From Bacteroidota bacterium (GTDB lineage: Bacteria > Bacteroidota > Bacteroidia > Bacteroidales > ML635J-15), in NCBI GenBank assembly GCA_029558535.1, contig JAKQEK010000253.1:62001-126000 (forward strand): a stretch of 64,000 nt of DNA. The letters are read 5' to 3'. The position numbers were made by a program, and so were the translations under genes. This document shows positions 1-64,000 of the stretch, piece after piece; position 1 is the first letter of the stretch; every line of letters begins with the position of its first letter. A model generated the notes under the pieces. That model saw only the letters and a program-made list of their open reading frames with translations, was not told the origin of the DNA and searched no databases.

Positions 1-822
1 TATTTTAGAATAAATGCAATAAATACCGGACAGTTCGAAAGAACTTTGATAGTAGCTGATGAGGATTCTTATGTTAGTTATATGGAAGGCTGTACTGCTC
101 CTCAACGAGATGAAAATCAACTGCATGCAGCTATTGTAGAAATTATAGCTTATAAAAATGCTGAAGTAAAGTATTCTACTGTTCAAAATTGGTATCCGGG
201 TAATAAGGAAGGTAAAGGCGGTATATATAATTTTGTCACAAAACGTGCTTTGTGTAAGGGGGATAATTCAAAAGTATCTTGGGCGCAGGTTGAGACAGGA
301 TCGGCGATAACATGGAAATACCCTTCAACAATATTAAAAGGGAATAATTCAGTTTCTGAGTTTTATTCTGTTGCAGTAACAAATAACTTTCAGCAGGCGG
401 ATACCGGTTCTAAAATGATACATATAGGAAAAAATACTTCCAGTACAATTGTTTCAAAAGGAATTTCAGCAGGAAAGAGCAATAATTCATACAGAGGGCT
501 TGTGAAAGTGATGAAAAATGCTGAAAATGCAAGGAATTTTTCACAGTGTGATTCATTGCTGTTGGGTGACAAATGTGGTGCCCACACATTCCCATATATT
601 GAAGTAGATAACGAATCTGCAATTGTAGAACATGAGGCAACGACTTCAAAAATTAGCGAAGACCAGATTTTTTATTGTAATCAGCGTGGCATTTCTACAG
701 AAGATGCAATTAGCCTTATTGTTAACGGATATGCCAAAGAAGTAATTAACAAACTGCCGATGGAATTTGCTGTTGAGGCACAAAAGCTGTTACAGATAAG
801 TCTTGAAGGAAGCGTGGGATAA
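1..822 (+). CDS. sufB: Fe-S cluster assembly scaffold SufB (3' part)
   Basis: SufB is the scaffold subunit of the cytosolic SufBC2D complex that builds iron-sulfur clusters. The reading frame is open from the first base, so the 5' end lies outside the window and about 273 C-terminal residues are visible, a little over half of a usual SufB. The stretch is highly characteristic: TGQFERT, then [16 protein letters not shown], then [22 protein letters not shown] and MIHIGKNT. The stop codon overlaps the ATG of the next gene (TAATG), so the genes are probably translationally coupled. It heads a sufB-unknown-sufC-sufD operon. Confidence 0.97.
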
Positions 823-1346
823 TGGCTGAAAAATATGACATATTACCTTATGTGAGTGAATTGGGCACCGGTCCAGATAAAATGCTTTCTCATCTTGAAA
901 AAGATCCAGCTCTGGTTGATGCTTATGTTGAATATTCGTTGTCTGATAAAGAATTTGCTTGGCGGGCTGCTTGGGTGATTCACCATTATTCTGATACGTA
1001 TCCTGAAAATATTAATAAATATGCAGATAAATATATTAAACTTCTACCAAATCTTAGGCGTGATGGCTATATCCGTGAAGTGTTGAGGATTTTATATAAT
1101 TTGAATCTTAATGAGCCCCAAATTTGCGAAGTTTATGATATTTGCAGTGAGTTTGTTCAGAATAACAAGGTGCAATCTTCGGTAAGAGCAATTGCTTTTC
1201 AGTTTATTATCAAAGTAGCTTCACAATATCCGGAATTACAGAAGGAAATTAAAATAATTTTTGAAAATATTAAAGATTACCTTTCGCCTGGGATTAGAAG
1301 TGGAATGGAAATGAGATTAGAAAATGATTTTAAAATTAAAAAATGA
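822..1346 (+). CDS. helical-repeat (HEAT-like) protein between sufB and sufC
   Basis: Unknown protein of 174 residues with no signal peptide or membrane segment. It is rich in short amphipathic helices spaced like HEAT/ARM repeats (around residues 30-60, 75-100, 115-135 and 140-160), with tryptophans in FAWRAAWVIHHYSD that recall DNA-glycosylase-like or HEAT adaptor folds. Its ATG overlaps the sufB stop and its own end overlaps the region just before sufC, so it is made with the Suf proteins. A role as an assembly or regulatory adaptor for SufBC is inference from position only. No catalytic motif is visible. Confidence 0.8.
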   Translation: MAEKYDILPYVSELGTGPDKMLSHLEKDPALVDAYVEYSLSDKEFAWRAAWVIHHYSDTYPENINKYADKYIKLLPNLRRDGYIREVLRILYNLNLNEPQICEVYDICSEFVQNNKVQSSVRAIAFQFIIKVASQYPELQKEIKIIFENIKDYLSPGIRSGMEMRLENDFKIKK

Positions 1347-1350
1347 TAAT

Positions 1351-2103
1351 ATGTTAGTTATTAAAAACCTGCATGCAGAAATAAATGGTAAAAAAATTCT
1401 TAAGGGTTTAAACCTTGAAGTAAAGCCGGGAGAAATTCATGCAATTATGGGTCCTAATGGTTCAGGAAAATCAACTTTATCAGCAGTTTTGGCAGGTAAG
1501 GAAGATTTTATTGTAACGGAAGGTGAAATTTTTTATCAAGGGAGAAACTTGTTCGATTTAAATGTCGAAGAAAGAGCAAAAGAAGGGATTTTTCTAAGTT
1601 TTCAATATCCGGTTGAAATTCCGGGAGTGAGTATGATTAATTTTATGAAAACTGCTGTTAATGAACAAAGAAAATACAGATCGTTGCCACCAATGAGCTC
1701 AGGAGAATTTCTCAAATATATGCGAGAAATGAAAGATTTGGTAGAACTTAAATCAGACCTTGCAAATCGTTCAGTTAATGAAGGTTTTTCGGGTGGCGAA
1801 AAGAAAAGAAACGAAATTTTTCAAATGGCTATGCTAAAACCTAAACTTGCAATACTTGACGAAACAGATTCAGGTTTAGATATTGATGCTTTAAGGATTG
1901 TAGCTAATGGTGTAAATAAAGTTAAAACAAAAGAAAATTCGGTTATTGTCATAACGCATTATCAAAGATTACTTGAATATATTGTTCCTGATTTCGTTCA
2001 CATTTTATATGATGGTAAAATTGTTAAATCTGCAGGAAAGGAATTAGCTTTTGAGCTTGAAGAAAAAGGTTATAACTGGATTAAGGATGAAATAGGCGAT
2101 TAA
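1351..2103 (+). CDS. sufC: Fe-S cluster assembly ATPase SufC
   Basis: ABC-type ATPase that powers the SufBC2D scaffold. Walker A GPNGSGKST lies at about residues 34-42, the ABC signature FSGGEKKRNE at 146-155 and Walker B LAILDETDSGLD at 166-177; the ETDSGLD ending is typical of SufC rather than of transporters. The start is taken at 1351 (MLVIKNLHAEING), matching the family N-terminus. An in-frame ATG at 1324 would add nine lysine-rich residues that overlap the upstream gene and is less likely. The length of 250 residues is normal. Confidence 0.97.
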   Translation: MLVIKNLHAEINGKKILKGLNLEVKPGEIHAIMGPNGSGKSTLSAVLAGKEDFIVTEGEIFYQGRNLFDLNVEERAKEGIFLSFQYPVEIPGVSMINFMKTAVNEQRKYRSLPPMSSGEFLKYMREMKDLVELKSDLANRSVNEGFSGGEKKRNEIFQMAMLKPKLAILDETDSGLDIDALRIVANGVNKVKTKENSVIVITHYQRLLEYIVPDFVHILYDGKIVKSAGKELAFELEEKGYNWIKDEIGD

Positions 2104-2113
2104 AAAACTTTTT

Positions 2114-3475
2114 ATGGATATAAAAAAAACATTTGAAAAATATATTGATATTTTCGAAAAAAACTTTTCCAATGTCAAACAGCATGAGTCAAGTTCCCTT
2201 TATAAAATTAGAACTGAGGCTTACGAAAAGTTTAAAAAACATGGAATGCCAGACCATAATGACGAAAATTATAAATATGCAGGAATAAGTGAAATTTGTT
2301 CTCAGGATTATGAATTTTCTCTCGATTCGAGAGGTGCAATTGTTGATTTAAACGAGTATTTCCAATGCGAAATTAAAGATTTGGATACTCATATTGCACT
2401 ATTGTCAAATGGAGAATATTACAGCAATAACAAACCAATCGAAAACATTGGCGAAGGAGTTATTATTTGTGGCCTCAATATGGCAATTAATAAATATCCC
2501 GAAATTATTAAAGAATATTACAATCAAAATGCAAGAGAGTACGATGATAGCTTTTCGGAGTTGAATACAATGTTTGCAAAAGATGGTTTATTTATTTATG
2601 TTCCTGAAAATACTAAAATTGATAAGACTATTCAACTAGTTAATTTAATACACGGCTTTGGTAATAAAAACATTTTTAAACGTAATTTAATAATTGTTAG
2701 GAAAAATTCAGAACTTTCCTTAGTAATTTGCGACCATACTTTAAATAATAGTAATAATTTCGTAATAGATGTCACAGAATCTGTTGTATTGGAGAATGCA
2801 AAATTCTGTTATCATAATCTTCAGAAAGAACCAAATAAAACCGGAGTAATAAACTCTCATTTTGTTAAACTAAATAAATATTCAAAATTTGATTCTTATA
2901 TCTTGTCTTTTCATGGAGGAATTATACGAAATAATCTTTTTGTGAAAATGATTGGAGAATTTGCAGAATCAAATTTGTTTGGATTAAATCTTACAGATCG
3001 AGAACAACGTATTGATAATTACACTTTGATAGAACATGATGTGCCAAATTGTTCAAGTAATGAGCTTTATAAGGGCATACTAGACGAACAGGCAAAAGGT
3101 TCTTTTATGGGTAGAATAATTGTAAAACCAAATGCTCAAAAAACTCTTGCTTATCAAACAAATAGGAATATTTGTTTAACTCCGGAAGCCAAAATGAGGA
3201 CTAAACCTCAACTGGAAATTTATGCAGATGATGTTAAATGTAGTCACGGAGCAACGGTTGGACAATTGGACGAAACGGCTTTGTTTTATCTTAAACAAAG
3301 AGGAATAAATGAGAAAGAAGCTAAACTTATGTTAATGTTTGCTTTTGCAAATGATATTTTATTGAAAATTAATATCGTGCCTTTGCGTGAACGTATTGCC
3401 GAACTTATCGACTCAAGGTTAAGAGGAGAGTTTTCGGCATGCGAGCATTGTTTGATGAATTGCAATTCACGTTGA
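2114..3475 (+). CDS. sufD: Fe-S cluster assembly protein SufD
   Basis: Partner of SufB in the SufBC2D scaffold; 453 residues, close to family length. The C-terminal half has the SufB/SufD beta-helix signature, including NRNICLTPEAKMRTKPQLEI and KCSHGATVGQLDETALFYL, where the His of SHGAT is the conserved residue used in cluster formation. It starts ten bases after sufC. Bacteroidota clusters often continue with sufS and sufE; here neither follows, and the next gene is a FeoAB-like permease with its own promoter. The protein ends in a cysteine-containing tail (CEHCLMNC). Confidence 0.95.
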   Translation: MDIKKTFEKYIDIFEKNFSNVKQHESSSLYKIRTEAYEKFKKHGMPDHNDENYKYAGISEICSQDYEFSLDSRGAIVDLNEYFQCEIKDLDTHIALLSNGEYYSNNKPIENIGEGVIICGLNMAINKYPEIIKEYYNQNAREYDDSFSELNTMFAKDGLFIYVPENTKIDKTIQLVNLIHGFGNKNIFKRNLIIVRKNSELSLVICDHTLNNSNNFVIDVTESVVLENAKFCYHNLQKEPNKTGVINSHFVKLNKYSKFDSYILSFHGGIIRNNLFVKMIGEFAESNLFGLNLTDREQRIDNYTLIEHDVPNCSSNELYKGILDEQAKGSFMGRIIVKPNAQKTLAYQTNRNICLTPEAKMRTKPQLEIYADDVKCSHGATVGQLDETALFYLKQRGINEKEAKLMLMFAFANDILLKINIVPLRERIAELIDSRLRGEFSACEHCLMNCNSR

Positions 3476-3494
3476 TAAAAAATAGAAAAAAATA

Positions 3495-3524
3495 TTGTTT
3501 TTATTTAGATTAAATATAAATTTG
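3495..3524 (+). promoter_or_regulatory. Bacteroidota-type promoter for feoAB
   Basis: TTG at 3495-3497, exactly 19 bases, then TAAATTTG at 3517-3524, which fits the TTG/TAnnTTTG consensus. The ATG of the FeoAB-like gene is 23 bases further on. It suggests that this gene can be transcribed independently of suf. Confidence 0.6.
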
Positions 3525-3547
3525 TAAGTTTTTAATCTTTAGTTATT

Positions 3548-5893
3548 ATGGTAGCAATGCAGGAAATACTACTTAATAAAAAATATGTTATTTCAAAACT
3601 TACGGGTAGGTGGGGAATTCGCAGACGTATAAATGATTTGGGTATAAAACCAGAAAGAAAAATAATTTTTTTAAGAAAAAGCAAATCGAATTCATACACA
3701 TTCAAATTTGATGATTGTAAAAAGAAGAGAAAAATTCCGGAGTCATATTTGAAGTTTATTAAATTAATTGATTATGAAAATCCTGACATTATTAATCTTG
3801 TAAAAGAAGATTTATCTGAAATTAGTGTAGATATTTTTCGTAGTGACATTACTCCTTGTATAAACTTATTTGAAGGTCAGGATAAGTATTCATTTGCTGG
3901 ATTTAATTTCAATGTCACTCATTTGCCTACAGTATCTACAATATATGGAGATGATTATCAAAATAAGAAACTCAGGAATAAAATATTAACTAATTTTCCT
4001 GATATTTTTCTGGGTATTGTTGATTTTGAAAATCTTGAATCAGATTTGTTTTTAGTTACGCAGTTTATGGATATGGATGCAAAAATAGTAATTGCATTAC
4101 GTAACTATGATTCTGAACAAGTCGATAAAAAAGTTGACTTTGATTTACTGAGTAAATTAATAGGAATACCTATTATCATATACCCTGATTGTGAAGGAGA
4201 TTGTAATCAAATTGCTCGTGAAAAGGTTTTAAAAACTATTATAAAAACTCATCAGAATGTTGAACCGTATGTAAGACATGTACATGTTAATTATGGTAGA
4301 GAAGTAGAAAGTTCAATACAAAAACTGATACGTCATTTGAAGCGTCTGCCAAATGAAGATTTTACCATCGCTCCAAGATATTTGGCAATCAATTTATTAG
4401 AAAAAGATTCACTTATATTAAAATTGCATCCACCTTGTGCAGAATGTAAGAGAAAGAAATGCAAAGCGAAAAAAGAAATAGCAAAGCTGGAAAATTTGTA
4501 TAATGAGCATATATTCACTATTGTAAAGAATGCCCGAAAAGCCTATGTTAATGGAGCTGTGTCTGAGATAACGGGTGAAGCAAAAGTAGAATCAGCTTCA
4601 GAAAAACTCGATAAAATTCTTACACACAAAATTTGGGGAATACCTATTTTTATTGCTTTTATGGCTCTTACTTTTTATGCAACTTTTGAGCTTGGAAAAT
4701 ATCCGATGGATTGGCTGGAAAGAGGTGTTTCATGGCTAACAACATATTTAGATGGTATTTTGAAGCCCGGTTTTGTAAAAGATCTTCTGCTTGACGGTGC
4801 AATTGATGGAGTAGGAGGAGTATTAGTGTTCTTGCCAAATATTTTTATTTTGTTTTTCTTTATTGGTTTTCTGGAAAATACAGGATATATGTCTCGGGCA
4901 GCTTTTCTAATGGATAAATATATGCACAAAATCGGATTACACGGAAAATCGTTTATTCCGATGATAATGGGTTTTGGATGTACTGTACCGGCAGTAATGA
5001 GTACCCGTATTCTTGAAAACAGACGCGACAAAATCCTTACTATGATGATTGTTCCTTTTATGTCATGTTCAGCTAGATTGCCTGTATATATTTTAATGAT
5101 TTCTGCTTTTTTTCCGGAAAATCCTGTTTTAATGCTTTTTGGAATTTATTCCTTCGGTATTTTACTCGCTTTGATATTGTCAAAATTTTTTAGCAAAACA
5201 ATCTTGAAACCTCGTGAAATTCCATATATTATGGAGCTTATGCCATATCGTAAACCTACAGCAAAATTATTACTAAATTATACCTGGGACAGAGGAAAAG
5301 AATATTTGAAAAAAATCGGTGGTGTGATTTTAATCGGTTCGGTAATTATATGGCTTTTAGGGTATTTCCCCAAAAATGTTGAATATTCAAAAGATTATGA
5401 TTCTCTTATTGCAACAGCCAAAACCGAAGCCGAAATCAATAGCTTTGAATTGCAAAAATCAAGTGAACATCATCAGAAATCATATATAGGTCAGATAGGT
5501 CACTTTATAGAACCTGTAATGAAACCATTAGGATTTGATTGGAAAATGAGTGTAAGTATTCTTGCTGGTATTGCCGGAAAAGAAATAACAGTGAGTACAA
5601 TGGGCGTTCTTTATCAAGCTGATGATAATGGAAATGGAGGTGCATTAAAAGATAAATTAAGGGCAGAAACTTATACTACGGGACCTAATGCAGGTGAAAA
5701 GGTTTTCGATAAACTTGTCGCTCTTTCATTCATTATGTTTATTTTGATTTATTTTCCTTGTATTGCAGTTATTTCGGCAATTTGGAAAGAATCCTCCCGC
5801 ATTAAATGGGCAATTTTTTCGGCATTTTATACCACAGCATTGGCTTGGGTGGTTTCATTTGCAATTTTTCAAATAGGAAGACTGATTATTTAA
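3548..5893 (+). CDS. feoB: FeoA-FeoB fusion ferrous iron permease with degenerate GTPase domain
   Basis: The protein of 781 residues has an FeoA-like SH3 domain (about 5-75), a FeoB G-domain-like region (about 92-235) and the membrane permease. The permease is well preserved: LENTGYMSRAAFLMD, gate motif GFGCTVPA at 475-482 (usually GFGCNVPA) and PFMSCSARLPVY at 503-514. The GTPase motifs are not. The expected P-loop GNPNxGKTTLF aligns with RSDITPCINLF (98-108), which lacks the glycines and the lysine; DLPG is replaced by HLPT (125-128) and NxxD by NYD. A cysteine cluster CX2CX4C (297, 300, 305) lies in the linker. The frame is intact, so this is not a simple pseudogene. It may be a GTP-independent or differently gated Fe(II)/metal channel; this is inference. 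A canonical feoAB may exist elsewhere. Confidence 0.88.
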   Translation: MVAMQEILLNKKYVISKLTGRWGIRRRINDLGIKPERKIIFLRKSKSNSYTFKFDDCKKKRKIPESYLKFIKLIDYENPDIINLVKEDLSEISVDIFRSDITPCINLFEGQDKYSFAGFNFNVTHLPTVSTIYGDDYQNKKLRNKILTNFPDIFLGIVDFENLESDLFLVTQFMDMDAKIVIALRNYDSEQVDKKVDFDLLSKLIGIPIIIYPDCEGDCNQIAREKVLKTIIKTHQNVEPYVRHVHVNYGREVESSIQKLIRHLKRLPNEDFTIAPRYLAINLLEKDSLILKLHPPCAECKRKKCKAKKEIAKLENLYNEHIFTIVKNARKAYVNGAVSEITGEAKVESASEKLDKILTHKIWGIPIFIAFMALTFYATFELGKYPMDWLERGVSWLTTYLDGILKPGFVKDLLLDGAIDGVGGVLVFLPNIFILFFFIGFLENTGYMSRAAFLMDKYMHKIGLHGKSFIPMIMGFGCTVPAVMSTRILENRRDKILTMMIVPFMSCSARLPVYILMISAFFPENPVLMLFGIYSFGILLALILSKFFSKTILKPREIPYIMELMPYRKPTAKLLLNYTWDRGKEYLKKIGGVILIGSVIIWLLGYFPKNVEYSKDYDSLIATAKTEAEINSFELQKSSEHHQKSYIGQIGHFIEPVMKPLGFDWKMSVSILAGIAGKEITVSTMGVLYQADDNGNGGALKDKLRAETYTTGPNAGEKVFDKLVALSFIMFILIYFPCIAVISAIWKESSRIKWAIFSAFYTTALAWVVSFAIFQIGRLII

Positions 5894-5902
5894 TTAATTT
5901 GT

Positions 5903-7336
5903 ATGAGAAATATAATAGCTTACCTTACAGTTGCATTTTTTACTTTATTAGCAAATTTGTCTGTTTCGCAGGATATTAACAATAAATATCTGTCAGGAAC
6001 GATTAATGCTGACCCTGATTTTATTGATATAATAATCATAATTGAAGCAGAAAACGATGTTTTTTCAGCCGGACTTTATATTCCGGATCAATTTGCTTAT
6101 AATTTAAGATCTTCAAAAGTTGATTTTAAATCAGATTCAATCACAATTAAATTTCCTCGCTTAGCTGATTATGAAGGTGCTTGGTCTGATAGTCTCAATG
6201 GTTACAAGGGATATTGGAAACAGGGAAATCAAAGTTTTCCGACAGATTTAAAACAAATTTCAAAATCTGAGGTTGACTTCATCAATAGACCTCAAACCCC
6301 GCATGCTCCTTTTGATTATATTTCAAAAGAAATTGTTGTCGAAAATGTTAAAGGGAACAGTATTTTAGCAGGAACATTAACTCTGCCTGATACAATTGGT
6401 AATTATCCGCTGGTAATAATGGTTACAGGTTCAGGAGCGCAGAATCGTGATGAGGAAATTGCCGGACATAAACCATTTTTAGTTATTGCCGATTATTTTG
6501 CTAAAAATGGAATTGCTGTATTCAGATATGATGACAGAGGATTTGCACAATCAAAAGGAAATATTGCTACCTCAACCACAGCAGATTTTGTAACTGATGC
6601 TATTGCAGTTGTAAGGTATTTTAATAACTATCCAAATATTTGTTCTGACAAAATTGGAGTAATTGGGCATAGCGAAGGTGGAATAATTGCTATGATGCTT
6701 GCCGCAAAATATCCGAAAGAAATTAATTTTATAATCAGTATGGCAGGTCCCGGAGTTCCCATGAAGCAGTTATTGGTTAGACAAATGAAAGATATCAGCT
6801 TAGCTCAGGGCATAGATGCCGAAACTGTGGAAATTTTAAGTCAAATGCAAGCCAAAGTAATGGACATCCCCGAAAAAGCTAAAAATCAGGCTCATTTGAG
6901 AGCTTTGTTTACTGAGCTATACGAGGAATACGCACAAAAATTTAGTGAAGAAAAACGGAAAGAATACAAGCTGAATGCTAATGGAATAAATACGGCAGTT
7001 ATGCAATTCTCAAACCCCTGGATGAAGTTTTTTTTAACAATAGAGCCAGAAAAATATATAAAAAAAATCAAATGTCCGGTTCTGGCTATTAATGGAAGTA
7101 AAGACATGCAGGTTCATGCCGATTCAAATCTAGAAGCTATTGAAAAGTACCTGAGTAGTGGAAAATGCAGATATTATGAAATCAAAAAATTAGAAGGCTT
7201 AAATCATTTGTTTCAGAAAGCCGAAACTGGTTCTGTTGATGAATATTTTAGAATTCAGCAAACTATTTCCGAAGATGTCCTGGTCTTGATGAAGGATTTT
7301 ATCTTAAATCATCCGCCTAAAAGAGCCTTTTATTAA
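5903..7336 (+). CDS. exported alpha/beta hydrolase (serine esterase/peptidase family)
   Basis: 477 residues with an N-terminal signal peptide ending near ANLSVSQ. An N-terminal beta-rich region of about 130 residues precedes a complete alpha/beta hydrolase domain. Visible are GSGAQNRDEE (oxyanion-hole region), YDDRGFAQSKG, the nucleophile elbow GHSEGG, the acid in NGSKDMQV and the histidine in GLNHLFQ. The layout matches a common Bacteroidota family of periplasmic hydrolases annotated as alpha/beta hydrolase or dienelactone-hydrolase-like; the substrate is not predictable. It starts nine bases after feoB and probably shares its transcript. Confidence 0.88.
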   Translation: MRNIIAYLTVAFFTLLANLSVSQDINNKYLSGTINADPDFIDIIIIIEAENDVFSAGLYIPDQFAYNLRSSKVDFKSDSITIKFPRLADYEGAWSDSLNGYKGYWKQGNQSFPTDLKQISKSEVDFINRPQTPHAPFDYISKEIVVENVKGNSILAGTLTLPDTIGNYPLVIMVTGSGAQNRDEEIAGHKPFLVIADYFAKNGIAVFRYDDRGFAQSKGNIATSTTADFVTDAIAVVRYFNNYPNICSDKIGVIGHSEGGIIAMMLAAKYPKEINFIISMAGPGVPMKQLLVRQMKDISLAQGIDAETVEILSQMQAKVMDIPEKAKNQAHLRALFTELYEEYAQKFSEEKRKEYKLNANGINTAVMQFSNPWMKFFLTIEPEKYIKKIKCPVLAINGSKDMQVHADSNLEAIEKYLSSGKCRYYEIKKLEGLNHLFQKAETGSVDEYFRIQQTISEDVLVLMKDFILNHPPKRAFY

Positions 7337-7621
7337 ATAGTACAACGAAGAAATTAAACCCAGCAATTACTTTTTCACTACAGAGAAACAGAGATCACAG
7401 AGTTTTTTGATTTTTAAAAATTTATTCGTTATCCGTTACTTAACCGTTAATAAACGGCTACGATATATAAATACCTGATTAATAACATTATTAGGGGTAT
7501 CGGGAGGATACAAACAAGTTATGACAAAAGCGAATATTAGAGGGCAGCTAAATAATTACAAAAATTTTTAGTTATTGAATACTAAAATATTATTTTCCTC
7601 GTTATAGATACAAATAATTAA
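7337..7621. other. intergenic stretch with degenerate sequence
   Basis: No substantial gene is seen. The stretch contains the low-complexity motif CAGAGAAACAGAGATCACAG near 7380-7400 and a 16-codon open frame from 7521 (MTKANIRGQLNNYKNF) that resembles the start of small helical Bacteroidota proteins. It may be a decayed short gene, but this is weak. Confidence 0.35.
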
Positions 7622-7798
7622 ATGCCTATGACAGACAACTACACTTATTTTTACATTTTAAATTCAATATTGCCTGAAAAAACCGAAGAGTTTATCGTTG
7701 ATTTTAAAGCTCTTGAGGAATTTGACAGACTTTTGAATGAGTTACCGGAATTTTTTCCAGAAGATTCAGTAGTAGAAAAAATTTATAAGTTATTATAA
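7622..7798 (+). CDS. small acidic protein, unknown
   Basis: A complete 58-codon frame, ATG at 7622 or 7628, ending in TAA at 7798 just before a strong hairpin terminator. The product is acidic (EKTEEF, FKALEEFD, LPEFFPEDS) and probably helical. It could be the surviving partner of a small toxin-antitoxin-like pair with the remnant at 7521, or a stand-alone small protein. No family was recognised. Confidence 0.4.
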   Translation: MPMTDNYTYFYILNSILPEKTEEFIVDFKALEEFDRLLNELPEFFPEDSVVEKIYKLL

Positions 7799-7824
7799 TT
7801 GTGTTTATAATGCTTATGTGTCAG

Positions 7825-7854
7825 AAAGAGATTGTCAAAAAGACAGTCTCTTTT
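7825..7854. terminator. bidirectional hairpin terminator
   Basis: The stem AAAGAGATTGTC pairs with GACAGTCTCTTT around a five-A loop (7837-7841), with one G-T pair, followed by T on one side and A on the other. It lies between the small plus-strand gene and the convergent channel gene and can serve both. Confidence 0.75.
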
Positions 7855-7856
7855 GT

Positions 7857-8930
7857 TTATATCTCATGACGTCCTTCATTTACGTTAAACACTTTGGAAA
7901 GCATTTTTTTTGATTTGCCGTCCGCAAGTACGATTAAATAATCCCCTGAAATGATTTTTAAGTCAGACTCAGGATTTTTATAAATTTTAAATTCATTATT
8001 CATTTTTCTACTAATACCCATTAAAACAGAATTGAAGTCTTTTTTCAGACTTATAAAAGCGTCAATGTAGTTTTTATTAATCAGATTATTATCATCGTTT
8101 ACTTTATACTCAACTAAATCATGGTCATCTTCAGCAATAGCCGTTGACATTATATTTTCCGTAAAGTATGCAACATCAGGTTCGAAATTATAACTTGCAA
8201 CAAGTTTTGAGGTTACTTCGTTTTTTGATATTGAAAAAGTAACACCTGCTGATTGGAATGTTTCTTTAAGATCCGAATTGTTTAAAGATACAATATAATT
8301 TAAGTTAGGATATATCCTTTTTATATTCAGCAACTTAACTAGGGTTTCTGAATCATTTTCAAAGTTTATAAAAACACTAGAAGATTTCTTAATATTTAAT
8401 AAATCATAATTGTCAAAATTCAAATAATCAGAAAATAAAACAAACACTTCTTTTTCACCAAACTTGTTGTATATTAAATCAATATCATTTTTGTTATCAG
8501 TAATTATAGCTACTTGTTTCTTACTCTCAACTATCCATTTAGTAACATTAAAAGAGAAACTATCCCAACCAATAATTACACAATGGTTTTGCATATTAGT
8601 CCCCAAATAACCAAGTCTTTTATTTTCCATAATTTGTCGTATTTTATTTGTAAACTGACTTATAAATAAACCCATTAAAGCTATTGTACACAATACAAGT
8701 ATGCTACCTAGTATTCTTCCAGTTACAGTTATTGGTACAACATCTCCATATCCTACTGTAGCAATAGTAACAATCCCATACCATAATGCATTTGCAAATG
8801 AATTTATTCCACTCGTCGGATCTGTTGATTCAGCACGATATATAAGATATTGAAATCCTATAAAAACAGAAATAATTATAAAACCCCAGACAAGCCATGA
8901 TTTGAATAACTTGAATCTTATATTTTTCAT
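7857..8930 (-). CDS. potassium channel with RCK/TrkA-N-like cytosolic domain
   Basis: 357 residues. Two membrane helices (about 12-30 and 72-92) flank a pore helix and the selectivity filter TVGYGD at 58-63, diagnostic of a K+ channel. The rest is a Rossmann-like RCK region followed by an RCK_C-like domain. The first RCK strand reads VIIGWDSFS, lacking the usual GxGxxG pattern, so classical NAD(H) binding is doubtful and another ligand is possible. It is a single-gene unit with a -7-like box at 8947-8954. Confidence 0.9.
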   Translation of the reverse strand: MKNIRFKLFKSWLVWGFIIISVFIGFQYLIYRAESTDPTSGINSFANALWYGIVTIATVGYGDVVPITVTGRILGSILVLCTIALMGLFISQFTNKIRQIMENKRLGYLGTNMQNHCVIIGWDSFSFNVTKWIVESKKQVAIITDNKNDIDLIYNKFGEKEVFVLFSDYLNFDNYDLLNIKKSSSVFINFENDSETLVKLLNIKRIYPNLNYIVSLNNSDLKETFQSAGVTFSISKNEVTSKLVASYNFEPDVAYFTENIMSTAIAEDDHDLVEYKVNDDNNLINKNYIDAFISLKKDFNSVLMGISRKMNNEFKIYKNPESDLKIISGDYLIVLADGKSKKMLSKVFNVNEGRHEI

Positions 8931-8946
8931 TTCAGGTTGTTTTGTG

Positions 8947-8954
8947 CAAATTTA
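8947..8954 (-). promoter_or_regulatory. -7 box for the channel gene
   Basis: On the minus strand this reads TAAATTTG, matching TAnnTTTG, 16 bases upstream of the channel ATG. No TTG at the ideal distance was seen. Confidence 0.4.
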
Positions 8955-9019
8955 AATATTTAATGATTAATTAAAAATGTTTTTATAAAAATTATGCCGA
9001 CTTAGAAATATTATTGGTT

Positions 9020-9027
9020 TATATTTG
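9020..9027 (+). promoter_or_regulatory. -7 box for the methyltransferase gene
   Basis: TATATTTG, matching TAnnTTTG, 35 bases upstream of the ATG at 9063. The -33 element is not clear. Confidence 0.45.
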
Positions 9028-9062
9028 CGTCGTTTTTAAGTATAAATTTAGTTTTTAAGATT

Positions 9063-9830
9063 ATGGGATTTCGTTCTTTGATGTTTAGAGGGTGGTATTG
9101 GTACGTTAATAAAGTGGATAAAAATGCAGATATTCTATTTATGAATTATGGTTATCATGATGATAAAGAGTCTATAGAACTTAAAGAAATTGATGAACCA
9201 AACAGATATTCTGTACAGTTATATCACCGTTTAGTTAAAACTGTTGAGATTAAAGGTAAAAGTATTATTGAAATAGGATGTGGTAGAGGCGGAGGACTGG
9301 ATTATGTTGCCAGGACTTTTAAACCTGCAACTGCATTGGGTATCGATTTAGACAAAATTGCAGCCAAATTTGGAAATAAACATTATAAAGTTGAAGGTCT
9401 GAAATTTGAACAAGGTGATGCTCAATCTTTAAATGTTCCAGCTTGTAGTATGGACGTTGTGCTTAATGTTGAGTCTTCTCATCGCTATCCAGATATGGAT
9501 AGATTCTTATCAGAAGTTAATAGAATATTAAAGCCCGGAGGGTATTTTCTGATTACAGATTTTCGTTATAAGGAAGAAATGGATGAATTTAAAACTCAAA
9601 TAGCTAAATTGAATTATAAATGTTTTGACGAACAACTGATAAACGAAAATGTTATTAGATCGCTTGAACTTGATACTCCGAGAAGAGAAAATTTGGTTAA
9701 AAAGTTAACTCCCAGATTTTTACATAAAACTGCTTTAAATTTCTCCGGTGCAATTGGTTCTGAAACTTTCGAACAAATTAAAAATGGAGATTATATTTAT
9801 TTTGTTTATTGTTTCCAAAAACCGGAATAA
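9063..9830 (+). CDS. class I SAM-dependent methyltransferase
   Basis: 255 residues. A methyltransferase core is visible: motif I IIEIGCGRGGGLDYVA, acidic GIDLD at the end of strand 2, GDAQSLNVP, and the post-motif LKPGGYFLITDFR. The pattern with N-terminal MNYGYHDD and ESSHRYPDMDRFLSEV resembles small-molecule O- or C-methyltransferases of the Methyltransf_11/25 type, related to the phthiotriol/sterol-methyltransferase-like group. The acceptor is unknown. It stands alone with its own -7 box and converges on the hydrolase gene at 9872. Confidence 0.85.
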   Translation: MGFRSLMFRGWYWYVNKVDKNADILFMNYGYHDDKESIELKEIDEPNRYSVQLYHRLVKTVEIKGKSIIEIGCGRGGGLDYVARTFKPATALGIDLDKIAAKFGNKHYKVEGLKFEQGDAQSLNVPACSMDVVLNVESSHRYPDMDRFLSEVNRILKPGGYFLITDFRYKEEMDEFKTQIAKLNYKCFDEQLINENVIRSLELDTPRRENLVKKLTPRFLHKTALNFSGAIGSETFEQIKNGDYIYFVYCFQKPE

Positions 9831-9871
9831 CAAATTAGGTTTGCCTTGCTTAACTAGTAAAAGTTATTGAA

Positions 9872-10513
9872 TTAATCTGTAAAGAACGGGTTGTATTTTT
9901 TCTCGTCAATTACAGTTGTATCAGTACCATGTCCAGGATAAATAACAGTATCAGGAGGCAGTTTAAAAATTCTGTTTATAATACTGTTCATTAGTTTTTC
10001 ATAATTTCCACCAGGCAAATCTGTACGTCCAACACTTTCCATAAATAAAGTATCACCCGAGATTAAAAAATCATCTTCTTCACAGTATAGTCCTATGCTT
10101 CCAGGACTATGACCCGGCAATGCAATTACTTCAAGTTGAGTGTCACCAAACTTAATAATATCATGATCCTTAATGTTCTTGTCAGGTTTTGGTGGAGGTT
10201 CTATTGCATATCCGAATTTGTCCGCTACACATAACGCATTCTCAATTAAAAAATTGTCTTCAAAACTCATTAACATTGGAATCCTATAATGCGAATCCAG
10301 ATAATAATTCCCGCATACATGGTCAAGATGACCGTGAGTGTTAATAAGGTATTTAGGGATTAAAAAATTATCTTGGATAAAGTCGTATAGCTCTTTTAAT
10401 TCAGAATGTGAATTTGCTGCTCCGTCAATAATTACAGCTTCGTATGAACCGTCATACAATACATAACAATTGGTTTTAAAATCGTTAAATACAAATCTTT
10501 TAATTTTTGTCAT
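9872..10513 (-). CDS. MBL-fold metallo-hydrolase (glyoxalase II-like)
   Basis: 213 residues. The metal-binding motif THGHLDH is at 59-65, followed by GHSPGSIGLY, ISGDTLF and YPGHGTDT, which supply the remaining histidines and aspartate of a binuclear metallo-beta-lactamase fold. The size fits the small YcbL/hydroxyacylglutathione-hydrolase-like group. Its start overlaps the end of the upstream acyltransferase gene by 14 bases, so they form a two-gene operon. Confidence 0.9.
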   Translation of the reverse strand: MTKIKRFVFNDFKTNCYVLYDGSYEAVIIDGAANSHSELKELYDFIQDNFLIPKYLINTHGHLDHVCGNYYLDSHYRIPMLMSFEDNFLIENALCVADKFGYAIEPPPKPDKNIKDHDIIKFGDTQLEVIALPGHSPGSIGLYCEEDDFLISGDTLFMESVGRTDLPGGNYEKLMNSIINRIFKLPPDTVIYPGHGTDTTVIDEKKYNPFFTD

Positions 10514-11399
10514 TTTGTTGCTTATTTAGTGATTCTCTGTTGTATTTCCATCTCCTGTGAGACCATAGCCAAAACTCAGGTTTCTCGATTATGTCTTTTT
10601 CTAGCCTTTCAAAATATAATTTTGTTATTTCGCCTGAATTATAATCAATAGGGTTTTCTATCAATTCTTCAAATTTCAAACTATATTGACCTCTTTTTGT
10701 CTTTGATATTTTTAAATATAATACAGGTAAATTAGTCTTTTTTGCATAAGCCTCCGGGCCATGCAAACACGGGGTATCTCTATGTAAAAAATCAGTCCAT
10801 ATAGCCCTTTCAAGGTTTGATGGACTTTGATCTGCTGCCATTATTACTGCTACCGGTTTTAACGGTTTTTCTTCAAATATTGTTTTAGTTTCCTGTACCG
10901 CTACCATTTTCATTCCGAACCTTTTACGTCTTTTTAATCCAAAATGTTCGCTAAATTTGTTAGTTAAAGGTAAATAAAGTGCAATTGCCTGATGTGAGAT
11001 TGCATTATTTGTTGCTAAAATGCCGTACTCCCAATTGCCGTAGTGCGAAGTTAGACACAAAACGGATTTTCCTTCCGAAAAATATTTTTCTGCAATTTCA
11101 GTGTTTTTTACCTGATAATGTTTTTTTAACACTTTTTCTCTTAAACTCATGCTTTTTATTGACTCTAGTGTAATATCGGACAAGTGTCGGTAGAAATCCT
11201 TAACAATTCTGGTAATATCTTCTTCGGCTTTATCAGGAAATGATTTTCTAATATTATCAAAAGCTATTTTACGTCTGTATTTAAAAACATAGAAAAGGAA
11301 AAAATACAAGATGTCAGCTAACAAATATAATTTCCAAAATGGTATCAGTTTGAAAATTGCGACTATTATTCGGAAACTTAAAAATTCAATAAACTTCAT
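10500..11399 (-). CDS. lysophospholipid/lipid A acyltransferase family (LpxL/HtrB-like)
   Basis: 299 residues with a hydrophobic N-terminal anchor. The catalytic HX4E motif is seen as HYGNWE (119-124), followed by the ADQSPS block and a conserved tail WLWSHRRWKY, all typical of the LpxL/HtrB family. It probably adds a secondary acyl chain to lipid A at the inner membrane, although Bacteroidota members also acylate other lipids. A -7-like box lies at 11422-11429. Confidence 0.9.
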   Translation of the reverse strand: MKFIEFLSFRIIVAIFKLIPFWKLYLLADILYFFLFYVFKYRRKIAFDNIRKSFPDKAEEDITRIVKDFYRHLSDITLESIKSMSLREKVLKKHYQVKNTEIAEKYFSEGKSVLCLTSHYGNWEYGILATNNAISHQAIALYLPLTNKFSEHFGLKRRKRFGMKMVAVQETKTIFEEKPLKPVAVIMAADQSPSNLERAIWTDFLHRDTPCLHGPEAYAKKTNLPVLYLKISKTKRGQYSLKFEELIENPIDYNSGEITKLYFERLEKDIIEKPEFWLWSHRRWKYNRESLNKQQNDKN

Positions 11400-11421
11400 T
11401 TATAACAATGCATATTTACTA

Positions 11422-11429
11422 CAAAAATA
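11422..11429 (-). promoter_or_regulatory. -7 box for the acyltransferase operon
   Basis: Reads TATTTTTG on the minus strand, 22 bases upstream of the acyltransferase ATG. It faces the divergent promoter at 11476-11504. Confidence 0.4.
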
Positions 11430-11475
11430 AAATAATTTTAACATTAATTGTCTGAAAACTAAACAGAATTTCGAA

Positions 11476-11504
11476 TTGTTTGAAATATCGGATATGTATT
11501 TTTG
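11476..11504 (+). promoter_or_regulatory. promoter with ATG directly at the expected transcript start
   Basis: TTG at 11476-11478, 18 bases, then TATTTTTG at 11497-11504. Only four bases (TATT) separate the box from the ATG at 11509, so the transcript is expected to be leaderless or nearly so. The same 15-base arrangement occurs at 38549-38563. Confidence 0.55.
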
Positions 11505-11508
11505 TATT

Positions 11509-12093
11509 ATGAGATTTTGTATAAAAAATATTACACTGTTTTCTATAGTTCTTATATTGTCCTTGGCATCTTGTACCAAAAAGATGTATATAAGCGAAGA
11601 AGTGATTTATTCAGTAGATGATGAAAGTAAAGCAACTAACCCACACAGTTCAATAGAAAATGTTAATATTATTACTGATGAGCAACAACTAATCATTTCG
11701 TTAATTGAATATGCAGAAAGCTTGGATGGAAGTCCGTACCAATGGGGTGGTACAACACCTGAAGGTTTTGATTGTAGTGGTTTTATTCAACATATTTATG
11801 CTCACTTCGGGATAAAAATACCTCGAATGCCAGCCGATATGGCAGCGATAAGCGAAAAAGTGGATAAAAAAGATTTATTACCCGGAGATATCGTTTATTT
11901 TAAGGGAAGTAATCTAAATTCGGATGAAATTGGCCATGTTGCTATGGTTGTTGAGAAAACTTCAGATGGCTTTAAATTTATTCATTCTACAACCAGCAAA
12001 GGAGTTATAGTGAGTGATATAAATCAATATGACTATTGGAAATCAAGGTATTTATTTGCAACAAGATTTAAAAAAGATACATTACTTCGTTAA
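11509..12093 (+). CDS. NlpC/P60 family lipoprotein, cell-wall hydrolase
   Basis: 194 residues. The signal peptide has a lipobox LASC, so the protein is probably a lipoprotein. A single NlpC/P60 domain has its catalytic Cys (C89) in FDCSGFIQH, the histidine in IGHVAMVVEK and a third polar residue in FIHSTTSKG. Such enzymes cleave D-Glu-gamma-mDAP bonds in peptidoglycan. The start is set at 11509 because a longer frame from 11476 would read through the promoter and place residues before the signal peptide. A paralogue with LysM domains follows. Confidence 0.92.
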   Translation: MRFCIKNITLFSIVLILSLASCTKKMYISEEVIYSVDDESKATNPHSSIENVNIITDEQQLIISLIEYAESLDGSPYQWGGTTPEGFDCSGFIQHIYAHFGIKIPRMPADMAAISEKVDKKDLLPGDIVYFKGSNLNSDEIGHVAMVVEKTSDGFKFIHSTTSKGVIVSDINQYDYWKSRYLFATRFKKDTLLR

Positions 12094-12164
12094 TTTACGC
12101 TCTTGTTTGCTGGTCTTTTTAATAAAATTAGTTTTATTTGTAAAAATAATAGATTAAAATTTTG

Positions 12165-13298
12165 ATGAAATTAATAATTTATATAATAACAATTTGTGTA
12201 TTTTTAGGCTTTAGCAACATAAAAATGTTTTCACAGGTATCTGAAGAAGACAGTTTGAGTAAATCAGATTTGTTAATTGTCAGTGAAACAGAAGACAGTA
12301 TTTTGTTGCATAATATAAATGATACAATCTCTGATAAATATGCAGGCCTAGATTCAATACAGCGTATCCGAACCATGCTTATTGATTCAATAATTGATTA
12401 CGGTAAGACATTTGTAGGCTTGAATTACAGATACGGAGGCATTACTCCCGCAGGATTTGATTGTAGCGGATTTATTTTTCATATACATCGCCATTTTAAC
12501 CTTCCAATGCCTCGTGTACCAAGCGCTACATGTTTGATGGGAGAAAAAGTACATATAGACAGTTTACAACCCGGCGATTTGGTCTATTTTAAAACTCGCG
12601 CTGCTTATGATAATACTATCGGGCATGTTGCAATGGTAATAGAAAAAATTCCCGGTTCTTTTATAATGATTCACTCAGCAAGTCATGCAGGATTAGTTAT
12701 TGAAGATTTTTCACAGTATTCGTATTATGTTTCGAGATATCTTTTTGCAAATCGCTTACCTGATGAGTTTTATTTAAGGCAGTGGAATGACAGCCTAATG
12801 AATATATACAAATATAAAAACGCTGATCTTTATAAAGAACATGTTGAATCGGTGATTCCTGCAGAGCAACCGGCAGGGACGGTTGAGATGCAATATACAG
12901 TTAAATCAGGTGATGCGGTTAGTCTTATTGCTTCGTGGTATGGCGTTAAAACGGCTGAAATATTGGCATGGAACGGAATGGGGAGTTATAGTCTTCGTGT
13001 TGGTCAGGTCTTGAAAATTTATATAAAATCAGAATTACAATCAATATATAAAAATATCAATAATATGAGTTTTGAGGAGAAGCAACGAACAGTGGGAATA
13101 GATCCGGTCAAAAATGAAGTTAAGCCTGAACCTGAAGATCCAAATTATGAATATTACACAGTTAAAGCAGGAGACTCACCATACAGCATTTCGAAAAAAT
13201 ATACCGGCGTTACTGCTGATGATATTATGAAATTAAATGGAATAACAAATCCTTCATCTTTGAGAATAGGGCAAAAACTTAAAATTAAAAAGAAATAG
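12165..13298 (+). CDS. NlpC/P60 peptidoglycan hydrolase with two LysM domains
   Basis: 377 residues with a signal peptide ending near KMFSQ. The catalytic domain has Cys100 in FDCSGFIFH, His in IGHVAMVIEK and MIHSASHAG. Two LysM modules follow: MQYTVKSGDAVSLIASWYG (about 245-290) and YYTVKAGDSPYSISKKY to the C-terminus. Both bind peptidoglycan and anchor the enzyme in the periplasm. The catalytic domain is clearly similar to that of the preceding gene, indicating a tandem duplication followed by LysM gain or loss. The start is the ATG at 12165. Confidence 0.93.
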   Translation: MKLIIYIITICVFLGFSNIKMFSQVSEEDSLSKSDLLIVSETEDSILLHNINDTISDKYAGLDSIQRIRTMLIDSIIDYGKTFVGLNYRYGGITPAGFDCSGFIFHIHRHFNLPMPRVPSATCLMGEKVHIDSLQPGDLVYFKTRAAYDNTIGHVAMVIEKIPGSFIMIHSASHAGLVIEDFSQYSYYVSRYLFANRLPDEFYLRQWNDSLMNIYKYKNADLYKEHVESVIPAEQPAGTVEMQYTVKSGDAVSLIASWYGVKTAEILAWNGMGSYSLRVGQVLKIYIKSELQSIYKNINNMSFEEKQRTVGIDPVKNEVKPEPEDPNYEYYTVKAGDSPYSISKKYTGVTADDIMKLNGITNPSSLRIGQKLKIKKK

Positions 13299-13402
13299 CT
13301 CTTTTTCGCATTTCTATTTCTATTTACATAATTTAAACTTTTTATGTTATATTTTGTTATATTTACTGTTAATTAAACAATGTTAAACTAAAATTATATA
13401 AT

Positions 13403-14110
13403 ATGGAAGAAAAAGTTTATTCAATGCCGCGTATAGGTGAGGCTGCACCGGAATTTAAAGCAGTAACAACACAAGGTGAAATCAATTTTCCGGGCGATTA
13501 TAAAGGAAGTTGGGTTATTTTATTTAGTCATCCTGCCGATTTTACTCCGGTATGTACATCTGAATTTATGACTTTTGCTACAATGGAAAAGCAATTTAAT
13601 GAAGCCAATTGTAAACTGGTCGGACTTTCTGTTGACGGTTTGTATAGTCATATTGCATGGTTACGTACTATTAAAGAAAAAATAGAGTATAAAGGGATGA
13701 AGAATGTTGAGGTGATGTTTCCTTTAATCGAGGATATTACTATGGAAGTAGCAACAAAATATGGTATGATGATGCCGGGTGAAAGTAATACAAAAGCAGT
13801 GCGAGCTGTATTTGTAATTGACCCTAAAGGAATTGTTCGTACTGTTTTGTATTATCCCCTTAGTCTTGGACGTAATTTTGACGAAATTTATCGTATCGTT
13901 ATAGCTTTGCAGGCTGCTGATGAGTTTAATATTGCAACTCCTGCAGACTGGAGACCGGGTGATGAAGTAATTGTCCCAACAGCAGGTTCATGTGGTACAG
14001 CAAAAAACAGAATGGAAGGTAAAGAAGGCGAAATGAAATGTTACGATTGGTTCTTCTGTACAAAAAAACTTGATAAGGAAACTGTTTTGAAGAAAATTAT
14101 AAAAAAATAG
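13403..14110 (+). CDS. peroxiredoxin, Prx6 / archaeal-type
   Basis: 235 residues. The peroxidatic cysteine C51 is in SHPADFTPVCTSEF. The long C-terminal arm carries C197, C213 and C219 (CYDWFFC), as in archaeal Prx6-type enzymes where distal cysteines help resolve the sulfenic acid. It reduces H2O2 and organic peroxides in the cytosol. It is a monocistronic gene closed by a hairpin terminator. Confidence 0.93.
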   Translation: MEEKVYSMPRIGEAAPEFKAVTTQGEINFPGDYKGSWVILFSHPADFTPVCTSEFMTFATMEKQFNEANCKLVGLSVDGLYSHIAWLRTIKEKIEYKGMKNVEVMFPLIEDITMEVATKYGMMMPGESNTKAVRAVFVIDPKGIVRTVLYYPLSLGRNFDEIYRIVIALQAADEFNIATPADWRPGDEVIVPTAGSCGTAKNRMEGKEGEMKCYDWFFCTKKLDKETVLKKIIKK

Positions 14111-14130
14111 TAATTATTTGTATTTTTTGA

Positions 14131-14168
14131 GAAGGTGTATAAAGTAATTTTTACACCTTTTTTTTATG
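14131..14168 (+). terminator. rho-independent terminator after the peroxiredoxin gene
   Basis: AAGGTGTA at 14132-14139 pairs with TACACCTT at 14152-14159 across a 12-base AT-rich loop and is followed by a run of T. Confidence 0.75.
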
Positions 14169-14220
14169 TAAATGTTTTTTTGTTTTATTTTTTGTAATTT
14201 TATACTTTAAACAAAAGAAT

Positions 14221-15099
14221 ATGATAACCATAAACCATGAAACTTGTAAAAGATGTCTTCTTTGCGTAGAAGTGTGTCCAAATAAAATACCAGTGAAAGA
14301 CGATACAGGGTTAATAACCGTAAGGCGTGAAAGAGAACACCTATGTATAGAATGCGGACAATGTATGGCTGTGTGTCAAACACATTCAATCAATGCCGGA
14401 AAATTATCATACGAAAATGATTTTTTTGAGCTTTCAGGAGAAAAACCTTCTGAAAATGCATTTAATGAACTAATTTTTTCGAGACGTTCGGTGAGAAATT
14501 TTAAGGATAAGCCTGTGCCTAAAGAAATTTTAGAAAAAATAATTGATGCCATTTCTTTTGCACCGCCTTCATTTCCTCCACATAGAGTAGAACTGGTTGT
14601 TATAAATAACATTGAATTACTTAAAAGCACTCTACCAAGAATGGTTGAAAACTATAAGGCATTGTTAAAGATGATGAAAAATCCATTTATAACACATATA
14701 ATTAAAAAGAAAATTGGTCAGCCGAAATATCTAACCTTAAAAAATCATCTTATTCCATTATTAACTGTAAAAATGCCCGAAATGGAAAAAGGTAATGAAG
14801 ATGCTTTAACCAGAGGTGCGCCTGCAATAATATTGTTTTTAACGGAAAAAAACCAAGAGGATAACTCGCAAAATATTTCTATTGCAGCAACATACGGGAT
14901 GTTAAAAACACATTCTATGGGTTTAGGCGGTGCAATTTTAGATATTATTCCACCTGTGATAAACCGAGATCAGGAATTGAGAAAATTATACGGTATCCCT
15001 GATACTCACGAAATAATTACTTCTCTGATAATTGGATATCCAAAGTATAAATATCAAAGAGGGATTAAAAGAAAACTAAAAAGTGTTAAATGGATTTAA
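14221..15099 (+). CDS. ferredoxin-nitroreductase fusion protein
   Basis: 292 residues. Two 4Fe-4S sites form the N-terminus (C9, C12, C15, C19 and C42, C45, C48, C52), followed by a nitroreductase domain starting at SRRSVRNFKDKPVP and containing MGLGGAILDIIPP, a flavin-contact loop. Such proteins are FMN oxidoreductases coupled directly to ferredoxin-like clusters and are common in anaerobes; the substrate is unknown. The start is the ATG closest to the first cluster. Confidence 0.92.
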   Translation: MITINHETCKRCLLCVEVCPNKIPVKDDTGLITVRREREHLCIECGQCMAVCQTHSINAGKLSYENDFFELSGEKPSENAFNELIFSRRSVRNFKDKPVPKEILEKIIDAISFAPPSFPPHRVELVVINNIELLKSTLPRMVENYKALLKMMKNPFITHIIKKKIGQPKYLTLKNHLIPLLTVKMPEMEKGNEDALTRGAPAIILFLTEKNQEDNSQNISIAATYGMLKTHSMGLGGAILDIIPPVINRDQELRKLYGIPDTHEIITSLIIGYPKYKYQRGIKRKLKSVKWI

Positions 15100-15126
15100 A
15101 ATGATTATTTAATAATTGCTCTCATT

Positions 15127-15861
15127 ATGGATTGGGGTATATTTAAAGGTTTTTCATCTAACCGTCAGTTAATGGATAATTGGCATTCACCTGTTTGCCC
15201 TACATGTAGCAGGGGACTGAAACCATGGATTGACTGGATTTATCATGGCTCTGTCGGATATTGTGAAGATTGTGAAAATATATGTTTAGTCAAAACAACT
15301 TCTAAACCATCTTTAAACAACCATCCAAAGATAGAGATAGATGAGTTTGTGAGTCATGAATATCATAAAATTGAATTTGATAGTGGATTGATGTCTCCTC
15401 GGCAATTATGGAATTACTATAAAAATATTCCCACTACTTACGAAAATATCTGTATTCTTAATGAAGAACGTAAAAAACTTGAGAATTACAACAACGAAGA
15501 AAGTAAATTGTTAGGACATCTGATTTGGCGACTGATTTTTAATTCTGAGCATTTTGATAAAGAACTGTTTGTAGAATATTTAAGATTTGCAATGCAGTAT
15601 CCACATTTTTATAATATGTATGAAAAATATGAAGTTTGGTTAGGATATGAGATTGATTTGGCAAACACTTTAGAAAAATTATATAAAGATGAAATTTACG
15701 AATCAATTTATGAAATATGGCAATTATTTGGAAATTCTAGAAGTAATTTGAATTATAAGTCTGCCATTGGTATTTTTGTTTTACCTGATTATATTTTGTA
15801 CAAAAAATTTGAACCGGAATTTGATGAGTTTTTGAGTAAGATAATTGTAAGAAAATTTTAA
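15127..15861 (+). CDS. unknown protein with N-terminal zinc-ribbon-like Cys4
   Basis: 244 residues, no signal peptide. The N-terminus has CPTC (about residues 24-27) and CEDC (about 46-49), a four-cysteine zinc-ribbon or rubredoxin-knuckle arrangement, with tryptophans between them. The remainder is acidic, tyrosine-rich and helical. No family was recognised. It follows the nitroreductase by 27 bases and precedes another unknown gene by 11, so the three are probably co-transcribed. Confidence 0.75.
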   Translation: MDWGIFKGFSSNRQLMDNWHSPVCPTCSRGLKPWIDWIYHGSVGYCEDCENICLVKTTSKPSLNNHPKIEIDEFVSHEYHKIEFDSGLMSPRQLWNYYKNIPTTYENICILNEERKKLENYNNEESKLLGHLIWRLIFNSEHFDKELFVEYLRFAMQYPHFYNMYEKYEVWLGYEIDLANTLEKLYKDEIYESIYEIWQLFGNSRSNLNYKSAIGIFVLPDYILYKKFEPEFDEFLSKIIVRKF

Positions 15862-15872
15862 ATTGCCAGATT

Positions 15873-16523
15873 ATGAATGATGTTTTAAATTGGATTTATA
15901 TTATAGGTTTTGTATTATTAGCTGGTTTTGTTATTTATTTATTCGGAGCTGTTCCGATGATGATAAATCAGAAAAAAATGATAGGAGCTTATCGTAAACT
16001 TGCTTCGTTATATGGATTTGAAATTAAAAATGATAAGATCAAACTAATCCCTAATTGGCCAACAATAAAAGGGTTCTTTAATAAAAAATATTTCATTGTT
16101 ACACAAGCCAGGTATGGTAAGAATACAAGCTTTTATAATTCATCCACTGGAACATGGAGAACTTTTTCAAATTATATTACAAAGATTTCTACAAAACTGT
16201 GGAATCCTGTATGTGGAGATTTTAAAATGGTAAATAGCAGCATTTTTAAAAAGACATACAATGTAGAGGAGTTTGAAGATTCTGTTTGTATTGACGGTAC
16301 ATCGGCTGAGCAAGTAAAAAATCTTTTAAATGATAATATAAAACAGGAAATTATTGATGTATTAAACAAAGGAGGTATTTTACATATTGAAGTTAAAAAT
16401 GGAATTTTGTTTGCATCGAATTTTCATGGTCTTGTGAATGATAATGACGTGGAAGAGTGTAGTAAAAGGATAAAATTATTATGTGAACTGTCTTATCTTT
16501 TAGATTTGAAGAAACCTCAATAA
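15873..16523 (+). CDS. membrane-anchored protein of unknown function
   Basis: 216 residues with one N-terminal membrane helix (about 8-28, WIYIIGFVLLAGFVIYLFG) and a soluble domain of about 185 residues with an aromatic beta-rich start and a basic patch (NQKKMIGAYRKLA). The topology suggests a cytoplasmic or periplasmic domain tethered to the inner membrane. No family was recognised. It probably works with the preceding Cys4 protein, on spacing alone. Confidence 0.75.
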   Translation: MNDVLNWIYIIGFVLLAGFVIYLFGAVPMMINQKKMIGAYRKLASLYGFEIKNDKIKLIPNWPTIKGFFNKKYFIVTQARYGKNTSFYNSSTGTWRTFSNYITKISTKLWNPVCGDFKMVNSSIFKKTYNVEEFEDSVCIDGTSAEQVKNLLNDNIKQEIIDVLNKGGILHIEVKNGILFASNFHGLVNDNDVEECSKRIKLLCELSYLLDLKKPQ

Positions 16524-16530
16524 AAATAGA

Positions 16531-17235
16531 TTAATATTTGCTGTAACTTATTGGAATTCCGAACCTGATACCAATCCCTACATAATAATTGCGATGCTTT
16601 ATAATATAATCGGAATCAAAAGTATATAAATCTATTAATCCATGTTCATATTTAATTTCTGCATACACTATAAAATTTGGTTTTATTTTATATTCAATTC
16701 CTCCTCCGACATTTAAACCCATATTTATTTTTTTAAAAGCATCTGTATTCTCAACATTTATTGGAACTACTTCGTTACCGTTGAATGTCTCAGGGAGATT
16801 TGCATAAGTATTTTGTTTTGTCAAAAACCCAATATGAAAGCCTGCAGACAAGAAAATATTAAATTTCTTTCGACCTAAATTGAAACTAAAATCGGCAGGA
16901 ATGGTGATATATGAAAATTTGTTAAATGTTTTATAATTTCCTATAGGATTGTTATAAATGTCAAAATAGGAGTTATAATAGCAGAAGCCTTTATTAATTA
17001 TCGAGAATCCTGATCTGAAAGCAAATTCGGGATTAGCAGCAAAAACTATACTTATACCTCCACACAGTCCATTGTAGGGGCTGATTGTGATTGGGTACCC
17101 CGAGATTTTTGAAAAACTTAATCCTCCCCAAGTACCTACGAATAGGGTTGAATCAGAATTAACCTTCCATGCATAACTGTTCAGGCAGATAGAAAGAAAC
17201 AAGATGAAAAATACTGATTTATTTATTCTTTTCAT
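16531..17235 (-). CDS. PorT-like outer-membrane beta-barrel protein
   Basis: 234 residues with a signal peptide (KRINKSVFFILFLSICLNSYA). The rest alternates aromatic and polar residues as in an eight-stranded PorT/OprF-like barrel (GFSIINKGFCYYNSYFDIY, GGGIEYKIKPNFIVYAEIKY) and ends with a barrel-like strand. The start is the ATG at 17235, which puts the signal peptide at the N-terminus and overlaps the xseA end by 17 bases. It is the last gene of the minus-strand operon. Confidence 0.8.
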   Translation of the reverse strand: MKRINKSVFFILFLSICLNSYAWKVNSDSTLFVGTWGGLSFSKISGYPITISPYNGLCGGISIVFAANPEFAFRSGFSIINKGFCYYNSYFDIYNNPIGNYKTFNKFSYITIPADFSFNLGRKKFNIFLSAGFHIGFLTKQNTYANLPETFNGNEVVPINVENTDAFKKINMGLNVGGGIEYKIKPNFIVYAEIKYEHGLIDLYTFDSDYIIKHRNYYVGIGIRFGIPISYSKY

Positions 17236-18601
17236 GTTTGACAATTTTACTATAGATGGTTTTGTCAATTAAGATAGTTGTTAAATGGTCGCCTGACTTA
17301 ATTTCAGTATCAGCATTAATTGTTTTATCGGCGATTTGAGTAATTGAAAATCCTCTTTTCAAAATATTTTTCGGATCAGTTAATCTTATCCTTTGCTCCA
17401 GTCCTTCCAATTTTTGTTTCTGATTTGAGAAATATTGAGATTGTAATTTATTTAGTCCATAAATTTTTCTTTCCAATTCTTTATTTTCCGAATTTATTAC
17501 TGCTAAGGGGATTGTCGATAGTCTTTTGGTTGCCAAATCAATCTTTAGCAAATTGTCTTTTAATAAATTATTGCAAGCATTTTTTAGTTGGTAATACAAT
17601 TTGTTACAGTTTTCAGTGCTTGCAGACAGTTTTTCTTTAATTTTTAAAATCCCGAGACTCATACCTGCCAGATACATCTCCTGGGTCTTAATTATGTCTT
17701 TGGTGTGGTTTATTAATTCCTCATAACATTGCAGAACATCATTTTCGAAAATCAGATTGTAATCAATAATGTAATTTGCTACTGCAGTTGGAGTTTTAAG
17801 TTTTGTATGAGATACCATGTCAGCAACGGATTCATCTCGGTCGTGTCCAATCCCCGAAATTACAGGTAATGGAAATTGAGTAATGTGATATGCAATATTG
17901 TAATTGTCAAAATAACTTAGGTCTGTTTTGGAGCCGCCGCCACGAATTATTGCAACAATATCAAAATTCTGACTTTGACTAAAAATAACATTTAGAGCTT
18001 TTATAACAGAGGCTTCCGTATTTGAACCCTGCATATCTGCTTCGAATAGTGTAACATTAAATGAGTATTTGTACTTGTTTGAATAAATTTGATTTAAGAA
18101 GTCCTCATATCCGGCAGCTCCGGGAGAAGATATTATAGCAATATTTTGAATTACCGGTGGTAATAAAAGCTCTTTGTTCATGTCAAAAACACCTTCGGAA
18201 ATAAGTTTTTCAATAATTTCCTTTTTACGTCTTTCCAAATCTCCCAATGTATAGCTGGGATCAATGTCCCTAACATTCAACGAAAATCCGTAAATCTCAT
18301 GAAAATCTACACTTACCTGAACAAGAACGTTAATTCCTTTGTCAAGATTGGTATTTGTTACAGATTGAAAATAAGAACTTATAAAGCGAAATTGCGATGA
18401 CCATATTGTTCCTCTTGCTTGTGCAACAATTTTATCGCTATCTTTTGCTTTTTGAATAAATTCAATATAACAATGTCCGCTTCGGTGAATATTTATATTG
18501 TTAATTTCTGCTATAATCCATATCGGAGCGTCAAAACTAACATCAATTGCTTTTTTTATTGATTTGTTTAATTCAAGTAATGTTAATGTTGGAACAGACA
18601 T
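17219..18601 (-). CDS. xseA: exodeoxyribonuclease VII large subunit
   Basis: 460 residues. It has the N-terminal OB-fold region (SFDAPIWIIAEINNINIHRSGHCYIEF) and the catalytic core blocks IIRGGGSKTDLSYFD and GIGHDRDESVADMVSHTKLKTPTA, followed by a coiled-coil stretch. It degrades single-stranded DNA together with XseB. The short xseB gene, usually next door, is not present here: the downstream space is occupied by a barrel gene. It starts three bases after the serine protease gene. Confidence 0.95.
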   Translation of the reverse strand: MSVPTLTLLELNKSIKKAIDVSFDAPIWIIAEINNINIHRSGHCYIEFIQKAKDSDKIVAQARGTIWSSQFRFISSYFQSVTNTNLDKGINVLVQVSVDFHEIYGFSLNVRDIDPSYTLGDLERRKKEIIEKLISEGVFDMNKELLLPPVIQNIAIISSPGAAGYEDFLNQIYSNKYKYSFNVTLFEADMQGSNTEASVIKALNVIFSQSQNFDIVAIIRGGGSKTDLSYFDNYNIAYHITQFPLPVISGIGHDRDESVADMVSHTKLKTPTAVANYIIDYNLIFENDVLQCYEELINHTKDIIKTQEMYLAGMSLGILKIKEKLSASTENCNKLYYQLKNACNNLLKDNLLKIDLATKRLSTIPLAVINSENKELERKIYGLNKLQSQYFSNQKQKLEGLEQRIRLTDPKNILKRGFSITQIADKTINADTEIKSGDHLTTILIDKTIYSKIVKHEKNK

Positions 18602-18603
18602 GA

Positions 18604-20256
18604 TTATTTTTTAATTAACTTTTCAGAATATCTGGAAGTGTTTATTATTACATTAACAATGTATATTCCTGACTTTAGTTTATTTAAATCGTCAATAGTG
18701 ATTTTTGTGCTACTTTCTTTAGCTTTATATTCTAACCATATATAATTGTTTTTTCCGCTAATATCATTTATTATTACTTGAATAGAATCGCCGGGGTTTG
18801 TCTTTAAATCAATTATAAAATCATTATTGAAAGGGTTGGGATAAATGTTAAATTTGTTTTCAGGAATATAATTGTCTTCTGATATTAAAATTTTTCCTGC
18901 AAGAACGAAATCGGGAATGCCGTAACCAAGATAATCCGTAGGTGAATTATAAAGATGAGACGATTTACGAATAGCGTCCATGATTTCTTGATTTGTTTTG
19001 TCCGGAAATTGTTGCCATAAGCATGCAACAAGCCCCGAAAGAATGGGAGAGGAGAATGAGGTACCATTTCCCTGTCCAAAACTACCATCAAGTTCCTGAT
19101 TAGTCGTTCCTGCACCCATTGCAACTATATCAGGCTTTACTCTGCCATCATAACTAGGGCCAATAGAACTAAATGCAGCGTAGGCTTGATTTGACCATAC
19201 AGCTCCTGCTGTTAAAATATTGTCTGCATCACCGGGTGAATTAATCCAAGGATGAATAGGATCATCGCCACTGTTTGCAGCAGAAGCTACTATTATCATT
19301 CCTTTCGATGATGCAATCCCTGCTGCAATACTTATTATTGCAGTTTTACCATCCATCGTTTGATAACTATGGTTGTATTCCGGCATATCAAAATCCAGAT
19401 ATCCCAAAGAAACATTTATAATGTCCGCTCCCATACTGTCTGCATATTCAGCCGCTGAAATCCAGTTTATTTCTTCAATTATATTTTCCGAATCGGGATC
19501 TTCTGACATTATCAACAGATAATTTGCCTCAGGTGCTGAACCAATTAAATTTTCGGGACTATTGCCTGCAAGAATTGACAGTACTCGCATTCCATGAGTA
19601 CTATAACCGAAAACGATGTCTCCTCCATGAACAAAATTTCTTGTTGAAATTACTCTTTCTGCTTCAAATAAGCTGTCGAAAGCCGGTAAGTCCGGTAAAC
19701 CTAAATAACCTGCATCTGTAACTGCAATCAGCATTCCCTGACCTCTAAAACCATTATTGTGCATAACTTGTCCATTATGCATATAAATTTGATCAGCACT
19801 TGTTCCATAATTGTAGTAGTTAGTGTTTTTTGAACCTGTTTTTATTTCACGGGGAATTTTATAACTTTCAGGTACAGCGACTTTGTTTGTTTGAATAGGT
19901 TTATATTTTGCGGAATTACTGACAAATCCTAAATAATTAATAGTATCCATTAACAAAGAATCCAAAGTGTAAATAGTAGCTGAGTTAAACCATTTAGATA
20001 CATTGATAACTTCCAAACCTAAGCTTTCAAGACTATCAATATAAATCTGAGTTACAGGCAAATCAGATAAATCAAGTTCAATATTCTGATTAGCACGTCT
20101 TTGCAAGGAACGTTCACTTAAAAATTCTTCAGGTCGTTCGAGACTGAAATTATTGTTGTTTTTATCGGTAAACTCTATGTAATACTTGTTGGGCGCAACT
20201 TGTGATGATACTGTCAGACTAAAAAACAGTATAAAAAATAATAATAAAGTCTTCAT
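18604..20256 (-). CDS. S8 subtilisin-like protease with type IX secretion tail
   Basis: 550 residues: signal peptide (ending near VSSQ), a propeptide-like region, the S8 catalytic domain with Asp181 (AVTDAGY), His221 (YSTHGMR), oxyanion Asn328 (ASAANSG) and Ser400 (GNGTSFSSP), and a C-terminal sorting domain of about 80 residues (IYPNPFNNDF ... LKSGIYIVNVI ... EKLIKK). The tail matches type IX secretion signals, so the enzyme is probably secreted or cell-surface attached. It lies in an operon with mnmA and xseA, a mix of housekeeping and surface functions. Confidence 0.94.
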   Translation of the reverse strand: MKTLLLFFILFFSLTVSSQVAPNKYYIEFTDKNNNNFSLERPEEFLSERSLQRRANQNIELDLSDLPVTQIYIDSLESLGLEVINVSKWFNSATIYTLDSLLMDTINYLGFVSNSAKYKPIQTNKVAVPESYKIPREIKTGSKNTNYYNYGTSADQIYMHNGQVMHNNGFRGQGMLIAVTDAGYLGLPDLPAFDSLFEAERVISTRNFVHGGDIVFGYSTHGMRVLSILAGNSPENLIGSAPEANYLLIMSEDPDSENIIEEINWISAAEYADSMGADIINVSLGYLDFDMPEYNHSYQTMDGKTAIISIAAGIASSKGMIIVASAANSGDDPIHPWINSPGDADNILTAGAVWSNQAYAAFSSIGPSYDGRVKPDIVAMGAGTTNQELDGSFGQGNGTSFSSPILSGLVACLWQQFPDKTNQEIMDAIRKSSHLYNSPTDYLGYGIPDFVLAGKILISEDNYIPENKFNIYPNPFNNDFIIDLKTNPGDSIQVIINDISGKNNYIWLEYKAKESSTKITIDDLNKLKSGIYIVNVIINTSRYSEKLIKK

Positions 20257-20264
20257 TGTAAAAA

Positions 20265-20972
20265 TTATTCATTAATAAAATCAATCTCAACTAATTCTTG
20301 TATATAAATAGTCCCGGTGGTTATACGTTCTTCAATAGGTACTTCAAAAACTACTTCCTGCGAATTTATATAGGTCTGTTCTTTATAAATTAAACCAATG
20401 CGGTAAGCATAGACCTCGTATGCCAGATCTTTGTGTATTAGCGAAAAAGAAGAATCGTGAACTACAGTTAGGCAAGAATCAAATGCGAAATCACCGATTT
20501 GGTAAAACGAATTAACTGAGCTGGTACGATATTCTTGACTTTCACATTCGTTAAAAATATTTCCGTTCCAGGAGTATCCTGTTTTTACCGGAAACCGAAT
20601 TTTTACATATCTATAATTTTCCTCAACTTTTTCAGCAGTGTTCTCTGTAATTTTAGCAGACCAAACAGAATGAATTATCCAATTATCGTTTAATGTTTTT
20701 TTCGTATATCTTTCAATTCGATATGCAGTATCATTTTCGTTGTCAAGCAAAGCAATATCAGTTATTTCTTTAAGATAATAGATACTGGTATCATAAACTT
20801 CTGAGGGTTTGTCAATAGTAATCTCTGTTACTTTGTAAATGAGTGAATTGCCTGTTATTAAAGGGAAATATTCTTTACCGGTAAAAACAGAATAGTTATT
20901 ATTGTTTTCGTTTTCGCAGGATAATACGAAAATTGTGAAAATCAATAATATATATATTAACCATTTAAACAT
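20265..20972 (-). CDS. predicted lipoprotein, unknown
   Basis: 235 residues with a lipobox VLSC at about 16-19, followed by an Asn-rich linker and a beta-rich domain (EYFPLITGNSLIYKVTEI), a start seen in several Bacteroidota surface lipoproteins. No enzymatic motif. Eight bases separate it from the protease gene and nine from mnmA. Confidence 0.75.
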   Translation of the reverse strand: MFKWLIYILLIFTIFVLSCENENNNNYSVFTGKEYFPLITGNSLIYKVTEITIDKPSEVYDTSIYYLKEITDIALLDNENDTAYRIERYTKKTLNDNWIIHSVWSAKITENTAEKVEENYRYVKIRFPVKTGYSWNGNIFNECESQEYRTSSVNSFYQIGDFAFDSCLTVVHDSSFSLIHKDLAYEVYAYRIGLIYKEQTYINSQEVVFEVPIEERITTGTIYIQELVEIDFINE

Positions 20973-20981
20973 ACAGCAAAT

Positions 20982-22073
20982 TTAATTACTTTTCATTATT
21001 ATTCCACCGGCTATAATATCATTTTCTTCATAAATTACGGCAGATTGCCCCGGAGTCACTGCTGACACTGGTTTTTTGAAAGTAATTTTTATTTTATTGT
21101 CAAATTGTTTAACCCTGCATTCTTCACCTTTATTATTATATCTTATTTTACATATCGCTTCTTTTTCTTTAAAAATGTCAGGATATTTCATGAAATTAGT
21201 TTCTTCAATCCATACTTCAGTTTTTAGTAATTGATTGCTATCTCCTAGGGTTATAGTATTTGTGGTAGCATCAATATTCAATACATATACAGGATATCCC
21301 ATTGCTATTTCAAGTCCTTTTCGCTGTCCTATTGTATAAAAAGGGAAACCTTTATGTTTTCCGATTATTTTTCCGTTTGTGTCGATAAAATTTCCTTCGC
21401 CTATTTTTTTGTCAATATTCGGAACTCTTTGACGCAGAAATTGTCTATAATCATCATCAGGAATAAAACAAATCTCCTGGCTTTCTTTTTTGTTTGCTAA
21501 TTTTTCGTAATTCAATTTTCTTGCAATTTCCCGCACTTCTGTTTTAGTCAAATTTCCTAAAGGGAAAATTGTTCTTGCAAGATTTTCTTGTGATAATTTC
21601 CATAAAAAGTAGCTTTGATCTTTTAGATTGTCAGAGCCTTTACGTAAAAAATATCTTCCGTTTTCGAAAATCACTTGTGCATAATGTCCGGTTGCCAGAT
21701 AATTACATTTTAAGTTATCTGCTTCTTCAATCATTTGACCCCATTTTACTATTTGATTGCACAAAACACATGGATTTGGAGTTGATCCAGACATGTATTC
21801 ATTTATGAAATTCTGTATAATAGTTTTTTCAAATAATTTACGGATGTCAATAATTTTATGCTCAAAGCCTAGCTCAGCTGCCAGTTTCTTAGCTTCGAAA
21901 ATTGAATCAACGCTACAACAACCGGTTTCTTTTTCTAAGCAGCCTTTTGAAATTAAATCATAAGAACGAAAAGTCATACCTATAATTTCATACCCCTGCT
22001 CTTTAAGTAATAAAGCAGCAACAGAACTGTCTGTTCCTCCGCTCATTGCGAGCAAAACTCTTTTAATTCTCAA
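20982..22073 (-). CDS. mnmA: tRNA-specific 2-thiouridylase MnmA
   Basis: Modifies U34 of tRNA Lys, Glu and Gln to 2-thiouridine in the cytosol. The PP-loop SGGTDSSVAALLL is at the N-terminus; NPCVLCNQIVKWG carries a catalytic cysteine; GHYAQV, SQEICFIPDDDY and the C-terminal VTPGQSAVIYEE follow. The start is inferred as TTG at 22073, giving MRIKRVLLAMSGG like family members and abutting the upstream stop. An in-frame TTG at 22121 would overlap the upstream gene by 47 bases. No ATG is available before the PP-loop. Confidence 0.95.
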   Translation of the reverse strand: MRIKRVLLAMSGGTDSSVAALLLKEQGYEIIGMTFRSYDLISKGCLEKETGCCSVDSIFEAKKLAAELGFEHKIIDIRKLFEKTIIQNFINEYMSGSTPNPCVLCNQIVKWGQMIEEADNLKCNYLATGHYAQVIFENGRYFLRKGSDNLKDQSYFLWKLSQENLARTIFPLGNLTKTEVREIARKLNYEKLANKKESQEICFIPDDDYRQFLRQRVPNIDKKIGEGNFIDTNGKIIGKHKGFPFYTIGQRKGLEIAMGYPVYVLNIDATTNTITLGDSNQLLKTEVWIEETNFMKYPDIFKEKEAICKIRYNNKGEECRVKQFDNKIKITFKKPVSAVTPGQSAVIYEENDIIAGGIIMKSN

Positions 22074-22074
22074 A

Positions 22075-22923
22075 TTATTCGAATTGTGTTTTAGGATTAG
22101 GACTTGGCTTAAAAAATTCAAATGGATTATCCAGAAAGTCCTCAGGTTGTTTGAATTGATCCTGATTTTCTTTTGCCCAGTCGAGTTTATCTTGCCATTC
22201 TTTCATTATTTCTTCATAGTTATCGGGTCTATCCATATAATAATTAATAGTATCTCCTTTAGGAATTTTAGTATAAATTATCCAGTCACCGTGTCTTTTC
22301 CCTTCCACAAATGGACCTTCTTCGTCAACCAAACCTGTCGTAGCATAAAATTTCCAATATCCATGTCGAGTACCATTCAAATAAGGACCTTCTTCAATTA
22401 CTAATCCGTTTTGGAAATATTTTTTATAATATCCGTTAAGTTTACCATCTTTGTAAGAGCATTCCAAAACCTTGGTTCCCGTCCCGGGATAGTACATTCT
22501 TACATCTCCCTCTGCTTTCCCGTGTTCATAGTTAATCACTGCCGATAACACACCGTCTTCAAAATATAAATACCATGTTTTATGTCTTTCTCTGTTTTCG
22601 TCATAAAAACCTTTGGTAGCCCTATTACCGTTATCCCAATATTGTTCAACAGTAGCACAACCTTTGTCGTCATAGTTTAACAGAGATTTGATATTTCCAT
22701 TTGGATGATAATACGTAAATGTTCCGGTTGGTTGATCGTTGATAAAAAACCCTTTATATCTGATTTTTCCGTTATCATAATTTTTTACCCACTTTCCTTG
22801 CTTTTTATTATTTATGTCTATATAATTTATTAAGGTGTCACCATCCATTGTGCCAACATTTTGACTTAATATGGTTGTGGTGAAAACTAAAAAGCAGATA
22901 ACAATTGAAAATAGTTTTATCAT
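22075..22923 (-). CDS. exported MORN/YwqK-type repeat protein
   Basis: 282 residues with a signal peptide (ending near TTILSQ). The body consists of repeated units of about 23 residues of the form GKWVKNYDNGKIRYKGFF, GTFTYYHPNGNIKS and GYWKFYATTGLVDEEGPF, which are MORN/YwqK-like. These often act as extracellular scaffolds or appear next to toxins; no function can be given here. It starts a few bases after the FG-GAP gene and its end abuts mnmA. Confidence 0.88.
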   Translation of the reverse strand: MIKLFSIVICFLVFTTTILSQNVGTMDGDTLINYIDINNKKQGKWVKNYDNGKIRYKGFFINDQPTGTFTYYHPNGNIKSLLNYDDKGCATVEQYWDNGNRATKGFYDENRERHKTWYLYFEDGVLSAVINYEHGKAEGDVRMYYPGTGTKVLECSYKDGKLNGYYKKYFQNGLVIEEGPYLNGTRHGYWKFYATTGLVDEEGPFVEGKRHGDWIIYTKIPKGDTINYYMDRPDNYEEIMKEWQDKLDWAKENQDQFKQPEDFLDNPFEFFKPSPNPKTQFE

Positions 22924-22933
22924 ATTATTAATA

Positions 22934-24730
22934 TTACATTTTAATAACTTTAGAATTGTAATTTTTATTGTCCTTCGCGAACCTTACAAAATATATGCCT
23001 TTACTCCATTTACTGACATCCAAAACAAAAGAATTATCAACATTTAATTTTTCAATAATCAATTTACCGTCAATATCAAAAATTTGAAAATTAAATTTGC
23101 CAGTCAATTCAATATTTATAAAGTCTGAACAAGGATTTGGAAATGTATTTGTTGTAGGTTCAATTCTGTTTGAATTGTATTTTGTATCAAAATCAAAAGG
23201 TAGGGTAAAACCGTTACGTAAATTACTGCCTTTATATGTTCCAAAGCAATAGTCGGGATTAAAATCTATATCGGACAACTCGATTACATTTATATGAACA
23301 GAGTCAGTGGAAACCATATCCAAATCATAGCTAAGAGCAATTAAATCAAGTTTTCCGTTTCCATTTATATCACCTAGATTTATTCCATTCATAAAAGTAA
23401 AACCTTGTACCTGTATCGGGAAACCCTGCATTTCTGTAAAATTGCTTAAGTCAGTATTAGCAGTATACGCATGAATATAACCATTCCCGTCCAAATCTTT
23501 CATGTTTGAACCGGTAAATATATATAGAACACTAAGGTCGGTTGAATACATTGCTGTAATAAAACCTTCCAATCCATCAACTCTTTCATAAGGGAAGCCG
23601 TCAATATAATTGCCTTCGGGACTAAAAGCATGAATTGTTGGATAAGGATCTGTGCTGTTTGCCCCAGGTTGCGAAAATAAATAAAAATCAAAAGTTCCAT
23701 TCAACCCTATGGCTGTTGGAGCATTATATGTCCATGAGTTGTCGGCTGTTGGTTTTGGCCAGTTTTCGTTAACATATTCTGAATTTTTATTAATGGCATA
23801 GTATTCAGGAAAATTTCCATGTGTGGCTCCAATTATTCTAATATCTTCATTTGTCTCAGGGTTTAAATTCTCAACACATATTAATGGTGACTGATAAGAA
23901 AATCCTGTATTTTCATTCATTATGGGAAATCCATTAATTAAATTTCCGTTAAAATCATAAGCAAAAATCGTAGAAGTTGAACACATAACAATCAAACTGT
24001 CAATAATTCTGCTGTCATTTGGATCTTCGTTTGAGTGAAAGTAAGCAACAGAAGGTGTTACTGCTGGTGTGCCGTCCAAAGTAAGAGGGAAATTCTCTGA
24101 ATATGAAGTGCCGTTATTTTTTAAAACATGGAGCCTACCCGGATTTGGAGACATTCTTTCTGCAATTATTATTTCAAGTTGTTTGTCATTATTCAGATCT
24201 GCAATTGCAGGTGCACAAATAATCCAGTGATTGTCGAAATTCACAGGCCAACCGGGAAATGTATTTCCATTATGGTCAAAAACATGAATTCGTCCGTTTG
24301 CAGGAGAGCCACCAGTCACTTGCACTATTTCAATGAAACCATCATCATTAATGTCAGCTGCCGATGGCGGGTATATTGCTGTACCTGTTAATACTGATTC
24401 CCAGTATTTTTCTCCAGTGCCTGAATAAGCATATATTTTCGAGTTTGCGGCAAAAATAATATCATCAATATTGTCGTTATTGATGTCCTGAATGCAAACT
24501 CCTCTCATGTTTTTAAAGCTTGGATTACTTGCAAAGGCTTTAGGCCATGAAGTCAACTGATCTTTTGACTGAGATTTAAAGTTGTCGGTATTTAATAAAA
24601 CTACCGGTTCTGTGCCAATTTTGCCAAATTCGTTGCTGATAAATGCTCTTTGATATTGTGCAAAACAAGATAAATTAAAAATAACAATAACAAAAATTAA
24701 GCTTGATTTTTTGTTTGTTTTTATTCTCAT
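22934..24730 (-). CDS. FG-GAP/VCBS-like propeller protein with type IX tail
   Basis: 598 residues with signal peptide (ending near LSCFAQ). It contains several calcium-loop-like repeats such as DINNDNIDDIIFA, DINDDGFIEIVQV, DLNNDKQLEIIIAE and DLDGNGYIHAY, typical of FG-GAP/VCBS propellers that bind Ca2+ on the cell surface. The C-terminus NTFPNPCSDFINIELTG ... WSKGIYFVRFAKDNK is a type IX sorting domain. The start at 24730 is favoured over upstream codons because it begins the signal peptide and leaves the -7 box at 24764-24771 untranscribed. Confidence 0.88.
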   Translation of the reverse strand: MRIKTNKKSSLIFVIVIFNLSCFAQYQRAFISNEFGKIGTEPVVLLNTDNFKSQSKDQLTSWPKAFASNPSFKNMRGVCIQDINNDNIDDIIFAANSKIYAYSGTGEKYWESVLTGTAIYPPSAADINDDGFIEIVQVTGGSPANGRIHVFDHNGNTFPGWPVNFDNHWIICAPAIADLNNDKQLEIIIAERMSPNPGRLHVLKNNGTSYSENFPLTLDGTPAVTPSVAYFHSNEDPNDSRIIDSLIVMCSTSTIFAYDFNGNLINGFPIMNENTGFSYQSPLICVENLNPETNEDIRIIGATHGNFPEYYAINKNSEYVNENWPKPTADNSWTYNAPTAIGLNGTFDFYLFSQPGANSTDPYPTIHAFSPEGNYIDGFPYERVDGLEGFITAMYSTDLSVLYIFTGSNMKDLDGNGYIHAYTANTDLSNFTEMQGFPIQVQGFTFMNGINLGDINGNGKLDLIALSYDLDMVSTDSVHINVIELSDIDFNPDYCFGTYKGSNLRNGFTLPFDFDTKYNSNRIEPTTNTFPNPCSDFINIELTGKFNFQIFDIDGKLIIEKLNVDNSFVLDVSKWSKGIYFVRFAKDNKNYNSKVIKM

Positions 24731-24763
24731 AATTTTTAAGCTCTTAAGTTTTAATTGAGTGTA

Positions 24764-24771
24764 CAAAATTA
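24764..24771 (-). promoter_or_regulatory. -7 box for the seven-gene minus-strand operon
   Basis: TAATTTTG on the minus strand, 33 bases upstream of the ATG at 24730. It lies in the 176-base divergent region shared with gcvT. Confidence 0.45.
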
Positions 24772-24862
24772 ACAAAAACGCAATATATTTATACATAAAT
24801 TTTGTAATAAATTTTGTCTTATTAATATTTTAAAAATCATTTTTTTTATATAAAATATTTTC

Positions 24863-24870
24863 TACATTTG
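24863..24870 (+). promoter_or_regulatory. -7 box for gcvT
   Basis: TACATTTG, matching TAnnTTTG, 36 bases before the ATG at 24907. A TTG at the ideal -33 distance is replaced by TTT. Confidence 0.45.
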
Positions 24871-24906
24871 CTCGACTATACATAATAAATTTAATATTTC
24901 GAAATA

Positions 24907-26028
24907 ATGAAAACAACAGCATTTACACATCATCACATTGAACTTGGAGCAAAAATGGCAGAATTTGCAGGTTATAACATGCCTATAGAATTTACCGGTA
25001 TTAACGACGAACATATCGCCTGTAGAGAAAAAATAGGTTTGTTTGACGTTTCTCACATGGGAGAATTTTGGGTTAAAGGTCCGAAAGCTTTTAGCTTTAT
25101 ACAAAAAGTTACCTCTAACAATGTTGCGGATTTGACTGACGGCAAAGTTCAATATTCTTGTTTCCCTAATGCGGATGGTGGTATTGTTGATGATCTTTTA
25201 GTGTATCGTTTTGATGAAAAAAATTATCTTTTGGTTGTTAATGCCGCTAATATAGAAAAAGACTGGAACTGGTGTGTAAAGCATGCTAAGGAAATGAATC
25301 TCGAGATTGGTGTTGAACTGCAAAATTCGTCTGATGATATTTGTCAATTAGCAGTGCAGGGTCCTTATGCATTAAAAGCTATGCAGAAATTGACTTCGGC
25401 AAATGTTATTGACATGGAATATTATACTTGTAAGCAGATAAGTTTTGCAGGTATTGAAAAGGTTATTTTCTCAACCACCGGTTATACAGGTGCAGGTGGA
25501 TGCGAAATTTATGCATATAATAAAGATGCCGAAATTTTATATAAGGCAGTTTTGGATGCAGGTAAAGAATTCGGTCTTCAAAATGTAGGATTAGGTGCAA
25601 GAGATACTTTGAGACTTGAAATGGGATTTTGTCTTTACGGACATGATATAAATGATACAACCTCTCCAATAGAAGCAGGATTAGGTTGGATAACGAAATT
25701 TGTTGATGGAAATGATTTTGTAAACAGAGCTTATCATGAAAAACTTAAGGTGGAAGGAACTACGAAAATGCTTAGAGGTTTTGAAATGATTGACCGTGGC
25801 ATTCCACGTCAACATTATCCTGTTTATGATGCTGATGGTAATCAAATTGGAGAAGTTACTTCGGGAACCATGTCACCAATGATGAAAATCGGTATCGGAA
25901 TGGCTTATGTTGCAAAAGGTTTCTGGAAAGAAGGCACCGAAATATTTATTGGAATACGTGACAAAAAACTCAAAGCAAAAGTTGTTAAAACACCTATTTT
26001 TAAAGGACAAAAACCGGCAGTAAAATAG
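24907..26028 (+). CDS. gcvT: glycine cleavage system aminomethyltransferase (T protein)
   Basis: 373 residues, normal length. It transfers the aminomethyl group from lipoyl-H protein to tetrahydrofolate. The folate-binding and GCV_T motifs are visible: [21 protein letters not shown] at the N-terminus, [17 protein letters not shown]-like [21 protein letters not shown], and [19 protein letters not shown]. Single gene; gcvH and gcvP are not in the window. Confidence 0.96.
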
Positions 26029-26304
26029 ATTTTATATATAGAGTGAAAATATAAATTGTTCTATTTTTTTCTTATTTTAAGTATTTATTGCAGGAAATAG
26101 GCGATGTCGTCTACATAATGATTTATTATTTATATTTTACATTGCATTCAAGGATTTAAACAACTTTGATGAAGGTTATGTAAATAATTAGTTTATAATA
26201 ATAATTATTTTATATTAAATTTAAAAAAATATATGTAATTTAGTGCAGTTTTATAAATTTATTTGTTTATAAAATTATTGTATTGTTATTAAAACCTGAT
26301 AGTT

Positions 26305-28062
26305 ATGAAAAAAATATTCTTATTATTTGTTATTACGGGATATTTAGGAGTATTATCTGCTCAAGTTATTAAAGGAAGGTCAGAGTCTATCCCAATTAAT
26401 ATTGAGCCCCAATACGAATTTACGAAGCCACCTATTTTATATGTTGATATGAAATTTGCTGATGCTAATGGGAATGGAATAGTAGAGGCAGATGAAAAAG
26501 CAGTACTAACTATTGTTATTTCAAATAAAGGGGCAGGAAGAGCACAAGGTTTAAAGGTTAAAACTATATCAAATAATAATGACCCTAATTTCAAAATTGA
26601 TTCAGAGTTTTCTATTAATGAGATTAGACCAGGAGAATCAGATACTGTTTTGGTTGAGATGTATGCAGGGATGAATGTTCTTACTCGTGAACATCATATT
26701 GATATTACAATAACGGAGTATTTTGGATATGATATGGATCCTGCAGCATTAATTCTTAATACTTTGGAGTATCAAAGGCCAGAAATCGTTTTTTCTGGTC
26801 TGGATATTTATGATAGAGGAGAAGGAACAGTAGCAATTGATTATGATGGACAGTTACAAGCAGGAGAAATGGTTAGAGTTAAAATTGTTATTCAGAATGT
26901 TGGTAATAATATTGCGAAAAATACTGTTTATCAAATAGAATCAAGAGATAATAATATTTATATTGATGAAGGTCAGGGGACTATTGGTGATATGAAAATT
27001 GGAGAAATAAAAGAAATTTGGATGACAATTAGCCCCAATAAACGAGTCGACTATAAAGGAAGTTTACCCATTTACATAACTGTAAAAGAAGATATTGGGA
27101 AGGGTTCATTAATTGGATATCAATTACCACTTGCACTTAATCAAAGACCACCTGCAACTGAAACATTAGAAGTAAAAGCTGACTTTGAAAAGATACAACA
27201 GCAAGTTGCAGTATTTGAATACAAAAGTGATAGATATACTTCAAATATTGCTGCCAGAAGTGTGGATGCGATTCCTTTAACTAAATCTAAAAGACCTGAT
27301 GCTGTTGCAATTGTAATTGGAGTTGAAAAGTATGAGAATATGCCACCAGCTCCATATGCAGCAAAAGACGCCCAAGTGATGACAAAGTATTTCAAGGATG
27401 TTTTAGGAATTGATAAAGTCATTACTTATATTAATAAAGAAGTTTCGGGTTTTATCTTTATGAATATTTTTGACCCTAATTTAGGGCAGTTGCAAAAAAT
27501 TATTAACAAAGGGCAGACCGAAGTTTATGTTTATTATTCGGGACATGGGATTCCAGATAAAGATGGTAAAGATGTTTATTTGTTTCCATACGATGGGAAA
27601 ATTGAAATGCTTGATGTTATGGGTTATAGTTTGAATAAACTATATAAAAATTTAGATATGTTGGGAGCAAAATCTGTTACTGTAATTTTGGATGCATGTT
27701 TTTCCGGCTCTTCCAGAGCTTCAAATATGTATATTGCAGAAAACGTTTCTCAGACAAAGGGTACCAGAATTGTTCCGCGTGAAGTTAGACCATGGGAAAG
27801 TAATTCGAACTTTAGTGTATTTACAAGTTCGAAGGACGAACAGACATCCGTTGGCTTTGATGAATCCGGCACAGGACTTTTTACGTACTTTTTGGTTATT
27901 GGTCTGCAAGGTGAGGCTGATTTAAATGATGATAAAGTTATTTATGCATCTGAATTAAGGAAATATGTTTCCGAAAAAGTAAGCGAAACATCTCGTAAAA
28001 TTAGGGGAGAGCAAACGCCTCAGTTCTACGGTAATGATGATTTCATAATCGTAGAGTTTTAG
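26305..28062 (+). CDS. exported caspase-like (C14) protease with CARDB-like domains
   Basis: 585 residues with a signal peptide (ending near GVLSAQ). Residues about 45-290 form two Ig-like CARDB-type domains (NGIVEADEKAVLTIVISNKG; LQAGEMVRVKIVIQNVGNN). The C-terminal C14 caspase p20 domain starts at DAVAIVIGVEKYE; the catalytic pair is intact, His414 in YYSGHGIPD and Cys465 in LDACFSGSS. Metacaspase-type cleavage after basic residues is possible. It is followed by an exported barrel protein and a lipoprotein, so the location is probably the periplasm or cell surface. Confidence 0.9.
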   Translation: MKKIFLLFVITGYLGVLSAQVIKGRSESIPINIEPQYEFTKPPILYVDMKFADANGNGIVEADEKAVLTIVISNKGAGRAQGLKVKTISNNNDPNFKIDSEFSINEIRPGESDTVLVEMYAGMNVLTREHHIDITITEYFGYDMDPAALILNTLEYQRPEIVFSGLDIYDRGEGTVAIDYDGQLQAGEMVRVKIVIQNVGNNIAKNTVYQIESRDNNIYIDEGQGTIGDMKIGEIKEIWMTISPNKRVDYKGSLPIYITVKEDIGKGSLIGYQLPLALNQRPPATETLEVKADFEKIQQQVAVFEYKSDRYTSNIAARSVDAIPLTKSKRPDAVAIVIGVEKYENMPPAPYAAKDAQVMTKYFKDVLGIDKVITYINKEVSGFIFMNIFDPNLGQLQKIINKGQTEVYVYYSGHGIPDKDGKDVYLFPYDGKIEMLDVMGYSLNKLYKNLDMLGAKSVTVILDACFSGSSRASNMYIAENVSQTKGTRIVPREVRPWESNSNFSVFTSSKDEQTSVGFDESGTGLFTYFLVIGLQGEADLNDDKVIYASELRKYVSEKVSETSRKIRGEQTPQFYGNDDFIIVEF

Positions 28063-28084
28063 TTTATAAAACAAAAGAAATAAT

Positions 28085-28975
28085 ATGAATTTAATTAATA
28101 AAACATTCACTACTTTAGTTCTTTTAATAATTTGTTTAAATTCTTTTTCGCAAAAAATTAAAAATGTTGCATTTAAACAAGTGGGCAATTCAATAGTCGT
28201 TAATTATGAAATTAATTTGCCGGAGTTGCGTATTGCTTATGTTGATTTGTATGTAAGTCTTGATGGTGGCAGGAGTTATAATGGGCCTCTTAAACAGGTT
28301 ACAGGAGATATTTCTGAAATTTGTACAAGTGGTAAAAAGTCTATTACATGGCATGTTTTTGATGAATATGAAAAACTCAATGGTCATGTGAGTTTTGAGG
28401 TAAGAGCAAAACTTAAGTGTTTGCCTTTTGAAATGGAAAGTTTTGCAGAATATAATATTTCTGGGACTTCAACTATTGGGTTAACTTATGGTGAGGTAAA
28501 AAATATTGGCTGGTATGGAAGAGTGAAGACCAATGGTGGTTTTACTATTGCTGATTATAAGGCTGACGACACTAGAATACTAGACTACACGGGAGAAGGA
28601 TATTATACTTTTACTAATGAAGTTAAACACAATCGTTTTGGGATTACAGGTGGTCTTGTTTACAGAGTAAAACCAGTATTTTATCTATATGCAGGAGCTG
28701 GATTCGGTTCAAGGGCATTATACTGGAATGCCAAGGAGTATTCGATTTTAAATTCAGAGGAAATTGGCGATATTTGGGCAAAAAATGTCAATAACTCTTT
28801 TTTAGGAGGAGAAATTGAACTTGGTATGATGTTTAGAATCAAAAGGTTTAATATTTCATTTGGTATAAATTCAATCAATTTTAAATTTTATGAAGCTAAT
28901 GCCGGTATTGGGTTTTTCTTCGATAGAGGTAAATTATTTGGGGAACCGAAATCTATATTGAATAACAATGATTAA
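28085..28975 (+). CDS. exported protein with Ig-like N-domain and outer-membrane barrel
   Basis: 296 residues with signal peptide (ending near NSFSQ). An N-terminal beta domain (about 22-115, ending near VSFEVRAKLKC) contains YVDLYVSLDGGRSYNGP, an Ig/FN-like pattern; the C-terminal half looks like a small beta-barrel (KHNRFGITGGLVYRVKPVFY, GAGFGSRALYWN, ending NAGIGFFF). It lies 22 bases after the caspase gene and ends 31 bases before the lipoprotein start, so the three are probably one operon. No family was recognised. Confidence 0.8.
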   Translation: MNLINKTFTTLVLLIICLNSFSQKIKNVAFKQVGNSIVVNYEINLPELRIAYVDLYVSLDGGRSYNGPLKQVTGDISEICTSGKKSITWHVFDEYEKLNGHVSFEVRAKLKCLPFEMESFAEYNISGTSTIGLTYGEVKNIGWYGRVKTNGGFTIADYKADDTRILDYTGEGYYTFTNEVKHNRFGITGGLVYRVKPVFYLYAGAGFGSRALYWNAKEYSILNSEEIGDIWAKNVNNSFLGGEIELGMMFRIKRFNISFGINSINFKFYEANAGIGFFFDRGKLFGEPKSILNNND

Positions 28976-29006
28976 TAATGATTTTACTAAAAATACAAAG
29001 ATAAAA

Positions 29007-30290
29007 ATGAAAACAAATACCAAGTTTTGGATTATTTTTAGCATAATTGGGATTTTTATTAGTGTCGTTGCATGTAATAAGTTAGATCCTGAAATACCAA
29101 AAGACAGTTCTAATAAACTATTAGTAAGCACGGATATTGTGAGCAATGTTGGTTTTTATCAGGCCTCAGTTTTTGGTAGTGTGGATATTGGTGATCTTAC
29201 ATCTGTGAATAATTATGGTTTTGTTTGGAGTAGAGAAGAAAATCCTGATCTTAATAATTTTTCAGGTAAATCAACATTAAATTATAATTTAAATAGTTTT
29301 TCTACTACAATATTCGGCTTATCTGAAAATACAACCTACTACGTAAGAGCTTTTGCAACAAGTTCAGAAAAAACTGTTTATGGGCAACAATTGGTTTTTA
29401 CAACAGTCGCCTCACCTAGATTAACAACAACGGATGCCTCTCTGGTAACGGCTACAACAGCTATTAGTGGAGGGAATATACAATCTGATGGTGGATTTGC
29501 AATTACTTTCAGAGGAGTTTGTTGGAGTACTTCCCAGAACCCCACTATTACAAACTCTCACACAAGCGATGGAAGTGGAATAGGCAGTTATACAAGTAAT
29601 ATTACTGGTTTAAGTCAAGCTACAACTTATTTTGTTAGAGCATATGCTACTAATTCATTAGGAACAAATTATGGCAATCAGGTTAGTTTTACAACTGAAG
29701 AAATGACTAGTTTTATAGATGCGAGAGATGGTACTGAATATTCTACAGTACAAATAGGTAATCAAATATGGATGGCTGAGAATCTTAAATATTTACCTTA
29801 TGTAAGTCCTCCTACCAATGGCAGTACAACTGCAAAGTATTATTATGTATATAATTACAATGGTACGACAGTTAGTGTTGCAAAAGCTCAAAATAATTAT
29901 AAAATTTATGGTGTACTTTACAATTGGGCTGCAGCTCAGACAGCTTGTCCAACAGGCTGGCATTTGCCAAGTGATACAGAATGGACAGAATTAACCAACT
30001 ATCTAGGTGGTGAGAGCGTAGCTGGAGGAAAGTTAAAAGAAATAGGGACAGAACATTGGAGTAGTCCCAATACCGGTGCAACTAACGAATTTGGTTTTTC
30101 TGCTCTGCCTGGTGGCAATCGATCTATTAATGGCACATTCTTAAACATAGAGAATTATGGTTTTTATTGGAGTTCAACTCTGGCTTCAAACAACGCATAC
30201 CGTCGTGGTATGTTTTATGCTAGCAGTAGTGTTACATCCTCAGCGAATACCAAGGATCTTGGATTTTCTGTACGCTGCGTAAAAAATTAG
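29007..30290 (+). CDS. lipoprotein with two FN3-like repeats and a FISUMP domain
   Basis: 427 residues with lipobox VVAC. Two FN3-like repeats (about 40-135 and 140-230) share the pattern YGFVWSREENPD / RGVCWSTSQNPT and TYYVRAFAT / TYFVRAYATNSLG. The C-terminal 190 residues are a FISUMP (Fibrobacter succinogenes major paralogous) domain: DGTEYSTVQIGNQIWMAENL, GWHLPSDTEWTEL and a final GFSVRCVK. These domains are common in Bacteroidota surface lipoproteins of unknown role. The start is 29007 so that the signal peptide is N-terminal; an ATG at 28968 is less likely. Confidence 0.9.
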   Translation: MKTNTKFWIIFSIIGIFISVVACNKLDPEIPKDSSNKLLVSTDIVSNVGFYQASVFGSVDIGDLTSVNNYGFVWSREENPDLNNFSGKSTLNYNLNSFSTTIFGLSENTTYYVRAFATSSEKTVYGQQLVFTTVASPRLTTTDASLVTATTAISGGNIQSDGGFAITFRGVCWSTSQNPTITNSHTSDGSGIGSYTSNITGLSQATTYFVRAYATNSLGTNYGNQVSFTTEEMTSFIDARDGTEYSTVQIGNQIWMAENLKYLPYVSPPTNGSTTAKYYYVYNYNGTTVSVAKAQNNYKIYGVLYNWAAAQTACPTGWHLPSDTEWTELTNYLGGESVAGGKLKEIGTEHWSSPNTGATNEFGFSALPGGNRSINGTFLNIENYGFYWSSTLASNNAYRRGMFYASSSVTSSANTKDLGFSVRCVKN

Positions 30291-30363
30291 CTGATTTGGT
30301 GTTAGAGATTTATTACTAAACATATAAATTTTTGATGAGCATTAATACTATCTTTTAAAAATA

Positions 30364-30975
30364 ATGAAAATTATCTGCATTGGTCACAATTACAAAAAGC
30401 ATATTGAGGAGTTAAATTCTCCATATCCCGAAAAACCTGTTTTTTTTCTAAAACCTGATTCAAGTTTACTTAAAAACAATAAGAATTTCTATTTGCCGAA
30501 TTTTTCAACTGATTTACAATATGAGCTTGAGGTAGTATTGCACATAAATCGCCTTGGGAAACATATTGATAGAAAATTTGCTTCAAGATATTATGACGCT
30601 ATTGGACTGGGTATAGACTTTACTGCTCGTGATTTACAAAGAAAATGTAAAGAAAAAGGACTACCATGGGAAATTGCAAAGTCATTTGATGGATCAGCGG
30701 TTATCTCAGAGTTTATTTCTGCGGAAGAATTCGCGGATAGAAATAATTTGAATTTTATTTTATATAAAAACGGAAATGAGGTTCAAAATGGAAACACAAA
30801 TGATATGATATTTTCCTTTGATATTATAATTGAATATGTTTCTCAGTTTATGACTTTAAAAACCGGTGATTTAATTTATACAGGAACTCCTTCGGGTGTA
30901 GGAAAAGTTGACATTGGAGACAATCTGATAGGGGTGCTCGATGGTCATGAATTAATCAATATGAAAATAAAATAA
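30364..30975 (+). CDS. fumarylacetoacetate hydrolase family protein
   Basis: 203 residues, the size of the short FAH family (for example 2-hydroxyhepta-2,4-diene-1,7-dioate isomerase or acylpyruvase-like). Typical blocks are seen: IGHNYKKHIEE, KPVFFLKPDSSLL, ELEVVLHINRLGKHI, GIDFTARDLQ, KSFDGSAVIS and GDLIYTGTPSGVG. The metal ligands are the conserved Glu/Asp in ELEVVLHI and the later aspartate. The substrate is not predictable. Confidence 0.9.
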   Translation: MKIICIGHNYKKHIEELNSPYPEKPVFFLKPDSSLLKNNKNFYLPNFSTDLQYELEVVLHINRLGKHIDRKFASRYYDAIGLGIDFTARDLQRKCKEKGLPWEIAKSFDGSAVISEFISAEEFADRNNLNFILYKNGNEVQNGNTNDMIFSFDIIIEYVSQFMTLKTGDLIYTGTPSGVGKVDIGDNLIGVLDGHELINMKIK

Positions 30976-31016
30976 AAATATTTGAAAATATTTGAAATAT
31001 ATTAAAATAGAATTAT

Positions 31017-31024
31017 TATTTTTG
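31017..31024 (+). promoter_or_regulatory. -7 box before pta
   Basis: TATTTTTG, 48 bases upstream of the pta ATG. A TTG lies upstream but at 22 rather than 19 bases. Confidence 0.35.
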
Positions 31025-31072
31025 GTAGGACTTACAAGTTATATATAACATCATTTAAATTCTTACATAAAC

Positions 31073-32080
31073 ATGGATATAATCAGTAAAATTAAAGAAA
31101 GTGCAAAAAAGCACAACATGAGAATTGTTCTACCCGAAGGAACTGAAATAAGGACACTAAAAGCAGCAGATCAAATTATTTCTGAAGGCTTAGCCCAGAT
31201 AATATTAATTGGCAATCCGTCATCAATTATGGCTCTAGCAAAGGAAAATAACTTAAACAATGTTGGCAATGCGAAAATAGTAAATCCTGAGAGTTTCGAC
31301 AAAATGGATAAGTACATTGATATGCTTGTTGAAATTCGTAAATCAAAGGGGATGAGCAGGGAAGAAGCGGCGAAATTATTGATGGATCCACTTTATTTGG
31401 CGGTAATGATGATTAAGGCAGGAGATGCTGATGGAGAGGTAGCCGGAGCAGATAATGCAACAGGTGATGTCTTGAGACCTGCTTTTCAGATTGTGAAAAC
31501 TTTACCTGGTATAAGTGTAGTGTCCGGAGCATTCTTTATGATATTAAATGACAAACAGTTTGGTGAAGACGGAATAATTGTTTTTGCTGATTGTGCAGTT
31601 CATCCAAATCCCACAGCCCGTGAACTCGCTGAGATTGCCGTTGCTTCCGGTCATACAACTCGTGCTATTGCAGGATTCGAACCCAAAATTGCAATGTTAA
31701 GTTTCTCGACTAAGGGTAGTGCAAAGCACGAAATGGTTGATAAAGTCGTTCAGGCTACTATGATGGCAAAAGAAATGGCTCCTGATATGATGATTGAAGG
31801 AGAATTACAAAGTGATGCAGCAATAATTCCTGAAATTGGCCAAAAGAAAGCTCCGGGAAGTAAAATTGCAGGGCATGCAAATGTTTTGATATTTCCAACT
31901 CTGGAGACCGGAAATATTGCATATAAGCTCGTTCAGAGAATGGCTCATGCAGAAGCAATCGGACCGGTTTTGCAGGGCATGGCTGCTCCAATTAATGATT
32001 TATCAAGAGGATGTTCGGTTAGCGATATTGTAAATCTTGTTGCTATTACAGCCAATCAAGCAGCAGGAATGAAAAAGTAA
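31073..32080 (+). CDS. pta: phosphate acetyltransferase
   Basis: 335 residues, the short Pta form. It interconverts acetyl-CoA and acetyl phosphate. Conserved blocks: MRIVLPEGTEIRTL, GEVAGADNATGDVLRPAFQIV, IVFADCAVHPNPTARELAEIA, HATRAIAG-like HTTRAIAGFEPKIAMLSFST, PDMMIEGELQSDAAI and the C-terminal GCSVSDIVNLVAITA. It precedes ackA by 31 bases, so the pair forms the acetate/ATP route in fermentation. Confidence 0.96.
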   Translation: MDIISKIKESAKKHNMRIVLPEGTEIRTLKAADQIISEGLAQIILIGNPSSIMALAKENNLNNVGNAKIVNPESFDKMDKYIDMLVEIRKSKGMSREEAAKLLMDPLYLAVMMIKAGDADGEVAGADNATGDVLRPAFQIVKTLPGISVVSGAFFMILNDKQFGEDGIIVFADCAVHPNPTARELAEIAVASGHTTRAIAGFEPKIAMLSFSTKGSAKHEMVDKVVQATMMAKEMAPDMMIEGELQSDAAIIPEIGQKKAPGSKIAGHANVLIFPTLETGNIAYKLVQRMAHAEAIGPVLQGMAAPINDLSRGCSVSDIVNLVAITANQAAGMKK

Positions 32081-32111
32081 TTTAATTATATAATTTAATA
32101 AAACAGATAAA

Positions 32112-33317
32112 ATGAATGTATTAGTTCTGAATTGTGGAAGTTCTTCGATCAAGTACCAACTTCTTGACATGAGTGATAATCCTGAAGTTAAAGCTAAGGG
32201 AATTGTTGAAAGAATCGGTTTGCCAATGGGTATATTATCTCACAAAAACTATAGAGATGAAAAATATGAAACGGAAACACCTGTACCCAATCACACTGTA
32301 GGTATTAAACTGGTAATGGAAGCTCTGTTGGATAAAAATCATGGCGTTATTAATTCTGTTGATGAAATTAAAGCTGTTGGGCATAGAGTCGCTCATGGAG
32401 GCGAATATTTTACCGAAAGTGCAAGATTAGATGCAGATGCAATAGCAAAAATAGAGTCAATTTGTGATTTGGCTCCTCTTCATAATCCTGCTCACTTGTT
32501 AGGAATGAGAGCAATTCTTGATGTTTTGCCAAATGTACCTCAAACTGCTGTTTTTGATACTTCTTTCCATCAGACTATGCCACCAAGTTCATATATGTAT
32601 CCTTTACCTTATAAAATGTACGAACAATACAAACTTCGTCGTTATGGTTTTCATGGTACCAGTCATAAATTTGTTGCCGAAAAGGCTTGTGATATATTAA
32701 ATTGGAATATTGAGGAAAAGAAAATCATTACCTGCCATCTTGGAAACGGAGCGTCAATTACTGCTATTAAATACGGAAAATCTGTTGATACATCTATGGG
32801 ATTTACACCTGTTGAAGGTCTTATGATGGGAACCAGAACCGGTGATCTTGACCTTGGTGCTCTTTTATTTATTATGGAAAAAGAAAAATTAAGTGTATCA
32901 GAAGCTAATTCATTCATTAACAAAAAGTGCGGTTCAAATGGTTTCTCTGAGTTGTCATCAGATATGAGGGATCTTGAAGCAGCATCAAATGAAGGAAATG
33001 AAAGAGCTAAATTAACTCTTGATATGTATGCTCATAGAGTTAAAAAATATATCGGCGCTTATGCAGCTGTTATGAATGGGGTTGATTTAATTATTATGAC
33101 CGGCGGAATTGGTGAAAATTCTTGTCATACACGTAAATTAGTTTTCAACGACATGGATTATTTAGGGATAAAATTCAATTTTGAAAAGAATGAAGGTTTA
33201 AGAGCTAAAGATGAGTTGATAACTTATGAGGATTCGAAAGCTAAAGTTATGACTATTACAACTAATGAAGAATTGGTTATTGCAATGGACACAAAACGAA
33301 TTGTTTTTGGATCATAA
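32112..33317 (+). CDS. ackA: acetate kinase
   Basis: 401 residues. ASKHA-fold kinase making ATP from acetyl phosphate. Typical motifs: MNVLVLNCGSSSIKYQLLD, AVGHRVAHGGEYF, VFDTSFHQTMP, YGFHGTSHKFVAEKA, HLGNGASITAIKYG, DTSMGFTPVEGLMMGTRTGDLD and GGIGENS. Ends in a clear hairpin terminator. Confidence 0.97.
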   Translation: MNVLVLNCGSSSIKYQLLDMSDNPEVKAKGIVERIGLPMGILSHKNYRDEKYETETPVPNHTVGIKLVMEALLDKNHGVINSVDEIKAVGHRVAHGGEYFTESARLDADAIAKIESICDLAPLHNPAHLLGMRAILDVLPNVPQTAVFDTSFHQTMPPSSYMYPLPYKMYEQYKLRRYGFHGTSHKFVAEKACDILNWNIEEKKIITCHLGNGASITAIKYGKSVDTSMGFTPVEGLMMGTRTGDLDLGALLFIMEKEKLSVSEANSFINKKCGSNGFSELSSDMRDLEAASNEGNERAKLTLDMYAHRVKKYIGAYAAVMNGVDLIIMTGGIGENSCHTRKLVFNDMDYLGIKFNFEKNEGLRAKDELITYEDSKAKVMTITTNEELVIAMDTKRIVFGS

Positions 33318-33337
33318 AGATTTGTTGTTTTAATTTG

Positions 33338-33366
33338 AAGCACTGTAAATTCAGTGCTTTTTTTGT
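33338..33366 (+). terminator. rho-independent terminator after ackA
   Basis: AAGCACTG (33338-33345) pairs with CAGTGCTT (33352-33359) across a six-base loop, followed by a T-rich run. Confidence 0.8.
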
Positions 33367-33418
33367 TTTTTTATTGCTTGAATTTTTGAATATTTTTTCA
33401 AAAAATCTTTACATTTCT

Positions 33419-33448
33419 TTTGAATTTATACATTTTGTATTACTTTAG
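33419..33448 (+). promoter_or_regulatory. promoter before ptb
   Basis: TTG at 33419-33421, 19 bases, then TACTTTAG at 33441-33448 (one mismatch from TAnnTTTG). The ptb ATG is 25 bases downstream. Confidence 0.45.
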
Positions 33449-33473
33449 CGTTGCTATTTAAAAAATTGTAACA

Positions 33474-34379
33474 ATGAATATTACAAAAATGGATGATATC
33501 ATCCAGGCAGTAAAATCAAAACCTAAAAAACGTCTTGCTGTTGCATTTGCTAATGATGCTCATACTATTGAAGCCGTAAGTAATGCAATTGATTTAGGTA
33601 TCGTTGATGGTATTTTGGTAGGTGATAAGAAAATCATTCAAGAGGTTTGTGCACATGAGAAGATAGATGTAAATAAATTTACAATCGTTCAGGAAGCAGA
33701 TGAAATGAAGGCTGCCAATCGAGCAGTTAAGCTTATAAATGACGGTGAGGCAGATTTCCTTATGAAAGGGCTTGTGAGTACCGATAAATATATGCGGGCA
33801 ATACTCAATAAAGAAACAGGATTATTGCCACCTAAAGCAATTTTGAGTCATGTTGTTGTGATGGGAGTGAGTACTTATCCTAAATTACTAATCGTTACAG
33901 ATGTAGCAGTAATACCCACGCCGGATTTGTCGCAAAAAATTGCAATGACCAATTATGTTATCAATGTTGCAAAAGCAATGGGTATTGAAAAACCAAAAGT
34001 AGCATTGGTTGCAGCTACCGAACAGGTTTCGGCAGGAATGCAAGCTTGTATTGATGCAGCCATAATCAGTAAAATGGCTGAAAGAGGTCAGATTAACGGT
34101 GCACTTGTAGATGGACCATTGGCTTTGGATGTTGCAATTGATAAAGAATGTGTGGAGATTAAAAAACTGAAAAGTGTCGTAAACGGTGAAGCAGATTGTT
34201 TAGTTTTTCCAAATATTGAATCTGCAAACGTCTTTTATAAAACAGCATCAAAGCTTATTAATGCAGATATTGGAGCTATGCTCGTTGGTGCTAAATGCCC
34301 GGCAGTTTTGTCTTCGAGGGGTGATTCTGCAATGACAAAAACATATTCAATTGCTTTGGCTGCATTAACTTCAAAATAA
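33474..34379 (+). CDS. ptb: phosphate butyryltransferase
   Basis: 301 residues, Ptb-type (PTA_PTB family, shorter than Pta). Blocks such as VAFANDAHTIEAVSNAIDLGIVDGILVGD, DFLMKGLVSTDKYMRAILNKE and LDVAIDKECVEIKKLKS are typical. With the adjacent buk it would convert butyryl-CoA, or branched-chain/other acyl-CoAs, to the acyl phosphate. The gap to buk is only eight bases. Confidence 0.93.
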   Translation: MNITKMDDIIQAVKSKPKKRLAVAFANDAHTIEAVSNAIDLGIVDGILVGDKKIIQEVCAHEKIDVNKFTIVQEADEMKAANRAVKLINDGEADFLMKGLVSTDKYMRAILNKETGLLPPKAILSHVVVMGVSTYPKLLIVTDVAVIPTPDLSQKIAMTNYVINVAKAMGIEKPKVALVAATEQVSAGMQACIDAAIISKMAERGQINGALVDGPLALDVAIDKECVEIKKLKSVVNGEADCLVFPNIESANVFYKTASKLINADIGAMLVGAKCPAVLSSRGDSAMTKTYSIALAALTSK

Positions 34380-34387
34380 ATTAAAAA

Positions 34388-35479
34388 ATGAAAATTTACA
34401 AAATTTTAGCAATAAATCCGGGTTCTACCTCAACAAAAATTGCTGTTTACGAAAATGAAAAGAATGTTTTTTTAAGAAATATTAAACATTCAGTAGAAGA
34501 CCTTAAACCTTATAGTTGTATTTCTGAACAATATGAATTTAGAAGAGATACCATTCTAAGAGAATTAAAAGAGGTTGATATAGACATTAATTCAATAGAT
34601 ATTATCATTGGTCGTGGGGGATTGACTAAACCAATTCCTTCAGGGGTATATGAAGTAAATGAACAAATGAAGCATGATATGATTAATTCTCCTTTCGGAG
34701 ATCATGCTAGTACTTTGGGAGGATTAATTGCGGACGAAATTGCAAAGGGTTTGAATAATGTTAAAGCCTATATTGCCGATCCTGTTGTAGTTGATGAAAT
34801 GGAAGATATTGCCAGAGTAGCAGGACATCCTCTTTTTGAAAGAGTTTCGATTTTGCATGCCTTAAATCAGAAAGCCACTGCGAGAAAATATGCTAAAGAG
34901 ATAATTACCAGATACGAAGACTTGAATCTGATTGTTGTACATCTGGGTGGAGGTATTTCAATTGGAGCACATTACAAGGGAAGAATTATTGATGTAAACA
35001 ATGCATTGAACGGTGAAGGGCCATTTTCTCCTGAACGTTCAGGGACATTGCCAACAGAACAACTTGCCAGACTTTGCTTTAGTGGAAAATACACTCTTGC
35101 CGAAGTTAAACAAATGATAAAAGGCAAAGGCGGAATGTTAGCTTATTTGGGAACAAATGATGCATTTGAAGTTGAAATGAGAGCAAAAAACGGAGATACT
35201 AAAGCTCAGTTTTTTTCTGATGCAATGGCTTATCAGATTGCAAAAGAAATTGGGGCTGCTGCTGCTGTTTTAAAAGGTAAGGTTGATGCAATTATACTTA
35301 CTGGTGGAATTGCTTATAATAAGCAGTTCTGTTCATTTATTGATGATATGACGTCTTTTATTGCTCCAATGAAAATTTATCCGGGTGAAGATGAAATGTT
35401 TGCCTTGGCAAATAATGGACTGATGGTTCTTACCGGAGAACTTGAACCAAAAATATATGGAGGTAAAGATTCAAATTAG
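34388..35479 (+). CDS. buk: butyrate kinase
   Basis: 363 residues. N-terminal ILAINPGSTSTKIAVYENE phosphate loop, GRGGLTKPIPSGVYEVN, PVVVDEMEDIARVAGHP, HLGGGISIGAHYKGRIIDVNNALNGEGPFSPERSG and a final GGIAYNKQF, all typical of Buk. Forms ATP and butyrate or a branched acid. Together with pta-ackA this gives two substrate-level phosphorylation branches. Confidence 0.95.
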   Translation: MKIYKILAINPGSTSTKIAVYENEKNVFLRNIKHSVEDLKPYSCISEQYEFRRDTILRELKEVDIDINSIDIIIGRGGLTKPIPSGVYEVNEQMKHDMINSPFGDHASTLGGLIADEIAKGLNNVKAYIADPVVVDEMEDIARVAGHPLFERVSILHALNQKATARKYAKEIITRYEDLNLIVVHLGGGISIGAHYKGRIIDVNNALNGEGPFSPERSGTLPTEQLARLCFSGKYTLAEVKQMIKGKGGMLAYLGTNDAFEVEMRAKNGDTKAQFFSDAMAYQIAKEIGAAAAVLKGKVDAIILTGGIAYNKQFCSFIDDMTSFIAPMKIYPGEDEMFALANNGLMVLTGELEPKIYGGKDSN

Positions 35480-35536
35480 CATATCTTTTTTACAAAACTG
35501 ATTGATTTAGAATTTGATTATAAAAAACACTTTAAA

Positions 35537-35911
35537 ATGAAAAAAATTATTAATACTGACAAAGCACCAAAAGCTATCGGACCTTACAGTCAGGCAACTG
35601 AAGTTAACGGAATTATATTTATTTCTGGACAAGTTCCGGTTAATCCTTTAACAGGAACAATCCCGGAGGGAATTGTTGCTCAAACTGAACAGGTAATGCA
35701 AAATATAAAAGCAATTCTTAACGAAGCAGGATTGGATTTTGAAAACGTTGTTAAATCAACTTGTTTGCTAAGTGACATGGCTAATTTTAAAGCGATGAAC
35801 GAAGTCTATGGAAAATATTATAATGTTAATCCCCCGGCAAGAGCAGCTTTTGCAGTAAAAGATCTTCCGTTAGGTGCTTTGGTAGAAATTGAATCCATTG
35901 CTGTTAGATAG
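35537..35911 (+). CDS. ridA: RidA family 2-iminopropanoate/enamine deaminase
   Basis: 124 residues, normal size. Conserved sequence AIGPYSQATEVNGIIFISGQVPV, the arginine in NPPARAAFAVKDLPLGALVEIE and the acidic end are the RidA active site. It releases ammonia from reactive imines that arise from PLP enzymes. Probably co-transcribed with ptb-buk. Confidence 0.95.
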   Translation: MKKIINTDKAPKAIGPYSQATEVNGIIFISGQVPVNPLTGTIPEGIVAQTEQVMQNIKAILNEAGLDFENVVKSTCLLSDMANFKAMNEVYGKYYNVNPPARAAFAVKDLPLGALVEIESIAVR

Positions 35912-35950
35912 CAAATTTTTGATTTTATGTCGAACTAAATTTTCGGTACT

Positions 35951-37102
35951 TTGAAAATTTTTATTGCTGCTTTTAACGAAATAACGGAAAAGCAAATAAA
36001 CAAAGCAAAAAATAGCTTTATGGCAAAGTTTAAGACTGTAAAGCCGGATGATTTTGTTTATGAAAATCCTGATATTATTTGGTTTTTGTCGGGAGGTTCT
36101 GAACATAATGCTTTGAAACAAATCGAATCACATAACAGATATTCTTTTATTGCTTCCGAAAATGCTAATTCCTGGGCGGCGGCAACAGAGGTAAAGGCAT
36201 ATTTAAATAGTAAAGGCATTAATACCAGAATTTTTGACTTTGATAAACTTGAATCTCTGGAATCTCTGGATGAGTATTTAAAACCTAAAATATTTGAAAA
36301 GGTAATAAAACTTGGGCTTGTTGGAAATGCTGCAGACTGGTTAGTAGCAAGCACTCCTGATATAGAATTGCTTAAAGAAGTTTTAAATATTGATGTGATA
36401 AATTTTTCTGAAGATGATTTAATCAACACTAACCCTGAAAGTAGTATAAATCTTTTTGAAAGCGGTTTTGCAAATAACGAATTTGAGCATAAACAGGAAA
36501 TTGCAGAATTGTATTCAAAACTAGTGACTTTTGTTGCAAATAATAATCTGGACACATTAGCAATAGATTGTTTTTCGTTGATAAAAAAAATTGAGTTTAC
36601 GCCTTGTTTGTCTTATTCTATTATAAATAGCAGCCAGTTCCCTATTGTTTGTGAGGGGGATTTATGCTCTGCTGCTGGTATGATAGTATGCAAGAACTTA
36701 ACCGGACAAATACCATGGATGGCAAATTTAATGCACATATCAAAAGATTGCGTTGAGTTTTCTCATTGCACAATACCTCTTTCTATGCTTGATCAATATG
36801 ATATAAAAACACATTATGAAACCGACAAAGGAGCATCAATCGAAGGTCAGTTGACAAAGCAAATGGTTACAGTTTTTAGAATTGATAAAAATCTTGAAAA
36901 TTGTTTTTTGGCATTAGGAGAAGTGGTAAGTCATGGAGATGTTAGTCTTGCATGTAGAACTCAGGCAAAGATTAAGATGTCGTCTAAATCACTATTCATT
37001 CTGAGAGAATTTCCTTTAGGAAATCATCATCTTATCGTTCCCGGAGATTATACCGATATTTTAGCAGAGTACTTCACTAATAAGGGATTTAGAATAGTAT
37101 AA
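35951..37102 (+). CDS. L-fucose/L-arabinose isomerase-like protein
   Basis: 383 residues from a TTG start at 35951, the only likely start codon before the conserved region (no upstream ATG in frame). The C-terminal half has the isomerase-like block CEGDLCSAAGMIVCKNLTGQIPWMANLMHI, followed by CVEFSHCTIPL and later REFPLGNHHLIVPGDY, as in distant FucI/AraA relatives. It is shorter than a true FucI. The substrate is unknown. Placed right after ridA and ended by a symmetrical terminator. Confidence 0.75.
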   Translation: MKIFIAAFNEITEKQINKAKNSFMAKFKTVKPDDFVYENPDIIWFLSGGSEHNALKQIESHNRYSFIASENANSWAAATEVKAYLNSKGINTRIFDFDKLESLESLDEYLKPKIFEKVIKLGLVGNAADWLVASTPDIELLKEVLNIDVINFSEDDLINTNPESSINLFESGFANNEFEHKQEIAELYSKLVTFVANNNLDTLAIDCFSLIKKIEFTPCLSYSIINSSQFPIVCEGDLCSAAGMIVCKNLTGQIPWMANLMHISKDCVEFSHCTIPLSMLDQYDIKTHYETDKGASIEGQLTKQMVTVFRIDKNLENCFLALGEVVSHGDVSLACRTQAKIKMSSKSLFILREFPLGNHHLIVPGDYTDILAEYFTNKGFRIV

Positions 37103-37128
37103 AAAAAGCCGCTTTTGCGGCTTTTTTT
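37101..37128. terminator. bidirectional terminator between isomerase-like gene and rplI
   Basis: AAAAAAAGCCGC, TTTT, GCGGCTTTTTTT: a perfect GC-rich stem with A/T runs on both sides, so it can terminate both convergent genes. Confidence 0.85.
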
Positions 37129-37144
37129 AAATATGATATTTTTA

Positions 37145-37591
37145 TTATTCTGAAAAAACTTCAAAAGTAATATTAGCTTTTATAGATTTATACAGTTTAA
37201 CGGTAGCTTCGTATGTGCCAACTTCTTTAATGCTGTCGGTTTTAATAGTTATGTTTTTACGGTCAATTTCATAACCTTCTTTTATTAATGCTTCAGCAAT
37301 CATAATAGTGTTAACAGAACCGAATATTTTACCTGTAGAACTGGTTTTTGTAGGAATTTGTAATTTCATTCCTTCAATTTTATTGGCTATAGCTTGAGCA
37401 TCGCTGATAAGTTTAGTTTCTTTATGAGCTTTTTGTTTCAAATTTTCTGCATGAATTTTTTTTGCTGTAGCAGTAGCTAATATAGCCATTCCCTGAGGAA
37501 TAAGATAATTTCTTGCATAACCGGGTTTAACATTAACAATGTCATCCTTATGTCCAAGTTTATCAACGTCTTGTTTTAATATAATTTCCAT
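37145..37591 (-). CDS. rplI: ribosomal protein bL9
   Basis: 148 residues. N-terminal MEIILKQDVDKLGHKDDIVNVKPGYARNYLIPQGMA is diagnostic. Last gene of the rpsF-rpsR-rplI operon. Confidence 0.98.
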   Translation of the reverse strand: MEIILKQDVDKLGHKDDIVNVKPGYARNYLIPQGMAILATATAKKIHAENLKQKAHKETKLISDAQAIANKIEGMKLQIPTKTSSTGKIFGSVNTIMIAEALIKEGYEIDRKNITIKTDSIKEVGTYEATVKLYKSIKANITFEVFSE

Positions 37592-37607
37592 TTCTATTCC
37601 TCCTTTA

Positions 37608-37877
37608 TTATTTCATCATATCTGTAACATAAGGTAAAAGTGCAAGATGTCTTGCTCTTTTTATTGCCTGAGCGACCTTACGATGATATTTTAATGATGT
37701 ACCTGTTATACGTCTCGGTAAAATTTTACCTTGCTCATTTAAAAATCTCTTTAAGAACTGCGCATCTTTATAATCAACATATTTAATGCGGTTTTTTAGA
37801 AAACGACAGTATTTTTTCTTTTTTACTTCAACTGCTAGAGGAGTAAGATATCTGATTTCTGAACTATTCTGTGCCAT
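37608..37877 (-). CDS. rpsR: ribosomal protein bS18
   Basis: 89 residues. Contains [52 protein letters not shown]-type block, diagnostic of S18. Middle gene of the operon, 2 bases after rpsF. Confidence 0.98.
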
Positions 37878-37879
37878 AA

Positions 37880-38233
37880 TTATGCCTCCTTCTCTTTAGA
37901 TTCACTTTTCATTTTTCTTTTTTTCTCACTATAAGCAATCGAATGTTTGTCCATTTTAAAACTTAAAAAACGGATAATTCTTTCATCTCGTCTGTATTCA
38001 GTTTCTAGCTTGTTAATAAACTGACTGTCTGATTTGAATTCAAATAAATGATAAAATCCGGTTGACTTTTTTTGAATTGGATAAGCAAGTTTCTTTAAGC
38101 CCCAATCTTCTTCATGAATAATCTCACCTTTATTCTCAGTGATGACTTTTCTGAATTTTTCAACCGCTTCCTTCATCTGAGCTTCAGACAAAACGGGAGT
38201 TGCAATGAAAACGGTTTCGTACTGATTAATCAT
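37880..38233 (-). CDS. rpsF: ribosomal protein bS6
   Basis: 117 residues with a charged C-terminal tail ([14 protein letters not shown]). Starts [17 protein letters not shown] and contains [25 protein letters not shown], typical S6. First gene of the operon; no S6:S18 leader hairpin with the CCG element was seen upstream. Confidence 0.98.
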
Positions 38234-38286
38234 AACTTTTTAATTTAATAAATAAATAATTAATAAAACTTTAAAATTTTGAGCTG

Positions 38287-38294
38287 CAAAATTA
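38287..38294 (-). promoter_or_regulatory. -7 box for the ribosomal operon
   Basis: TAATTTTG on the minus strand, 53 bases upstream of the rpsF ATG. Confidence 0.45.
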
Positions 38295-38526
38295 GTATAA
38301 ATTATTAAACGAGAAAATTTATTGTGATTATTTTTTTATTATAGATAGCTAGCATCATTGATTTTGTCTAGTTTTGAGTAATAGCACCAGATATAATTGT
38401 TACATTTTATAAAATATAATCATATTTATAGATGAAGTGCCCACAGTAAACATTTTGGGCGAGGCTGTAATTTTTCCTTTGAAATGCTAGGCTGTTAGTA
38501 AAATCTAAAATGTTAAATTTATTTAC

Positions 38527-38556
38527 TTGCTGATTGACCATTTAATATTATTTTTG
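38527..38556 (+). promoter_or_regulatory. promoter with ATG directly at the expected transcript start
   Basis: TTG at 38527-38529, exactly 19 bases, then TATTTTTG at 38549-38556. Four bases (TATT) separate it from the ATG at 38561, predicting a leaderless mRNA. The sequence TATTTTTGTATTATG is identical to the one at 11497. Confidence 0.65.
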
Positions 38557-38560
38557 TATT

Positions 38561-39817
38561 ATGAAGCAAATTCTTGATAAAATAGAATTGTTTTTACTGT
38601 GTTTTACGGTATTTGCTATTCCCGTTCATATAAAAGTGACATCTGTTGCAATCGCATTATTGTTGCTTGTTGCTTTTTTGAAGAAAGAAAATTACAAAGA
38701 GTTTGCGAAACTCTATAAGAATCCTGCTTTTATTATTCTGATTATCCCATATTTGATGTTTTTCCTGGGGATGTTAAACACAAGGCATGTTACTGATGGT
38801 GTAATTCAGTTGGAAATAGTTACTTCATTGTTGGTTTTTCCGATTATTTTTACAGCCTATAAGTCGAATTCGTTAAAGTACAGGGCTGAACTAATACAGT
38901 CATTTTTTATTCTGGGAGTCATAATGGCTTATTTTATCTGTATGAGTGTGGCGGTGCCTGCGTATGTAAATAAAGGAAATATAAATGTGTTTTTATATCA
39001 GGATTTTAGCGGTGTTATTAAAGGGCCTCACCATCTTTCGTATTATGTGCTTTTTTCTATAGTTATTTTAATATCCAATCTAATTAAAAAAACACCACTA
39101 TTATATCTTGAAAAAAAATTGACAGGATTAAAGTTTATTTTGTTAGTCGTTTTAACTATCTTTCTTTTCCAATTAACTAGTAAGGCAACTATACTTTTAT
39201 ATCTTGCTATTGTTGGATTCGTATTTGTATATGCTGTGAGAAAAAAACTTGTTTCTTATAAAATTGCTATTCCTTCAATTGTTTTGGTAGTTTTAATTTC
39301 AATTGTAGCATTTTCGACTCATAAAATAAATGTTCGTTTTAAAAATTTATTCAAAGCTGTTGAGCATAGAGAACAAGTTGATTTAAAAAGTCAGGAATCA
39401 ACTGCTTTAAGGATAGCAGCATTTAAAGCCGGGACTAATATTGTGAAAGAAAATTTTTGGCGTGGAGTAGGAACCGGAGACATTGCTTATGCAATGAGTG
39501 ATTATTATAAAGCAAATAATTTTCAAGGTGCATATATACACAATATTAGTCCTCACAACCAATTTTTGAGATCTTTTGTGATGCATGGAGTTTTTGGCTT
39601 TCTTTCTGTTGTTGCAGTTTTTGGTTTAATGATATATATTGCAGTTAAACACAAGAATTTCCTATTGATGTTCTGGATATTTATAATGATTGTTTTATTC
39701 AGTACCGAAGACATGTTCGGAATACAGGATGGGATAGTATTTTTCTGCTTTTATACTTCCTATTTTATATTTAGTCCTCGCGAAACAATTATTCCAAAGT
39801 CAGAAGAGGTTGATTAG
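38561..39817 (+). CDS. O-antigen ligase/polymerase family membrane protein
   Basis: 418 residues with about ten hydrophobic membrane segments. The Wzy_C-like part contains STALRIAAFKAGTNIVKENFWRGVGTGD followed by HNISPHNQFLRSFVMHGVFG, the conserved histidine loop of WaaL/Wzy ligases. It should transfer or polymerise a lipid-linked sugar polymer at the periplasmic face of the inner membrane. The stop overlaps the convergent gene by four bases. Confidence 0.85.
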   Translation: MKQILDKIELFLLCFTVFAIPVHIKVTSVAIALLLLVAFLKKENYKEFAKLYKNPAFIILIIPYLMFFLGMLNTRHVTDGVIQLEIVTSLLVFPIIFTAYKSNSLKYRAELIQSFFILGVIMAYFICMSVAVPAYVNKGNINVFLYQDFSGVIKGPHHLSYYVLFSIVILISNLIKKTPLLYLEKKLTGLKFILLVVLTIFLFQLTSKATILLYLAIVGFVFVYAVRKKLVSYKIAIPSIVLVVLISIVAFSTHKINVRFKNLFKAVEHREQVDLKSQESTALRIAAFKAGTNIVKENFWRGVGTGDIAYAMSDYYKANNFQGAYIHNISPHNQFLRSFVMHGVFGFLSVVAVFGLMIYIAVKHKNFLLMFWIFIMIVLFSTEDMFGIQDGIVFFCFYTSYFIFSPRETIIPKSEEVD

Positions 39818-40710
39818 CGTTTAAATCTTATGTAAGTACCAAGAGGTAGCTTTTTGTCATATCTATCTTTAATATAGGTTTCGCCAAATTCGTATTTTGC
39901 TTTAGGGAAATGACTTTTAATAAGATTTTCGGTGATAATTGCAGATAATCCTAATGAATATAAATTTAAGATGAAGAATGAATCTGTTTCTTTTAATAGT
40001 TCCGAACAGTTTGCAATTAAATCATTTAGATTTTTTTCAAGAATCCATTTTTCACCCTGAGGACCCCGACCAAAAGCAGGAGGATCCAGAATAATTCCAT
40101 TGTACTTGTTACCTCGTTTAAGCTCACGTTTAACAAACTTTACAGCATCTTCAACTACCCAGTGAATATCACTTAAACCAGATATCTGCATATTTTCAAT
40201 TGCCCAATTTATTACAGGTTTGACGGAATCAACATGAACAACTTTTGCTTTAGCTGTCTTGGCGGCTATTGATGCTCCCCCCGTGTATGCGAAGAGGTTT
40301 AGTACATTATAATCTTTGGAATATTGATTATTTATTGTGTCATAAATGAAACTCCAATTATCTGCTTGCTCGGGAAATATTCCAATATGCTTAAAAGTAT
40401 TAAATTTCAATTTAAACTTTAAATGCATTTCTTTATAATCATATCGAATTTCCCATTGCTCCGGAATTTTTGCAAAATTTTTCCAATTACCTTTCTCACC
40501 ATTATGAATTTCAGTATCCATAATGAATCTTGCATGCGTTTCTTTTTTCCAGAAACTTTCAGGCATAGTTTTATTCCAAATAGCTTGTGGCTCAGGTCTG
40601 CAAATAATATAAGGACCAAATCGCTCCAATTTTTCAAAATTTCCTGAATCAATTAGTTCGTAATCAATCCAATCGTGAGGACTTGTCAGGTTGAAAATAG
40701 GACTATTCAT
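39814..40710 (-). CDS. class I SAM-dependent methyltransferase, RlmI/RlmK-like
   Basis: 298 residues. Motif I VLNLFAYTGGASIAAKTAKA, acidic VVHVDSV, and the target-flip motif ILDPPAFGRGPQGEKW are as in the catalytic half of 23S rRNA m5C methyltransferases (RlmI). An N-terminal PUA domain is absent, so the target, rRNA or tRNA, is uncertain. A -7 box lies at 40726-40733. Confidence 0.88.
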   Translation of the reverse strand: MNSPIFNLTSPHDWIDYELIDSGNFEKLERFGPYIICRPEPQAIWNKTMPESFWKKETHARFIMDTEIHNGEKGNWKNFAKIPEQWEIRYDYKEMHLKFKLKFNTFKHIGIFPEQADNWSFIYDTINNQYSKDYNVLNLFAYTGGASIAAKTAKAKVVHVDSVKPVINWAIENMQISGLSDIHWVVEDAVKFVKRELKRGNKYNGIILDPPAFGRGPQGEKWILEKNLNDLIANCSELLKETDSFFILNLYSLGLSAIITENLIKSHFPKAKYEFGETYIKDRYDKKLPLGTYIRFKR

Positions 40711-40725
40711 TTATTTATTTTTTTA

Positions 40726-40733
40726 CAAATTTA
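40726..40733 (-). promoter_or_regulatory. -7 box for the RlmI-like gene
   Basis: TAAATTTG on the minus strand, 15 bases upstream of the ATG at 40710. Confidence 0.4.
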
Positions 40734-40790
40734 TTCTTTTTTGTTTTATTTCAGAAACTCTTAATTTTACAAAATAAAATTATACCGGAA

Positions 40791-41597
40791 ATGAATATTA
40801 AAATTAGCAGCAATAAAAATGACTTAATAAAGGATATTTCTACAATTCAGTCAAAATCAAAGGAACGAAGGTTGAGAAATATTACGATGATAGAAGGCGT
40901 TAAGGAGGTAAGTATAGCTGCAAAAGCAGGTGTTTATTTTGATAAAGTTCTTTTTTGTCCTGAAATTATTTTAGAATCAGAGGTTAAATCGATTATTGGA
41001 ATTCGAAATGCTCAGGTTCAGCTATATGAACTTACTCAGGAAGTGTTTTCGAAAATATCTTATCGTGAAACTACAGGTGGAATTATCTGTATAGCTAAAA
41101 CTAAAGAGAAAATCCTTGATGATTTGGAAATTGGCGACAACTCTTTATTTATTGTTCTGGAATCTGTCGAGAAGCCCGGAAATCTTGGTGCAATTTGTAG
41201 AATAGCTGACGCTGCTAAGGTAAGCGGTATTATTATTTGCGACCCATTAACAGATATCTATAATCCAAATACTGTAAGAGCTAGTCTCGGGTGCGTTTTT
41301 AGTGTTGATATTGTTACTTCAGCAACCGATAATGTAATTAAGTGGCTTCGCGATAAAAATGTTAATATATTCGCTGCGGAATTGAAGGCTTCAGAATATT
41401 ACCACAAAATCAATTTATATGGAAAAACAGCATTAGTTTTTGGAACAGAGGCTACAGGATTGACAAAAAAGTGGGTAGATAATGCCGATTTCAGAATTAA
41501 AATACCTATGTCAGGCGAAATAGATTCTTTAAATGTTTCTGTTTCTGTTGCTATCATGGTTTTTGAAGCTATGCGACAGCGTGATTTTTTGGTTTGA
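40791..41597 (+). CDS. TrmH/SpoU family RNA 2'-O-methyltransferase
   Basis: 268 residues. N-terminal substrate-binding region, then the SPOUT knot with ESVEKPGNLGAICRIADAA, NPNTVRASLGCVF, FGTEATGLTKKW and IPMSGEIDSLNVSVSVAI, diagnostic of TrmH/RlmB-type 2'-O-methyltransferases acting on rRNA or tRNA. A weak promoter (TTG, 18 bases, TAATTTTA) lies at 40741-40769. Confidence 0.94.
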   Translation: MNIKISSNKNDLIKDISTIQSKSKERRLRNITMIEGVKEVSIAAKAGVYFDKVLFCPEIILESEVKSIIGIRNAQVQLYELTQEVFSKISYRETTGGIICIAKTKEKILDDLEIGDNSLFIVLESVEKPGNLGAICRIADAAKVSGIIICDPLTDIYNPNTVRASLGCVFSVDIVTSATDNVIKWLRDKNVNIFAAELKASEYYHKINLYGKTALVFGTEATGLTKKWVDNADFRIKIPMSGEIDSLNVSVSVAIMVFEAMRQRDFLV

Positions 41598-41630
41598 TTA
41601 TTGTATAAATGGCAAAATAAAATTCAGATT

Positions 41631-42059
41631 ATGAAACATTTATTAATATTATTATTGCTTGGTATAAGTTTTACAGCATTTTCACAGACAGAACAATTTC
41701 AAAGTTTAATTCAAAAAACTAAACAAAGCTATCTCGACAGAGGATATAAATTAGTTGACGAATCTTCAGCATCTATACAGACAGGAGAACCATTAGTAAC
41801 TCCGTTATTGAATTTTGAATATAATACATATTATATAGTTTTGATACAAGTAGATGGTTGTATTTACTGTAGTTATGAAGTAAATTATGTTGATGAGAAC
41901 GATTTTTTGTTACCGCTTGATTTTGAGTTTATTATGGAAAACAATCTTAAGCAGGCTTTGTACAAATTTCAAAATGATGTGAATAAAAAAGGTAAATTTG
42001 TAATATTTCTGGAATCTGACCTTCCATATTATGTCAATATTTTTGTCTTTAAAAAGTAG
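41631..42059 (+). CDS. small exported protein, unknown
   Basis: 142 residues with signal peptide MKHLLILLLLGISFTAFSQ. Mature part has a VDGCIYCSYEVN pair of cysteines that could form a disulfide in the periplasm, and an acidic C-terminal half. No family was recognised. Start at 41631 preferred to an upstream in-frame TTG because it begins the signal peptide. Confidence 0.75.
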   Translation: MKHLLILLLLGISFTAFSQTEQFQSLIQKTKQSYLDRGYKLVDESSASIQTGEPLVTPLLNFEYNTYYIVLIQVDGCIYCSYEVNYVDENDFLLPLDFEFIMENNLKQALYKFQNDVNKKGKFVIFLESDLPYYVNIFVFKK

Positions 42060-42205
42060 TAATAAGTTGTTTTTATAATTTATTGATACCTTTATATAAA
42101 AATTCTTACAAAATAAATTTGCGTTTTCTAAATTTTTACTTAATTTTAAATTTTTAATTACGAGAGTTGTAATTAGGTATTAGTATTTAGCAATACATTC
42201 AGAAA

Positions 42206-44332
42206 TTGAATTGGAATATAGTCATATCATTGGTGCAAAATGTTGCTATCTTGTTGGCTTTTGCTTTGTTATATGATTATTTTTGGCTTCAGTCAAGAAA
42301 GAAAAATTATTTATTAAAGAAAATTTTCATAGGACTTGCCATTGGTGCAATTACATTAATTTTAATGTTAACTCCGGGGGTATTGTTGCCGGGAATTGTT
42401 TTTGATGTCAGATCAGTGGTCTTGTCAGTTTCGGGATTGTTTTTCGGCGAAATACCTACAATAGTTGCAATGATATGTGCTGCCTCTTATCGTATATACT
42501 TGGGAGGGGATGGAATGTATATGGGTATAGCTGTTATTTTTACAGCCGGACTAATTGGGGTTTTGTGGAGATATTTTAGACCGGCGTGGAGAGATAAGAA
42601 ATTTATTAAGGAATTGACCTTGATGGGATTACTTGTTCACTTTGTTATGCTTACTTGTACCATGCTTTTGCCTGAAGATAAGATATTAAGTACAATCGAA
42701 AATATTGCCATCCCCTTGATAGTAATCTATATTCCAAGCACAATTCTAATTGGATGGTTTATGGTCACTCAGGAAAAGAACTTCAAAAACAAAAGAGCTA
42801 ATGAAAAACTTGTCGAATCTGAAAGAAGATTTTCTGAATTGCTTACCAATGTCCATCTATTGTCAATTATTGTTGATAATGACGGTAATATAGTTTTTTG
42901 TAATGAGTTTTTCCTAAAATTGACCGGATACAGATACTATGAAATTGCAGGCAAGAGTTGGATAGATACTTTTGTTTTAAAAGAGAATAGGGCAGAGATT
43001 AGAAAATCTATCGAAAATCATGATGTGTCTAACCATTATGAAGGAGAAATTTTAAATAAGAATGGAAACACTATTAGTGTTTTCTGGAGCAATGTGTTGT
43101 TAAAAGATGAAACAGGAACTGTAACAGGGATTGCATCTATTGGACAAGATATAACAGATAAAAAACTATCAGAGGAAAAATTGCTCGAAGCAAAACGTAG
43201 GGCCGAGGAGAGTGATAGGCTAAAGTCGGTCTTTCTATCGAATATGAGCCATGAAATTCGTACACCATTAAATACAGTTGTTGGTTTTTCGGAGTTATTG
43301 TCAGAAAAGAATTTAAACGATAAAAAAAGAAAAGAGTATTTTGATATTGTAAAAAGTTCGGGAAATAAGTTAATTGAGATTATAAATGATATTTTAGATA
43401 TATCTAAACTGGAAACTAAACAGTTTAAAATTAATAAATCTGTTTGTTACTTGAATGAGATAATGTACAATACATTTGAAAGTTTTAAAAACAGTGCAGA
43501 GTTGAAGAACAAGCCAAATCTAACTTTACAAATGGACTTCCCTGATTTTTTACAAGATTTTGAATTTGAGTCGGATACAAATCGCATTCAGCAAGTTCTT
43601 GATAATCTTATTACAAATGCAATAAAATATACCGAGAAAGGGACAATAGAGTTTGGCGTGACTTCAAATTTAATTAATGGAATACAGTCATTGGAGTTTT
43701 ATGTAAGTGATACAGGAATAGGAATAGACGAAAAAATGTATGAGTTAATTTTCGAAAGATTCAGACAGGTAGAAGAAAATGCTTATCATCAGTACGGAGC
43801 AGGAATAGGTTTAAGTATATGCAAAGGGATAGTTGATTTACTGGAAGGTAAGATTTGGGTTGATTCGAAAATTGGAGAGGGTAGTAAGTTTTATTTTACA
43901 GTTCCTTATCATACTGATTTTGAAAAAAAGAAGAAAAATATTAAAACAGAAAACATATCATTAAATATTATGAACAAAAGAGTTATTATTGCGGAGGATG
44001 ACAAGAATTCATTCTTTTACCTGAATGCATTATTGAAAGGTCATAATTTAGAGATTTCACACGCCGAAAATGGCGAAGTTTTATTAAAAATGTTAGAACA
44101 AGAAACTCCTGATTTAATCTTGTTGGATATGAATATGCCTGTTAAGTCGGGTTATGACTGTTTAGCTGAGATAAAAAAGCGCGGTATTAAAACAAAAATA
44201 ATTGCACAGACCGCCTATGCCGGATATGATGATCGTGAGAGATGCATAGAGTTTGGTTGCTCTGATTATATTGCTAAGCCGATTAAAAGAGGTGAATTAT
44301 ATTCCGTTATAAACAAAGTAATGACTGATTAA
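42206..44332 (+). CDS. hybrid sensor histidine kinase with LytS-type membrane domain, PAS and receiver
   Basis: 708 residues from a TTG start at 42206 (stop codon upstream in frame, no ATG before the first helix). Domains in order: a 5TM LytS-like receptor region (about 1-190), PAS (about 205-325, VDNDGNIVFCNEFFLKLTGY), HisKA with His349 in SNMSHEIRTPLN, HATPase (DNLITNAIKYTEKG; DTGIGID), and a C-terminal receiver with Asp641 in LILLDMNMP. A phosphorelay through the linked receiver to an unknown partner is expected. No DNA-binding response regulator lies nearby. Confidence 0.92.
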   Translation: MNWNIVISLVQNVAILLAFALLYDYFWLQSRKKNYLLKKIFIGLAIGAITLILMLTPGVLLPGIVFDVRSVVLSVSGLFFGEIPTIVAMICAASYRIYLGGDGMYMGIAVIFTAGLIGVLWRYFRPAWRDKKFIKELTLMGLLVHFVMLTCTMLLPEDKILSTIENIAIPLIVIYIPSTILIGWFMVTQEKNFKNKRANEKLVESERRFSELLTNVHLLSIIVDNDGNIVFCNEFFLKLTGYRYYEIAGKSWIDTFVLKENRAEIRKSIENHDVSNHYEGEILNKNGNTISVFWSNVLLKDETGTVTGIASIGQDITDKKLSEEKLLEAKRRAEESDRLKSVFLSNMSHEIRTPLNTVVGFSELLSEKNLNDKKRKEYFDIVKSSGNKLIEIINDILDISKLETKQFKINKSVCYLNEIMYNTFESFKNSAELKNKPNLTLQMDFPDFLQDFEFESDTNRIQQVLDNLITNAIKYTEKGTIEFGVTSNLINGIQSLEFYVSDTGIGIDEKMYELIFERFRQVEENAYHQYGAGIGLSICKGIVDLLEGKIWVDSKIGEGSKFYFTVPYHTDFEKKKKNIKTENISLNIMNKRVIIAEDDKNSFFYLNALLKGHNLEISHAENGEVLLKMLEQETPDLILLDMNMPVKSGYDCLAEIKKRGIKTKIIAQTAYAGYDDRERCIEFGCSDYIAKPIKRGELYSVINKVMTD

Positions 44333-44341
44333 TATTTTACC

Positions 44342-44557
44342 ATGAGCTACGATTGGAAGTTTTATGCGGCAATAATGCCGGTGGTATTGTTGAATGTTAT
44401 TTTAATTATTTGGTGTATTTCGGATATCGCTAAAAGAAATAAAGTTAAATTGTTTGATAAAAAAATATGGATACTGGTAATAATTTTTATTCAGTTTATA
44501 GGTCCGGTAACTTATTTAATTTTAGGAAGAGGGGACGATAATGATAAAGTGCGTTAA
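44342..44557 (+). CDS. small PLDc_N-type membrane protein (YxlE-like)
   Basis: 71 residues, two membrane helices (about 8-27 and 43-62) and the motif FIGPVTYLILGR typical of PLDc_N/YxlE proteins. Its 3' end overlaps the next gene by 17 bases. In Bacillus the same order (YxlE-like, ABC ATPase, ABC permease) occurs in the sigY operon. Confidence 0.8.
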   Translation: MSYDWKFYAAIMPVVLLNVILIIWCISDIAKRNKVKLFDKKIWILVIIFIQFIGPVTYLILGRGDDNDKVR

Positions 44558-45476
44558 TCTTACCAAAATATATGGTAAAAGCGATATTCCTGCATTAAAT
44601 AGTCTAAATATTGAAGTACAGAAAAACTCAGTTTTTGGCTTTTTGGGTCCCAATGGAGCAGGAAAAACAACTACTGTAAAAATATTGACAGGATTGATGA
44701 AACAAACATCTGGTGAGTTTTATATTGGTGGGGTACGAAATGATATTAATTCTGTAGGATTAAAAAGTAAAATCGGTTATCTCGGTCAGGATAACAAAAT
44801 GTACGGAGGTATGACCGCACAGAATCTACTGATGTTTGTTGGAGAAATTTTCGGACTGTCAAAAAAAGACCGAGAAATAAAAGCCGGTGAAATGCTTGAA
44901 ATGGCAGGTCTAAGTATGTCTGCAAATAAAAAAATATCTGAATTTTCAGGTGGTATGATACAACGGTTAGGTATAGCACAGGCGCTGATGGGTAATCCTG
45001 AAGTGCTTTTTCTGGACGAACCTACTTCGGCATTAGACCCAATTGGAAGAAAAGAAGTTTTGGAGTTTATCCATTCTTTACGCGAAAAATGTACAGTTTT
45101 TATGTCAACTCACATATTGAATGATGTTGAGAGGATTTGTGACAGTGTTGCTATTTTAAATAAAGGAGAACTAGTTGCTTACGAAAAGACTGAAATTCTT
45201 AAAAACAAATATTCGGACAAACTAATAGAAATAGTTTTTGCTAAAAATGAAAAAGATATAAATATCAAGGATTTATTTGAAAAGATTAAATCTGTTGAAA
45301 TATTAAAATCGGAGAAAAGTTCTGTTGTGCTGCTTCCAACCGATATGAGAAAAGCAAAAATTGATTTGCTGAATTTTATTGCATCTACAGGAATTGATAT
45401 AGAAAGATTTGAAGTTAAATCTGCAAGTCTCGAAGATGTTTTTGTGAAATTGGTAGGAGGAACAAAGGATGAATAA
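44541..45476 (+). CDS. ABC transporter ATP-binding protein (YxlF/CcmA-like)
   Basis: 311 residues. Walker A GPNGAGKTTT, signature FSGGMIQRLGIAQAL and Walker B VLFLDEPTSALDP are complete, with a C-terminal extension typical of ABC-2 exporters. Start overlaps the upstream gene (ATGATAAAGTG) and its stop overlaps the permease by eight bases, so the three proteins are made together. Confidence 0.95.
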   Translation: MIKCVNLTKIYGKSDIPALNSLNIEVQKNSVFGFLGPNGAGKTTTVKILTGLMKQTSGEFYIGGVRNDINSVGLKSKIGYLGQDNKMYGGMTAQNLLMFVGEIFGLSKKDREIKAGEMLEMAGLSMSANKKISEFSGGMIQRLGIAQALMGNPEVLFLDEPTSALDPIGRKEVLEFIHSLREKCTVFMSTHILNDVERICDSVAILNKGELVAYEKTEILKNKYSDKLIEIVFAKNEKDINIKDLFEKIKSVEILKSEKSSVVLLPTDMRKAKIDLLNFIASTGIDIERFEVKSASLEDVFVKLVGGTKDE

Positions 45477-46233
45477 AAATATCTTATTTGTGTTATTGAA
45501 AAATGAAATTGCCGAACAATTTCGATCCAGAAAGTTTATCGTAGTTTTAGTAGTGTTTGTTGTTTTTGCGATAATGTCACCAATAACTGCGTTGTTTATG
45601 CCAGATATAATTTCATCAGTTAGCGAATCACAGAATATAAAAATTGAAGTGCCGCCACCAACCTGGATAGATGCAGTAGTGCAATATGTGAAAAATATGA
45701 CACAAATAATAAGTTTTGTTTTAATTATCGTGTATATGGGGATTATTGCACGAGAAAAAGAAAACGGGATTCTTGTTTTTCTATTAGTTAAGCCTGTTAA
45801 ACGAACTGCTATTATCGTTAGTAAATATCTGTCAGTATTATTTGTTGCAATTGCCGGCATAACAGTTTCTTTTATTGTGTCAGGTTTTTATACTTTTTTG
45901 TTTTTTGAAGGATTTGTTATCAAAGATTTTTTGCTTCAGAATCTTTTTATTCTAATTAATATTATTTCAACATTGTTTATTGTTGTTCTTTTTAGTTCAA
46001 TTTTTAAATCCCAGATTGTTGCAGGAATTTTATCGTTTGTAGCTTATTTATTAATTAGCCTGACATCTCAGGTTGAAAAAATTTCGGAATTCCTTCCATC
46101 CGGATTAATAACGCAGTGCAATAATATGATGAAAGGGACAGAAATTTCTTTTATGCCAATTCTTGGAACTCTAGTCTTTATGAGCATTTGTGTAGTTTTA
46201 TCAATTATTTCTTTTAGTAAATGGGAGGCTTAA
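45469..46233 (+). CDS. ABC-2 type permease (YxlG/NosY-like)
   Basis: 254 residues with about six membrane helices and a periplasmic loop after helix one (SQNIKIEVPPPTWIDAVV). The block ENGILVFLLVKPVKRTAIIVSKYLS is characteristic of ABC-2 permeases of the NosY family. Works with the preceding ATPase; the substrate is unknown. Confidence 0.9.
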   Translation: MNKNILFVLLKNEIAEQFRSRKFIVVLVVFVVFAIMSPITALFMPDIISSVSESQNIKIEVPPPTWIDAVVQYVKNMTQIISFVLIIVYMGIIAREKENGILVFLLVKPVKRTAIIVSKYLSVLFVAIAGITVSFIVSGFYTFLFFEGFVIKDFLLQNLFILINIISTLFIVVLFSSIFKSQIVAGILSFVAYLLISLTSQVEKISEFLPSGLITQCNNMMKGTEISFMPILGTLVFMSICVVLSIISFSKWEA

Positions 46234-46272
46234 TAGAAATTAAGTTTAATTGTTAATTATTATTTTTTCGTT

Positions 46273-46280
46273 TATTTTTA
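46273..46280 (+). promoter_or_regulatory. -7-like box before the PLP-enzyme pair
   Basis: TATTTTTA (one mismatch), preceded at 20 bases by TTG (46250-46252), 21 bases before the ATG at 46302. Confidence 0.35.
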
Positions 46281-46301
46281 TAAAATATTCTCAATAAAGA
46301 T

Positions 46302-47486
46302 ATGGAATTAAAAAATAAAAAAATTGAAACTCAGTTATCTCATGACAATTGTAAGAAATACGAAGGTGCAGTTGTTCCTCCAATATTTCAAAATTCATTG
46401 TTTTCGTTCGAAGATTGGGAAGCCGTGGACAGGGCATTTGAAAATCCTGACAAGAGTTTTATTTATTCTCGCGGGAAAAATCCTACCGTTAGTATTGTTG
46501 AAGAAAAATTGGCAATGCTTGCAGGAGCAGAAAAAGCACAACTCTTTCCTTCCGGTATGGCCGCTATATCAGCAGCTATTATGTATTGTGTTAATAGCGG
46601 AGATCATGTAATTTCATTAAAAAACCTGTATGGTCCATCAAGTAATTTCTTAACAAATTATTTAAAACCTAAGTTTAATGTTGATACAACTTTTGTTCAG
46701 GGAAATTCAATTGAGGATTTTGAAAAGGCAATAAAACCAAATACCAGCATGATTTATCTTGAAAGTCCATCAACTGCAGTGTTTAGTCTGCAAGATATAG
46801 AAGCTGTGTCAAAACTGGCAAAATCAAAAGGAATAAAAACAATTATTGATAATACCTGGGCAACGCCACTCTACCAAAAACCATTAGCAATGGGAATTGA
46901 TATCGAAATTCATTCCTGCTCAAAATATCTAGGAGGTCACAGTGATATAGTAGGTGGGGTTTTAATGGGTAAAGCTGAGATAATAGACTCAATTTTTAAG
47001 CGCGAATATGCATGGTTGGGTGCCAAAATTGCCCCAATCGAAGCATGGTTACTTTTGCGGAGTTTAAGGACTCTGGCTGTACGTATGGAAAGACATCAGT
47101 ACAATGCATTAACAGTTGCAGAATTTCTGGAAAATCATCCTAAGATTAAATTTGTAAGATTCCCTGGTCTTAAAAGTTTTCCTCAGTATGATTTGGGTAA
47201 AAAACAAATGACTGGGTACAGCAGTTTAATGTCATTTCAACTAAATACTGATGACATTAAAAAAGTAAAAATATTTTTTAATAGTCTTCAATTATTTCAT
47301 AAAGGAGTTAGTTGGGGAGGATTTGAAAGTATGGTTTATGCACCGGCGATAGCTTATATAAAGGAGTTGAATGAAAAACAATTTGAAAACATGGGCATTT
47401 CCATGAGCGATATACGAATTTCGGTAGGTCTTGAAAATACTGATGATTTGATTGACGATTTAGAATTTGCCTTAAATAAAATCTGA
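46302..47486 (+). CDS. Cys/Met metabolism PLP enzyme (methionine gamma-lyase / cystathionine gamma-synthase type)
   Basis: 394 residues. Typical blocks: YSRGKNPTVSIVEEKLAMLAGAEKAQLFPSGMAAI, STYGPSSN-like LYGPSSNF, IDNTWATPLYQKPLAMGIDIEIHSCSKYLGGHSDIVGG (PLP lysine in SKYLGG) and VSWGGFESMVYAPA. Gamma-lyase, gamma-synthase and beta-lyase cannot be separated by eye. Six bases from the aminotransferase gene. Confidence 0.93.
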   Translation: MELKNKKIETQLSHDNCKKYEGAVVPPIFQNSLFSFEDWEAVDRAFENPDKSFIYSRGKNPTVSIVEEKLAMLAGAEKAQLFPSGMAAISAAIMYCVNSGDHVISLKNLYGPSSNFLTNYLKPKFNVDTTFVQGNSIEDFEKAIKPNTSMIYLESPSTAVFSLQDIEAVSKLAKSKGIKTIIDNTWATPLYQKPLAMGIDIEIHSCSKYLGGHSDIVGGVLMGKAEIIDSIFKREYAWLGAKIAPIEAWLLLRSLRTLAVRMERHQYNALTVAEFLENHPKIKFVRFPGLKSFPQYDLGKKQMTGYSSLMSFQLNTDDIKKVKIFFNSLQLFHKGVSWGGFESMVYAPAIAYIKELNEKQFENMGISMSDIRISVGLENTDDLIDDLEFALNKI

Positions 47487-47492
47487 AATATT

Positions 47493-48605
47493 ATGCTGAT
47501 TGATGATTTTAAACTTGAACGCTACTTTGCTAAATATGAATTCAGTACAAAATATCTGATTTCGAGTTCGGATTGTGATGGATTTAGTCTGGAGTATATT
47601 CTTTCGAGTGCTGATGACAAGGAAATGAGTTTGTGGAACAATTTGAGATTTGGATATACGGATTCCAGGGGTTCAGAATTTTTAAGAGAATCAATTGCAT
47701 CTCAATATAAAACCCTTGATTTAAATAATGTATTGGTAATGTCACCAGGGGAGGCAAATTTTATTCTGATGAATACAATTTTGAATAAAGGTGATGAAAT
47801 TATTTGCATGTATCCGTCATATCAATCATTGTATCAGGTTGCTGTTAGTCTCGGAGCAGTTGTGAAATGGTGGAAATTTGATTCGCATCAAAACTATCAG
47901 GTACAAGAACTGGAATCTTTACTTTCTAAAAAAACAAAACTGCTTGTTTTGAATTTCCCGCATAATCCAACCGGGTTTTTACCTTCAGTTGATGATTTAA
48001 ACAAGATAATTTCTTTAGCCCGTAAATACAATTTGCTGATTTTTTCCGATGAGATGTACCACCAACTGGTTCATGATGCGTCAAAACAAATTCCATCAAT
48101 TTGTGATTTATACGAAAATTCAGTTTGTCTGTGGGGAATGGCGAAATCTTTTGGTCTTGCAGGTTTACGATTCGGATGGGTTACTTCTCACAGGGCAGAC
48201 ATCTTGAAAAAAATGGTTTCATTCAAAGACTATTTAAGTATTTGTAACAATGCGGCTGGTGAGGTTTTGACATATATTGCCCTTAATCATAAGGATAATT
48301 TTATAAATCATAATATTAAAAAAATTGTAAAGAATAAAAAACTATTTTCTGAATTTGTCCGAAGAAATTCTGATTTAATCGAGTTTGTTGAACCTGTTGC
48401 TGGCTCTACTGCACTTGCCAAACTAAATATTGATTGTCCGAGTCTCGATTATTGTGAAAAACTGGTGTCAAAAACCGGCATTATGATGGTCCCGGGCGAG
48501 ATGTTTGATTATGGAGATTCCTATGTCAGGATTGGTTTTGGTAGAGAAAATTTTGATGAGGTCTTGAAAATTTGGGAGAGTTATATTAATGAAAAAAAGC
48601 CATAG
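47493..48605 (+). CDS. class I/II PLP aminotransferase
   Basis: 370 residues. Conserved blocks: GEANFILMNTIL, CMYPSYQSLYQVA, LNFPHNPTGFLPS, FSDEMYHQLVH and the PLP-lysine region GMAKSFGLAGLRFGW. The exact substrate is unknown; the neighbour suggests sulfur-amino-acid or related metabolism. Its last 17 codons (ENFDEVLKIWESYIN) recur, diverged, at 51897-51947, on the far side of the RHS/REP island. Confidence 0.92.
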   Translation: MLIDDFKLERYFAKYEFSTKYLISSSDCDGFSLEYILSSADDKEMSLWNNLRFGYTDSRGSEFLRESIASQYKTLDLNNVLVMSPGEANFILMNTILNKGDEIICMYPSYQSLYQVAVSLGAVVKWWKFDSHQNYQVQELESLLSKKTKLLVLNFPHNPTGFLPSVDDLNKIISLARKYNLLIFSDEMYHQLVHDASKQIPSICDLYENSVCLWGMAKSFGLAGLRFGWVTSHRADILKKMVSFKDYLSICNNAAGEVLTYIALNHKDNFINHNIKKIVKNKKLFSEFVRRNSDLIEFVEPVAGSTALAKLNIDCPSLDYCEKLVSKTGIMMVPGEMFDYGDSYVRIGFGRENFDEVLKIWESYINEKKP

Positions 48606-48626
48606 AATATTTTCCCACTATGGCTT
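48597..48626 (+). terminator. hairpin at the aminotransferase stop
   Basis: AAGCCATAG at 48597-48605 (containing the stop) pairs with CTATGGCTT at 48618-48626. The T run is poor, so it may be a weak terminator or a processing hairpin. Confidence 0.5.
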
Positions 48627-48645
48627 AAAATTAATATTATTAATT

Positions 48646-48753
48646 CGCTGCTCCCGCAAAGTCTACCCCGCTTTAGCGGGGACTGCGTCTTGTGGTTTGG
48701 GAAAAAAGTTTGCCAAACCACAAGCTAATTTAAAAATTCATTATCTTTGAGTA
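48646..48753. repeat. hairpin-promoter unit, copy A
   Basis: Contains two perfect hairpins, CCCCGC/GCGGGG (48666-48681) and a 12-base stem CTTGTGGTTTGG/CCAAACCACAAG (48689-48724), then the box TATCTTTG (48742-48749) and the RHS ATG. A diverged copy lies at 50890-51020. Confidence 0.75.
48742..48749 (+). promoter_or_regulatory. -7 box directly before the RHS gene
   Basis: TATCTTTG matches TAnnTTTG; four bases (AGTA) then ATG at 48754. Same spacing as the leaderless candidates at 11509, 38561 and 51164. Confidence 0.5.
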
Positions 48754-50292
48754 ATGTTTCAAGAAATTAAAGCATACAATACGACAACAAGCATCTGTAA
48801 TTATATACAGTATGTTGTTGCAATTATAAACCCACAACCCGAAACTAGTAGCCCGAAATCCGAAACTAGTAACCCGAAACCCGAAACAAAAAAATCCCGC
48901 TATTACCTCGGCAAATACGAAAAACAAATAAACCACACAACCAATACAATAACCGAATATTACTACATTGGCGGACCAATGGGCAATACTGCGGTTTACA
49001 TTAGCGAAAACGGAGAAACACCGGAGCTGTATTACACAATAACTGACCACCTCAGCTCCATTGTTGCCATTGCAGATGAGGGAGGCGAAATAATTGAAGA
49101 ACAAGGTTACGACCCTTGGGGGCAGTACAGAAATCCCCAAACTGGCGAACCCGAAGAAACGCCACAACTTACTATGCTTTTCCGTGGTTATACCGGACAC
49201 GAGATGTTGCCCGAGTTCGGCTTAATAAACATGAACGGTCGCCTCTACGACCCCGTAATTGCACGAGTTCTCTCTCCCGACAATCATGTGCAAAACCCCT
49301 ACAATCCACAGAATTATAACAGGTATTCGTATTGTTATAACAATCCGTTGGTGTATGTGGATCCGAGTGGGGAGTTTATATTTACTTCACTATCTGCTGT
49401 ATTTTGTCCACCATTAGTGACTTTCGGCGTGATGTTGGATGGGGCACTTTGGGGGAGTACTTTTAACCTTGGATTACAAACTTTTAATGTTATTAGGGGA
49501 AAGCAAAACAGTATAAATTGGTCTCAACTTGGAGGTGCGATGGCTGGTGGTGCAGTATTTGGTTTAATGGGAATGATGTCTCCGGCATTTAATGTAACAT
49601 CAACAAGTTTTTCAAACAATTTTTCAACTTATTTAGGTAAAGCTGGCTATGCAACACTGTCTGGGGCACTTACAACTGCATCAGGAATGATTGTAACAGA
49701 TTATTTAGATAATGGTAAAATTGATTATAATGTTAGAGATTACATTAAGGGAATTGCATTAGGAGGTTTGACTTCTGGTGTAATGGCTTTTGGAGGTTCT
49801 ATGTTCGATTACTTTACTTGGGATAAATATGAATTACAACATCTTGATTTTGAAGGGAATTTAGATTTAAATGTTAAAAGTAAAATGTCCATATTAAATA
49901 AGAAATTTGGTGAAATATCGTATGACCCAAGTCTAATTAAAAAAGGAAATTTTAGTATTAAAACCAATTCTGACGGAGAAAGATATTATGAATTGACTAT
50001 TGGTCCAGATGGTTTGATAAACAAAGGGCAAGCATATACTACTGCAAGTCATGAACAGTATCATTTAATTGACTGGACGACAAGCAAAAGACCTTATAAA
50101 CGATATTTTGGCAGGACTTTTTCACAACAATTTGAGATAAATGCGCATAAACATGCTATGAGAAGATTTTCAACTCCACCAGAAGTTTGGATTGATAATA
50201 TATACAAAATGAAGGGTAAATATCCAGGGTATGATTTTAAAGGTATTGCTTTTTCATTTGGGCCTGCTAAATTTTTGAATTTCTTTTATTAA
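48754..50292 (+). CDS. orphan RHS core protein with variable HExxH C-terminal domain
   Basis: 512 residues. After a short N-terminus come low-complexity repeats (PETSSPKSETSNPKPETKK), then RHS-repeat sequence (YYTITDHLSSIVAIAD, GYDPWGQYRN) and the RHS core-associated block RLYDPVIARVLSPDNH ... YNNPLVYVDPSGEF ending near residue 205. The remaining 300 residues are different in composition (more AT-rich), with hydrophobic Gly/Ala stretches and, near the end, the HEQYH motif (433-437) with candidate third ligand Glu461 in FEINAHKH. This is the architecture of an RHS toxin tip, possibly a zinc metallopeptidase. No signal peptide or PAAR domain; export route unknown. Confidence 0.85.
   Translation: MFQEIKAYNTTTSICNYIQYVVAIINPQPETSSPKSETSNPKPETKKSRYYLGKYEKQINHTTNTITEYYYIGGPMGNTAVYISENGETPELYYTITDHLSSIVAIADEGGEIIEEQGYDPWGQYRNPQTGEPEETPQLTMLFRGYTGHEMLPEFGLINMNGRLYDPVIARVLSPDNHVQNPYNPQNYNRYSYCYNNPLVYVDPSGEFIFTSLSAVFCPPLVTFGVMLDGALWGSTFNLGLQTFNVIRGKQNSINWSQLGGAMAGGAVFGLMGMMSPAFNVTSTSFSNNFSTYLGKAGYATLSGALTTASGMIVTDYLDNGKIDYNVRDYIKGIALGGLTSGVMAFGGSMFDYFTWDKYELQHLDFEGNLDLNVKSKMSILNKKFGEISYDPSLIKKGNFSIKTNSDGERYYELTIGPDGLINKGQAYTTASHEQYHLIDWTTSKRPYKRYFGRTFSQQFEINAHKHAMRRFSTPPEVWIDNIYKMKGKYPGYDFKGIAFSFGPAKFLNFFY
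50050..50064 (+). other. HExxH zinc-binding motif in the RHS C-terminal domain
   Basis: Codons for His-Glu-Gln-Tyr-His. The flanking Ser and Leu-Ile-Asp-Trp fit an alpha helix carrying a gluzincin-type site; a glutamate in the proper register follows 28 residues after the first histidine. Family assignment is inference. Confidence 0.5.
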
Positions 50293-50296
50293 AAAA

Positions 50297-50869
50297 ATGA
50301 AAATAAAACCAGTAATATTACTCTTATTTCTTTGTTTGACCATGACATCATGTCATGTTCAGCTCCAATACAAAGGGATTGATTCAGAAAAAATTAATTT
50401 GTTTATATCCACAAATGATACTCTTAGTTCAGGAGAAGTAAAAATAAAGTGCATTTTAGTAAATAATAAAGATGTTGATATTGCTATTTTAAGATTATTG
50501 GATATAAAATCATATCCTGAAAGAGGTCCATATGCATGGTTTGCAAAAATTGTTGAAGAGAAAAACGATAAATATAAATTTATTCCGTTAACAGATTTCT
50601 TTTCTTTTTATCCTGATCAAGATAGTTATATTATTTTAAAGCCAAATGAATTTAAAGAATTGGAATTCATCATTGACTTTAGGCATTTGAGCGACAAGGA
50701 ATATCCATTAGAAAGTATTGAAGAATATATGCAATACAACCCCTTGAATACCGACTATGGAGAATATTCTGTTACGATATCATACTATGATCAATATAGA
50801 ATTCACCGCAATGCATTAAATGATAAAGTTGTTAGCAATTCAATCAAAATTATTTATCAAAGCGAGTGA
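50297..50869 (+). CDS. lipoprotein, candidate immunity protein for the RHS toxin
   Basis: 190 residues with lipobox TMTSC (about 15-19) and an all-beta domain (DTLSSGEVKIKCILVNNKDVDIAIL). It starts four bases after the RHS stop. A periplasm-facing lipoprotein encoded right after a polymorphic toxin is a common immunity arrangement when the toxin acts in the periplasm, consistent with a peptidase tip. This is inference from order; no family was recognised. Confidence 0.7.
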   Translation: MKIKPVILLLFLCLTMTSCHVQLQYKGIDSEKINLFISTNDTLSSGEVKIKCILVNNKDVDIAILRLLDIKSYPERGPYAWFAKIVEEKNDKYKFIPLTDFFSFYPDQDSYIILKPNEFKELEFIIDFRHLSDKEYPLESIEEYMQYNPLNTDYGEYSVTISYYDQYRIHRNALNDKVVSNSIKIIYQSE

Positions 50870-50889
50870 TATTCATGGTGCGAATAGTT

Positions 50890-51020
50890 GCCGCTCCCAC
50901 AAAGTCTATCCCGTTCAATCTGGAATTACCCCGCTCGCTGCTACCGCAAGACTGCGTCTTGTGGTTTGAGAAAATTATTTACAAACCACAAGCTAATTTA
51001 AAATTCATTATCTTTGAGTA
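50890..51020. repeat. hairpin-promoter unit, copy B
   Basis: Diverged second copy of 48646-48753: CTTGTGGTTTG/CAAACCACAAG stem (50958-50992) and TATCTTTG box (51009-51016), followed by AGTA and ATG exactly as in copy A. Confidence 0.75.
51009..51016 (+). promoter_or_regulatory. -7 box of copy B
   Basis: TATCTTTG, four bases, then ATG at 51021. Identical layout to copy A; here it leads into a truncated frame. Confidence 0.4.
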
Positions 51021-51110
51021 ATGATTTCCAAAATTAAAACATATAGTCGTTTATTGTTTCAAGATGCAGGTCGGGAGAGTGTTTGTTATTTTGGTACTGT
51101 CACAAGATAA
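51021..51110 (+). pseudogene. truncated start of an RHS-unit gene
   Basis: A 29-codon frame (MISKIKTYSRLLFQDAGRES) whose first residues resemble the start of the intact RHS gene (MFQEIKAYNTTT). It runs into the first REP hairpin and stops. Read as the remains of a second unit of the same type. Confidence 0.5.
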
Positions 51111-51126
51111 AATCTTGCGACAGCGG
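51097..51126. repeat. REP-like hairpin 1, upstream of the transposase
   Basis: CTGTCACAAGAT, short loop, ATCTTGCGACAG plus GCGG, a near-perfect palindrome. Same element as REP 2-4 downstream of the transposase. Confidence 0.8.
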
Positions 51127-51151
51127 AGTACAATCGATAATTAAAAAAATG

Positions 51152-51159
51152 TACATTTG
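51152..51159 (+). promoter_or_regulatory. -7 box directly before the RAYT gene
   Basis: TACATTTG, four bases (TATT), ATG at 51164. Third independent case of this layout. Confidence 0.5.
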
Positions 51160-51163
51160 TATT

Positions 51164-51718
51164 ATGAGCAGAAATTACAAATTCCATAATCCTGAAGGCG
51201 TTTATTTCACAAGTTTTACTGTCGTAGAATGGCTCGATGTCTTTACAAGAAATGAATACAAAGACATAGTAATTGATAGTTTTCATTACTGTCAAAAAGA
51301 AAAAGGAATGGAGATATTTGCCTGGTGTATTATGACAAGTCACGTTCATTTGATTTTCAGAATTATATCCGAACTAACTCCGCAGCAAGTTGTTGGGGAT
51401 TTGAAGCGTTTTTCAAGCAAGGCTATTGTAAAAGCGATACAAAAGAATCCACAAGAGAGCCGTAAAGAGTTTTTACTGGAAAAATTTTCTGATGCAGCAC
51501 AAAAATCTTCAAATGTAAGAGATTATAAATTTTGGCAACATGAAAATCATCCAATAGAGTTATGGAGTCCAAAAGTTACCAACGAAAAAATAAATTATAT
51601 CCATTTTAATCCTGTTGAAGCAGGCTTCGTGTATAAGCCGGAAGAATATATTTATAGCAGTGCAAAAGATTATAGTGGAGAAAAAGGATTGGTAAATGAT
51701 GTTATTGTTGTTATATAA
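51164..51718 (+). CDS. REP-associated tyrosine transposase (RAYT)
   Basis: 184 residues, start MSRNYKFHNPEGVYFTSF as in the TnpA_REP family. The HUH pair H60/H62 lies in WCIMTSHVHLIFRI and the C-terminal helix YIHFNPVEAGFVYKPEEYIYSSAKDY contains candidate catalytic tyrosines. It is flanked by REP-like hairpins on both sides, the expected REPtron layout. A longer frame from 51083 is rejected because it would read through REP 1. Confidence 0.92.
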   Translation: MSRNYKFHNPEGVYFTSFTVVEWLDVFTRNEYKDIVIDSFHYCQKEKGMEIFAWCIMTSHVHLIFRIISELTPQQVVGDLKRFSSKAIVKAIQKNPQESRKEFLLEKFSDAAQKSSNVRDYKFWQHENHPIELWSPKVTNEKINYIHFNPVEAGFVYKPEEYIYSSAKDYSGEKGLVNDVIVVI

Positions 51719-51830
51719 TATGTCATGTCACAAGATGCAATCTTGCGACAGCGGGGAAAAAGGATTGGTAAGTGATGTTATTGTTGTTATATAATGAGTC
51801 CTGTCACAAGATGCAACCCCGAAGGGCTCG
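51680..51830. repeat. 76-base tandem duplication at the RAYT 3' end
   Basis: The segment starting GAAAAAGGATTGGTAAATGA at 51680 is repeated from 51756 (GAAAAAGGATTGGTAAGTGA), carrying the last codons of the transposase, the stop and one REP. The second copy encodes no gene. Confidence 0.7.
51725..51756. repeat. REP-like hairpin 2
   Basis: ATGTCACAAGAT, GCA, ATCTTGCGACAG, GCGGGG; same palindrome as REP 1 with GCA loop. Confidence 0.8.
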
Positions 51831-51856
51831 CTGAAAGCAATCTTGCGACAGCGGGG
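51801..51856. repeat. REP-like hairpin 3 with 24-base insertion
   Basis: CTGTCACAAGATGCAA and GCAATCTTGCGACAGCGGGG halves are separated by an extra 24 bases (CCCCGAAGGGCTCGCTGAAA then GCAA), which itself can form a short CCC/GGG hairpin. Confidence 0.75.
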
Positions 51857-51868
51857 TCTTATGGTGAC

Positions 51869-51899
51869 TTGTCACAAGATAAAATCTTGCGACAGCGGA
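51869..51899. repeat. REP-like hairpin 4
   Basis: TTGTCACAAGATAAAATCTT then GCGACAGCGGA; abuts the aminotransferase remnant. Confidence 0.8.
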
Positions 51900-51947
51900 G
51901 AAAATTTTGAAGAGGCATTGAAAATTTGGGAAAATTATATCAACTAG
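51897..51947 (+). pseudogene. 3' remnant of an aminotransferase gene
   Basis: Sixteen codons plus a stop read GENFEEALKIWENYIN, matching ENFDEVLKIWESYIN at the end of the intact aminotransferase (48605). The DNA agrees at most positions over about 45 bases. The intact gene ends 3.3 kb upstream, on the other side of the RHS/REP island, so this is either the displaced original 3' end or the relic of a tandem paralogue. Confidence 0.8.
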
Positions 51948-51965
51948 AATAAAAAAACCGAAATA

Positions 51966-52001
51966 AAAATGCCACAGTTTTTTTAGTCTCTGTGGCATTT
52001 T
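51966..52001. terminator. bidirectional terminator after the remnant
   Basis: AAAATGCCACAG (51966-51977) pairs with CTGTGGCATTTT (51990-52001). Lies between the remnant and the convergent lipoprotein gene. Confidence 0.75.
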
Positions 52002-52024
52002 ATTAACAGTTATAATTATTAATT

Positions 52025-53710
52025 TCACGTCTTTTTAAAAGTGAAAGTTATACCATCCTCAGTTTTTCTTGTCATAGTATTGCCTTCAACAGTGTAAGAT
52101 TCTCCTCCACCCGAAACATAAGTAAAGGTAATTGTATTTCCTGACAATTTCCACGTTCCTTTTGTACCTCCAATATAATTACCACTATTGATAGGATTAT
52201 AATCTTCCTGATATGTCCCATCAGCATTTATTGTAAATCTGTGATAATTTACTAGTCTTTGTCCGTCAGATCTGCTGACAAATTCATATACACCAACAAC
52301 ATTAACGGGTTTTGGTTTTATATTGTCCTTATCCTTATCCTTATCCTTATCCTTGTCCTTGTCCTTGTCCTTGTCCTTGTCCTTGTCCTTGTCCTTATCT
52401 TTATCCGTACCTTCAACACATAAGTTTATTTCACCAACGTTAATTTCCGTTTTTTTATCAGGATTTGAAATTTCTTTTTGAACTTTAGAATCGCCAATAC
52501 TTATTGTGAGTGTCGAGTTTTTAACAGTGCTAGGAATAGACAGCTCAAAATTTCCGTCTTTTGTGTACATATTTGAAAATTCCGGTTCACCCCAGGTAAG
52601 ATTTGCCTGACCTCCGGTGTTTTTGTCATCACAGCCTGTAATTGTTCCACTTATCATGGTCATTGCAGGTACAGAAATGTCTAGGACTACGGTTTCTTTA
52701 TCTTTCAAGGGGCCGGCATTTAGTTTTATTTCAAAACCTTTATAATTCATACCAACAACAAAATTCTGTCCTGCAGGAACCTGTGCTGAATAATTTCCAT
52801 CATTGTCAGTAACGGCAGTAGTTTGAAATACTTTAACGCTTTGCCCTTTGATTGGTCTGCCGCTGCGGTCAATAACTTTCCCTTTTACAGTACCTGTCGA
52901 TTTTTCAGGAACCCCAATAGCCCATGAACTAAAATGTTTTGTTTTTGCAAGATAATAACTGCCTTGTTTTCTGGCAATTGACTCAAATTTCCATAAACCG
53001 CTTTCTTCGTCGTATGAATACATTTCCATTTCTTCCGGCATATAATCCCTGTCTTCGTATGGAATTGCAACTTTGATGTTAGCATCAGCTTTTAGGCTTA
53101 CCGGTCCTCTGTTGTCTGATAATTCAATAAACATTAAACCATATGCGAATAAAATAATTTCCTCATCATTTTTATTTAGACCTTTTAAGTTTTCTCCTGG
53201 CACTAAATTACCAAAACTATAATCGTTTGACGGAATTAGTGAAAAATTTGCATTTATATTTGTTTCATTAGACTTTATCGAACCAGGAGCCAATACTAAA
53301 GAAGACCCATCAGCCAGCTTTAATTCACCTCCTTGTGATACAGAAATTCTTGAACCGGCACCAAATCCATCTTTAGTATTACCGTGTGGCATCATGGCTA
53401 TTTGTATCTGATTTATTTCTTCCGGTTTAGAAACTAGAATTGAATTGTTGTAATAATTTTCTTTTTCAAAATTTACAATTATTTGTTTATCTGTTGGTTC
53501 TAAAGCATCGAAAAGAAAACTACCGGTTTCTGATGTAGTGAACAGTTTTCCGTTTACACTTACTTTAACTCCTTTAAGCGGATAGTTATTGTTGTCTGTA
53601 ACAACTCCAGAAATGGTCATTGTTTCATTTTTTTTATTCTGTAGGAAATTGCATGCTGTAAGCATTGTCAAAAATGCCAGACTAATTACTATTAAAAGTT
53701 TTGTTTTCAT
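52025..53710 (-). CDS. lipoprotein with carboxypeptidase-regulatory-like repeats and (Asp-Lys)n tract
   Basis: 561 residues, lipobox LTAC. Several carboxypeptidase-regulatory/peptidase-associated-like beta domains (ISGVVTDNNNYPLKGVKVSVNGK; TVKGKVIDRSGRPIKGQSVKV; ISGTITGC) flank a larger central domain, then a linker of about thirteen Asp-Lys pairs, then a C-terminal lipocalin-like domain (YEFVSRSDGQ ... GTWKLSGNTITFTY ... EGNTMTRKT). Its start overlaps the end of the upstream lipase gene by 29 bases, so the two are co-expressed. Cell-surface display is likely. Confidence 0.85.
   Translation of the reverse strand: MKTKLLIVISLAFLTMLTACNFLQNKKNETMTISGVVTDNNNYPLKGVKVSVNGKLFTTSETGSFLFDALEPTDKQIIVNFEKENYYNNSILVSKPEEINQIQIAMMPHGNTKDGFGAGSRISVSQGGELKLADGSSLVLAPGSIKSNETNINANFSLIPSNDYSFGNLVPGENLKGLNKNDEEIILFAYGLMFIELSDNRGPVSLKADANIKVAIPYEDRDYMPEEMEMYSYDEESGLWKFESIARKQGSYYLAKTKHFSSWAIGVPEKSTGTVKGKVIDRSGRPIKGQSVKVFQTTAVTDNDGNYSAQVPAGQNFVVGMNYKGFEIKLNAGPLKDKETVVLDISVPAMTMISGTITGCDDKNTGGQANLTWGEPEFSNMYTKDGNFELSIPSTVKNSTLTISIGDSKVQKEISNPDKKTEINVGEINLCVEGTDKDKDKDKDKDKDKDKDKDKDKDKDKDNIKPKPVNVVGVYEFVSRSDGQRLVNYHRFTINADGTYQEDYNPINSGNYIGGTKGTWKLSGNTITFTYVSGGGESYTVEGNTMTRKTEDGITFTFKKT
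52325..52408 (-). repeat. hexanucleotide tandem repeat encoding (Asp-Lys)n
   Basis: Fourteen hexamers of the type GTCCTT/ATCCTT, the last two imperfect (ATCTTT and ATCCGT). Because the unit is six bases, copy number changes keep the frame and would vary linker length. Confidence 0.85.
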
Positions 53711-56033
53711 TGTTTTTTCTTTTTTTTCTTATTATTAAAATTACTATCACAACTATGACTATTATTATGAAAACAGCACCAATGCCGATTATAATGAAAC
53801 CTATCAGCATATCTGAGCTATCTTCTGAAACTGATTGACTAGCCGATTTTTTTGTCTTATCAGGATTTGCATCTTCGTTTATGTCATCTTCGTTAATTCC
53901 ATCATCTTCTTTAATGATTTCGTCAAGATCTATGCACCAGTCAGGTTTTTTAAATTTTGTTTCTTCTATTTTTTTACCTGAAACTACTACTGCTTGTTTA
54001 TTTGAAATTACAACAGGTTTATATCCAGGGTTAATATCAGTACTTATTTCCATCTTTCCTTCAAGACCATAAATTTTAATTTCATCAGAGTTTTCTATTG
54101 CGAATTCAGTATCTAATCCTCTTATATAAGCCAGGGGACTAAAAACATGTACACCATCCTTCATGATGCCATAATTTCTGTTGTGTAAACTAACAATAAA
54201 ATGACTTCCGTCTGATTTTGTACTTTTGAAGATAGCTTTACCCCTGAACATTCTGATTTCCATTTGATGTGGACTGCAATTTTGTATATATATTTCTGAG
54301 TTTTCTTCCAAAAATATTGATCCCCATATTACATTACCGGCTTTTAAATGAATTATAGCAGTTCCTTCTTTTGTAATTATTGCATCAGTTAAGCTGAATT
54401 TTAACGGGAATGTCTTTATTTGTTCTTCAACGAAATCATCTCCTTTAAAATATCCTCTATAAACTTCTCCTTTTGATGCTTTTGAAAGTTCAGGATATAC
54501 CATTATGTTTCGTTCCTGTTTAATATCTGTTTCCAACCAGTGTAGAATCTGTTTTTCTACATCAGGATGGTCAGTTAAAGCAAACCCACTTGATAAGTCC
54601 GAAGAATGGGGAACATCATAGAGTACATAAGAAGCCACCATATTTAGATGTGCTGAATTTGACCAAACGACATAATCCCATGGAACAGTATATATGTTTC
54701 CAAATTGAATGCCTTTTACTAAATGTGTCCCGCTCGCTTCTCCCGAATTTAATCTTTTTAAAAATGAACTATTCTCCTTAAGTTGTTGAATACCAATTTT
54801 ATGCGTGTTATACCATGATGCACCCTGTTTTCCAGCCCAATATCCAATCCAATCATAAAAATTGTCATCATTTCCTACTCCGTGATGTGGTGTGCCAACA
54901 GTTATTAATTTTCTTACGTTATTGTCATAAATCCTGCTTTGAACATATTGCCTTGCTATCAATCCGCCCATCGAGTGACAAATAAGATCTACCTTTTTGA
55001 CTTTTATGGCGACTTTATCGAAATATTCTTGTATATTTTGTTTTAACAATCTGGATTGATCCTCAATCGAACCGGCTCCTGCATGGTAATTATGAGTAAA
55101 TGTGAAATATCCTTTGTTCCCTAAATTGCCGCTCATCTTAGACCAAGTACCTGCTGTACCCAAAAACCCGTGAATGAAAAATATGGGCGTTCTGCAAACA
55201 TTTACTATTACAGTATCAGTTACATATTTATCTTTATGATTACTATATGTAACTACTAATGCAACCGGAATAGTCTTTTTATATTGATAATCATAATTAT
55301 TTTGATCCCTTTTTACTTGTTTTGACTCTGAATATTTATCCCAGTTTTTCTGCGAAATGTACTTTGGTGGATAATATCTTATTGTTGCATATCCGGATTC
55401 ATCAAGTGGAACATTAAAGGAATGTTCGTCTGAATTGTTGAAGTTTTTTCCTCTGATATTTCCAAATTTAGGATTAGTGACTCTTACTGATTTGTTTCCA
55501 GGGTAGTTAAGGTACAGCTCTAAATACGAAACGCCGTCTGTTGCAACTGTATTATATTCTATCTTTCCATTGGTTTCGTACTTTGTTTCAAACATTGTCG
55601 AATCTATATTAACATATTTTATAAGATCGACTTTTACTTTACAAGCTTGATTGCTATAATAATTATGAGATCCGTTAACTGTAATAATGAATGATTTAAA
55701 TGAAGAATCCTGATTATATCTGCTAAAATACTGGTCATATTTAAATATTACGTTTGGTTGCCCTTTGTCAATTACAGTTACCCATACATCATATTTGTTC
55801 TTGCATACAACAGTAATACCTTCACATTTTCCCGAAACAACTGTAAACACAAGAGAGGTGCTGTCCAACAAGCTTTTGTTAAATTCCAAGCTCTGTCCAC
55901 CCTTTTCATTGTCACCAGTGCCAAAATTTTCAACATATCCAAAATGTTTTCGAATCTGTACTTTCTTTGTTTGAGCAGATATAATAAATGTAGTTGCCAA
56001 AAGAATTGTTAAGGCAGATAATAGTCTTTTCAT
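53682..56033 (-). CDS. exported lipase/esterase-like alpha/beta hydrolase fused to FecR-like domain with C-terminal membrane anchor
   Basis: 783 residues: signal peptide (ending near IISAQ), a beta-rich N-region, an alpha/beta hydrolase domain from about 285 with HGFLGTAGTW (288-297) and nucleophile elbow CHSMGGL, Ser354, like PGAP1/EstA-type lipases; around 560-700 a FecR-like domain (AYIRGLDTEFAIEN ... ISNKQAVVVSGKK); an acidic linker and a C-terminal helix (SDMLIGFIIIGIGAVFIIIVIVV) followed by basic residues. The combination suggests an envelope-bound hydrolase with a signalling-type module. A divergent ECF sigma gene lies 364 bases away. Promoter at 56142-56170. Confidence 0.85.
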   Translation of the reverse strand: MKRLLSALTILLATTFIISAQTKKVQIRKHFGYVENFGTGDNEKGGQSLEFNKSLLDSTSLVFTVVSGKCEGITVVCKNKYDVWVTVIDKGQPNVIFKYDQYFSRYNQDSSFKSFIITVNGSHNYYSNQACKVKVDLIKYVNIDSTMFETKYETNGKIEYNTVATDGVSYLELYLNYPGNKSVRVTNPKFGNIRGKNFNNSDEHSFNVPLDESGYATIRYYPPKYISQKNWDKYSESKQVKRDQNNYDYQYKKTIPVALVVTYSNHKDKYVTDTVIVNVCRTPIFFIHGFLGTAGTWSKMSGNLGNKGYFTFTHNYHAGAGSIEDQSRLLKQNIQEYFDKVAIKVKKVDLICHSMGGLIARQYVQSRIYDNNVRKLITVGTPHHGVGNDDNFYDWIGYWAGKQGASWYNTHKIGIQQLKENSSFLKRLNSGEASGTHLVKGIQFGNIYTVPWDYVVWSNSAHLNMVASYVLYDVPHSSDLSSGFALTDHPDVEKQILHWLETDIKQERNIMVYPELSKASKGEVYRGYFKGDDFVEEQIKTFPLKFSLTDAIITKEGTAIIHLKAGNVIWGSIFLEENSEIYIQNCSPHQMEIRMFRGKAIFKSTKSDGSHFIVSLHNRNYGIMKDGVHVFSPLAYIRGLDTEFAIENSDEIKIYGLEGKMEISTDINPGYKPVVISNKQAVVVSGKKIEETKFKKPDWCIDLDEIIKEDDGINEDDINEDANPDKTKKSASQSVSEDSSDMLIGFIIIGIGAVFIIIVIVVIVILIIRKKRKNNENKTFNSN

Positions 56034-56396
56034 AAAAGAAATATGTTTTTATTTGTAATTATTTATCAATTTTGAAATACTGTTTCTTATTGTGCAATCC
56101 ACTTGATAAATTTTTAATAGTGCTATTTTAAAAAAGCTTTACAAAGATATTTTAAAATATTTATTTACAAAATATTAGGCAGTTTTTTTTCGTAATTAAG
56201 GATTTTACTACTTGCATTGCTATGTGTTTGAGTTTTATTATGTTTGTTTTAAAATTGATTAAAAAATGAATCTGCTGGCTATTAAATCATATTATTAGGC
56301 TAAATTTTTGCATGTGGGGTAGTGATTTGTAATAAAAATCCGTTATTATTATAAGTTCATACAACTTTTTGATATGACAACTGCACTTTAAGTTAA
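56034..56396. other. divergent intergenic region
   Basis: No gene seen. Holds the minus-strand promoter of the lipase operon; a convincing plus-strand promoter for the sigma factor was not found, which fits an ECF-dependent promoter of unknown sequence. Confidence 0.55.
56142..56170 (-). promoter_or_regulatory. promoter of the lipase-lipoprotein operon
   Basis: On the minus strand TTG (56170-56168), 18 bases, TATCTTTG (56149-56142). Leaves about a 100-base leader before the ATG at 56033. Confidence 0.5.
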
Positions 56397-56924
56397 ATGG
56401 AAACACAAAACCTGCAGATATTGATAGAAGGATGTCTAAAAAATGACAGAAATTCGCAAAAACAGATTTATGATTTGTACAAAAATGCAATGTATTCGGT
56501 TTGTTTGAGAATCTGTGCTGATTGTGACGATGCTAAAGATGCTTTGCAGGAGGGTTTTGTTGAAGTTTTTAAGTGTATAAATGCTTTTCGTTCAGAGTCC
56601 AGTCTGGGTGCCTGGATAAAGACAATTATGGTAAGAAGGGCAATTCGGAAACTTAAAAAACTCAAATTTGAAAAATTCCCTGCAAATCTTCATGAACCGA
56701 TTGAATTTGAGTCGGATATAAGCGGAGAGGAGTTGCATAAAGCAATTCTAATGCTTGATGAAGGATATCGCAGTGTTTTTGTGTTATATGAAGTAGAAGG
56801 ATATTCGCATCAGGAAATTTCCCGAATCTTGAAAATAAGCGAAGGAACCTCAAAGTCCCAACTACATTACGCAAAGAAAAAGTTGCAGTTAATCTTACAA
56901 AAAATATATGGCTATGAAAGATAA
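56397..56924 (+). CDS. ECF-type RNA polymerase sigma factor
   Basis: 175 residues. Region 2 (YDLYKNAMYSVCLRICADCDDAKDALQEGFVEVF ... FRSESSLGAWIKTIMVRRAI) and region 4 (RSVFVLYEVEGYSHQEISRILKISEGTSKSQLHYAKKKL) are complete with no extra domains. Ends inside the next gene (17-base overlap), which is the usual place of the anti-sigma factor. Confidence 0.95.
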   Translation: METQNLQILIEGCLKNDRNSQKQIYDLYKNAMYSVCLRICADCDDAKDALQEGFVEVFKCINAFRSESSLGAWIKTIMVRRAIRKLKKLKFEKFPANLHEPIEFESDISGEELHKAILMLDEGYRSVFVLYEVEGYSHQEISRILKISEGTSKSQLHYAKKKLQLILQKIYGYER

Positions 56925-58098
56925 TAAACTAAATAAAGCAATTACAGATTTGCCGGTATTCGAAGCTCCGGATGTATGGCCGATGATTGTAAAAGAATTG
57001 TCTTCTGATTCAGATAGAAAATATTTCTTTATTGCTCTTTTTCTTATTTTGTCATTAGGTCTGGCTTTGTCTTTAGTAAATATTAGTAGTGGAACCAATC
57101 AAAGATATTATCAATCTGAAATTAACCAGCCAATTGATGACTATATTAGTTATAATAGCTTAGGTGAAAATATCGAAGTGATTTCTCCGGTTTATACCGA
57201 AAATAATTCATTTGATGCAGAAGAAAATCAGGAATTTGTTAATGACAACGAAATTTTAATTCCACAAAATATTGTTAAAGAGATTACAACAATTGATTAT
57301 ACTAATACATTTGAAAATTTAGGAATATTTGGTTATAAAAGCATATTGTTGATTGTCGAGAAAGGCGAAAACCTTGTAAATAATCCTTCGTTTGAAGAGT
57401 TTACAATTTGTCCGAAAGGAATTGTCGGAAAACCAGAGAAGAAGCTTATTCCACATTGGGATGTTCCCAGCAAAGGAACCCCTGATTATTTTAACTCGTG
57501 CTGTGATGGAGAAGCCGGAGTTCCTCAGAATTTTGCAGGAAAGATGTTTGCCAGGACAGGTAAAGGGTACTGTGGAATAATTCTTCGACAAAACTTTACA
57601 AGAGACAACAAAATTACAGGAGAAAAACCGCTGATTTATCGTGAATATATTCAAACTGAACTTAAGTCTGAATTAGTTCAGGGAAAAAAATACAGGATCA
57701 GATTTTATGTGTGCAATTCTTCAAATTCAAGATTCGCAGTAGATGCGATCGGAGCATGTGTTACAACGGAAAAGGTAAAATTAAATACTAAAGAGGTAAT
57801 GGAATTGATCCCTATTGTTGAAAATCCGTCAGGTCAATTTCTTACTAATCAGTCATCTTGGGTTGTGATTGAAGGCATTTATCAGGCTCAGGGAGGAGAG
57901 AAATTTTTGACAATCGGGAATTTTTATAACAATTATTCTACTAATTACATTATGCAAAATGGTAATTCTAAATTTAATTATGCTTACTATTATATTGATG
58001 ATGTAAGTGTTTATGAAGTGGAAGAAATGTTTGAAACAAGGTTGATTACTGATAGTATTGTGGAAGCAGAAAATTATTGTCAGAATACCGATTTTTAG
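56908..58098 (+). CDS. single-pass membrane protein with extracytoplasmic galactose-binding-like domain, probable anti-sigma partner
   Basis: 396 residues: short cytoplasmic head (about 1-40, DLPVFEAPDVWPMIVKELSS), one membrane helix (about 44-64), an acidic linker and a C-terminal beta domain of about 230 residues (NLVNNPSFEEF ... GKMFARTGKGYCGIILRQNF ... YYIDDVSVYEVEE), a pattern seen in Bacteroidota galactose-binding-like domains often attached to OmpA proteins. No HxxxCxxC zinc anti-sigma motif. Start at 56908 or 56914 overlaps the sigma gene, so it is the likely anti-sigma factor or sensor. Confidence 0.8.
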   Translation: MAMKDNKLNKAITDLPVFEAPDVWPMIVKELSSDSDRKYFFIALFLILSLGLALSLVNISSGTNQRYYQSEINQPIDDYISYNSLGENIEVISPVYTENNSFDAEENQEFVNDNEILIPQNIVKEITTIDYTNTFENLGIFGYKSILLIVEKGENLVNNPSFEEFTICPKGIVGKPEKKLIPHWDVPSKGTPDYFNSCCDGEAGVPQNFAGKMFARTGKGYCGIILRQNFTRDNKITGEKPLIYREYIQTELKSELVQGKKYRIRFYVCNSSNSRFAVDAIGACVTTEKVKLNTKEVMELIPIVENPSGQFLTNQSSWVVIEGIYQAQGGEKFLTIGNFYNNYSTNYIMQNGNSKFNYAYYYIDDVSVYEVEEMFETRLITDSIVEAENYCQNTDF

Positions 58099-58140
58099 TA
58101 AATCTTTTTAAATCATATAACTTCGAATGTAAAGATTTTG

Positions 58141-58148
58141 TATATTTG
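58141..58148 (+). promoter_or_regulatory. -7 box before the YceI-like gene
   Basis: TATATTTG, followed 28 bases later by the ATG at 58177. Confidence 0.45.
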
Positions 58149-58176
58149 CAGAAATCAACCAATTAATTTATTTAAT

Positions 58177-58857
58177 ATGAGAAAAAATACAATTATTTAT
58201 CTGCTAATGTGTCTTGTGGTAATTATTTGTAACGGTTGCTCAGGTAATGGTACTTCTGAAAAGAATAAACCAGTAATCCGGGTTACCAAGACTTATAATC
58301 TAAACACAGAATTGAGTAGTCTGAATTGGATTAGAAATGTTGATTATATTCACATTACTAAAAAGGTCAAGGTGTTTGGCGTATATGCTGACGTTAGTCT
58401 TGATAATGTTCAGTTGGAAACTTCCGGGGAATCGAAATTGACTGGTGGTAGCATAGTGGTTATTGATAATAAAATTGAATCGGGAATTGTGGAAATTGAC
58501 TTATCATTGACCCGTTTTTACAGCGATGAAGAAGAAAGCTTTTTTGTTAATGAAACCTATCCTCCTGCTAAATTAATGATTCAGAGTTTTGCAAAAGACA
58601 GTGTTTCTGATAATCATTACATAGCTAAAGGAACCGTTACAATAAATGAAAAAACCACAGATATAGAATTTCCAGTAGAAATAAATATTGATGATAATTC
58701 AAATCTGTTTTTCAAGGCAAATTACCAGATACAGACTTCCGATTGGCAAATATTAAAACAACCAAAACCTGAGAATGTTAATTATGATAGAATTAATTTC
58801 AGCTTTGATTTGGTGTTTGATAATGTTGTGGAAAAAACTGACACAGTTAGTTTTTAG
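58177..58857 (+). CDS. YceI-like lipoprotein
   Basis: 226 residues with lipobox CNGCSG. The lipocalin-like YceI pattern is seen: LSSLNWIRNVDYIHITKKVKVFGVY, SIVVIDNKIESGIVEIDL, YPPAKLMIQSF, KGTVTINEKTTDIEFPVEI and the ending RINFSFDLVF. YceI-type proteins bind hydrophobic molecules such as isoprenoids in the periplasm. Start at 58177, after the -7 box; a frame from 58138 would start inside the promoter. Confidence 0.9.
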   Translation: MRKNTIIYLLMCLVVIICNGCSGNGTSEKNKPVIRVTKTYNLNTELSSLNWIRNVDYIHITKKVKVFGVYADVSLDNVQLETSGESKLTGGSIVVIDNKIESGIVEIDLSLTRFYSDEEESFFVNETYPPAKLMIQSFAKDSVSDNHYIAKGTVTINEKTTDIEFPVEINIDDNSNLFFKANYQIQTSDWQILKQPKPENVNYDRINFSFDLVFDNVVEKTDTVSF

Positions 58858-58942
58858 TTATTAAAGTTTCACAATTTAATTTTGACAATTCGCCACAGAA
58901 ATAAGCATTGAAAATTTACTTTTTTTTTGCAATCTTTCTCTG

Positions 58943-58964
58943 CCCCAAGCCCTAAGCCCTAAGG
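58943..58964. repeat. short telomere-like repeat
   Basis: CCCCAAGCCCTAAGCCCTAA then GG; three units of CCCTAAG-like sequence in the intergenic region before the pseudouridine synthase. No role is apparent. Confidence 0.4.
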
Positions 58965-59044
58965 ACAAATAGGCTGGTAATAAAAATTAATTTCATATAA
59001 AGCTAAATAGTTACTATTATTTGTAACTTGCACAAAATTTTATC

Positions 59045-59974
59045 ATGGATACTTTAAATACGGATAGACCTAAGTCCGGTAAAGATAATACGAAGAAGTC
59101 TTTTAATGCCGGTATTACTCAATTTTTGGTTGATGAAGAGTGTCGTTTATTAGAATTTCTCATGAAGAAGTTTCCTGAAAAAAGTAGAAACAAACTTAAG
59201 TCCTGGCTTAAAAATAAAAATGTAGAGATTAGTAATTCTGTTGAGACATCTGCTACAAAAAAACTATCAATTGGAGATAAAGTTGAAGTTTTTCAGGGAA
59301 GAATTCATGAGAGAAAAGATTTGTGTGGTATTAAGATATTTTATGAGGATGATTATATTATTGTTATTGAAAAGCCTTGTGGAGTTTTGTCGGTTCCGGC
59401 ATATAAAGAAGAACATACAAGTGCATACAATATTTTATCTGACTATGTAAAAAGAAAAAACAATAGAAAGATATATCCTGTTCACAGGCTTGATGGCAGA
59501 GTTTCGGGTGTAATGATGTTTGCATTAAAACCCGATATTCAATTAATTTTAAAGGATAATTGGAAAGAAATGGTTTTTGAACGAAAGTACATAGCTGTAA
59601 CTTCCGGAGCATTAAAGAAAAAAGACGGAACAATTTCCTCATATCTGGCAGAAAATAAAATGTATAAAGTATATTCAACAAATGATACCGAAAAAGGCAA
59701 ATTAGCGATTACTAATTATAAAACTATTAAGACAATAAATAATTATTCTTTATTGGAAGTAAAACTAGACACAGGTCGAAAGAATCAAATCAGAGTACAA
59801 CTAAGTGATATTGGAGCTCCGATAGTAGGAGACGAAAAATATGGGTCTAATGAAAATCCTTTTGGGAGAATAGGTTTACATGCATGGATTTTAGGAGTTA
59901 TACATCCTGTTAGCAAGGAAAAGATGAGGTTTGAGAGTAAGATACCGGAGGAATTTCAGAAATTGTTCAAATAA
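59045..59974 (+). CDS. RluA family pseudouridine synthase
   Basis: 309 residues. N-terminal S4-like RNA-binding region (LEFLMKKFPEKSRNKLKSWLKNKNVEI), then the catalytic domain with HRLDGRVSG (Asp140 as nucleophile), where the usual HRLDRxTSG has G and R shifted, plus YIAVTSGALKKKDGTI, LLEVKLDTGRKNQIRVQLSDIGAPIVGD and LHAWILGVIHPVS. It probably modifies rRNA or tRNA. Overlaps the convergent amidohydrolase by eight bases. Confidence 0.93.
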   Translation: MDTLNTDRPKSGKDNTKKSFNAGITQFLVDEECRLLEFLMKKFPEKSRNKLKSWLKNKNVEISNSVETSATKKLSIGDKVEVFQGRIHERKDLCGIKIFYEDDYIIVIEKPCGVLSVPAYKEEHTSAYNILSDYVKRKNNRKIYPVHRLDGRVSGVMMFALKPDIQLILKDNWKEMVFERKYIAVTSGALKKKDGTISSYLAENKMYKVYSTNDTEKGKLAITNYKTIKTINNYSLLEVKLDTGRKNQIRVQLSDIGAPIVGDEKYGSNENPFGRIGLHAWILGVIHPVSKEKMRFESKIPEEFQKLFK

Positions 59975-61160
59975 TAACATCAGTAATTACTTTTTTCTTA
60001 AGATTGTCAATATGCACGTTGATAAATCCTTGTTCAAAATCATTTGTACAATATGCAGCAACGAATTCATCAAGACTAATTTTTTGACCTGAAACGGGAG
60101 GGAAGAGACTATCTTGTATAGCTCCGGCTATTCCGGTAGGCATTCCGTCAGAGCCAAAGATTAAGTCTTTTCCGGGAACAAATCCGGCACTGTCAATTAG
60201 CATTCTGAACGGATTGTTGGTTTCACAGTAATGTTGAGTCAATCTGTCAGAATATATTACAGAATCCATATTAAAATTAGGTTGCATACTCAATATTAAT
60301 CCAAGATCTTTAGCAATAAATGCTTGCTTTTTTGTTATAAATTGAGCGTGTTCCAATCGAACTTTAATATCCGAACTTCTTTTTAGGATTTTACTTAATG
60401 AACTTAGTACTTGCTCTATTGCAATATCTCCAATACAATGAATAGCAATATCTTTTTTAAACTCAGATATTTCTACAAGTTTATCTAAAAGATCTTTATC
60501 AGTATAAATTAATAATCCTTTTTCTGATGTTTTGTATCCGTATATTGCAGCACTTGAGGCTCCAATAGCTCCGTCTGTAAATAATTTAACTCCGCGACAC
60601 AAGTCCTTATATTTTTTTTGAAGATTAGGGTAAATGTCCGGGTTTGTCCATATTTCCGTATAAGCATAGAAGTCAATTTCAGACAGCAAGTTAAAAATAT
60701 TGTTTGATGCAACAAACATATCAGCAGTAAAACATACCCCAGCATTCAGGTTTTTTTTAAGTGCTAGGTCTAATGTGTTTTTATTAAAACTGAATAATTC
60801 GGATAAGTAGGCTAATATCTTTCTTAAATTTTTTTCGACCCAAATTTGATTGTTATTGTTTTCTACCCATTCGGAGTAGTCTTTGGATATTTCATATTCC
60901 GCTTTTTTATTGAAAACATATTTATGTAAAGAATTATTGCAAATAATAACAGGAGGTAGTGATTCTAATTCTGCTTCTGAAAAACTGTAAAAAGAATCGA
61001 ACCAACCTATTACAACATTTACATTTTCCGGCGCTAATTCTTTCAGTGTTTGTAAAGCCTTATTTTTGTTCTTTACGTAAAATAAATTTTCTGCGGTATT
61101 AAGTACAGAATAAGTAAATAGATGATTATGATTATCTTTAAGCAGTGGAATACGTGTCAT
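59967..61160 (-). CDS. amidohydrolase (YtcJ-like, metal-dependent)
   Basis: 397 residues. Metal motif DNHNHLF at the N-terminus; the core shows KLFTDGAIGASSAAIYG, AIHCIGDIAIEQVLSS, RLEHAQF and FGSDGMPTG, the metal and catalytic set of the Amidohydro_3/YtcJ group, cleaving N-C bonds in cyclic or aminoacyl substrates. The start is the ATG at 61160, which shares one base with the upstream stop (TGATG); a GTG at 61163 is an alternative. No signal peptide, so cytosolic. Confidence 0.88.
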   Translation of the reverse strand: MTRIPLLKDNHNHLFTYSVLNTAENLFYVKNKNKALQTLKELAPENVNVVIGWFDSFYSFSEAELESLPPVIICNNSLHKYVFNKKAEYEISKDYSEWVENNNNQIWVEKNLRKILAYLSELFSFNKNTLDLALKKNLNAGVCFTADMFVASNNIFNLLSEIDFYAYTEIWTNPDIYPNLQKKYKDLCRGVKLFTDGAIGASSAAIYGYKTSEKGLLIYTDKDLLDKLVEISEFKKDIAIHCIGDIAIEQVLSSLSKILKRSSDIKVRLEHAQFITKKQAFIAKDLGLILSMQPNFNMDSVIYSDRLTQHYCETNNPFRMLIDSAGFVPGKDLIFGSDGMPTGIAGAIQDSLFPPVSGQKISLDEFVAAYCTNDFEQGFINVHIDNLKKKVITDVII

Positions 61161-63274
61161 CACTCATCCTCATAAATAATTTCTTCATCCGATTCGAGTT
61201 GACCGATTACCTTAAACTCAGTTCTTCTATTTTTCTGACGACCTTCGGGATTATCTCTACCGTCAGGATGAGAATTTGGAGCAATCGGGAAATTTTCCCC
61301 ATATCCTTTTGCAACAAGACGTTCAGGGTTAATACCTTTTAAAATCAAATAATTAACAACAGATTGAGCTCTGTTTTGAGAAAGAATCATATTATTGTAT
61401 TCTGTGTCAATACTATCTGTATGTGAACTGATTTCAACAATAATTTCGGGGTATGCTAAAAGGATTTTATAAATAGTGTTGTCAATTGTTTGCTTTGCTG
61501 TTGTAGTTAAATCAAATCTTGCGAATTCATAATAAATATTTTGTACTATAAATGATTGAACCGGAAAAGTGTTTACAATAATTGCGTCAAGTTCTAATGT
61601 GTCTGATCTTGTAATGTTCTTTGTAGTAAATGGTAATCTAATTTCTTTTTTATTAAAATCTTTAACAGAAACAATGTAATCATTGCCTTGTTCTAGGTTA
61701 AAGAAATATGATCCTGAGCTCGTAAAATCAGTTTTTACAAACATTTCCTTGCCAGTTTTTTTGTCTAACATAAATAAATTTACCGGATAATCATAAAGTA
61801 GCTCAATTTCTTCGCTTTGGTCTAGCACATCAAGACTAATAGCCATTTCATTTTTATATTCCTGCTCAATACTTTTAAAAAACAGTGAATCTGTTATCCC
61901 AAATACTTTTCCTGTTACAGCAATGTTTATGTAATCTTTATAAATAAACTCATAAATGTCATCACAGCAGTTTTCGTTACGAAGTGAATACCCGCCGGTT
62001 CGGTTTGATACCATAAAACCGTTTTGTCTGCTATCATCTAAAATATAATATAAATCATCAAAACTTGAGTTTATTGGGTAACCCACATTTACAGGTCCGT
62101 CAAAACTTTTACCTTCGCCAAATGTTTTAAAAATATCAAAACCGCCTAGTCCTGGTAATCCGTTTGAACTATAATACAATATTTTAGTTTCAATATTATA
62201 ATATGGTGTAATTTCATTTGCAATAGTATTTATTCTTTTACCACAGTTTTTAGGTTCTTTCCATTCTCCTTTTTTTCTGTCATAATAAGTAAACCATAAA
62301 TCCATTCCTCCTCTGCCTTCAGCTCTGTCTGAAACAAAATAAAGTACGTCTGTGTGTAATCTTGAAACACCGGTTGTAGGCATACTATTACTTGTGCCAA
62401 GCATATTTATAATGTCCGGTAATGCAACCGGTTCTTGCCATTCATTATTTTCAAGTGTAGAAACGAATATTTTACAAATGATATTTCTGTTATAATCCTT
62501 TTCACACCTCGAAAAATAAAATCTGTTTTTATCATAAGAGAATGCTCCATTACCGGTATTGATATTTTCACCGTTTATCAAAGGGTTAAATTCTCCAAGA
62601 TTTTTCCATGTATCTCCGTTGCGCTGTGCTAAATAAAATTTCCTTACAGGTAATTTGTCTGTTTCAGGATTATAGTATTTTATCTCGGATTCAGGTAAAG
62701 AGGCAAAAATCAATTTATCTTTTTCATACGGAATTGGTGAAAAGTCTATGTGTGGTTTGTTGACAGTGGTGTCAAGTAATTTAATAACAACATTTAGAGA
62801 ACTATCTTTGAGTATTTTTGCCGAACTTATACCTTCTATGTGAGTTTTTGCCAATTTAGATTCTTCTTTATATTTTCCACTTTTCTTTGCTTCGGATACA
62901 AATTGATTATAAAAGTGTTTTGCATCTTCATATTCGCCTAAACTATGCATACAACTTGCATAATTAAATAAATCCATTAAATTTTTTTCCGGATCATTTT
63001 TATAAGTATTGTACAAATAAACCTTGGCTTCTTTATAGTTTTTTTCCCTAAAATACAATCTTCCTAGTGAACTCTGAACCTTTGGATTTCCCGGACGCAT
63101 TTCATCATATATTTTATAATAGTCAATAGCCGTAAAGATATCTCCTGATTTTTCTGCAATTTTTGCTTGCTTTAGTAATTGACCGGGCGATAATTTAATG
63201 GAATTGTTATTTTGAGCGTAGCATAAGCTTGAAATCAAAATAAAGGCAGGTATAATCCATATTTTCTTTATCAT
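61160..63274 (-). CDS. OmpA family protein with TPR and WD40-like region (PorE-like)
   Basis: 704 residues with signal peptide (MIKKIWIIPAFILISSLCYAQ). N-terminal TPR-like helices (AEKSGDIFTAIDYYKIYDEMRPGNPKVQSSLG) precede PD40-like beta repeats (LYFVSDRAEGRGGMDLWFTYYD, YYSSNGLPGLGGFDIFKT), a carboxypeptidase-regulatory-like segment and a C-terminal OmpA domain (VEISSHTDS ... NRAQSVVNYLILKGINPERLVAKGYGE). This TPR-WD40-OmpA layout matches type IX accessory proteins such as PorE, which bind peptidoglycan. Start set at 63274; an upstream ATG at 63310 is possible. Confidence 0.88.
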   Translation of the reverse strand: MIKKIWIIPAFILISSLCYAQNNNSIKLSPGQLLKQAKIAEKSGDIFTAIDYYKIYDEMRPGNPKVQSSLGRLYFREKNYKEAKVYLYNTYKNDPEKNLMDLFNYASCMHSLGEYEDAKHFYNQFVSEAKKSGKYKEESKLAKTHIEGISSAKILKDSSLNVVIKLLDTTVNKPHIDFSPIPYEKDKLIFASLPESEIKYYNPETDKLPVRKFYLAQRNGDTWKNLGEFNPLINGENINTGNGAFSYDKNRFYFSRCEKDYNRNIICKIFVSTLENNEWQEPVALPDIINMLGTSNSMPTTGVSRLHTDVLYFVSDRAEGRGGMDLWFTYYDRKKGEWKEPKNCGKRINTIANEITPYYNIETKILYYSSNGLPGLGGFDIFKTFGEGKSFDGPVNVGYPINSSFDDLYYILDDSRQNGFMVSNRTGGYSLRNENCCDDIYEFIYKDYINIAVTGKVFGITDSLFFKSIEQEYKNEMAISLDVLDQSEEIELLYDYPVNLFMLDKKTGKEMFVKTDFTSSGSYFFNLEQGNDYIVSVKDFNKKEIRLPFTTKNITRSDTLELDAIIVNTFPVQSFIVQNIYYEFARFDLTTTAKQTIDNTIYKILLAYPEIIVEISSHTDSIDTEYNNMILSQNRAQSVVNYLILKGINPERLVAKGYGENFPIAPNSHPDGRDNPEGRQKNRRTEFKVIGQLESDEEIIYEDE

Positions 63275-63333
63275 CTTTTTGTGCTTTTTTAACCTGTTTA
63301 TTTTAGTCATTATATCAACTATTAGAAATAGAA

Positions 63334-64000
63334 TTAATACCTGTCACAAGGCAAAGTTATTGTATTTAGTGTTTTACTGATATTCTTATAAATCAGCGAA
63401 ATTTCCAAAGCTCCTTTGTTGTTAGTAGCAGCCTGTAGGGCAGATATGTTAACATCATAACTTACTCCGATGTCAAATCCATAAACACTTAAGCCACCTG
63501 TGAAAATTACTGCATCAATATTGTTTAAAGAGTATCTTGCATGAGCTCCGGCAAAAATCTTATCAAACACACCAGGTTCGGTAAAAACATAGTGAAACAA
63601 TGCTCCAAAAACCCAGTCGCTGGCACGTTTATGATACATAGTTAAAAATGAAGGATTTAAATATAGTTTGTTCTTTAAAGGGAAATAAACGCCACCGTTA
63701 AAGACTATTCTCATTGGCAATCTTTGATCCTGACGCAAAAATGACTCAACCGGTGTATTTATGTGAAACAAAGCTGCTCCAAAATATGTTTTACTTTTAT
63801 TTACACTCAAAGAGTAGTTCATACCGGCATTTATATCAGTGTAATTGATGTTTTCATCCCATGAATCGGTATTATTTGGTAAATTCGGGTCAAAGTAACC
63901 AGTAATAGTATTAAATTGACTTGGTAATGACAATCCTGTCATTGAAAAACTTTTAAGCACGTAACCTGCCTGAACTCCTATTCCAAATGTATGTATATTG
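63334..64000 (-). CDS. PorP/SprF family type IX secretion protein (5' end missing)
   Basis: C-terminal 221 residues visible, continuing past the window edge (the frame is open to base 64000 with NIHTFGIGVQAGY before the first in-window Met). Barrel-like strands and blocks GLSLPSQFNTITGYFDPNLP, AALFHINTPVESF, PMRIVFNGGVYFPL and DIGVSYDVNISALQAATNNKGALEISLIY are typical of PorP/SprF. It precedes the PorE-like gene in the same direction, a conserved pairing in Bacteroidota. Confidence 0.93.
   Translation of the reverse strand, partial: NIHTFGIGVQAGYVLKSFSMTGLSLPSQFNTITGYFDPNLPNNTDSWDENINYTDINAGMNYSLSVNKSKTYFGAALFHINTPVESFLRQDQRLPMRIVFNGGVYFPLKNKLYLNPSFLTMYHKRASDWVFGALFHYVFTEPGVFDKIFAGAHARYSLNNIDAVIFTGGLSVYGFDIGVSYDVNISALQAATNNKGALEISLIYKNISKTLNTITLPCDRY

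Follow-up and report, generated by a model that had tools for sequence, protein, structure and literature searches.

A FeoB homologue without a GTPase site is maintained in one Bacteroidales family

The coupling of nucleotide hydrolysis to the passage of Fe2+ in FeoB is not yet understood, and hydrolysis is required in the systems characterised so far, according to the literature (FeoB sources, besides the three cited below, are PMC10353542 and PMC11406355). What, then, is a FeoB homologue whose GTPase motifs have gone? The question is raised by a gene in the window analysed here, the whole stretch of 64,000 nucleotides from contig JAKQEK010000253.1 of the Bacteroidota assembly GCA_029558535.1 (Table 1). 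The original prediction, made from the letters of this DNA, had proposed a FeoAB fusion that has lost its GTPase motifs and kept its permease.

Table 1. The feoB homologue, its parts and its upstream neighbours, with coordinates in the window.
Feature	Coordinates	Strand	Remarks
suf genes directly upstream	46..3475	+	SufBD-core gene (sufB end), 174-aa ORF, ABC ATPase (sufC), SufBD gene (sufD)
174-aa ORF between sufB and sufC	822-1346		
Conserved palindrome-like box	3503..3521	+	ATTTAGATTAAATATAAAT; overlaps a Bacteroidota-type -7 element; putative metal-regulator operator
FeoA-FeoB homologue, degenerate G domain	3548..5893	+	781 aa, ATG, uninterrupted frame; Pfam and NCBIfam
Eroded FeoA-like domain, aa 1-76	3548..3775	+	Pfam, column counts
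Pseudo-G domain, aa 88-232	3809..4243	+	Pfam, alignment
Lost G1/P-loop site, aa 98-105	3839..3862	+	RSDITPCI for GNPNxGKT; Cys at the P-loop Lys; alignment
Lost G3 site, aa 125-128	3920..3931	+	HLPT for DLPG; Asp and Gly lost; alignment
Lost G4 site, aa 185-188	4100..4111	+	RNYD for NMxD; Asn lost, Asp kept; alignment
Cytosolic helical domain, aa 233-345	4244..4582	+	Pfam FeoB_Cyto
Cx2Cx4C motif, aa 297-305, in the helical domain	4436..4462	+	17 of 22 P-loop-less, 0 of 75 P-loop-bearing FeoBs
Permease, aa 346-781	4583..5890	+	Two Gate stretches, FeoB_C; Pfam, alignment
Asn444	4877..4879	+	ENTGYM for EDTGYM; Asp in 75 of 75 P-loop-bearing Bacteroidales FeoBs
Thr479	4982..4984	+	GFGCTVPA for GFGCNVPA; Asn in 75 of 75 P-loop-bearing Bacteroidales FeoBs

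The gene product exceeded the cut-off of the NCBIfam feoB model TIGR00437 (428.9 bits against 315.65), in an alignment that starts at profile position 36 of 594. Its membrane part passed the Pfam cut-offs for the two Gate stretches and FeoB_C, and FeoB_Cyto was likewise over its cut-off (44.2 bits against 23.4). FeoB_N was aligned over profile positions 42–140 of 156 only, with the G1 part missing, and FeoA reached 14 bits, under its cut-off of 23; in a deep relative, L169, FeoA scored 24.6 bits over the first 702 residues, slightly above that cut-off. The order FeoA, G, helical, permease and the TIGR00437 assignment are shared with the Bacteroidales FeoAB fusion of the Bacteroides fragilis type, and identity to 51 P-loop-bearing homologues of Bacteroidales type was 37–46% (alignment A2). 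Whereas the B. fragilis NFeoAB hydrolyses GTP slowly, according to the excerpt of PMC8980893, the 781-aa protein has lost G1, G3, the G4 Asn and switch I, and its sub-threshold FeoA also sets it apart from this type. With the gamma-proteobacterial FeoB of E. coli, Vibrio and Pseudomonas it has the Gate domains and conserved membrane cysteines in common (homology model in the excerpt of PMC4847171); NTP hydrolysis is described as essential for uptake in the excerpts on those proteins, whereas the 781-aa protein is without the motifs for hydrolysis. Judged by its motifs, the gene is a homologous variant and not a canonical GTP-gated FeoB transporter, because it lacks the G motifs with which such a transporter binds and hydrolyses nucleotide.

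We call P-loop-less any FeoB homologue without GxxxxGK[ST]. Neither this pattern nor D[LI]PG was present anywhere in the 781-aa protein, and in the alignment to 75 P-loop-bearing sequences none of switch I, G3 DxxG and G4 NxxD was retained, about 19 residues of switch I being missing relative to P-loop-bearing FeoBs. As the rest of the protein offers no P-loop either, and its close relatives, P-loop-less too, have no normal G domain, the predicted absence of GTPase motifs from a FeoB homologue was borne out; such a domain would not be expected to bind nucleotide. Pseudo-GTPases of other families, such as degenerate septins, have likewise lost the function of the nucleotide site within a G-protein fold (excerpt of PMC10731463), although septins are eukaryotic cytoskeletal proteins and not transporters.

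Two peptide patterns only were used to scan named genomes from 84,980 species; they matched 143 stretches, 101 of them confirmed; among the best 80 of these 101 relatives, 25 were P-loop-less and 55 P-loop-bearing. Among 295 genomes of the order, a profile of the P-loop-less N-terminus scored 557–578 bits in our own and in three congeners, and nowhere else did it exceed 180 bits. With P-loop status read from the sequences, the P-loop-less FeoB was found in 27 of 31 genomes of one Bacteroidales family (five genera), as a lineage that spans four genera. The query's group comprises our own genome and ten members of its genus with a close copy (64–86% identity). A rumen group comprises 13 genus members with a copy of about 40% identity, for most of which the record title names a ruminant sample (that of UBA1184 does not); RUG we take to stand for rumen genomes.

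The P-loop-less form was the only FeoB found in 14 of the 31 genomes (our own, G001, G003, G004, G009, G010, G012, G015, G019, G020, G024 and, from three other genera, G317, G320 and G321); eight of the 14 are listed as at least 95% complete, and our own is 88.45% complete. Both forms were present in 12 genomes (G002, G005–G008, G013, G014, G016–G018, G022, G023), and rumen-group G021, 80% complete, had the P-loop-less form alone. G318 and G319 had normal FeoB only, and the family survey found no FeoB of either form in G011. A congener listed as 99% complete, G316, had no P-loop-less copy and a divergent P-loop-bearing FeoB; judging from this genome, it is as if the two forms replace one another. 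The G316 protein (L174) has 712 aa, the motif GNPNVGKS and a well-matching FeoA domain.

On permease columns alone, the P-loop-less sequences formed a single group (FastTree support 1.0, 22 of 97 rows), and the same monophyly was recovered with a UFBoot of 99 in IQ-TREE (19 of 60 rows) and, in a quick tree, with an SH-aLRT of 99 for those 19 rows; the loss thus has a single origin on the tree. The P-loop Lys is replaced by Cys in nine of the 11 non-rumen sequences that have a residue there, and the G4 Asp by Cys in all ten rumen sequences; since the deepest pair, L169 and L081, keeps P-loop remnants (FGNPEILNSVFG in L169), the decay can be traced. In the tree, the rumen group's normal FeoBs fall with those of other Bacteroidales (UFBoot 97), which suggests that this group may have re-acquired a normal FeoB horizontally; an AU test (p 0.15) does not reject their kinship with the remaining normal FeoBs of the family. 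One rumen-group genome (L040; G023 C42) has two normal feoB copies that score equally, in opposite orientations and separated by about 10 kb. A search of the phylum for independent P-loop losses matched 252 of 296 genomes at E ≤ 1e-30, and among the matches listed all start at profile position 1. No title or abstract opening among the literature matches listed reported a P-loop-less FeoB, and the excerpt of an evolutionary study (PMC8749426) mentions none.

Could the gene simply be a pseudogene in decay, or an artefact of assembly? In L060, on the same contig as L012, a single in-frame TAA lies between the FeoA-like and pseudo-G parts, and in L065 the frame is broken near the C-terminus. The TAA of L060 may reflect gene splitting or decay. 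Against decay or error as a general explanation, the P-loop is absent from 25 of the best 80 loci, several of which are cut only by contig ends, and full-length frames are open in many genomes. Selection was estimated as Nei–Gojobori omega for 16 pairs, of which several have dS > 1, so that the figures are rough. The query-group pairs (four of five with usable dS, L061–L066 being saturated) gave 0.06–0.08 for FeoA, 0.05–0.13 for linker plus G, 0.04–0.08 for the helical domain and 0.03–0.07 for the permease. The corresponding ranges were 0.08–0.41, 0.04–0.13, 0–0.08 (one saturated) and 0.06–0.13 in seven rumen pairs, and 0.02–0.09, 0.01–0.04, 0.03–0.05 and 0.02–0.06 in four P-loop-bearing pairs. 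Purifying selection acts on every domain, even on the dead G domain. Linker-plus-G values exceed those of the P-loop-bearing pairs, a sign of relaxed constraint on the G domain; this domain and the permease of the rumen group are less constrained than their counterparts in P-loop-bearing copies, yet far from neutral. With omega well under 1 in every domain, hidden systematic error would be required to rescue an explanation by decay or misassembly, which we regard as barely credible. We conclude that the protein is maintained, as had been proposed, and over four genera.

We then asked how far each domain has kept its conserved positions. The alignment held 75 P-loop-bearing and 22 P-loop-less sequences, ten from the rumen group and 12 others (the query, L059, L060, L061, L062, L064, L066, L067, L068, L069, L081, L169); truncated, broken or near-duplicate sequences (L063, L065, L073, L077, L092) and G-handle copies of the same genes were left out of the count. 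A column was counted when at least 95% conserved among the 75 P-loop-bearing sequences, and as kept when at least 90% of the P-loop-less group retained it. By this measure the 12 non-rumen sequences retain 2 of 18 FeoA, 10 of 41 G, 6 of 11 helical and 87 of 103 permease columns, together with 1 of 8 columns without a query residue (switch I). In the ten rumen sequences the counts are 3 of 18, 11 of 41, 7 of 11 and 67 of 103, with 0 of 8 for switch I. The few FeoA columns kept by the non-rumen sequences, with the low Pfam score, agree with the erosion of FeoA originally described.

The claim of an intact permease held in part. Across all 12 non-rumen sequences, 44 of the 56 fully invariant permease columns are kept; C478, C507, K678 and E679 are invariant and C738 almost so (74-row alignment). 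The query deviates at 5 of the 56, against a median of 0 and a maximum of 4 for single P-loop-bearing sequences left out in turn. Asp444 and Asn479, in contrast, are gone: both are changed in 22 of 22 P-loop-less sequences, and they are the only two of the 56 columns lost by all 22. The rumen group shows a further motif change, from PFMSCSARLPVY to PFLPCAARVPVC or PFLPCAAKIPLC, in ten of ten sequences. That loss of Asp444 and Asn479 is exclusive to P-loop-less FeoBs was weakened by P-loop-bearing proteins of Eubacterium eligens (GCTVPA) and Hymenobacter (EETGYM). Because residues 444 and 479 vary in P-loop-bearing FeoBs outside Bacteroidales, their loss is not attributable to loss of the GTPase alone.

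These two residues bear on what the protein may transport. It could be a metal sensor, a regulator or a carrier of another ion, Fe2+ entering by ZIP, NRAMP or a normal FeoB: with Asp444 and Asn479 replaced, a useful rate of Fe2+ passage would be lost, and the protein would report on or move a different metal. That precisely these two among the 56 invariant columns are lost throughout, and that the rumen group adds its own motif change, would fit such a role, and Mn2+-transporting Feo systems are reported in the excerpt of PMC8749426. Other metal importers were surveyed in the family. NRAMP was found in one of 31 genomes (G003), ABC-3 metal permeases in none of the 31 and FecCD permeases in all 31. 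ZIP was found in 14 of 31, namely 9 of 11 query-group genomes, all three other P-loop-less genera and both genomes with normal FeoB only; it was found in none of the 13 rumen-group genomes and in neither G011 nor G316. The rumen group thus contrasts (0 of 13) with the remaining family genomes (14 of 18). ZIP, NRAMP or a normal FeoB occurs in 25 of the 27 genomes with a P-loop-less gene (exceptions G001 and G021), as a sensor or other-ion carrier would allow. Against this stand the strong constraint on most of the permease, the GCT motif of a P-loop-bearing FeoB and the ZIP of both normal-FeoB-only genomes, which means that ZIP presence does not track GTPase loss. We hold a sensor, regulator or other-ion carrier to be possible though somewhat doubtful.

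Nucleotide energy might also be supplied in trans: the P-loop-less permease would then be gated by a different GTPase or, within a mixed oligomer, by a subunit of normal FeoB. Both forms are encoded in 12 of the 31 genomes and a trimeric FeoB is proposed in the excerpt of PMC4847171; nevertheless, a second FeoB was not found in 14 genomes. Our own genome has no second FeoB above the FeoB cut-off, and its other FeoB_N matches lie in open frames of 198–465 aa, too short for a G domain plus a FeoB permease. These short matches are presumably GTPases of the Der/Era/MnmE type. We consider supply in trans very unlikely. The same survey did not support the suggestion that the protein regulates a canonical FeoAB encoded elsewhere, as no candidate partner was found in our genome (at its listed completeness) or in 13 others; such a role is possible in the 12 genomes with both forms.

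The helical domain carries a feature of its own, the Cx2Cx4C motif, which occurs in 7 of 12 non-rumen sequences, the deep branch L169 included, and in all ten rumen sequences. E. coli FeoC binds a [4Fe-4S] cluster through a Cys motif and is proposed to couple hydrolysis to pore opening (excerpt of PMC8749426). In both cases a cysteine motif is tied to the Feo system; unlike that of FeoC or a FeoB-associated Cys-rich protein, the present motif is built into the FeoB homologue's own helical domain, where it would be a putative metal- or cluster-binding site. The GTP switch might accordingly have given way to a cysteine-based metal, Fe-S or redox switch in the stalk, making an importer gated directly by cytosolic iron status. 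The FeoC precedent makes such a switch within FeoB bold but testable; five of the 22 sequences lack the motif (L062, L064, L067, L068 and partly L081), which is therefore not indispensable, and we rate a cysteine switch as improbable. A separate cysteine cluster, CTDCDSCGLSC and similar, lies in the FeoA–G linker of rumen-group normal FeoBs (L039–L049 and L051; L050 excluded).

Upstream of the gene, the box is close to the pattern ATTTAGA-N5-TCTAAAT, scored over 14 positions; the consensus of the Bacteroidota-type -7 element that it overlaps we take to be TAnnTTTG. Of 14 non-rumen upstream regions, 10 (the query, L059–L063, L065, L066, L081, L169) have a box that matches at 13 of 14 positions and starts 27–45 bp ahead of the ATG, and shorter versions occur in L064 and L069. 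It was absent from L067, L068 and all seven rumen upstream regions scanned. The box is kept despite different preceding genes (suf, rpsB-tsf, others), and the predicted promoter of the gene's own is consistent with this conserved promoter-like region in most close relatives. Among 50 upstream regions of P-loop-bearing feoB genes, related species being counted separately, 12 reached at least 12 of 14 matches (shuffles 0.9%, reversed pattern 0 of 50). A genome-wide regulon was unsupported: 103 sites had at most two mismatches, against 180 for the reversed pattern. Ten sites in our genome had at most one mismatch, namely the gene's own, one before a TonB-receptor gene and eight with no apparent common theme. 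At L187:1501 in our genome, a copy with one mismatch precedes a small His-rich ORF and the gene of a TonB-dependent receptor.

The position behind suf genes, whose names sufB, sufC and sufD we take over from the original prediction, had been read as hinting at iron supply for Fe-S synthesis. sufC and sufD lie directly upstream in 8 of the 11 query-group genomes with readable flanks (our own, L059, L060, L061, L062, L064, L067, L068). The distance from the sufD stop, measured in seven of them, is 72–96 bp in five; in L067 and L068 it is 4 bp, and there the gene resembles the final member of the suf operon. In L063, L065 and L066 it is preceded by two other genes, an rpsB-like one (identified by eye) and EF-Ts. 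No suf gene was found near the gene in L069, L081 and L169, nor in 12 rumen-group loci for which about 6 kb of upstream sequence was covered, nor near FeoB in 82 further loci, 56 from the species scan (including the truncated P-loop-less L092) and 26 from the order search, these with flanks of roughly 1.5 kb; a FeoB control query matched 82 of 82, so the database worked. The suf link thus stands for 8 of 11 close relatives and does not hold across the lineage, and suf as a universal partner is ruled out. The ORF between sufB and sufC has no Pfam match and has a relative at the same place in L060, L061, L062, L067 and L068.

Taken together, the product is, with a probability of roughly 0.5, a FeoB-derived permease of the inner membrane that carries a divalent metal, in all likelihood Fe2+, and has ceased to act as a nucleotide switch. 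We favour GTP-free permeation because the protein is kept, its nucleotide site is broken and in 14 genomes the searches found no FeoB besides it; the scarcity of NRAMP and ABC-3 permeases, the retained permease columns, low omega, monophyly, the box and the apparent replacement in G316 point the same way. Such transport contradicts characterised systems, in which E. coli FeoB variants in G4 (D123N) and G2 (T37A) do not support Fe2+ uptake (excerpt of PMC8980893). Against it also count the other metal routes (ZIP in 9 of 11 query-group genomes, NRAMP in its place in G003, FecCD throughout), the changed Asp444 and Asn479, the loosened G domain, the gaps in box distribution and its lack of genome-wide enrichment, and the incompleteness of our own genome. 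Under GTP-free permeation, an ancestor within this Bacteroidales family would have lost the P-loop, switch I, G3 and G4 from its G domain, which would have become a nucleotide-free structural or regulatory module joining the FeoA-like domain, the helical stalk and the membrane part. Fe2+ would pass down its electrochemical gradient with no GTP cycle, and control would be mainly transcriptional, through the conserved box over the promoter as a putative site of metal regulation, and perhaps also through the stalk cysteine site.

This lineage is a natural experiment that can separate the G domain as motor or switch from the G domain as scaffold. A maintained FeoB without a GTP switch questions the rule that the importer needs GTP. 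If our reading is true, the label 'feoB', as assigned by the standard model TIGR00437, would cover a mechanistically different transporter.
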